Positions 1 through 28,806 of a stretch of DNA of 28,806 nucleotides are shown here, piece by piece. The first letter of the stretch is position 1. Each line of letters starts with the position of its first letter. The notes beneath the pieces are model-generated. The model had not been told where the DNA came from and ran no database searches. It saw only the letters and a list, made by a program, of their open reading frames with translations. A program made the translations under genes and the position numbers. The stretch is taken from IMG/VR virus record IMGVR_UViG_3300021138_000122, positions 1-28,806 of that record, one strand, 5' to 3'. The stretch comes from a virus.

Positions 1-99
1 TCCCCACTTGAGTTTGTTGAGATGGTGATGGAGAAAGAACACTTGATTGGTCAACCAATATTTTGGGCGCAATGGCCTAACAAGGAGAAGAACACATGA
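1..99 (+). CDS. Small phage protein, 5'-truncated
   Basis: An open frame runs in from the window edge and ends at TGA 97-99, overlapping the next start by ATGA. The visible 32 residues include VEMVMEKEHLIGQPIFWAQW and finish in KEKNT. Small proteins ending in a similar 'EHL.G.P..WAQWP' pattern are common hypothetical genes of betaproteobacterial phages, which is a family impression only. The KEKNT tail is encoded by the ribosome-binding segment of the next gene, and the gene at 96-467 has the same tail. Function is unknown and the N-terminus lies outside the window. Confidence 0.55.
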   Translation, partial: SPLEFVEMVMEKEHLIGQPIFWAQWPNKEKNT

Positions 100-101
100 C
101 T
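82..101 (+). repeat. Direct repeat with ribosome binding site, copy 1 (copy 2 at 450-469)
   Basis: AAGGAGAAGAACACATGACT occurs identically at 82-101 and 450-469. Each copy carries an AAGGAG Shine-Dalgarno site, the start codon of the downstream gene, the stop codon of the upstream gene (ATGA overlap), and the upstream KEKNT C-terminus. It looks like a translational-coupling unit, either duplicated with a gene or kept by selection. Confidence 0.8.
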
Positions 102-467
102 AAAGACGAAGCATTACGCCTAGCATTGGAGGCGTTGGAGTGTCTCAAACGAGACTTTGATGCCGACGAATTTGAATGGGAGATATCTGATGTAGCCATC
201 ACCGCCATTAAAGCCGCACTAGAAGCGAAGGATGAACCTGTGGCGTGGGGTATGGAAACAGACGGAGTTATCCTTGATGTAATCTGTCCTGCCGAACACA
301 CTCGTGAAGAAGGCGAATACAACATACCTCTCTACACCACTACAAAACGCACATGGGTAGGACTGAAAGATGAGGAAATTGAAACCATTTATGCAGAGTG
401 CAATGTATGGGACAAATTTGAATACGAGCGAATGCTTGAAGCCAAACTAAAGGAGAAGAACACATGA
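96..467 (+). CDS. Conserved small phage protein, unknown function
   Basis: This 123-residue acidic protein begins MTKDEALRLALEALE and has a middle EPVAW segment followed by LYTTTKRTWVGLKDEEIETI. Proteins with a helical 'ALRLALEALE' start, an 'EPVAW' core and a 'R.WVGLTDEEI' module are frequent small early or accessory phage proteins, and no biochemical role is known to me. The start is set by AAGGAG eight bases upstream of ATG 96. It is coupled by ATGA overlaps to the genes before and after it. No membrane segment or catalytic motif is visible. Confidence 0.85.
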   Translation: MTKDEALRLALEALECLKRDFDADEFEWEISDVAITAIKAALEAKDEPVAWGMETDGVILDVICPAEHTREEGEYNIPLYTTTKRTWVGLKDEEIETIYAECNVWDKFEYERMLEAKLKEKNT

Positions 468-661
468 CTGAAGAAGATGAAGAATTTGAACGCATCGCTA
501 CGGCTCAGCGCCGTCAAACATTTCTCAACGCATACAAGCCGAGCAGTCGTGATAATGACGTTAGGAACAATGTGATTGAGGAAATAGCTCAAGAGCTTGA
601 CAAGATTAAACACGACACAGGTGCAAGTTACGCAGCATTCGTTAGGAGTTTCAAAAAATGA
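464..661 (+). CDS. Small unknown phage protein
   Basis: A 65-residue, charged, probably helical protein with an EEDEEFERIATAQRR start and a basic FKK end. It starts at ATG 464 behind the second copy of the AAGGAG repeat and ends in an ATGA overlap with the next gene, so it is tightly coupled in the same transcript. I do not recognise a family and see no motif or membrane span. Its reality rests on the strong ribosome binding site and the gap-free packing. Confidence 0.75.
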   Translation: MTEEDEEFERIATAQRRQTFLNAYKPSSRDNDVRNNVIEEIAQELDKIKHDTGASYAAFVRSFKK

Positions 662-924
662 CTAAGACCGATTGGTTTCACTCACCCGCACAACCATTCC
701 TTCATGGAGTGTATGAACGTCGATTCGACAGCGGTATAGGCTACAGCTACTGGGACGGTAGGCGATGGTATTTCGTGGGGCACACGCCAGAAGAAGCTGT
801 AACGCAGGCTAGAGCCTCAATGATTAGCCAGACGCAGCAAATAGCGTGGCGTGGCTTGACTCGTGAAGAACACTTAAAACAACTACAGGACGTACGTTAT
901 GTTGAAGAGCACCTTGACAACTGA
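658..924 (+). CDS. Small unknown phage protein
   Basis: This 88-residue protein has an aromatic-rich first half (DWFHSPAQPFLHGVYERRF, then YSYWDGRRWYFVGHTPEEA) and a helical, charged second half. The 'W.GxxWYxxGxTPEEA' pattern resembles short modules repeated in many phage hypothetical proteins and suggests a small beta sheet followed by a helix. The start overlaps the preceding stop by ATGA. There is no strong ribosome binding site of its own, so expression probably depends on translational coupling. Function is unknown. Confidence 0.75.
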   Translation: MTKTDWFHSPAQPFLHGVYERRFDSGIGYSYWDGRRWYFVGHTPEEAVTQARASMISQTQQIAWRGLTREEHLKQLQDVRYVEEHLDN

Positions 925-1081
925 TTTGATAGAGCTGATAGAGGCGTTAGATGCGACGTGTTCTGGGCTACGTGACCCCAACAGGGTACGCGTGGAAAAG
1001 GGGCACGCCATACTAGCATACTTAGAAGAACTTTTACCTCCGGATCCAGACCCAGATGACACTCAACTTACACTCTTCTAA
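899..1081 (+). CDS. Small acidic unknown protein
   Basis: A 60-residue protein with an N-terminal predicted helix (LIELIEALDATCSGL), an EKGHAILAYLEEL helix and a proline/aspartate-rich tail. It overlaps the upstream gene by 26 bases from ATG 899, and no good Shine-Dalgarno site is visible, so the start is uncertain (TTG 902 is an alternative). It continues the run of overlapping small genes before the helicase. No family was recognised. Confidence 0.55.
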   Translation: MLKSTLTTDLIELIEALDATCSGLRDPNRVRVEKGHAILAYLEELLPPDPDPDDTQLTLF

Positions 1082-1337
1082 TCGAATCACTTTGATCAGG
1101 CATGGTCCATGGCGTAAGCTGAAAAGAGATATAATCAAAGACGGCTTCAGAAGTGACTACGCGTACATGTGTAGGAATGAAGACGATCCTAAATTCGGTC
1201 TCTGGTTCAAAAATGTAGACGGGCGAAAAGCCGTCATACGCCATGATTCAGTCACTATCTTTGAAAAAGAAATCACAAATGAAGCTGCGGCATTATCAAC
1301 TGAGCGCACTGGCGTTGACGCTCAAAAGTCTGCGTGA
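1056..1337 (+). CDS. Small unknown protein
   Basis: This 93-residue basic protein contains HGPWRKLKRDIIKDGFRSDY and a later FGLWFKNVDGRKAVIRHDSV segment, suggesting a small beta-rich fold. It overlaps the preceding gene by 26 bases and the helicase start by 59 bases. The long downstream overlap means the last 20 residues are shared with helicase coding DNA in another frame. The start is uncertain: ATG 1056 has no clear ribosome binding site, and TTG 1092 would trim the N-terminus. Function is unknown. Confidence 0.6.
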   Translation: MTLNLHSSNRITLIRHGPWRKLKRDIIKDGFRSDYAYMCRNEDDPKFGLWFKNVDGRKAVIRHDSVTIFEKEITNEAAALSTERTGVDAQKSA

Positions 1338-2805
1338 GGGCAACAATCCAGTCATTTCAGCGCCAACTGGATCTGGAAAGAGCGCTATCATCGCTGCGTT
1401 GGTCGATCGCTTTCGAGAGCGTGAAGGCTATACGCTAATGGTCACTCACAATAGGGAGCTAGTTCAGCAGAACGCCCTCGCGCTCGAGCGCTTCTTCGGC
1501 GCGGACGGGGTAGGCGTATACTGCGCGGGACTAGACTCATACAACATTGGAACGAAAGCCACGTACGCTTCTATCCAATCCATTTACAGAAACCTTCATA
1601 AACTCCCAACACCTGATGCGATCATCATAGATGAGGCACACTGGGTAAGTCCAAAAGAGTCCGATGGAAAGATGTACAACACGCTATTGAAGCGATTTCC
1701 AGACTCAAGACGCATCGGCCTGTCCGCTACGCCTTACCGCCTCAGCGGTGGATTGATTTACAGCGGTGATGACCCATGGTTCAATGATCTTGCAGTTGAT
1801 ATTTCAGTTCAAGACCTAGTCGATCAAGGCTTCTTAGCTCCGCTCAAAGGGCTCAGCGCTCGTGTTCAACTGAACTTGAAAGGCGTTCATAGAACGAACG
1901 GCGACTACGATACAGCTGAGGTTGACGAGCGGATGACTGATGAGTGGATGCGCGCCGTGATAGAAAGCGTCAAGCGTTTAGCTTCAGAGCGTAAATCTAT
2001 ACTGCTGTTTTCTCCAACTGTAAGAACGGCGAAGCTAGCAGCAAAGATCGCAAACGAGCTCGGCATCAGCGCTGATTACGTGCACGGCGGTGATAATGAT
2101 CGAGCCGATCGCTTAGAACGATGGAAAGCAGGCGAGTTTACCCTCATGGCAAACTGCAAAGTCTTGACAACAGGGTTTGATCGCCCTGATTTGGAATGCA
2201 TCGTCGATGCTGCCCCTACTCAATCAATTGGGCTACATCGTCAGAAGCTTGGAAGGGGTGCACGGACTTCTCCTGGAAAAACAGACTGCCTAATTCTTGA
2301 TGTAGCAGGCAACCTAGCACGGCATGGTGGCATCGCGGCAAAGGCTGAAATCTTTGAAGAAAGGGCGAACGGCGCTCTGGTTGCTGCCAAGCCTGTCAAG
2401 AAACAGACTATAATTACACCCCGCACCATAAAAACCGCTACCAATGTTTCGGATGTCGATCCGATGGCAGGTTCGGCGTCTGTATGGGGTATGGACGTTG
2501 CGGTCATGAGTACCAAGTACATAACTAAACGTAGCACCAAATCCGATAAAAACATGCTTATGGCTCTTTATTCGTGTATCACGCCGAGCAACACGCTTGT
2601 CGACATCATAGATTTTATACTAGTAGAACACGATGGGTATGCGAGAAAGAAAGCTGAGGATTGGTTCAAACAACGCGGATATCCATATCCACCTCCTAGA
2701 TCAGCGCAAACGGCTCGATCTATCACCTATTCGTTGCCATCGCCACGTTCTATAAGAGTTCGTCGTAGGGGCTCTTATTATGACGTATTGTCTGAGAAAT
2801 TTTAA
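1279..2805 (+). CDS. DEAD/DEAH-box superfamily II helicase
   Basis: An ATP-dependent nucleic acid helicase of 508 residues, probably acting in phage replication or recombination. The sequence shows a Q-motif-like start (KLRHYQ, 2-7), Walker A APTGSGKS (28-35), DEAH (118-121), SAT (149-151), a second RecA-like domain with TTGFDRPDL near 298-305, and motif VI QKLGRGAR (322-329). A basic C-terminal module with ARKKAEDWFKQRGYPYPPP is typical of the phage members of this family. I chose ATG 1279 rather than ATG 1243 because family members begin directly with the RHYQ segment. The stop overlaps the primase start as TAATG, so the two replication proteins are coupled. Confidence 0.92.
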   Translation: MKLRHYQLSALALTLKSLREGNNPVISAPTGSGKSAIIAALVDRFREREGYTLMVTHNRELVQQNALALERFFGADGVGVYCAGLDSYNIGTKATYASIQSIYRNLHKLPTPDAIIIDEAHWVSPKESDGKMYNTLLKRFPDSRRIGLSATPYRLSGGLIYSGDDPWFNDLAVDISVQDLVDQGFLAPLKGLSARVQLNLKGVHRTNGDYDTAEVDERMTDEWMRAVIESVKRLASERKSILLFSPTVRTAKLAAKIANELGISADYVHGGDNDRADRLERWKAGEFTLMANCKVLTTGFDRPDLECIVDAAPTQSIGLHRQKLGRGARTSPGKTDCLILDVAGNLARHGGIAAKAEIFEERANGALVAAKPVKKQTIITPRTIKTATNVSDVDPMAGSASVWGMDVAVMSTKYITKRSTKSDKNMLMALYSCITPSNTLVDIIDFILVEHDGYARKKAEDWFKQRGYPYPPPRSAQTARSITYSLPSPRSIRVRRRGSYYDVLSEKF

Positions 2806-5168
2806 TGAACACAACTGCATCACTGGACGAGGCGCGTCTACACGCCGACTCTATTCAAAAGGCGTTTGCCGCGTATACAGCCAAGGGATGGAAATGCCTA
2901 CCGCTAGACGCACGCAGAAAAAGCCTGACCATAACCAACTGGACTGATCGTGAGTTCAAGGCTGAGGATTTCAAAGGACTTGCCAACATCGGAGTTCAAT
3001 TAGGTGCAGTATCAAAAAATCTGATTGATATTGACTTAGATCACCCGCTGGCTAGGAAAATCGCTCACTGGTTCTTGCCAGTTACGTCTTGGCGTTTTGG
3101 TCGACTGTACGCAGGTGAAAGCGACGATATCATCGCGTCACATCACATCTATTACGTCGAAGGTTCTACCAAGTCCTCAGCTGAGTGGAGGCTTTCTAAG
3201 AAAGAAACAGGCGGCAAGATAGTCAAGTGTATTGAGTATCGAGGTGATGACTCACAGACAGCGTTTCCTCCCTCAAGGCACGAATCAAATGTGTCTTGGG
3301 TTGACTGCTCAGGCGAACCTGCTCTAATCAATGAAAAAGATCTAAAGATGGCGCTCGGCGTCATGATGACGGTCATTTGGGTTAAGCACAATATTGCTCC
3401 TGGGATAAGGCACGATGCCTTGCTCCGCGTTGCGGGGGGCTTTGCCAAAGCAGGTGTCCCAATAGAAATGGCAAGAAAGGCGATGCGTGCTATATCGTAC
3501 CTGACGGGCGATGAAGAAGACACGGACCGTGACGGCTCAGTCGATGATACGTACAAGAAGTTAGCTGACGGAAAAACGATTTCTGGCTTCGCATCTTTGG
3601 ATGCCTTCGGTTGGGAAACGGATAGAATACGCACTTGGCTTCCAAGTAAGCATCTTGAGCACGCCAAGGCAGCTGATGACTCGAAGCCCAAGGTCAATAC
3701 TTCCAAGCTACAACCTAGAGAAGTAGTGGATGAAGTTGTCAAGATTCTAGCTGCCGTACCTGATGATGAAAAGAAGCTATTCAATTTCAATGGCGTTGCC
3801 GTTATCGTTGAAACACGAGCCACTAAGCAAGGTATAATCGCGGCACCAGTTGCTCCTAATGATGACGCCTTCGCTCATCACTTAGAAGGCTACGTTCAAT
3901 TCATTCAGTATGATAAGAAAGAGAAGGTGGAGATTGTAGCCCGTACTGATATGTCTATTGTACGCCGTCTTAAAGACCCTAGCATCAATACGCTACTGCC
4001 TAACCTCGAAGGCGTGCTTCGATACCCGATCATTATGAACGACGGTAAGCTCTTAAGCAAGCAGGGTTTCCATACAGAATCAGGATTCTATCTCACTGAC
4101 TCAGTTGATATCACGGCAAATGACTTGAAAGCCCTAGACCTTGACAGAGCGCTCTATACAATCACAGATATCTATTCTGATTTTCCGTTCAGCAACGCCG
4201 ACTGGGGTAAGTCTATTTCAGTCACTGCGATGCTTACAGCTGTAGCTAGAAAGCTACTGCCTCTAGCTCCAATGTTCATCGCCACGTCTCCCTATCCCGC
4301 TGATGGTAAGACTGTTTGGTGTCAAATACCTCAAATGATTTTGACTAACGACGCCAACACTCACGCTCTAGCTAGACAAGACGAGGAACAAGCCAAGCAG
4401 CTCGCTACATACTTCATGAACGACCCTGATGTCATGGTATTCGACAATCAGAATGGACGCTTCAAGTCTAGCGCACTAAACGAGATCGTGACTACGGGTG
4501 CTTTCAGCGTTCGAAAGCTGGGCGGTAATGAGCTAGTAAAACTCACTCCAAAGGCTCTAATTACGTTAAATGGAATCAATATCACGCCTAACGACGAAAT
4601 CTCTACGCGTTCTTTAATGCTAGTGTTCAATAAACGACATACAACGCATTTTAGATATCCTCAGCTTCTTAACCACGTCAAAACACACCGCCGAGAACTC
4701 ATTTTGGCTTCTCTGAAGCTGTTGGAATATGGAATAAAAATGTCGGCTGAGGAAAGAGCCTCTATCAAGTTCGAAGCCTCCCGCTTCTATGAGTGGGATC
4801 AGCTAATCAGAAAAACAATCATTTCTTTAGGATTACAAGACCCCATGAACCCAGAACTAAGAGCACAATACGGATCTTTAGATGAAAGCGTTTCTCAACG
4901 AAACGAATTTTTAAGTTGGTTGATGAGCGCCTTCGGTCCTGAACGCGCCTTCAGCTCTAAAGAGGTGATGGACAGGATCGGAATGAACGTTGAGTTACAA
5001 GACTTGATTAAGGGTATCGGTAATGGGCATACCTGCTCTGTCGTTATCGTTGGTCGCGCTCTTGGCGCTTTAAGGGGAGCAGAAATGGAGCATAGGGATT
5101 TAGCATACAGACTGGAACTCCTAGCGACAAACCCGTCTCTTAAGATGCGCTTCATGCCGATAGTCTAA
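2805..5168 (+). CDS. Primase-polymerase fused to a degenerate SF3/D5-like ATPase
   Basis: A 787-residue replication protein. The N-terminal third looks like a bifunctional primase/polymerase (AEP) domain: acidic IDIDLD at 74-79, a SHHIYYV strand at 112-118, IEYRG at 143-147 and PPSRH at 155-159. The C-terminal half resembles the ATPase of phage and plasmid D5/P4-type primase-helicases. It has SPYPADGKT at 495-503 in the Walker A position, VMVFDN with acidic D547 as Walker B, then a VRKLGG...ITLNGINITP stretch typical of sensor regions. The Walker A lacks the usual first glycine, so ATPase strength is uncertain. It starts in a TAATG overlap with the helicase, and the pair probably primes and unwinds phage DNA. 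Confidence 0.85.
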   Translation: MNTTASLDEARLHADSIQKAFAAYTAKGWKCLPLDARRKSLTITNWTDREFKAEDFKGLANIGVQLGAVSKNLIDIDLDHPLARKIAHWFLPVTSWRFGRLYAGESDDIIASHHIYYVEGSTKSSAEWRLSKKETGGKIVKCIEYRGDDSQTAFPPSRHESNVSWVDCSGEPALINEKDLKMALGVMMTVIWVKHNIAPGIRHDALLRVAGGFAKAGVPIEMARKAMRAISYLTGDEEDTDRDGSVDDTYKKLADGKTISGFASLDAFGWETDRIRTWLPSKHLEHAKAADDSKPKVNTSKLQPREVVDEVVKILAAVPDDEKKLFNFNGVAVIVETRATKQGIIAAPVAPNDDAFAHHLEGYVQFIQYDKKEKVEIVARTDMSIVRRLKDPSINTLLPNLEGVLRYPIIMNDGKLLSKQGFHTESGFYLTDSVDITANDLKALDLDRALYTITDIYSDFPFSNADWGKSISVTAMLTAVARKLLPLAPMFIATSPYPADGKTVWCQIPQMILTNDANTHALARQDEEQAKQLATYFMNDPDVMVFDNQNGRFKSSALNEIVTTGAFSVRKLGGNELVKLTPKALITLNGINITPNDEISTRSLMLVFNKRHTTHFRYPQLLNHVKTHRRELILASLKLLEYGIKMSAEERASIKFEASRFYEWDQLIRKTIISLGLQDPMNPELRAQYGSLDESVSQRNEFLSWLMSAFGPERAFSSKEVMDRIGMNVELQDLIKGIGNGHTCSVVIVGRALGALRGAEMEHRDLAYRLELLATNPSLKMRFMPIV

Positions 5169-5292
5169 GCCTATCAATACCAGAAAATCATAATAAAAAT
5201 ACAATTAGCCAGCGATGGTCAAATGTATTAATATTAGCTCAGCGCTTAAAAAACGCTGTTTAACTTCTTAACTTTTTAACTGAGGATTTTAT
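5169..5292 (+). promoter_or_regulatory. Intergenic leader with short hairpin and triple TTAACT repeat
   Basis: This 124-base gap is one of only three long plus-strand gaps and precedes the modification cassette. It contains an inverted repeat CAGCG (5240-5244) / CGCTG (5254-5258) with an A-rich loop, then three tandem 8-mers TTAACTTC, TTAACTTT, TTAACTGA (5260-5283). AGGA at about 5283-5286 serves ATG 5293. An AT-rich TATTAATATTA stretch at 5226-5236 could be a -10 region. It is probably a promoter/leader or operator region. There is no T-tract after the hairpin, so it is not a standard terminator. Confidence 0.4.
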
Positions 5293-5583
5293 ATGTCATA
5301 CGATATCTCTACCCTTACAACTGAAGAAAAGATCGACGCCCTTGGCAAGCTCAAGGCTAAGATCGCTGATCTTGAGCTGTACGAAAAAGATCTAAAAAAC
5401 GCACTCATTGACGACATCGGCAAGGGCTCAGTTGACGGAAAAACATTTCGTTGCTCTATTAGCTCCAGCACGCGCGAAACGCTTGATATGGACGCTGTGC
5501 GTGCTCACCTGTCACCTCAATTCATCCGCGCTCACACTAAAGTCAGTGAGTCTACAGTTGTTCGTATTTCAGCTAGGAAATAA
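5293..5583 (+). CDS. Conserved small phage protein, unknown function
   Basis: This 96-residue protein has a long N-terminal coiled-coil-like helix (EKIDALGKLKAKIADLELYE) followed by a small beta-rich half (VDGKTFRCSISSSTRETLDM) and a TLDMDAVRAHLS...THTK-like ending. Proteins with 'RETLDM..VRAKLS.QF' are common hypothetical proteins beside phage replication and nuclease genes, and the role is not known to me. The start is supported by TGAGGA about eight bases upstream. It is the first gene after the regulatory gap and is followed one base later by the next gene, so it heads the cassette transcript. Confidence 0.8.
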   Translation: MSYDISTLTTEEKIDALGKLKAKIADLELYEKDLKNALIDDIGKGSVDGKTFRCSISSSTRETLDMDAVRAHLSPQFIRAHTKVSESTVVRISARK

Positions 5584-5584
5584 C

Positions 5585-6115
5585 ATGAATATCTTCTACC
5601 TACACCACGCTGCCCCTCTAGCTGCCGTCATGCATTGTGACTCACACGTCGTCAAGATGTCACTAGAAACTGCTCAAATACTCTGTACCGTTCACCATAT
5701 CCATGGTAACGGCGAAAATGTTCCTTACAAATCCACTCACATCCATCATCCTTCAGTCCTATGGGCTGCTGAGTCCAAGGTTCAGTATATGTGGCTACAG
5801 AATCTAGGTGTTTACCTTTGCCGTGAGTATTACGTTCGTTACGGGCGTCGACACGCTTGCGAAAAATACATCAACGGCGTGCTATCAAAACCTCCTGAGG
5901 CGCTGATTAAAGGCAAGTACCTATGGCGTGAGCCTCCTCAGGCTATGCCTGATGACTGCAAGGTCGAGGGCGACTCTATCACCGCGTACCGCAAGTACTA
6001 CCAAAAGCACAAGTCCAGTTTTGCCAAGTGGCGCATCGGGGGCGTTCCAGCATTTATGCTAGGGTGTTATAATGAACACGCATCCGATTACTTAAAAGAG
6101 GTCCAATTCGCATGA
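5585..6115 (+). CDS. Conserved phage protein of the 'HCDxHVVKM' type, unknown function
   Basis: A 176-residue protein with MHCDSHVVKMSLETAQILCT near residues 16-35, then YKSTHIHHPSVLW, a WLQNLGVYLCREYYVRYGRRH helix and a closing AMPDDCKV...AYRKYY segment. This pattern is a recurrent phage family, also found in cyanophages, annotated as hypothetical. The invariant-looking H-C-D-x-H and later histidines hint at metal binding or catalysis on nucleic acid, which is inference. I use ATG 5585, because earlier in-frame starts lie inside the previous gene and would add a non-family N-terminus. The stop overlaps the transferase gene by ATGA, so it belongs to the cassette. Confidence 0.8.
   Translation: MNIFYLHHAAPLAAVMHCDSHVVKMSLETAQILCTVHHIHGNGENVPYKSTHIHHPSVLWAAESKVQYMWLQNLGVYLCREYYVRYGRRHACEKYINGVLSKPPEALIKGKYLWREPPQAMPDDCKVEGDSITAYRKYYQKHKSSFAKWRIGGVPAFMLGCYNEHASDYLKEVQFA
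6066..6073 (+). promoter_or_regulatory. Possible -10 element GTTATAAT before the transferase gene
   Basis: GTTATAAT lies 38 bases before ATG 6112. The same 8-mer occurs 28, 38 and 29 bases before ATG 7503, ATG 12142 and ATG 15392. Here it lies inside coding sequence with no clear -35 box, so coincidence is possible; the reverse complement also occurs once, at 6163-6170, inside a gene. Confidence 0.25.
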
Positions 6116-6888
6116 TTACTTATGATCCTAATCTACCTTGGCAAAAGTTTGCTTTGAACACGATTATAACCGACGATCTAGACCCTGTTTATGTGGCGTT
6201 ATCTAAATCTGATATTCCAGAAGCGATGCTTATGCGCTGGTGTACGGCTTTCGTGACATACTATCACATGGGCATCGCGTCTGAACTTTGCAGACTAGAA
6301 GGTGACGACTTCTGGCAAGCGCTTCTTAATGTATATGATACCGCTCCCCGCGCTGCTGAACGGCGGCATTTCAGGGGGCTAGCAGGCGTCAAAGCGATTA
6401 AGCAATGGATAAGCGAGTACAAGACGCCTGAGAAGTTCTTCGTGGCGTGCATGCAACCCTCTTTCATGGGGCTTCTTAAAAAGGGCATACCCCAGATCGG
6501 AACCTACTTTAGTTGGAAGTGCATGGACTTGCGTGAGGCGGTCTTTGGTTATGAGGTAAACTGGTCTGGGGCTGAAAAACACATGGTTGAGTTACCTAAA
6601 CAGGGGCTAGAAATCATATTTCCTGGTGTAAAGCCTGAAGTTGCGCTTCTTAAAGTAGTTGATGAAATTAGATGGATGAAAGCCCCACCGCGCTTTACTC
6701 GTGACTGCGGCGTGGCCGAAGCTGAAACTATCGCGTGTATGATCAAAGGCTACTATAAGAACGGTAAAGCGATAGGTGCAGATATCGTTGACAAGCGTCA
6801 AGCGCTTACGGGTTACGGCTTCGTGGCTGACGAGATTTTGAAGCATATGCCTAAAGAACCTTTCGATGGTACGGAAATAATCTCATGA
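6112..6888 (+). CDS. Amino acid:DNA transferase-like protein (thymine hypermodification)
   Basis: This 258-residue protein matches my recollection of the amino acid:DNA transferase family linked to hypermodified thymine in phages such as ViI and M6. Those enzymes attach an amino acid to phosphorylated 5-hydroxymethyl-uracil in DNA. Visible marks are YYHMGIASEL (50-59), PRAAERRHFRG (79-89), an IGTYFSWKCMDLREAVFG stretch near 130-148, and a C-terminal AEAETIACMIKG...IGADI segment. The fold is expected to be all-helical. It overlaps both neighbours by ATGA, and AGAGG upstream supports the start. The P-loop kinase next to it and the thymidylate-synthase homologue downstream support the assignment. 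The substrate amino acid cannot be read from sequence. Confidence 0.72.
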   Translation: MITYDPNLPWQKFALNTIITDDLDPVYVALSKSDIPEAMLMRWCTAFVTYYHMGIASELCRLEGDDFWQALLNVYDTAPRAAERRHFRGLAGVKAIKQWISEYKTPEKFFVACMQPSFMGLLKKGIPQIGTYFSWKCMDLREAVFGYEVNWSGAEKHMVELPKQGLEIIFPGVKPEVALLKVVDEIRWMKAPPRFTRDCGVAEAETIACMIKGYYKNGKAIGADIVDKRQALTGYGFVADEILKHMPKEPFDGTEIIS

Positions 6889-7478
6889 ACCATATCATAA
6901 ATATCAGGGGCACGAACGGTAGCGGTAAAACGACTGCCGCCCGTGCTATCATGGCTCGTTTGGCTCACATACGCGATTACACCACGCAGAATGGCGTCTT
7001 TACTCACGTTTACAAAACGCCCGACGGCTCGCCTGTGCTTTTTATCGGTAAGTATGATGAGGCTGCCTCAGGCGGGGTTGATCGTGTAAAGAGCGTTCGT
7101 GATCTAGTAGAAGCCGTGGCTGAGGTTTCAGTCTATGGGCACGTCGTCATGGAAGGCTTGCTGCTTTCTGGGCTACAGCAGTTGACTATGGATATCGCCT
7201 CCGCGAGCTCTAACTTCGCTCAGCTTCATGCGCTTACGTTAGATACACCGAAAGAAAAATGTATTGAACAAACCCTAAAAAGACGCGCCATCGTTGGCAA
7301 TGAAAAGCCGTTCGATCCTAAAAAATCACTCATACCTAAGTACCGCGCCGTCGAGCTCGCTCATGCCAAACTCAAGGCGAACGGGTACAACGCGCATATG
7401 GTTAGCCAGCGCGAAGCTGTAGTTATGGCGCTCACTCTCATTGGGATGAAAGAAGCAGCTGAGAACGTTATAATTTAA
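6885..7478 (+). CDS. P-loop kinase, putative 5-hmdU DNA kinase (copy 1)
   Basis: A 197-residue P-loop nucleotide-kinase-like protein. Walker A is GTNGSGKT (9-16) directly after the first strand. It also has IGKYDEAASGGVD (54-66), a VVMEG strand with E90, and an R-rich lid-like region (LKRRAIVGNEKPF). The 'GKYD..GG.D' signature and the transferase neighbour fit the phage 5-hydroxymethyl-dUMP DNA kinases, which phosphorylate 5-hmdU in DNA to activate it for substitution. It starts in an ATGA overlap with the transferase gene. The next gene is a clear paralogue with the same motifs in the same order. Another small-molecule kinase activity cannot be ruled out. Confidence 0.7.
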   Translation: MNHIINIRGTNGSGKTTAARAIMARLAHIRDYTTQNGVFTHVYKTPDGSPVLFIGKYDEAASGGVDRVKSVRDLVEAVAEVSVYGHVVMEGLLLSGLQQLTMDIASASSNFAQLHALTLDTPKEKCIEQTLKRRAIVGNEKPFDPKKSLIPKYRAVELAHAKLKANGYNAHMVSQREAVVMALTLIGMKEAAENVII

Positions 7479-7493
7479 ACTTTAATTAACGAA
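7467..7493 (+). promoter_or_regulatory. Promoter/operator-like dyad before second kinase
   Basis: GTTATAATTTAA (7467-7478) holds a perfect TATAAT 28 bases before ATG 7503. It is followed by TTTAATTAAC (7481-7490), which is its reverse complement apart from extra T bases, making an imperfect dyad. The 20-mer TTTAAACTTTAATTAACGAA at 7474-7493 recurs exactly at 15320-15339. The element spans the stop codon of kinase 1. No consensus -35 hexamer is visible, so it may need a phage activator or be a repressor site. Confidence 0.5.
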
Positions 7494-7502
7494 TTGAACA
7501 CT

Positions 7503-8063
7503 ATGCACAATGTAATTTCTATACGCGGCAGTAACGGCGCAGGCAAGACTTGGGTTGCTAAGAGAGTGATGGAACACGCTGCTCAAGATTTTGTAAAAAT
7601 TGCTGAAGCTAGTAATGGCGTTCTGTTGAACGTGTTTACAACCTTCGTCGCGCTAGGCAAATACGACCGCCCCACGGGTGGATGTGACACGATTAAAACG
7701 CCTCAAATGGTCTGGGACGCAGTCGTTGAAGCTGCTGAATATACAAACGTGCTGTACGAGGGTGTAATCGTTGGAAACGTATATGAGCCTACAATCATTT
7801 TAAACGCACGTCTTAAAACGATAGGCGCTCGCCTTGTCCCTATCTGTCTTAGCACTCCGTTCGATCAATGCGTCGCTAACGTGAACGCTCGTCGCGCAGT
7901 TGAAGGTAAAGGTCCAATTGAAAAAACTGATAACATATTGACTAACGACAAGAAGAACATTTCATCCGCTAGAAAGCTACACGCTGCTGGTTTAGAGCCT
8001 CACTGGGTCAGCTCTAATGACGCCGTACCTATCGTTTTAAGGGAGCTCGGCTACAATGTTTGA
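7503..8063 (+). CDS. P-loop kinase, putative 5-hmdU DNA kinase (copy 2)
   Basis: A 186-residue paralogue of the preceding kinase. It has Walker A GSNGAGKT (9-16), followed by W where copy 1 has T, LGKYDRPTGGCD (51-62), YEG with E86, and a lid-like VNARRAVEGKGP. Sequence between motifs is strongly diverged, so the duplication is old or the genes were acquired separately. I prefer ATG 7503 over TTG 7494, because it places the first strand and P-loop exactly as in copy 1; neither start has a good Shine-Dalgarno site. It has its own promoter-like element. It could act on a different base or pathway step, or the two could form a heterodimer; both ideas are speculative. Confidence 0.7.
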   Translation: MHNVISIRGSNGAGKTWVAKRVMEHAAQDFVKIAEASNGVLLNVFTTFVALGKYDRPTGGCDTIKTPQMVWDAVVEAAEYTNVLYEGVIVGNVYEPTIILNARLKTIGARLVPICLSTPFDQCVANVNARRAVEGKGPIEKTDNILTNDKKNISSARKLHAAGLEPHWVSSNDAVPIVLRELGYNV

Positions 8064-8952
8064 TACTAAGACAGATATGATTCGTAAGCTGGCTTACTTT
8101 GTGAGCGAGCGTGAGAATATCCTATACAATAAAGTAGTCGACCCAAAGCAGAAAAAGCCTTGGACTGAGGATGAGATATTGAAAAAGTATCGCTTCTGCA
8201 ATATCCATCGTAGGGACGATCGTGTATCCGCTTGGATTGTGCAGAATATCATAATTCCATACAAAAACCATGAATGGCTCTGGATTATGCTCTGCATTGC
8301 GCGCTACATCAACTGGCCTCCTACAATTCAGGATATCATGGACAAGGGCGAGTGGCCAGTCGATTCATTCAGCGCTACGGCCTTCGGTGAGATTATTGAC
8401 AAGCGTATGAAGCGCGGCAAGAAAACTTGGACAGGGGCTTACCTAATTACTGGCAGAAATATACCAAAAGACATGGGAAAAGGGTATTTTATCGCTAAAA
8501 ACATGATAGAACCTCTATTTTCCAACGAAACTATACCCCATTACCTAACCCACACGATGCCTAAAGATCGGTCCATAGAGGAAGTTTTGACGCTTTTTAA
8601 GGGTGTTTATGGGTGGGGAACTTTTATGGCGGGACAGGCGGTAGCTGATATGACGTATTGTCACTTATTAGACTGCGCAAAAGACTTGTACACGTTCGCG
8701 CCCATCGGTCCTGGCTCTACAAGGGGCTTGAACCGTATTTACGGACGTGCTCTAGAACAGATAGCCCATCAGGACACTTTCAATGAAGAATTGATAGAAA
8801 CCCTAGAAACGGCCAAAGGCTGGGCTACAATAGATCTTAACACTCTTACATTACATGATTGGCAGAACTGCATGTGTGAGTTTGATAAGTATATCCGCGC
8901 CTCTAATGGAGGCCGTCCTCGCTCCAACTACACCCCTGAAACTTCATTTTAA
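8056..8952 (+). CDS. Helical base-modification protein (aGPT-pyrophosphorylase / HMUDK-helical-domain type)
   Basis: A 298-residue helical protein. Marks are KYRFCNIHRRDDRVSAWI (44-61), GWGTFM (186-191) with following QAVADMTY, GPGSTRGL (218-225), and CMCEFDKYIR from 272. The pattern 'RF.N..R.DDRV', 'G..FM..Q...D', 'GPG...GL', 'CE.DKY.R' fits the related phage families named alpha-glutamyl/putrescinyl-thymine pyrophosphorylase and 5-hmdU DNA kinase helical domain. These act in replacing the activated group on hydroxymethyl-uracil. I cannot tell the two apart by eye. It overlaps the upstream kinase by 8 bases. GGAG about 11 bases upstream supports the start. In other phages this domain can be fused to a kinase; here it stands alone. 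Confidence 0.7.
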   Translation: MFDTKTDMIRKLAYFVSERENILYNKVVDPKQKKPWTEDEILKKYRFCNIHRRDDRVSAWIVQNIIIPYKNHEWLWIMLCIARYINWPPTIQDIMDKGEWPVDSFSATAFGEIIDKRMKRGKKTWTGAYLITGRNIPKDMGKGYFIAKNMIEPLFSNETIPHYLTHTMPKDRSIEEVLTLFKGVYGWGTFMAGQAVADMTYCHLLDCAKDLYTFAPIGPGSTRGLNRIYGRALEQIAHQDTFNEELIETLETAKGWATIDLNTLTLHDWQNCMCEFDKYIRASNGGRPRSNYTPETSF

Positions 8953-8962
8953 GGACACCATT

Positions 8963-9949
8963 GTGATAGCTTATAACGTCAGAAATGTAAACCACGCCTT
9001 CCCTCTAGAAATCAACGGCATCAAAGCTGCTGGTAAACCTAGAAGCTCTAGAAACGGACCTGTGATCGAATTCAGCGAACCCGTAGCCACAACCTACGCA
9101 CGCCCCATGGAGCGCGTTCTTTTTAATGAGAAGCGTAACTGTAATCCTTTCTTTCATTGCATGGAAGGGCTATGGATTATCGGCGGTTATCGTGATGTTG
9201 AATTCTTGGACTATTTCAACTCACAAATGAAAAAATACAGCGATGACGGCGATACGTTTTACGGCGCGTACGGCTATCGTTTGAGGCACGGACAAGACTT
9301 TGATCAGCTTGAAAATGCGATCCAACTACTGAAGGCTAACCCTGACGACCGTCGCGTTGTTACAACGATGTGGGACGCGGTTAAAGACTTAGGTGAGAAC
9401 AAACTCGATCATCCCTGCAATACTCATATCTATTGGAAAGTTCGTGACGGTGAGCTATACATGACTGTTTGCTGCCGTTCAAATGATTTATTGTATGGAA
9501 AGCTAGGAGCTAACGTTGTACATTTCAGTATGCTTCAAGAATATATGGCAGCCCGATGTGGTTACAAGGTCGGTCCTTATACGCAAGTTTCTGACTCGCT
9601 ACACGTTTACACTGACCTAGAAGTCTGGGACAAAGTCAAAGACACTTCGTACTTACCCTTGGATTATTATGAGTCTGACTACGCTGAGCTAGCAGTGAAG
9701 CCTTATCCATTGATGGAAGACTGTGACCATAATGACTGGAAAAAAGACTTGGAAAGCTTCATGCTAGACCCTCAGGACGAGCATATCTATAAAACGGCGT
9801 TCTTTCAAGACGTCGCTCAGCCGATGGCTATGGTTTGGTGGCAGCATAAAAGAGCGCGGAACGGCTTGATCTACGTCGATAGTATCAAAGCATCAGACTG
9901 GCGCTCGGCGTGCAAAGCGTGGTTGACTCCAAAAGAGAATGATAAGTAA
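8963..9949 (+). CDS. Thymidylate synthase family protein, probable dUMP hydroxymethylase
   Basis: A 328-residue thymidylate-synthase fold enzyme. The nucleophilic cysteine is in HPCNTH (C152). The phosphate-binding RSND is at 172-175, followed by LGANVVHFSMLQEY, and the nucleotide-binding region continues as DSLHVYTDLE. An asparagine (N184) sits where TS enzymes select uracil, while dCMP hydroxymethylases have aspartate, which points to dUMP as substrate. Whether the product is dTMP or 5-hydroxymethyl-dUMP cannot be proved here; the hypermodification neighbours favour the latter. I use GTG 8963 with AAGGA seven bases upstream; the longer in-frame extension to 8855 lies inside the previous gene. 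The stop overlaps the polymerase start as TAATG. Confidence 0.82.
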   Translation: MIAYNVRNVNHAFPLEINGIKAAGKPRSSRNGPVIEFSEPVATTYARPMERVLFNEKRNCNPFFHCMEGLWIIGGYRDVEFLDYFNSQMKKYSDDGDTFYGAYGYRLRHGQDFDQLENAIQLLKANPDDRRVVTTMWDAVKDLGENKLDHPCNTHIYWKVRDGELYMTVCCRSNDLLYGKLGANVVHFSMLQEYMAARCGYKVGPYTQVSDSLHVYTDLEVWDKVKDTSYLPLDYYESDYAELAVKPYPLMEDCDHNDWKKDLESFMLDPQDEHIYKTAFFQDVAQPMAMVWWQHKRARNGLIYVDSIKASDWRSACKAWLTPKENDK

Positions 9950-11745
9950 TGGACACACTCGCTTTTGACTTTGAAACGTACTACGACCCCGCAGGATATT
10001 CGTTATCAAAGATGACCTCAACTGAGTACATTCGTGACTCTAGATTTCAGGCTATCTGTTGCTCGTTCAAGTTTAACGACCAGCCTACCCATCTAGCTTG
10101 GGGTGAGGATATCGGTAAGGCATTTAAGCACTACGGCACCAACGTACGCGCTATCTGTCACAATGCTCAGTTTGATTGCGCCATCGCGGCAACGCACTAC
10201 AAGTGGTTTCCTGATGAAATCACCGACACTTTAGGGCTGGCTCGTTCTCAGCTTCGGTTAAACTCGTACAGTCTTAATTCTGTCGCAAAACACCTAGGAT
10301 TTGGAGAAAAACTAGACGGTCTTTCAGTTTCCAAAGGCAAGCGCCTAGAAGAACTACAAGACTATGAACGTGACATTTTGGGCGAATACTGTATCCGTGA
10401 TATTGAGCTCACAAAACGAGTCTATGATTTACTGATACAGAAGTTTCCTAAATTTGAGTTTCTACTACTGCAATGGACAATCAAAGCCGTTACAACGCCT
10501 ATGCTGGCGGTCGATTACAAGATGCTAGACCAGTACGTTGTTGAGCTAGACGAGCGCCGTGAGCAGATGCTTAAGGATGCAGGCATAACGATTGAGGTCA
10601 TTATGTCGAATCCTAAGTTTGCTGAAGCGCTGAGAAATCTAGGTGTAGAACCTCCAATGAAGACTAGTCCTAGAACGGGTAAACCGACGTATGCTTTTTC
10701 TAAGCAGGACAAAGGTATTACTGATCTATTGAGCTATCCTGATGTAAAAGTTCAAGCGATAGTTACAGCTAGATTGAAGTTGAAGTCTACTATTGAACAA
10801 ACTAGAGCTGAAAGACTCAGCGCGATAGGTAAGACAGGCTTACTTCCAGTACCGTTGATATACTACGGTGCTCATACTGGACGGATGAGTGGAGGGGGCG
10901 GTATAAACTTACAGAACCTGACTCGCGGTTCAAAGCTACGCAAGGGCATAATCGCCCCTCCTGGAAAGGCGCTAGTCGTGGGTGATAGCTCACAGATTGA
11001 AGCTCGCGCTTTGGCCTACGTTGCTGGGCAACGTGACTTGATGCAGGTGTTTAGGGATGGACTAGACCCGTACTGCGATATGGCGTCTTTCATCTACGGT
11101 AGAACAATTACTAAGTCCGATGAAAATGAGCGCTGGCTAGGGAAAGTTACAGTGCTAGGCGCGGGGTATGGTATGTCCGCTAGAACGTTCTTTGAGTTTC
11201 TAAGGACGCAAGGTAAACCTCTAACGATGGATATGTGTGAGCGAGCGATTAACGCGTACAGAAAAAAGAATGATCAAATCGTTCAGTTCTGGGATACTTG
11301 TGACAAGTCATTACCGATGATGGTAGAAGGCTTGGAAAGACCTTTGAGCGCTGAAGTTCATGTGATGACGGGTAAGAACACGATCACGTTACCAACTGGT
11401 TTACCCTTATTCTACCCTGATTTAAGCTACAGCTCTAGTGAGAGGCGGTATAGCTACGCTGCTCGCGGTGAAGGGCGTTCAGGTATCTATGGCGGTCTAA
11501 TCACAGAGAATATCGTTCAAGCGCTGGCTAGGCATATCGTCATGGAGCAACTTCTCATTGTACATCAACGTTTCCCCGTCGCTTTAACTGTACATGATGA
11601 GTTGGTAGCCGTAGTTGATGAAAAGGACGCTGAAAAAGCGCGTGATTATATTGAAACCGTCATGTCAACTCCTCCTAAGTGGTGGGTTGATTTACCTGTA
11701 AAGGCTGAGGTCAAATTTGGAACTGTATATGGAGAAATCAAATGA
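9949..11745 (+). CDS. DNA polymerase, family A, with 3'-5' exonuclease
   Basis: The replicative polymerase of the phage, 598 residues. The N-terminal DnaQ-like exonuclease has FDFET with D7 and E9 and a later YCIRDIELTKRV segment containing the Exo III aspartate. The polymerase domain has TGRMSGGGGINLQNL, motif A GDSSQIEARA (D346), a motif B region RWLGKVTVLGAGYGM with K399, and motif C VHDE (548-551, D550). All catalytic carboxylates are present. The length is typical of compact phage enzymes lacking a 5' nuclease domain. If the thymine pool is replaced by 5-hmdU, this enzyme must accept the modified triphosphate. It is coupled by overlap to both neighbours. Confidence 0.95.
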   Translation: MDTLAFDFETYYDPAGYSLSKMTSTEYIRDSRFQAICCSFKFNDQPTHLAWGEDIGKAFKHYGTNVRAICHNAQFDCAIAATHYKWFPDEITDTLGLARSQLRLNSYSLNSVAKHLGFGEKLDGLSVSKGKRLEELQDYERDILGEYCIRDIELTKRVYDLLIQKFPKFEFLLLQWTIKAVTTPMLAVDYKMLDQYVVELDERREQMLKDAGITIEVIMSNPKFAEALRNLGVEPPMKTSPRTGKPTYAFSKQDKGITDLLSYPDVKVQAIVTARLKLKSTIEQTRAERLSAIGKTGLLPVPLIYYGAHTGRMSGGGGINLQNLTRGSKLRKGIIAPPGKALVVGDSSQIEARALAYVAGQRDLMQVFRDGLDPYCDMASFIYGRTITKSDENERWLGKVTVLGAGYGMSARTFFEFLRTQGKPLTMDMCERAINAYRKKNDQIVQFWDTCDKSLPMMVEGLERPLSAEVHVMTGKNTITLPTGLPLFYPDLSYSSSERRYSYAARGEGRSGIYGGLITENIVQALARHIVMEQLLIVHQRFPVALTVHDELVAVVDEKDAEKARDYIETVMSTPPKWWVDLPVKAEVKFGTVYGEIK

Positions 11746-12056
11746 ATGAAACTAGGATACCCACTGTGTGGCTTGTCAGTCACGACAGGCGACGGGATTA
11801 CTCTGCAGCTGACGCGTACGGCGAAGTTAGACACGTGTTTTCATCAATAGGTCGAGACTTTGATGCTAGTGCTGCTATCGCCCACGCGAGGCATGTCCTT
11901 CGTGATATGAACTCTGATGACTACATGGTCATGGCTGGCGACCCTGCATTGTGCGCTATCTGCGTGACTGTGGCAGCTGAGTTGCTTGGCACGTGTTTGC
12001 TTTTAAGATGGGATAAGAACAAGTTGTCCTACAGCAAGCTACGTTTAAATTTTTAA
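11742..12056 (+). CDS. Conserved small phage protein, unknown function
   Basis: This 104-residue protein contains VSHDRRRDYSAADAYGEVRHVF near its start, then DYMVMAGDPALCAICVTVAAELLG and a closing LLLRWDKNKLSYSKL. This arrangement is a recurrent hypothetical family next to phage polymerase and recombination genes. The GDP loop followed by a small hydrophobic helix suggests a compact alpha/beta fold. It starts in an ATGA overlap with the polymerase stop, so it is translated from the same message. No catalytic role can be assigned. Confidence 0.75.
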   Translation: MNETRIPTVWLVSHDRRRDYSAADAYGEVRHVFSSIGRDFDASAAIAHARHVLRDMNSDDYMVMAGDPALCAICVTVAAELLGTCLLLRWDKNKLSYSKLRLNF

Positions 12057-12081
12057 AATATTTTTAAAAAATTCCCCCGCG

Positions 12082-12109
12082 CCGTTAAATTTCAGGTTAT
12101 AATTAACGG
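12082..12109 (+). promoter_or_regulatory. Promoter/operator-like dyad before Sak4-like ATPase
   Basis: CCGTTAA (12082-12088) and TTAACGG (12103-12109) form a perfect 7-base inverted repeat. Within it lies GTTATAATTAA (12096-12106) with TATAAT 38 bases before ATG 12142. An A/T-tract region at 12043-12073 lies upstream and could act as an UP element. The motif shares GTTATAATT and TTAACG with the elements at 7467 and 15320. AAGGAGAA precedes the start codon. The 85-base gap holds nothing else that I can see. Confidence 0.5.
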
Positions 12110-12141
12110 ATAGCATAACTCAATAACCAAGGAGAACTTAA

Positions 12142-12882
12142 ATGAGTGATTGGCAAGAAGCGTTAATTAAGGGTAAGCAAGAACTGCCCCCTCGTGTTTG
12201 TATTTATGGAGGGCACGGCATTGGTAAAAGTACTCTAGCAAGTCTTTTTCCTCGTCCTATCTTCATTTCAACTGAAGACGGTTTAGCGTCCTTGGACGTC
12301 ACGTCTTTTCCCCGCGCTGAAACTATCTCAGACGTTGCTAGTAATATCAAAACATTGATTAAAGAAGAACATGACTTTAAGACCGTCGTTCTGGACACGG
12401 CTGATTGGTTAGTTGAGCCTTTGATCAGCGCTGATATTGAAAGCCGTCACGATGAGAAGGCGCTGGCTTACGGTAAGGGTCAAATGATGATTGCAGAAGC
12501 GTTCAGGGAAATCCTCAGCGGTTTCGATGCGCTACGCAAGCGTCGTGATATGAACGTTGTACTCCTAGCTCACGCTTCTGTGACTCGTTATGAGGATCCA
12601 CGTTCTGAACCCTACGATCGTTATCAACCTAAACTGCCTAATCGTTGTAATGCCATTCTTCAAGAATGGGTCGACGTGTTAGCGTTTGCTGGCTTCCGAG
12701 TGATTATCAAACAATCCGACTCGGGCTTCGGCAATAAGACTACGCGTGGAGTAACTACGGGTGAGCGCTTGCTACACCTCGTGGAAAACCCTGCGTACGT
12801 GGCGAAGAATCGCTACGCCTGTCCGGACACTATCCCAATGGTGTACGAAAAGCTCATCGAGAGCATTCCTGTTAAACTTTGA
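12142..12882 (+). CDS. RecA-like AAA ATPase, Sak4-type recombination protein
   Basis: A 246-residue P-loop ATPase of the phage Sak4/AAA_24 group, which assists single-strand annealing or strand exchange together with a phage SSB. Walker A is GGHGIGKS (23-30), followed by the family-typical FISTEDGL segment. Walker B is TVVLD with D85, then T86 and ADWL. The AKNRYACPDTIPM ending is also characteristic. AAGGAG precedes ATG 12142. It heads a new transcription unit behind the dyad promoter-like element. The DUF669 ssDNA-binding gene follows at once, the usual pairing. Confidence 0.88.
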   Translation: MSDWQEALIKGKQELPPRVCIYGGHGIGKSTLASLFPRPIFISTEDGLASLDVTSFPRAETISDVASNIKTLIKEEHDFKTVVLDTADWLVEPLISADIESRHDEKALAYGKGQMMIAEAFREILSGFDALRKRRDMNVVLLAHASVTRYEDPRSEPYDRYQPKLPNRCNAILQEWVDVLAFAGFRVIIKQSDSGFGNKTTRGVTTGERLLHLVENPAYVAKNRYACPDTIPMVYEKLIESIPVKL

Positions 12883-12896
12883 TTGGAGAATTTATA

Positions 12897-13412
12897 ATGG
12901 CTAACTTTGGTTTTAATTTGAGCGACGTTGACGCCGACGCTGGCGGTGGTGGTAACTACGAACCTATCCCCGATGGTGAATACCAGTTAATGTGTGAAGA
13001 GGCTGAGCAGCGTCAAACAAAAGCAGGTACGGGTTATTATATCCGCGCCAAATTTCGTGTCTTGGGTCCTTCGAACGCGAACCGCATTATTTTCATGAAC
13101 TTCAACACTCAGAATCCTAGCTCCAAAGCTGAGGAAATCGGGCGTCGTCAGTTGGCTGGCTGGGCTCGCGCTTGCGGTGTTCCTAACGCCTCTGACTCTG
13201 ATCAGTTGATCAATCGCGCTTTCAATGCAGACGTTGGTACTGAAAAGGGTAGCGGTGATTATGGTCCTCAAAATATCATCACAAACTTCAAAGCCCCAAA
13301 CGGAGCTTCAGCGCCTACACCTGCAAGAGCTTCCGCTCCTGCGGCTGCCTCCAGTCATGCTCCTACCCCCTCTAAAGCTACTGCTGGTAAAAAAGCGCCT
13401 TGGGACGATTGA
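12897..13412 (+). CDS. DUF669-type single-stranded DNA-binding protein
   Basis: A 171-residue protein beginning MANFGFNLSDVDAD. It has a beta-rich core (PIPDGEYQLMCEEAEQRQTKAGTGYYIRAKF in two strands, then RIIFMNFNTQNPSSKAEEIGR), a flexible alanine/proline/serine tail and an acidic APWDD end. This matches phage DUF669 proteins that act as SSB-like partners of Sak4 ATPases; an acidic tail on a disordered linker is a typical SSB protein-docking feature. I start at ATG 12897 behind TTGGAGAA instead of TTG 12879. The stop TGA abuts the TTG start of the next gene. Confidence 0.85.
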   Translation: MANFGFNLSDVDADAGGGGNYEPIPDGEYQLMCEEAEQRQTKAGTGYYIRAKFRVLGPSNANRIIFMNFNTQNPSSKAEEIGRRQLAGWARACGVPNASDSDQLINRAFNADVGTEKGSGDYGPQNIITNFKAPNGASAPTPARASAPAAASSHAPTPSKATAGKKAPWDD

Positions 13413-13619
13413 TTGGACTGCCCTCAGTGCAAGGCTTGGAGCGTAGTTAAAGATACCCGTTCGCGTGATTCTTATCTGTACAGACGTAGAGAGTGCGCGA
13501 ACGGTCATCTTTTTTCTACTCATGAAATTCACGTAATGAAAGAACCTAATGGCAGTAATACCAAAAGAAACAGAAGCCCTAGAAAACTTGATATACCAAG
13601 CGTACGAGAAAAAGAATAG
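13413..13619 (+). CDS. NrdR-like zinc-ribbon mini-protein
   Basis: A 68-residue protein with DCPQC at the start, then SVVKDTR, RRREC and NGHLFSTHEI. The CPxC, 'VKDTR', 'RRRExC' order copies the zinc-ribbon half of the NrdR repressor, but the ATP-cone half is absent and the last ligand pair is C-x3-H. It may bind DNA or protein through one zinc. The only plausible start is TTG 13413, directly abutting the preceding TGA, so translation likely depends on coupling. The last 71 bases overlap the exonuclease gene in another frame, and the protein tail is basic. Confidence 0.65.
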   Translation: MDCPQCKAWSVVKDTRSRDSYLYRRRECANGHLFSTHEIHVMKEPNGSNTKRNRSPRKLDIPSVREKE

Positions 13620-14385
13620 CAAGGCGTTAATGCTAACCCGTATCGGCGCGTCTGGTATCGGTGAGGAGTGCTTGAGGTCAATCTGGTATGACTGGCGAGG
13701 TTTTCATAACGATCAGCCAGAAGGCAGAATGCTGAGGTTGTTTAAGACAGGCTACATTCAAGAAGATCGCGTTATACAAGATCTAAAAGACGCTGGCCTA
13801 GAAGTGTGGGAGGTTGACCCTGAAACTGGTAAGCAGTGGACTTATACGGCAGCAAACGGACATTTTGTCTGTAAAACCGACGGGGCAGCTCGAGGAATAC
13901 CTAGCGCAGAAAAGACCCCGCACGTGATAGAAATCAAGACGTCTAATGTGAAAGGCTTCAAAGAGCTTCAATCAAAAGGCGTCAAGGAAGCGAAGCCTCA
14001 GCATTACTGGCAGATGCAGTCTGGTATGTGGCTTTCAGGGTTGACCCGAGCTTTGTATATCGCTGTATGTAAAGACGATGAAAAGTTTTACATAGAGCGT
14101 GTGCATAAAGATGAGTCAACGATAGAGGAAATAAAAAACAAACTAGCAAAACTGATCACTTCAACTATGCCTCCTATCCGTATCGCGGAAAGGGAGGGTG
14201 ATTGGCGTTGCAAATTTTGTGACGCTCAGGACGTGTGCTGGGGAAAAGCTGCTCCGCTTCAAAACTGTCGCTCTTGTCAGTATTCTGTTCCTTCCGATGA
14301 GGGGTCATGGTTTTGTGAGAAGTTCAATGAAACGCTAGAGTATGGCAAACAATTAAAAGGATGTGACTTATGGACGGCATTTTAA
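13549..14385 (+). CDS. Cas4-like PD-(D/E)XK exonuclease
   Basis: A 278-residue nuclease that likely resects DNA ends for phage recombination. Seen are GYIQE with E72, CKTDGAA with D111, IEIKT with E128 and K130, and a downstream YWQMQ helix, giving the full PD-(D/E)XK set. C41 near the N-terminus and a C-terminal cluster (CKFC...CW) resemble the iron-sulphur ligands of Cas4/AddB-type nucleases. A second cysteine group (CRSCQY...WFC...GC) could form an additional zinc site. It overlaps the zinc-ribbon gene by 71 bases and the resolvase by 16. No cas1/cas2 or repeats are near, so a CRISPR role is not implied. Confidence 0.85.
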   Translation: MAVIPKETEALENLIYQAYEKKNSKALMLTRIGASGIGEECLRSIWYDWRGFHNDQPEGRMLRLFKTGYIQEDRVIQDLKDAGLEVWEVDPETGKQWTYTAANGHFVCKTDGAARGIPSAEKTPHVIEIKTSNVKGFKELQSKGVKEAKPQHYWQMQSGMWLSGLTRALYIAVCKDDEKFYIERVHKDESTIEEIKNKLAKLITSTMPPIRIAEREGDWRCKFCDAQDVCWGKAAPLQNCRSCQYSVPSDEGSWFCEKFNETLEYGKQLKGCDLWTAF

Positions 14386-14867
14386 CTGCTTATATCGGCG
14401 TTGATCCTGGACTAAGTGGCGCTATCGCGGTGCTCTATGGCGATAAGGCCGAAGTCTATGATATTCCAACAATGAAGAAGGGTGACGGCGCGGTTAAGTA
14501 TGAAATCGACCCCAGCGGGATGCATCGTTTATTGCTTGTAGCGCTAGGTACTAAACTGCACGCAAAAGCAGCCCTAGAGCGGGTCAATTCGATGCCTGGA
14601 CAAGCTGCCTCGTCAACTTTCAGTTTGGGTGATTCTTTCGGAGTTTGTCGTTCAGTTTTGACACTCTCTAAGCTTCCATTGACCTATGTTACCCCTATGG
14701 CTTGGAAGAAGTATTTTAAGCTGACTCGGGAAAAAGAGGAAGCCCGAGCGCTGGCTATAAAACTCTATCCCGATGTAGAACTTCATTTGAAAAAACATAT
14801 TGATCGCGCTGAAGCGCTTTTGATCGCAACTTACCTAAAGGAAACTGATCATGCCAAAACTATTTGA
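14370..14867 (+). CDS. RuvC-like Holliday junction resolvase
   Basis: A 165-residue RNase H-fold endonuclease that would cut branched replication or recombination intermediates before packaging. It shows IGVDPGLSGAIAV with D12, AALERVN with E70, a middle PGQAASSTFSLGDSFG loop, TPMAWKKYF, and a closing HIDRAEALLIA with the last acidic pair. These are the four-carboxylate RuvC features of phage and mitochondrial-type resolvases. It overlaps both neighbours by about 16 bases in the recombination operon. Confidence 0.9.
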   Translation: MDGILTAYIGVDPGLSGAIAVLYGDKAEVYDIPTMKKGDGAVKYEIDPSGMHRLLLVALGTKLHAKAALERVNSMPGQAASSTFSLGDSFGVCRSVLTLSKLPLTYVTPMAWKKYFKLTREKEEARALAIKLYPDVELHLKKHIDRAEALLIATYLKETDHAKTI

Positions 14868-15300
14868 TGCTGACTTGATTGCCAAGGCGAAAGTCCAAGT
14901 CGATTTACAAAGAGAACACTATACGCGTAAGCACGCTGACGATGACCACTGGGTCGATCTAGCGCGTGAAGCGGGAATCAACTTGCCGATGTTCTACGTT
15001 AGACCCTCCGATGCTGCCGTCAAAGGCATACTTCGTAAACTCAAAATCAGTTGGATACATTACATTGAAGCGTACGGTTGGGAGACTACAGCTGATTTTG
15101 AAAATCTAAACCCTAAGTTCAGCATGCGACCTCTTGCGGGTCTTATCTTAGAACTCTGGGATGAGCGTCGCCGTTCACTTGAAGCCTGTGAGTCCGCAGC
15201 TGAGTACCGTGGCTTACGTCGTGGTAAAGCTGAGCCCAAACTGCCTAAATACCCACGTGGCACTGCCAAGGCTAGAAGAGCACCGCTAAAGACCGAATAG
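14851..15300 (+). CDS. Unknown basic phage protein
   Basis: A 149-residue protein with a charged N-terminal helix (LIAKAKVQVDLQREHYTRKH), a middle AVKGILRKLKISWIHYIEAYGW segment, and a strongly basic C-terminal tail (GLRRGKAEPKLPKYPRGTAK then RR and K residues). The tail suggests nucleic acid binding. No family was recognised. It overlaps the resolvase stop by 17 bases and is the last gene before a regulatory gap, so it probably closes the recombination operon. Confidence 0.7.
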   Translation: MPKLFDADLIAKAKVQVDLQREHYTRKHADDDHWVDLAREAGINLPMFYVRPSDAAVKGILRKLKISWIHYIEAYGWETTADFENLNPKFSMRPLAGLILELWDERRRSLEACESAAEYRGLRRGKAEPKLPKYPRGTAKARRAPLKTE

Positions 15301-15306
15301 TTTAGT

Positions 15307-15366
15307 CGCTTCAGGGGTTTTTAAACTTTAATTAACGAAGCGGTTAGACTTTGAGTTATAATTTAA
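15307..15366 (+). promoter_or_regulatory. Promoter/operator-like region before HD nucleotidase
   Basis: The gap 15301-15391 contains the exact 20-mer TTTAAACTTTAATTAACGAA (15320-15339) also found at 7474-7493. GTTATAATTTAA follows at 15355-15366, with TATAAT 29 bases before ATG 15392. Thus both halves of the 7467 element are present but in reversed order. In addition CGCTTC (15307-15312) and GAAGCG (15337-15342) can pair around a 24-base loop, extendable by G-U pairs in RNA. AGGAA serves the start codon. Confidence 0.5.
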
Positions 15367-15391
15367 TCATATCAATAACTAGGAACTTAAA

Positions 15392-15898
15392 ATGACTGTA
15401 AAACATAGTGTAATCAAAACTGTTAGAAACGGTAACGCTGTAAAACGATGGCACACGCGTCGTATGATAACGACTGATACTGTAGGTGAGCATACAGCAA
15501 ACGTCATAATTATCTTACTAATGTTAGAAGGTACGCCTAGTAAATCTCTAATCTACGCTGCGCTTTTACACGATACAGCCGAGCAGTGGGTAGGCGATAT
15601 ACCCGCTACCGCTAAGTGGAGTTCGCCTTCTCTTAAACTCGCTTGTGATAACTTAGAACGCACGATGCTTGAGGATAACTATCTAGCCTTACCTAATCTA
15701 ACCGAGGCTGAGCAGCTAGCACTAAAGTGGGCTGATATGCTAGATCTTTTGTACCGTTGCATGGATGAGATCGAGCTTGGTAATACAACGATGCGTGAGG
15801 TTTTTGATCGCGGTGTTACATATCTTAGGGGTCTAAGCGAGCACAAGCAAGGGCTAATTCTGTTGGAAAACTTAATCAAGGAACGCAATGATGTCTGA
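15392..15898 (+). CDS. HD-domain 5'-deoxynucleotidase, YfbR-like
   Basis: A 168-residue HD phosphohydrolase. It has RW at 19-20, GEHT with H34, LLHDTAE with H60/D61 and E64, GDIPATAKW, and a later LKWADMLDLL aspartate. The RW pair before the first histidine matches E. coli YfbR, where it contacts the deoxyribose of 5'-dNMPs, so a dNMP phosphatase activity is likely. In a phage with modified thymine such an enzyme could drain dTMP and favour 5-hmdUMP incorporation; that link is inference. It has its own promoter-like region, which shares a 20-mer with the second kinase. Confidence 0.82.
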   Translation: MTVKHSVIKTVRNGNAVKRWHTRRMITTDTVGEHTANVIIILLMLEGTPSKSLIYAALLHDTAEQWVGDIPATAKWSSPSLKLACDNLERTMLEDNYLALPNLTEAEQLALKWADMLDLLYRCMDEIELGNTTMREVFDRGVTYLRGLSEHKQGLILLENLIKERNDV

Positions 15899-16235
15899 TC
15901 TTATAAAGGGTTTGAACGGTATCACCGCTGCTGATATCAATGGTTTAATCAAGGCTGAAAAGTCTTATGGTGATTCTTGGAAAAAGCGAGGGGGCGTGGG
16001 CGCGTTCATGATGCTTGCTCGTAAGTGGGATAGGCTTGAAAATCACGTCAAGGCTTTCAACTACGATATCTTTGAGGCAGCTTTTGCTGACGTTCGCCCT
16101 GAGGGTATAATCGACGATATTCGTGACTTACGTCGTTATTTGCTTTTAGTTGAGGATCACGTGGGTGGTAAGTTTATTCCGCAACTTGATAAAGAAGGTG
16201 AGGCTGATAGTGGGTACACTAACCAAGATCGGTAA
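15888..16235 (+). CDS. Conserved phage protein of the 'YGDSWKKRGGVGAFMM' type
   Basis: A 115-residue protein with EKSYGDSWKKRGGVGAFMML and ARKWDRLENHV, then DIFEAAFADV and DDIRDLRRYLLLVEDHV. This is a well-conserved hypothetical family in phages and prophages, of unknown role as far as I know. AAGGA before tandem ATGs at 15888 and 15891 supports the start, though either ATG could be used. It overlaps the HD nucleotidase by 11 bases, so the two are probably co-translated. Confidence 0.82.
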   Translation: MMSDLIKGLNGITAADINGLIKAEKSYGDSWKKRGGVGAFMMLARKWDRLENHVKAFNYDIFEAAFADVRPEGIIDDIRDLRRYLLLVEDHVGGKFIPQLDKEGEADSGYTNQDR

Positions 16236-16422
16236 GCCGATCAAATTCGAGATAGAATGCGCTAATGAGGCAGAAGCTGAGCGTGTTTATGATGAGATAG
16301 CCGCAGGTATGAAAGAGTACGGCTGGGAAGCTCCTCTAATGATTTGGTCTGAGGCTGAGGATGAAAACACTTTTCGTTTTACAGTTAGATTAGGAGAATG
16401 GAACAATGGTTTCTCTAATTAA
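16210..16422 (+). CDS. Small unknown protein, GTG start
   Basis: A 70-residue acidic alpha/beta protein: GKPIKFEIECANEAEAERVY, a helix, then a TFRFTVRLGEW strand. It looks like a compact ferredoxin-like beta-alpha-beta unit, which is inference. I choose GTG 16210, preceded by AAGGTGAGG, rather than ATG 16150, which would read 60 bases deeper inside the upstream gene and give an uncharacteristic hydrophobic start. It overlaps the gene before it by 26 bases and the one after by 17. Function is unknown. Confidence 0.65.
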   Translation: MGTLTKIGKPIKFEIECANEAEAERVYDEIAAGMKEYGWEAPLMIWSEAEDENTFRFTVRLGEWNNGFSN

Positions 16423-16552
16423 AACTATCCTAATAGCTCCTCTGCAAATACTAGCATACCTGCTTCTATTTGTAGCGGTTTATAAACCAGTAGTGCTAAT
16501 AGTTATTTTTACTATTTGCGCGCTTTTATTGGTTTGCAATCGCTCCAAATAA
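16406..16552 (+). CDS. 48-residue two-span membrane mini-protein
   Basis: An open frame from ATG 16406 to TAA 16552 encodes 48 residues, nearly all hydrophobic. There are two candidate membrane spans (about 8-26 and 29-44) with a YKP turn between them and a basic NRSK end. AGGAG at 16392-16396, nine bases upstream, is a good ribosome binding site. It is the last gene of the plus-strand arm and its final 27 bases overlap the end of the minus-strand transglycosylase gene. The size and topology would suit a small holin-like, superinfection or membrane-regulatory protein, but no family is recognised. Confidence 0.6.
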   Translation: MVSLIKTILIAPLQILAYLLLFVAVYKPVVLIVIFTICALLLVCNRSK

Positions 16553-17935
16553 AGCCTCATCACCTCCAGATGATGGAATAGCAGGAACACTTTTTAGATT
16601 AGCCATTGTCTTGTCTATGAGTTTCTGTCTTTCTGTGGGAGACATTCTGTAGATGTCTCTTGCAGCGTTAATTCCTGATAAACCTAAAGCCCCTACAGTT
16701 GCGGGAACTATTGCTCCAGAGCCTACTCCTAGAGCTCCTAAAGCTCCTAATGTAGCCAGAGTACCTGCGCCTGCACCCAATCCAGAAATTGTAGCACCTG
16801 TGTAGTCTTTAAGCTGAGCTCTTTTTAAGGCGTCCGCTGTATCTACTAAGGATCCGGCAACCCCAAGACCGCCTGCTACGGGTCTAGCGATCGCTTTAGC
16901 GACGGGTAAAACACCTTCAACAACTTTTTCAGCTTTTCCAATTACTCCTGGAGAGTACTCGTATTTACTGATATCAATGCGAGGTGAAAACCCTGATGGA
17001 AGAACGCCTTGAGCAACTGGGTCAGTTACTGGAACAATTTTAAACGCAGCTCCAGAGCCAGTAGGTACTCTAATTGTAGAAGGATAAGTAGGACGACCTC
17101 CATGAATATCTTTTACAGCTTCTTGGACATCGTGTTGACTAACGATGGTTCTTTTTGTCAAATCTTCTAAATCTTTTAAAGGTATATCTTGATATTTTTT
17201 ACCTAGCATTTTATTAGAGTATCGCTCTAAACTCCCGACAGAGTTTGGATCAAAAAAATCTTTCGCTCTAGTTAAAGCTGTTTTTCCACCCAAATAGACG
17301 TCTTTACCAACTCCTGCAGCTGCCCCGCCGTATCCTCCTATAAGAGCTGTAGCTTCTGCCTCATTTGCAGTTAAATTACCAAAAGGCACGGGCGCCATCG
17401 CGGGAGGGGGTGAAGGCGGTGGAGGAGACGTTGTATTGTCTGTAGGAGGCTTAAATATTGGAGAAGGTAATTGAGTAGAGCCTATTTTTTGGTCTATAGA
17501 GTCTAAATAATCAAGAGTTTCAAAAGGTAATCTATGCAACTCTCCAGTTTTTATATACTCATTATCAGGTCCTGCGTTCCATGCCGATAAAAGTTTTTTT
17601 GGATCAGATCCTATATTTGGATTATCCATGTACTTTTTAATTTGACGTATCATACCATCTGCATTTTGATTTACATCAAATACGTCTTTAACGCCTGCTT
17701 CTTTAGCAGTATCAGGCATAAACTGAAATAACCCTTGCGCTCTTTGTCCTTTATATTTACCTTCTTTTATAATAGGACCTTCTTTTTTAGGATCTAAACT
17801 ACTCTCATGAAACGCTTGAGGAACAAACAAATCAGGATTTAAACCCGCATCCTCAAGTTTAGACGTTAACAATTCCGCAACTTCAAGTTGCTCTTTGCTT
17901 AATTTACTGTAATCAAGAGGTTTAGAGTCAGCCAT
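16526..17935 (-). CDS. Virion lytic transglycosylase (SLT domain)
   Basis: A 469-residue protein. The N-terminal SLT lysozyme-like domain has FHESSLDP with catalytic E44, GLFQFMPDTA near 68-77, and a LSAWNAGPDN motif. A proline/serine linker follows (around 155-180, SPPPPSPPP). The C-terminal half is glycine/alanine-rich with long hydrophobic runs near residues 340-430, suited to membrane insertion. This architecture fits an ejection protein that opens peptidoglycan as DNA enters the cell. It is the last gene of the minus-strand structural arm, with a 6-base gap to its upstream neighbour. Confidence 0.83.
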   Translation of the reverse strand: MADSKPLDYSKLSKEQLEVAELLTSKLEDAGLNPDLFVPQAFHESSLDPKKEGPIIKEGKYKGQRAQGLFQFMPDTAKEAGVKDVFDVNQNADGMIRQIKKYMDNPNIGSDPKKLLSAWNAGPDNEYIKTGELHRLPFETLDYLDSIDQKIGSTQLPSPIFKPPTDNTTSPPPPSPPPAMAPVPFGNLTANEAEATALIGGYGGAAAGVGKDVYLGGKTALTRAKDFFDPNSVGSLERYSNKMLGKKYQDIPLKDLEDLTKRTIVSQHDVQEAVKDIHGGRPTYPSTIRVPTGSGAAFKIVPVTDPVAQGVLPSGFSPRIDISKYEYSPGVIGKAEKVVEGVLPVAKAIARPVAGGLGVAGSLVDTADALKRAQLKDYTGATISGLGAGAGTLATLGALGALGVGSGAIVPATVGALGLSGINAARDIYRMSPTERQKLIDKTMANLKSVPAIPSSGGDEALFGAIANQ

Positions 17936-17941
17936 AGGTTT

Positions 17942-19852
17942 TTACGGGTTTAATTGTTTTTGTTTAGCTTCTTGCTCTTTTTTGAGTCTTGCTTCTTGTA
18001 TAAGTCTACGAGTTTCAGATATAGGTTTAGCTGTTTGTTGTGTTGTAGCGGGTGTAGGTGCTGCGCTTTGTCCCGCTACTGCTGGAGTTTGTAAAAAACT
18101 CGGTACTTTGGATTGATTTTCAAGATAAGAGTTATATTTGTTTTTATACTCATTAGTGCCGTAAAAAGAGTAACCATCTATAGTTGGATCCTCTTTATGA
18201 AGCTGATTAAAAAGTTGATGCCTTTCTATTGGCCACTGCGCTCTTTGTATAAACCCATTTAATTTTGCTTGATAAGATTCAGGTGTGTCATCTCTAGGGC
18301 TTGGGTGTAAGTCTGTTAAAAATTTTGTTCTGTAATCTGACATCCTAGCGTTTAAACCTGCGTTTTTAGCATATTCGTTTTCAGCTATACCTCTTAATGA
18401 TTCAATGTATTTAACCGCAGCTATTACCTGTTGTTGGCTTTCTGGAGTTTCTCCTGATAAAACTCTTTGTATAGAGCTTATAACATTATTTAACGCTTTT
18501 TCTGTGTGATCATTTGTGAGCATTGATCTCATTGCGTCACCAGGACCTCCTTTACTAAAGTCTCCAAAATGATTTTTTACTTGTGGTAAATTAGAAAAAG
18601 CATCCATTGCTTTATAAACAGGCAAAACTGATTGAGCAGCAATACTATCAGTTAATATTTCTTTTTCTTTTTCAATAGCTAGTTTAGAACGCTCAGTTCC
18701 TAGAGTTTTATTAACTTCATTTTTCAAAGCGATGTCTTCTTGGCTTCTAGGTAATCCCCTATCATTTTCGCCAAAAGAGTCTTTTAAAAATTGAAGTCTA
18801 GAAACGTTATCTGGTAGGTTTCTATACTGTATTAATTTTTCAGGAGGCATCGGGTAAGTACCCCAAGGCGTCTGTTCAGGTATTGCTTTATATCCTGGCA
18901 AATATCCTGAAATAGTGCTGTTTTTTGTGTTAACTAAAGCTCCAGTTTGAGAATCAATAGACACATTTGGTTGGTCCATTTTAAGCATTTCTACAAGAAG
19001 TTTATTTCCTTCTATATCATCTTTATGAGTTGCTATATAGGCTCTTGCAACTGTTGGATCCAATTTTAGCAAAGGTGCTGTTGGTCTATGCTCCGCACCC
19101 ACCATCGTTAATTTATCAGGAGCTCCCGGAGCGGTAGGATCTGTGTGATCGGGGTGAGCGCTGGCTACAGTTAATGTTTCTCCTGTAGGAGCTACTTTAA
19201 CTCCAGGAGAAACTGTGGTATCACCCGTAAGAATTTTTGTAAAATCTTCTTGATTTTGCCCTTGCAGAAGAGCTTTTTTAAAATCTTCTTGATTTTGAGC
19301 TTGTCTACCGAGCTCATATTTTGATTTAATCAAACCGAGTCTAGCTTGTGCCAAAGGTATCTGCATCTTTTGTTGCTCAGCTTGATGCGCACCCATAACA
19401 TTAGCTGCATTTCCCACAGCCTCGCCAAAACTACCAGTACGACCAGGATTAAGTAACGCTCCTGCTATTTGAAACCAAGGCGTTTGACTGCCTTGAGCTG
19501 ATTGCTGATCTAAAACTGCTTTGTATTGATTTAATGCTTGCATATACTCCTGCATTGGAGTAGTAGGAGTTGCAGTTTGAGCGGGGTTTTGTGGAGCGGC
19601 AACGGGTAATGCAGAAGACTGCTGAGCTTGCATAGGAACAGGCGCAGGCGCTGGCGCAGGCATCGAAACAGGTGCCGGATTTTGAGCAAGCGGAGTCGAT
19701 CGAGTGATTGTACCTCTTTGAGCAACAGGCGTCAAGTCAGTGGGAGTGTCTGAACCTGCTTGGACATTAGTTACGTAACCTCCCCATCCTTTATCAAGAT
19801 CTACAGCAGGTACCACGGGCAACGCTAAATTTTGAGTATTGTCTTGTGCCAT
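17942..19852 (-). CDS. Large virion/ejection-type protein, unknown function
   Basis: A 636-residue protein with a low-complexity first 110 residues rich in alanine, proline and glutamine, a helical charged middle (QMQIPLAQARLGLIKSKYEL), a central segment around EKEKEILTDSIAAQSVLPVY, and a lysine/glutamine-rich end. The position between the A/Q-rich protein and the transglycosylase, the size and the helical composition fit an internal ejection protein of a podovirus; this is inference from context. An 18-base direct repeat (19241-19258, 19280-19297) encodes a doubled QNQEDF motif. No enzyme motif is visible. Confidence 0.7.
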   Translation of the reverse strand: MAQDNTQNLALPVVPAVDLDKGWGGYVTNVQAGSDTPTDLTPVAQRGTITRSTPLAQNPAPVSMPAPAPAPVPMQAQQSSALPVAAPQNPAQTATPTTPMQEYMQALNQYKAVLDQQSAQGSQTPWFQIAGALLNPGRTGSFGEAVGNAANVMGAHQAEQQKMQIPLAQARLGLIKSKYELGRQAQNQEDFKKALLQGQNQEDFTKILTGDTTVSPGVKVAPTGETLTVASAHPDHTDPTAPGAPDKLTMVGAEHRPTAPLLKLDPTVARAYIATHKDDIEGNKLLVEMLKMDQPNVSIDSQTGALVNTKNSTISGYLPGYKAIPEQTPWGTYPMPPEKLIQYRNLPDNVSRLQFLKDSFGENDRGLPRSQEDIALKNEVNKTLGTERSKLAIEKEKEILTDSIAAQSVLPVYKAMDAFSNLPQVKNHFGDFSKGGPGDAMRSMLTNDHTEKALNNVISSIQRVLSGETPESQQQVIAAVKYIESLRGIAENEYAKNAGLNARMSDYRTKFLTDLHPSPRDDTPESYQAKLNGFIQRAQWPIERHQLFNQLHKEDPTIDGYSFYGTNEYKNKYNSYLENQSKVPSFLQTPAVAGQSAAPTPATTQQTAKPISETRRLIQEARLKKEQEAKQKQLNP

Positions 19853-19857
19853 GATAT

Positions 19858-20961
19858 TTAAGGGTTTGGAATAGTGTTAGATGTGTTAGAAGGATTTACA
19901 ATATTATTTATTGTATTTGCTGCATTTGCAGTGGTATTTACAACGCCTGCAATGGTTGCTGCTGTTCCAAGCGCAGTAGACAGCGGAGAAGCGCTGTAAG
20001 CACCAGGAATAGGACCTGTGTAAGTCTGAGACGTCGCTGTTGGAATCGTTTGACCTTGAAGCAGTGATGCGTATTGTTGTAGGGCGGTTATTGGATAATT
20101 TACTGCAGCTTGATTGAGGGCTTGCTCTTGAGCGCCCAATGAGGCTTCAGCGTTAACTCCTGCTAATCCTGCTGTTTGAGCTTGTTGAGCTTGCGATGCT
20201 TGCAGTTGACTTGCAGCAAGTTGATTTGCTTGTTCAGTGTTTGTTAATGAGCCTAGAGTTTGTCCTGCAGCTAATTGGTTAGCAGCTTGTCCTTGAGCAG
20301 CTGAAAGAGCTTGCCCGTATCCTGTTTGTTCAGCAGCAGCTTGTTGAGCTAGAGCTGCAGTATCAGCATTAGATATCCCCAAGGCTAGGGCTTGAGCTCC
20401 ACGTTGCGATCCAAATTGCCCTGAGCCTACAGCTCCAGAGGTTATTTGAGGAGACAAATTTTGAGCTATGTTTTGTTGGTTTAATTGGCCGATCTGATCA
20501 ACAACATTTTTTGTGTAAGGACTCATAAACGAGCTAATTTGAGGAGCCACGTTAGTCGCTGATGATAAATTAGCTGTAGCTGCTGTAACTGGGTTTAAGC
20601 CCAAAGCGCCTGTAGCTGTTTGCCCCGCCGTCGTTAATCCTGGTTGATACGCGTTTGCTGCATTTTGTACTCCTCCAAAAGCAGCCGTTTGATTTGCTGT
20701 ATTAGCAACAGATGACATCCCGCTTAAATCTACGTTACCTTGATTAACGATGTTGCTCAAATAATTTTGATAGAATTGTGGTAGCGTTGTCGCTTGTTGT
20801 TGCGTTGTTGTGATATTAGGCAACGCGCCACCTTGAGTCAAGGAAGCGCTTCCAGGACTACCCGCAGTCGCTAACGTAGCTGGGGCAGGACTGTAGGCTG
20901 CTCCTGTCAAAGGCGACGTGTTAAATGTAGACGCTGGGTTTGTTACAGCAGTTGTTGTCAT
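19858..20961 (-). CDS. Ala/Gln-rich virion protein, probable ejection protein
   Basis: A 367-residue protein. The central domain contains ISSFMSPYTKNVVDQIGQLN followed by a GAVGSGQFGSQRGAQAL segment and then a long alanine/glutamine-rich helix region. The 'YMNPYT..V.D.I..L', 'GQFGS.R' order recurs in structural proteins of many podoviruses, encoded just before transglycosylase-bearing ejection proteins. Long amphipathic helices fit a protein threaded through the tail. It starts in an ATGA overlap with the upstream gene. Confidence 0.72.
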   Translation of the reverse strand: MTTTAVTNPASTFNTSPLTGAAYSPAPATLATAGSPGSASLTQGGALPNITTTQQQATTLPQFYQNYLSNIVNQGNVDLSGMSSVANTANQTAAFGGVQNAANAYQPGLTTAGQTATGALGLNPVTAATANLSSATNVAPQISSFMSPYTKNVVDQIGQLNQQNIAQNLSPQITSGAVGSGQFGSQRGAQALALGISNADTAALAQQAAAEQTGYGQALSAAQGQAANQLAAGQTLGSLTNTEQANQLAASQLQASQAQQAQTAGLAGVNAEASLGAQEQALNQAAVNYPITALQQYASLLQGQTIPTATSQTYTGPIPGAYSASPLSTALGTAATIAGVVNTTANAANTINNIVNPSNTSNTIPNP

Positions 20962-23009
20962 GATTTGCCTCTTAGATATTCAAGCGGACTTTTCGCTTTG
21001 GGTGGTATTTTGTCAATCGGGGCGCTACGTTTATGTTTTCGAATAGCTTCACGCATTTTATCTAAAACAGAAGCTCCTGCTTTGTTAGACCCGTCGCCTA
21101 ATGCAGAAACTGTGTCAGCATCAAAAACGTATTCGCCATCGGCTAGCATAGCAGGTATATCATCGCTTTGTCCAGTGCCTGGACCTTGAACGTGTTTTCC
21201 TAGACCGCCTGTTCTAAATAGGGGTAGTCCATTATAGTTTGGATGGCTTTTGTCGGATTTTAATCTTTCTTTTATGATAGCGACGTACTCAGGTTCCAAT
21301 TTATTTATATGTTCTTCTACTTTGCCGCCTTTAGCATACCCTTGTGTAACACCGCCTAACTCTCCTGCGTATTCACGCGCTAATATGTTATCTATAAGAC
21401 TACCAGAACCCGTACTAGCAGGAGCGGTATTATTTAGCAATCCTGCTAGAGGGTCGGTAAATCCTGGAAATTTTGAAGAACCTAGTACGACCGCTCCACT
21501 TGTAAGCGGTGAATTCCAAGGACCTGAGCTAGAGCCTCCAGTTGTACCACCTGAAGGTACGCTATTGGATGGAGTACCTGAGCTTGAATTTAATAATGAA
21601 GAAGCTACCTTTGCAGCTGCTGCCGCATCAGATAGAGATACGGTTGAAGGAGTGCTTGTGATAGGAACGCCATTAGCGTCCATTGGAGCTCCTAATTTAT
21701 TTGCCTCAGGCGTGTAATTAGGGGCTGGTGTTCCATTTGAATACGTAGGAGAACCTAACAACGGAGCAGCTGCAGTTGACGGTATTATAGGAACGCCCGT
21801 ACCTGCTAAACCGCTACCTAAAGGCGTTTCAGGAGTGATATTAAGATCTCCTGGTAACGCCGTGTTCATAAAAGACGACGTGTTTACGGAAGGTATACCT
21901 GCATCAGTCAAAGCATTTGAAGAAGGCAACGCTCCAATATTCCCCGTGCTTGGATAAACATTTTCACCAGCATTTAATGCTGGATTATCCATGCCCGATA
22001 TCGGCGTTTCAGTTGATGATGTGCTTGGCGTTGTTGGCGCAGCACCGCCTGTACCTGTGCCTGGGTCTACGGGTTCTCCGTTGTTAACTAAGTTTTGCAG
22101 CGTAGTTGCTATTGTAGAGTTAGGATTAAAACCCGCATACGACACAGCTGCATTAAGTAGCGCCGCACCATATTGTCCTTTGTTTGCCGCATTGGCAGCG
22201 TTATAAGCAGCGATATAAGGAACTAAAGCGGGAAACGCGATCGCCAACGCAGGTTCACCTGCCGTCATTAGAGCGCCTGTTCCACCTGCAAACCCGCCTG
22301 CCCCTGCGTTTAAACCCGTATTAAATACGTTATTCGCTGTTACTGGAGACAGCATTCCATTTCCGCTAGAAGCCGTTCCTGCTACTGCTTGAAGCATCGC
22401 ACCGCCAGAAGTCGGTATATTGATCGCTGTTTGCCCGTCTGGTGTAGAAGTTACAGTATAATTTCCACCGATTTGTTGTCCAGTGCTTGTATCAACTAAA
22501 TAACTAGTACCTGTGTCAGCGTTGTAGTTAAGTTGCGCCGTTCCATTTTGTAACGCAGTCGCTAATGCTGGATTTTCTTGCTGCGCTTGGCTTATTAAAT
22601 TTGACGAAGCTTGCCCGTAGCTAGTGCCTGCGGTTCCTGGATTAGACGTTAAAAAAGGGCTGTATTGCGTTGGCGTAGATGTAGTAGTTGTTGGCAATGC
22701 CCCTGATGAATCGCTAGGGCTAGAGGCCGTATTTGCTTCATTTTGAACAATTTGAGCCAAAGGATTATTGGCAGGAGGTGCAGAAGCGGCAAGGGCAGCA
22801 TTAACAGCCGCAGGATCAGCATTAAATTGTTGTTCGGCTAGAGCAACATTTGCACCTGGGTTTTGAGCAAAATAATCTGTAATTTGTTGAGGTGTGTAGG
22901 TAGTATATGTAGGGGTAGACGCTGCTTGAACCTGCGCCACAGGCGTAGGAGGAACTGGAGGCGCAGGCGGTGCTGGTGGAGCTGGGGGTTCTGGTGGTCC
23001 GTATGCCAT
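20958..23009 (-). CDS. Mosaic low-complexity virion protein with conserved C-terminus
   Basis: A 683-residue protein. It begins with a proline-rich repeat (PPEPPAPPAPPAPPVPP), continues as about 500 residues rich in S, T, P, N and G, and ends in a conserved basic domain: YAKGGKVEEHI, then GTGQSDDIPAMLADGEYVFD, GDGSNKAGASVLDKMREAI and KSPLEYLRGKS. The 'G.SDDIPAML.DGE.V' domain is common in podovirus virion proteins beside the Ala/Gln-rich protein. I infer a structural or ejection role. It is followed by the Ala/Gln-rich gene in an ATGA overlap. The low-complexity part may vary quickly between relatives. Confidence 0.72.
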   Translation of the reverse strand: MAYGPPEPPAPPAPPAPPVPPTPVAQVQAASTPTYTTYTPQQITDYFAQNPGANVALAEQQFNADPAAVNAALAASAPPANNPLAQIVQNEANTASSPSDSSGALPTTTTSTPTQYSPFLTSNPGTAGTSYGQASSNLISQAQQENPALATALQNGTAQLNYNADTGTSYLVDTSTGQQIGGNYTVTSTPDGQTAINIPTSGGAMLQAVAGTASSGNGMLSPVTANNVFNTGLNAGAGGFAGGTGALMTAGEPALAIAFPALVPYIAAYNAANAANKGQYGAALLNAAVSYAGFNPNSTIATTLQNLVNNGEPVDPGTGTGGAAPTTPSTSSTETPISGMDNPALNAGENVYPSTGNIGALPSSNALTDAGIPSVNTSSFMNTALPGDLNITPETPLGSGLAGTGVPIIPSTAAAPLLGSPTYSNGTPAPNYTPEANKLGAPMDANGVPITSTPSTVSLSDAAAAAKVASSLLNSSSGTPSNSVPSGGTTGGSSSGPWNSPLTSGAVVLGSSKFPGFTDPLAGLLNNTAPASTGSGSLIDNILAREYAGELGGVTQGYAKGGKVEEHINKLEPEYVAIIKERLKSDKSHPNYNGLPLFRTGGLGKHVQGPGTGQSDDIPAMLADGEYVFDADTVSALGDGSNKAGASVLDKMREAIRKHKRSAPIDKIPPKAKSPLEYLRGKS

Positions 23010-23012
23010 AAT

Positions 23013-23258
23013 TTAAATCTTGTTTGGTTTACCTAAACTCATACAACCTGTTAATACAACAGCCCATTCTTGCCAAGTTTTAAAGCCACGAGGATCTGGA
23101 ACTCCAGAGTTCATAAAATAACCGATTCCCGACACAGCGCTTGCCCAAGTCTCCCATTCGTTTTCAGGCAAAGTTCCTAGCTGATTTGCAGCAAACAACT
23201 CTGCCATATGCGCGCACCATCGATCCCAAGTGATGTCTCTAGGATCATATACTATCAT
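23013..23258 (-). CDS. Small conserved structural-module protein, unknown function
   Basis: An 81-residue protein rich in tryptophan (six), with ITWDRWCAHMAELFAANQLG, PENEWETWASAVSGIGYF and GFKTWQEWAVVL. Small proteins with this spacing are often found between the tail structural protein and the ejection-protein block of podoviruses. It overlaps the upstream gene by ATGA and lies three bases from the next, so it is co-translated with virion genes. A chaperone or minor tail role is possible but unproven. Confidence 0.72.
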   Translation of the reverse strand: MIVYDPRDITWDRWCAHMAELFAANQLGTLPENEWETWASAVSGIGYFMNSGVPDPRGFKTWQEWAVVLTGCMSLGKPNKI

Positions 23259-25261
23259 GGGTTTCCAGTCCCGCGGACATCGCCTGTGGTCATAGACAAC
23301 AAGTTTTTGCCCATCTGGTAGTTACCGTTATAGACATTTGACTCAAAACGAAGTCTCATCTCACGACGTTGCTCACGCATATCAATTTTTAAAGTTCCTG
23401 GGGTGAAATTATAAGGGCTAGACGGCTGGTCAACGTCATCAGCATATCCCTTACCTGTTACAATCACGTCCATATCACCTACTTGAACAAAATCAGTTTC
23501 TATACGCTCTAATCTTGTCCACAAATTGTCTCCTGGCTGCTGTGTAGAACCTACCAGACCGCCCATTGTACCTAACGATGGTGTCTCAAAAGCCGAATAT
23601 ATCGCGTCTACATTAGTCAAATATACTTGATCATAGCCTGCTTCGTGCTGCCAAATGGTGTAGAATTGACTCAGCGTGGCTGTTAGGGTTAAACCTGTGC
23701 CAGATGAAGGAGAAAGAGCTGTAGTTGATAACGTACCTGTAAACGAGGATGAATAAGAACCGCCATTGATTATAGACAACCCTGTCACAACTCCGCCAGA
23801 TACGCTGGTCACTAGTAAGAGCGCTGGGCTTCCTCCTGTACCATTTACAGTTACTCTATCATTTACAGCGTAGCTTGTTCCACCGCTAACGATCGTTGTT
23901 GCTGTGACTTCATATCCAGTCGCATTATTGCTAGCCCAAACAGGGAATCTAAAGATCTCAGAAAATGCACCAGCTGAGCGTTGAGCTCCAGGAGCAAAAC
24001 CTGCATCATACCATATTTTTTCACGAACATTGTATATAATCGCGTTGTTACATTCAGTAGATGATCCAGAAGGATAGAACCACCAAATTTCACCCCAACG
24101 AGGAATTTTTGTACACCAGACTTTTTGTCGCTGATCGTAGTTAAGATTATCAAAAAAGTAATTTTGATTTGTGTCGTTTGGTATTTCTTGAACGACGCCG
24201 TTATACATTAGAAAACGATCAACCCCTACCCAGTAATACAATCCATCATATTCAATGACGCTACTAGACGATAAGATTGAAGTTTGGCTGCTAATTAAAT
24301 CATAAGACCAATAAAAGGTCTGTCCACCAGCTGTAGTCGGCGCATAGCTAACGCGGATCAGCGCGTCTGAAGCCCAAAATAAACCACTCGGAGAGGTTGT
24401 GCCCCCGCGAATTGGAAGCCCTTTAACTATCTTACCCGTGGCTACGTTATTTGCGTTAGAGTCAGCTGAAACCCAATTAGTAAAATCACCAGCTGAGCAA
24501 TTTTGAATTAAACCATTATTACCGTATACAAACAAATACGGATGGATCATAACGCATCCACCAGAAACAGCGATGTTATTATCAAATGTAACTGATGTAG
24601 CTCCACTGCCAGTTGTTGCAAGGGTTAATGTGACAGAAGTTCCGCTGACAGAAGCTACCTTTGTTCCAGCAGCGATGTAGGTTCCTGTTACAGTCTGCCC
24701 TGCGCCTATCCTTACATCGTTAGCTGCTAGAGTCAACGTTATTGAAGTAGAAGAAGTTGCAGATACTGTAAAGATACCTACTTTAGACATCGTTAGACTA
24801 CCAAACGTGCCTGGGAATTGACCGTATAAAACAGGCGTATTTACAGTTGAGTCAATAGCTGATAAATTTTGTCCAGGATGAGCAACTAAATTATTGTTCG
24901 CATTTCCTGTTGAATCGTAGCCGATGTCAAACTGCCAGAGGTTATTTGCGTTTGCTGTAAAGTTGCTCAAACTGTACTGCGTTGGACCAAAACCCGTATT
25001 ACTATTATTACCCTGCTGCCATTGTTCTAGACCGCTAGAATATCCGGAAACGATATAATTCAGTCCGTTATTGGAGGTCATTTGGATACCGCGTGATATC
25101 CCCGATGCGTTTAAAAACATCGCATTGTAACCGCCTACCTTACGGGGGCGTCCGCGCTGAAACCGCACCCAAACTCCGTCTACATAACGAGCCGTGTCAA
25201 ACTGCGTGCCATCTCTCTGCACTCCTGGAGTAGGGGCGAGTGATACTACTTTTGCGGTCAA
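23255..25261 (-). CDS. Beta-propeller-like tail/nozzle structural protein with inserted modules
   Basis: A 668-residue beta-rich protein. The start RYVDGVWVRFQRGRPRKVGG and the middle VIEYDGLYYWVGVDRFLMYNG and GEIWWFYPSGSS...AIIYNVREKIWYD look like blades of a propeller, as in P22 gp10-type stabilisation or nozzle proteins, which seal the portal end of the head. Two modules appear inserted. One at about 157-225 has GAGQTVTGTYIAAGTKVASV; the other at about 448-530 has YAVNDRVTVNGTGG and GGVVTGLSIINGGSYSS. Both are compact beta repeats found in many phage tail proteins. It overlaps both neighbours by ATGA. Confidence 0.68.
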   Translation of the reverse strand: MTAKVVSLAPTPGVQRDGTQFDTARYVDGVWVRFQRGRPRKVGGYNAMFLNASGISRGIQMTSNNGLNYIVSGYSSGLEQWQQGNNSNTGFGPTQYSLSNFTANANNLWQFDIGYDSTGNANNNLVAHPGQNLSAIDSTVNTPVLYGQFPGTFGSLTMSKVGIFTVSATSSTSITLTLAANDVRIGAGQTVTGTYIAAGTKVASVSGTSVTLTLATTGSGATSVTFDNNIAVSGGCVMIHPYLFVYGNNGLIQNCSAGDFTNWVSADSNANNVATGKIVKGLPIRGGTTSPSGLFWASDALIRVSYAPTTAGGQTFYWSYDLISSQTSILSSSSVIEYDGLYYWVGVDRFLMYNGVVQEIPNDTNQNYFFDNLNYDQRQKVWCTKIPRWGEIWWFYPSGSSTECNNAIIYNVREKIWYDAGFAPGAQRSAGAFSEIFRFPVWASNNATGYEVTATTIVSGGTSYAVNDRVTVNGTGGSPALLLVTSVSGGVVTGLSIINGGSYSSSFTGTLSTTALSPSSGTGLTLTATLSQFYTIWQHEAGYDQVYLTNVDAIYSAFETPSLGTMGGLVGSTQQPGDNLWTRLERIETDFVQVGDMDVIVTGKGYADDVDQPSSPYNFTPGTLKIDMREQRREMRLRFESNVYNGNYQMGKNLLSMTTGDVRGTGNP

Positions 25262-26496
25262 AATGTTCCTCCACTAATTCCTACAGGAACTAAGAGTCCA
25301 GTAGAGGTAAAAGTCGCCGCATTAGACCCGCCTAGCGATATGCCGACTTGGTTGCTTGTTGGATGATAAATACCTGTAGTTAAATCACCTGTGTAATTGA
25401 TACTAGGGGATGCTGCAGATCCAGAGGATAAAGTAAGACTTGTAACGCTACTCAGCGCTCCACTGTTTGCGTTAATTACGTTTGAACCGTCACAAATCGC
25501 GATAAGCGACTGCCCTTGCGGTATCGCTAAAGTTGAAAAACCTCCACCTGAGGTTTTTATCGTTAGTGTGTATGAGCCTGAGGTGTTATTTGTAAATGAA
25601 TATAGCTGAACTGTAGACGGGACAACGATAATTTGATTTGACGTCAAAGTACCGTTATACTGTTGAATCGTATTAGCAGCCTGCGCTGAAGTAAGAGTTG
25701 TCGTGCCTCCTGTTACAGTCAAAGCAAGTTGAGTGTAAGCAAATGAGTTTGAGCGACCGTAGCCGTACGTATTCCAGCCAGTCCCATTAGAAACTATGAC
25801 TAAAGATTCAGTAAGCTGAAGTTGTTGACTTGCGTTACCATTGATCGTGTCAGTGCCAACAGGGGTTATCGTTACAATACCTGAGCCATTATTACCGATT
25901 ATACAGAACCACCCATTACCGACTGCTGAAGCTGAAGGTAAGGTTAGCGTTCCAACTCCTGTATTCCAGTTTAAAAACTGCGCTTGAGAAGTTGCTGTGA
26001 TCTGGTAGTTTGAGTAAATTGTAGTGACTGGATTGTTTTCATTTAAAGTCAATCCTGAAGCTGATAAGCCGTAACCTGCTAAAGCAGAAGCGTTTGCCGA
26101 GGATGTACCTGCGCCTAATAAAACTGTAGCCCAAGTGCCCGCAGTGGTTGTGTTATCAGTCAACCAAATAAACTGCGCAGCTCCTGAGGCTATGTTTATG
26201 ATTGTAGGTCCAGGACTGGTTGTACCTGAATTAGCTGATACAGTAAATGTGTAAGAGTTAGAGCTTATGTTTCTAATGAGGATCGTTTGTCCTGTAGAAA
26301 CTTGCTGTGCTGGAGGTAGAATCAGGTAAAAGCCGTTTGCTGTAGCTGCAACGTCAATAATACTACTTACTGGAGTGTTTGTATTGCCGTTGATTGGCCA
26401 CTGCAGTATCAAATTACCGCTCAGCGTTATGGATTCGTAGCTAACTGATGACGGGGAAATCGTCTGTCCAGTAAAAGGGCTGGTGTAGGTCGTCAT
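25258..26496 (-). CDS. Tail fibre/appendage-like protein
   Basis: A 412-residue protein of almost pure beta composition, rich in T, S, G and N. The N-terminal ITLSGNLILQWPINGNTNTP and TANGFYLILPPAQQVSTGQT sections and the AQFIWLTDNTTTAGTWATVL section recur in appendage proteins of aquatic podoviruses. The C-terminal third (DLTTGIYHPTSNQVGISLGG) resembles pre-chaperone fibre repeats, where a peptidase domain is sometimes attached; none is seen here. It likely contacts the host surface or decorates the tail. It sits between the adaptor and the propeller-like gene. Confidence 0.68.
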   Translation of the reverse strand: MTTYTSPFTGQTISPSSVSYESITLSGNLILQWPINGNTNTPVSSIIDVAATANGFYLILPPAQQVSTGQTILIRNISSNSYTFTVSANSGTTSPGPTIINIASGAAQFIWLTDNTTTAGTWATVLLGAGTSSANASALAGYGLSASGLTLNENNPVTTIYSNYQITATSQAQFLNWNTGVGTLTLPSASAVGNGWFCIIGNNGSGIVTITPVGTDTINGNASQQLQLTESLVIVSNGTGWNTYGYGRSNSFAYTQLALTVTGGTTTLTSAQAANTIQQYNGTLTSNQIIVVPSTVQLYSFTNNTSGSYTLTIKTSGGGFSTLAIPQGQSLIAICDGSNVINANSGALSSVTSLTLSSGSAASPSINYTGDLTTGIYHPTSNQVGISLGGSNAATFTSTGLLVPVGISGGTF

Positions 26497-26498
26497 AC

Positions 26499-27140
26499 TT
26501 AAGAATCCTGTGCAACTGTTTGACGATCAACCAATCTAAGCTGATCTTCGGTTTTCAATGCTGCCATGGCTTCTTGAAAAAGCTGCTCCCAGACTTGAAG
26601 CCTAGTATCATCTTTTAAGAAGGTAGCCGTTTGTTTTAATACACCAAATAGCATAGCGTTCGGTGCGTTTTGCGTCAACCAGTTTGTTTGATTATCTGAA
26701 GCCAGCGGTTGCAGACGAGTATAGCAAAGCGCCTCAAACGAGTAGGCTTGATCTGGAGTTGGAGCAAAAAACCAATGATCGTAATCGTAATCGGCGTAAT
26801 AGAGAGGTTGAGCTGTTGAAGAAACATTAGGCCAATAGTTATTAAGATACTCTAATTTACGTAAATAAACAGGCTGTTTTTGTCCTGAAGCGGTGACTAA
26901 AGTCATAGACACAGTTTTACGCCATCTAGCTGGTTTTGCTATAACAGCGTTTCCTACATTCATCGTCGAGTCAATAACCTCTAGCTGACCTAGAGTCTTG
27001 ATCACTTCAGCGATTTCAAACTCAGCTAGGGTGATAGCCGTAGGAATATAGGCAACGACTGCCGGATCTGAACGCTCAAGGTACTGTAGCACTAGAGCGG
27101 TTAGACTGTCATAAGTAAATACATAAGACGGCGTTGTCAT
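26499..27140 (-). CDS. Head-tail adaptor protein, SU10-type
   Basis: A 213-residue protein that probably forms the adaptor ring under the portal. It begins YVFTYDSLTALVLQYLERSD and continues with FEIAEVIKTLGQLEVIDSTM and a beta core containing PARWRKTVSMTL and RKLEYLNNYWP. It ends with NAMLFGVLKQTATFLKDDTR and a helical tail, the pattern I associate with phage SU10-like adaptors. GAGG lies just upstream of the start. It is the first gene after the lysis block, behind a 36-base gap that holds a TATAAT box. Confidence 0.75.
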   Translation of the reverse strand: MTTPSYVFTYDSLTALVLQYLERSDPAVVAYIPTAITLAEFEIAEVIKTLGQLEVIDSTMNVGNAVIAKPARWRKTVSMTLVTASGQKQPVYLRKLEYLNNYWPNVSSTAQPLYYADYDYDHWFFAPTPDQAYSFEALCYTRLQPLASDNQTNWLTQNAPNAMLFGVLKQTATFLKDDTRLQVWEQLFQEAMAALKTEDQLRLVDRQTVAQDS

Positions 27141-27165
27141 TGGATATGCCTCAAAGGGTTGCTAA

Positions 27166-27171
27166 ATTATA
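27166..27171 (-). promoter_or_regulatory. Possible -10 box for the tail gene block
   Basis: On the minus strand TATAAT at 27171-27166 sits in the 36-base gap between endolysin and adaptor, 25 bases before the adaptor start. The surrounding TATAATTTA matches nine bases of the elements at 7469 and 15357. No -35 hexamer is apparent. Confidence 0.25.
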
Positions 27172-27176
27172 GCTCT

Positions 27177-27611
27177 TTACGCGTACACTCTAGTCCCCGC
27201 TTTATCAATTATCAAAGATTGACGTCTAGGCTTATCCTCAGGATGATTAGGAACGCTGATATGCGTCCAACGATCAAACTCACGAATGACTTGATCAAAC
27301 GGTAAATCACTAGCGATGATAGCTTTTACAACCTGATCGGGAGTCATAGATGGAACTCTAAGGTCTGCAGCGCACCCTATTCGGTGTTGACTAGAGTCTT
27401 TGCTGCCGACCGCGTCATTTACGGCTTTTGACCGAAACGCGCTGTTAACCATGATCGGCTTGTCTCCCAAGAGCGTTTTGACAAGCTCCAGAAATTCTGC
27501 AAGCCTGTAAAGATTTTTGGTTTCAGATTCGTTAGGTTCATTTGATAGCTCCCTGTGGTCAGTATATGTAAGTTCTTCAAGTGTAAAGTGAGGGGTGAGT
27601 TGAGTAGTCAT
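27177..27611 (-). CDS. Endolysin, M15-family peptidase
   Basis: A 144-residue zinc peptidase of the Peptidase_M15_3 type, which cleaves peptide cross-links in peptidoglycan for lysis. Zinc ligands are visible as SQHRIGCAAD (H76, D83) and WTHIS (H117), with the catalytic glutamate probably E111 in REFDRW. The NSAFRS segment before them is typical of the family. No signal peptide is seen, so release depends on the holin encoded next to it. It overlaps the holin gene by ATGA. Confidence 0.9.
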   Translation of the reverse strand: MTTQLTPHFTLEELTYTDHRELSNEPNESETKNLYRLAEFLELVKTLLGDKPIMVNSAFRSKAVNDAVGSKDSSQHRIGCAADLRVPSMTPDQVVKAIIASDLPFDQVIREFDRWTHISVPNHPEDKPRRQSLIIDKAGTRVYA

Positions 27612-28108
27612 TTTGTTGGTGTCGAGTTATGAATCATCGTGTCTTTAGCTTGTGAGCCACTAGATGAGCCAAAGTAAAACGAAAGAACTAGCATTAAAGC
27701 GCCATCCAAAGTACCTAGCACACGGGCAATGAGCTCACGCATAGATGGGTCAATGACGTGAGTCAATAAAAAATACTGCACTGCTGACCATGCCACCACA
27801 ATCATGATAGATAGGGTAGGGGGTACAAAGCTACCTGTGCTGATCTGCATCTGACGTGCGCTTGATCGGTCGGCTACGGCCAACTTCTCAAAGTCCAAGC
27901 CCATTTCTTGCGCTCTTGCTTTCAAGGCAATCTCAGCAGTCTGGATCGAGGCAATCTGCTCGGCAGTCATCTTACCAGAGTTGATTGTGTTTTGCACTTC
28001 ACTAGGGTCAATCCCTAGAGACTTGGAGACAGCCTCCACAGCCATGCCAGCAAGTGGACCGCCCAAGCATGAGGCTATGGTAGGTGCTAGTGTTTTAAGC
28101 CAGTCCAT
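27608..28108 (-). CDS. 3TM-type holin
   Basis: A 166-residue protein like the '3TM holin' of phages and gene transfer agents. After an N-terminal hydrophobic helix and an amphipathic middle comes the family mark DRSSARQMQISTGSFVPP (about 81-98). It is followed by two strong membrane spans (IMIVVAWSAVQYFLLTHVI and LDGALMLVLSFYFGSSSGSQ). It would form the membrane lesion releasing the M15 endolysin. GAAAGGA upstream gives a good ribosome binding site, lying inside the -1 frame end of the preceding gene. Confidence 0.87.
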   Translation of the reverse strand: MDWLKTLAPTIASCLGGPLAGMAVEAVSKSLGIDPSEVQNTINSGKMTAEQIASIQTAEIALKARAQEMGLDFEKLAVADRSSARQMQISTGSFVPPTLSIMIVVAWSAVQYFLLTHVIDPSMRELIARVLGTLDGALMLVLSFYFGSSSGSQAKDTMIHNSTPTK

Positions 28109-28653
28109 TTACTGTCCTTTCGACTTTTGATAATCTAAGTGTATGCCATACATAAGCGAGCCAAAGACCAAGAGCCACGCGATGATTCCTGCACAGATTG
28201 CACCCCTGAGTTCCCATTTTGCAATGAATTGACGCCTTTTTCTATCAGCGTCTTCACGAGCTTTTTTTGTTCACGCTCGACTTTTTCTCGCTCTTTACGC
28301 ACAATCTCACGCATTTCCGTGAATTTTGACCAAAGACCTGGCATACCGATCTGATAAATAATCATCTCACGAAGCTCAGTCTCCATGCGTTGAATCTGCT
28401 CTTGGCGCAAAATTCTGTTCATTGCCTCTTCATTGATGCTGATATTTTTGGGCAGTGGGTTCTTCTTGGCTTCTTTTTCAGCTTCTTTATACGACTCTTG
28501 ATGCGTGAAAAACGCACCGAGATGGCTGCCAATATCGTTGACAATATCACCAACCTCTTTGCCGTCTTTCTTAAAATCTTGGTATAGATCAATGCACTCA
28601 CGAATCCCTGCGTGAGCCGCTTTACACGCCGCAAAGATGGTGATTGGATCCAT
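28109..28653 (-). CDS. Membrane protein of the lysis region, split by a -1 frameshift
   Basis: The first frame begins MDPITIFAACKAAHAGIREC, a start common to a phage protein family found beside holins, and continues through a charged coiled-coil region to residue 131. In frame 0 it would end at 28135 with a polar, non-family tail (172 residues). Shifting by -1 at 28261-28267 instead gives 50 more residues (181 in total) with KRRQFIAKWELRG and a membrane span GAICAGIIAWLLVFGSLMYG. That frame stops at 28109-28111, exactly abutting the holin start and covering its ribosome binding site. I therefore regard the -1 product as the full-length protein. Function is unknown; the coiled-coil plus membrane tail suits a lysis accessory role. 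Confidence 0.72.
28261..28267 (-). other. Putative -1 ribosomal slippery site
   Basis: On the minus strand the heptamer reads A AAA AAG in the zero frame (codons CAA AAA AAG), the same as the dnaX slippery site. Eight bases later a stem GACGC (28252-28248) / GCGTC (28235-28231) with a 12-base loop can form. No Shine-Dalgarno-like stimulator is seen upstream. The run of seven A also makes a sequencing or assembly indel possible. Confidence 0.5.
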
Positions 28654-28806
28654 CAGATTCCAAAGAACTTGTGAAAGAACTGCGCCGCAACCCCAGGCCC
28701 AAACATGACCATTGCCATCACAGCATAGATCAAATACTCGATCTTGGTCATGCGCCTTTCGCCACTTTTCAACGATTGCTCAATGTTGCGGTAACGCTCA
28801 TCACAG
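28653..28806 (-). CDS. Small membrane protein, 5'-truncated
   Basis: An open frame enters from the right edge and ends at TGA 28655-28653, overlapping the next start as TGATG. The visible 50 residues begin DERYRNIEQSLKSGERRM, then IEYLIYAVMAMVMFGPGVAA as one membrane span and a HKFFGI end. The pattern of a short helical, charged segment followed by a C-terminal span is common among small lysis-region or holin-associated proteins of phages. The N-terminus is outside the window, so family assignment stays open. Confidence 0.65.
   Translation of the reverse strand, partial: CDERYRNIEQSLKSGERRMTKIEYLIYAVMAMVMFGPGVAAQFFHKFFGI

Follow-up and report, generated by a model that had tools for sequence, protein, structure and literature searches.

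The 28,806 bp of DNA analysed here very probably encode the core of a thymidine-hypermodification pathway in a podovirus-like phage, as judged from the sequence; this estimate covers the whole pathway and not the choices between kinase roles or between amines discussed below. What distinguishes the cassette is the combination of paired kinases, a HMUDK_hel helical protein (HEL) and an amino acid:DNA transferase (ADDT) from outside the glycine clade, conserved over two phage clades. The window, by which we mean this whole stretch, is the entire IMG/VR record IMGVR_UViG_3300021138_000122, a podovirus-like genome fragment with replication genes on the + strand and virion genes (SU10-type adaptor, transglycosylase and tail proteins) on the - strand. 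Six genes lie between the primase-polymerase and PolA, and their starts and stops overlap or nearly so along the block. These six genes and three others referred to below are:

5585..6115, + strand: phrog_624 protein, 176 aa, first in the coupled block (PHROG 624, E 4.8e-51)
6112..6888, + strand: ADDT, amino acid:DNA transferase of the GxYFxWK type (PF18724, E 2.8e-8)
6885..7478, + strand: K1, P-loop 5-hmdU DNA kinase family (PF18748, E 6.6e-7)
7494..8063, + strand: K2, second P-loop 5-hmdU DNA kinase family paralogue (PF18748, E 1.2e-10)
8056..8952, + strand: HEL, HMUDK_hel (aGPT-Pplase1) helical protein (PF18723, E 8.2e-42)
8963..9949, + strand: predicted TS-family dUMP 5-hydroxymethylase, GTG start (PF00303, E 6.8e-23)
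9949..11745, + strand: DNA polymerase A, PolA (PF00476, E 1.8e-25)
15392..15898, + strand: HD-domain 5'-deoxynucleotidase, predicted dTMPase (PF12917, E 1.2e-15)
15888..16235, + strand: small protein adjoining HD (blastp E 1e-32, 50% identity to Pam3 gp54)

The initial annotation had read five adjacent genes as one pathway. All five named proteins are there and adjoining, and Pfam identifies each enzyme; the reading was right in outline. The block itself has six genes, as the phrog_624 protein at 5585-6115 is added. The two kinases with GKYD..GG.D signatures were recovered as two PF18748 matches carrying the motifs GKYDEAASGGVD and GKYDRPTGGCD, and the expected PRAAERRHFRG and KYRFCNIHRRDDRV were present in ADDT and HEL, respectively. 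The Pfam bit scores were 34.2 for ADDT (curated cut-off 26.2 bits for PF18724), 29.5 for K1 and 41.6 for K2 (27 bits for PF18748), and the profile check proposed for the transferase-like and helical proteins placed both above the curated cut-offs. All the gene products by which a 5-hmdU-based cassette is recognised were found, that is a TS-family hydroxymethylase with Cys and Asn, kinase/HEL and an amino acid:DNA transferase. By every testable feature the cassette belongs to the known kind of thymidine hypermodification, while falling outside the glycine sub-type of M6 and PaMx11.

We place the start of the TS homologue at the GTG at 8963, which stands behind AAGGA and gives 328 aa, equal to the orthologue in a relative (L002); the start at 8855 in the mechanical ORF list is wrong. 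The nearest solved protein is the CMP hydroxymethylase MilA (5b6d). In the alignment the selecting position is Asn in the window protein as in B. subtilis TS, confirming the uracil-selecting asparagine of the initial annotation, and Asp in MilA. As Asn replaces the MilA Asp and Cys is kept at the nucleophile position, dUMP is the expected substrate. The protein is 43-45% identical to PaMx11 gp51 (43%) and YuA gp17. The HD nucleotidase is homologous to HD proteins near TS in PaMx11, YuA, P26218, Pam3 and RHph_I65, and may be a dTMPase which excludes T from the pool. In cells infected by phiW-14 a dTTPase activity was reported and dTTP was absent (PMC5977210), which by analogy would fit such an exclusion of thymidine nucleotides.

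In the pathway we propose, the TS homologue would make 5-hydroxymethyl-dUMP, as its family and residues suggest, the HD nucleotidase would lower dTMP and PolA would incorporate hmdU. K1 and K2, together with HEL, would phosphorylate hmdU in the replicated DNA, perhaps to the pyrophosphate, and ADDT would exchange the phosphate for an amine or an amino acid, both steps being known from the respective families. A bulky base in place of thymine would probably protect the DNA from host nucleases. We rejected ordinary nucleotide metabolism as a full account of the cassette, as we know of no role for ADDT and HEL there.

A DNA-level search of the phage collection gave zero matches and relatives were found via protein only; the attempt to assign a host through bacterial genomes returned distant matches of at most 36% identity. 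K1-K2-HEL-TS is kept in 17 contigs, the window and the most distant relative (L168) counted. The cassette proteins of clade A relatives are 70-93% identical, and HEL is about 55% identical in clade B. The order ADDT-K1-K2-HEL-TS-PolA is found in both clades wherever the contig extends far enough; in the window PolA begins at 9949, on the stop codon of TS, and TS followed by PolA is also seen in relatives. That the cassette makes 5-hmdU only, or is decayed, so that a hypermodified base is not formed, is very improbable: the compared orthologues are free of stops and frameshifts, ADDT, kinases and HEL have been conserved together long-term, and purifying selection was seen on every gene tested (dN/dS 0.03-0.14 where computable, with K2 at 0.035-0.043 and K1 at 0.04-0.12; the figures are rough because dS is high).

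Further we investigated the paired kinases. Both K1 and K2 hold Walker A and GKY..GG.D, and neither departs from any alignment column that is invariant over 25 kinases. In a tblastn search of 50,697 phage records K1 matched 342 records and K2 340, at one place per record and none with two, and each examined isolate carrying a PF18748 match had a single copy. Hence two tandem DNA-base kinases are unusual, as sequenced isolates have one; the initial annotation had named both kinases but made no special mention of the pairing. Outside the window group tandem kinases were seen in uncultured phages, namely L057 (three consecutive), L146/L147, L170/L173, L100, L219 and L240. K1 and K2 form two long-stemmed clades (SH-aLRT 100 and 99) which already existed before clades A and B separated; a recent duplication is rejected, as each is an old supported clade found in both phage clades.

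The pair is most simply explained by either stepwise formation of a pyrophosphate or a split by sequence context, the remaining probability belonging to other explanations, and the sequence leaves the two undecided. Successive phosphorylation by K1 and then K2 would give a leaving group of the pyrophosphate kind found in phiW-14, for which a pyrophosphoryl intermediate and a putrescine origin of the modification have been described (PMC5977210); we regard this as a real possibility. The phiW-14 pyrophosphate is itself not made by a K1/K2 pair, since HEL is present there but a P-loop kinase is undetectable. It is conceivable, if somewhat doubtful, that K1 and K2 serve different sequence contexts. 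The M6 kinase reportedly favours TG or TC (PMC6449724, in part unpublished there), and by analogy a second kinase could widen the sequence coverage; a precedent exists in phage T4, whose paired modifying enzymes each bring a benefit of their own (PMC13216743). The K1 of L168, with an altered P-loop (STNGGGKT) and GGYP in place of GKYD, has lost part of both motifs, which hints that the roles of K1 and K2 differ. K1 is in general the more divergent of the paralogues, and together with its altered form in L168 this could also be taken to mean that one kinase acts on DNA and the other is a nucleotide kinase leading from hmdUMP towards hmdUTP, and K1 and K2 are weakly similar to thymidylate-kinase PHROGs; however, both exceed the PF18748 cut-off and keep the invariant kinase-family residues across clades A and B, and phages with one kinase cope without another, making such a division unlikely. 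Equally improbable is an obligate heterodimer of a subfunctionalised duplicate. K1 and K2 are always adjoining and co-conserved in the window group, and the AU test is compatible with one joint K1+K2 clade (p 0.68), as such a dimer would have it, but each has complete active-site motifs and a single homologue suffices in isolates.

To place the transferase we used a tree of 75 ADDTs. A clade of 41 members (support 100/98) includes YuA and PaMx11, and the M6 enzyme shares its motif; we take the M6 and PaMx11 ADDTs to be glycine-using enzymes. The glycine clade carries the signature GPWIxFK (W-I-x-F at 100, 90 and 88%), in contrast to GxYFxWK outside it (Y-F-x-W at 100, 100 and 92-100%), and the signature flanks the conserved Gly130, Lys136 and Asp139. 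The window ADDT reads GTYFSWK and is placed outside the glycine clade alongside phiW-14 and P26218, hence neither the clade nor the G-P-W-I-x-F-K motif of the M6/PaMx11 type is found in the window. The phiW-14 ADDT groups with nACB2 alone, on long branches, and phiW-14 would be the sole outside-group member with known chemistry, provided that its single ADDT, gp109, makes alpha-putrescinylthymine. A profile built from the window, M6, phiW-14 and related ADDTs did not significantly match the ViI-type proteins, and ViI-type and the other ADDTs all match PF18724. The ViI ADDT is of the serine type, and the base of Bacillus phage SP10 is alpha-glutamylthymine.

Tailoring genes follow the same division. 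PLP, radical-SAM, FAD or acetyltransferase genes lie near 36 of the 41 glycine-clade cassettes, and four of the five cassettes lacking them have short flanks. Outside the clade none of 34 ADDTs has tailoring genes within reach, with flanks short or unrecorded in 12 of these. The association is strong by count (Fisher p 3e-16), and by relatedness it is essentially one deep contrast and not 75 independent cases. Pfam searches of 19 virus records outside the glycine clade agree in finding no tailoring genes, save for L145, where a radical-SAM protein of a different, SPASM-like kind lies 1.7 kb upstream of ADDT. The other genes that recur close to ADDTs of the non-glycine side (DUF3310-like, helicases and nucleases) had a general-replication look and no tailoring candidate was added.

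As the window is a genome fragment, missing tailoring genes in it alone prove little, and two relatives were fetched in full, G002 from clade A (51.6 kb) and G008 from clade B (51.3 kb). Searches with Pfam, including PF00291, PF04055 and PF01266, and with profiles from the M6/PaMx11 enzymes found no PLP, radical-SAM, FAD or acetyltransferase tailoring genes in the window, G002 or G008; this bears out the initial annotation, which had seen no PLP, radical-SAM or acetyltransferase tailoring gene in the window. Neither enzyme set of the M6/PaMx11 pathway (PLP with radical-SAM, or FAD lyase with acetyltransferase) was found in any of the three. The search reaches the known kinds only, and novel kinds or host enzymes would escape it. 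The larger G002 ORFs scanned were replication and virion genes (terminase, an ADP-ribosyltransferase-domain protein and others). A stretch could be missing from G002 and G008, as both are without terminal repeats; still, truncation alone does not explain the missing genes, because two relatives of 51 kb also are without them. As no tailoring gene of a known kind is present, the group that ADDT attaches is probably the end product, and the untailored adduct would be the simplest one.

We know of no way as yet to read the amine choice of an ADDT from sequence. The best solved match of the window ADDT is the glycinyltransferase 8z2m (E 1.2e-21), followed by another ADDT, 25qc, and the window protein holds 23 of 23 columns invariant over 15 ADDTs. 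On these grounds it could use glycine and leave N-alpha-glycyl-thymidine, an intermediate in the M6 and PaMx11 pathways, as the untailored final base. We consider this doubtful, as the top PDB match chiefly reflects which ADDTs have solved structures, the enzyme lies outside the glycine clade and the signature beside the invariant Lys and Asp differs. Being on the side of phiW-14 with its alpha-putrescinylthymine, ADDT need not use glycine. The final base may be new, as previously suggested, and the ADDT tree gives this some support. Further, we speculate that the GxYFxWK ADDTs are an uncharacterised class using a non-glycine amine, with K1 and K2 making pyrophosphoryl-hmdU stepwise, an undescribed thymidine derivative as product and further methylation of the base in the sister clade by a SAM-methyltransferase-like protein; taken with all its parts this picture is rather unlikely.

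In the sister clade the gene for the SAM-methyltransferase-like protein sits between those for phrog_624 and ADDT. In clades A and B alike the phrog_624 gene is conserved ahead of the cassette, and its product may take part in the pathway. With an AlphaFold model (pLDDT 85) Foldseek alone found zero relatives; alignment of the model to T4 endonuclease V (1enj) gave a middling VIA-align Z of 7.6 over 117 residues, and a T4 endonuclease V-like fold is suggested. HEL is 36% identical to Pam3 gp50 and RHph_I65 gp8. HEL and the P-loop kinase can occur one without the other: in phiW-14 HEL alone was detected, and in P26218 and the Manatee Spring phage the kinase alone. The possibility that HEL and ADDT are distant homologues was unsupported (profile-profile probability 0.5%).

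The ADDT tree and its short signature, separating a glycine side with tailoring enzymes from a side without, offer a direct test of specificity, and the paired kinases allow stepwise phosphorylation to be tested against a division of labour by sequence context. The cassette hence makes testable both ADDT specificity and the question of why the phiW-14 pathway uses pyrophosphate. Thymidine-hypermodification cassettes are also candidate tools for placing reactive amines in DNA.

Compared with known systems, Rhodoferax phage P26218 and the Manatee Spring podovirus MW202557 are the nearest among cultured phages that lack tailoring genes. They share with the window an ADDT of the GxYFxWK type (34-35% identical, the nearest isolates), a P-loop kinase, TS, HD and the lack of any known tailoring gene, but have one kinase and no HEL. 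Delftia phage phiW-14 shares HEL and an ADDT that has the Y-F-x-W motif and falls outside the glycine clade; it differs in its scattered genes, in that a P-loop HMUDK kinase was not found, and in its long-branch grouping. Pseudomonas phage PaMx11 has ADDT, kinase, HEL, TS and HD in a single run as well, whereas it has one kinase, separated from ADDT by an FAD oxidoreductase and an acetyltransferase, and a GPWIxFK ADDT. Pseudomonas phages M6, YuA and Lydia likewise have ADDT, kinase, HEL, TS and HD immediately upstream of PolA, although with PLP and radical-SAM enzymes, one kinase and a glycine-type ADDT. Pelagiphage podoviruses of the HTVC023P type have TS and aG/PT-PPlase1 (HEL) near PolA, in some cases together with a 5'-deoxynucleotidase, and the hypermodification pair described for them is TS and aG/PT-PPlase1 only (PMC9599517). 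Pam3 gp54, the homologue of the window protein at 15888..16235, is also placed after TS-HD. Overall, the gene content and order of the cassette match those of PaMx11, YuA/M6, Pam3 and RHph_I65, and likewise of P26218 minus HEL.

A protein with a SAM-methyltransferase fold, recognised by the motif VLEVFCGFGMST together with Foldseek, is encoded near the amino acid:DNA transferase (ADDT) in these loci of uncultured phages:

L009, 4893-5663: SAM-methyltransferase-fold protein
L011, 5187-6023: SAM-methyltransferase-fold protein
L046, 5280-6044: SAM-methyltransferase-fold protein
L168, 354-1100: SAM-methyltransferase-fold protein

The Foldseek search matched it to Trm1 (3axs, E 1.6e-8) and likewise to hundreds of methyltransferases. 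In clade B, relatives of the window, its gene is flanked by those of the phrog_624 protein and ADDT, while in L168 it immediately precedes ADDT. Weak relatives lie within other cassettes encoding ADDT or the HMUDK helical protein (L145, L176, L167, L093, L230, L074, L140, L153 and L180); together these proteins form a candidate new tailoring family. A different kind of tailoring enzyme is possibly found in L145, where 3989-5053, 1.7 kb upstream of an ADDT outside the glycine clade, encodes a radical-SAM protein whose C-terminus is Cys-rich and SPASM-like.

The phrog_624 protein of the window (5585-6115), whose predicted structure resembles T4 endonuclease V, may also belong to the modification pathway; it adjoins ADDT or a kinase in the unrelated cassettes of L143, L159, L149, L158, L167, L176, L183 and L153.

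Homologues of the 5-hmdU DNA kinases are labelled 'terminase small subunit' in RefSeq phage records (e.g. NC_028770, NC_013693 and NC_019925), as is PHROG 800 (phrog_800); the label is a widespread naming error. In L057 three consecutive P-loop kinases (1614-3554) lie between the helical protein and an ADDT close to the locus start.

Past the terminase of L018 (G002, clade A), the protein encoded at 15892-17637 contains an ADP-ribosyltransferase PolyVal domain (PF18760, E 5e-13). The small protein at 15888-16235 of the window is 50% identical to Pam3 gp54, and both are directly preceded by an HD nucleotidase.
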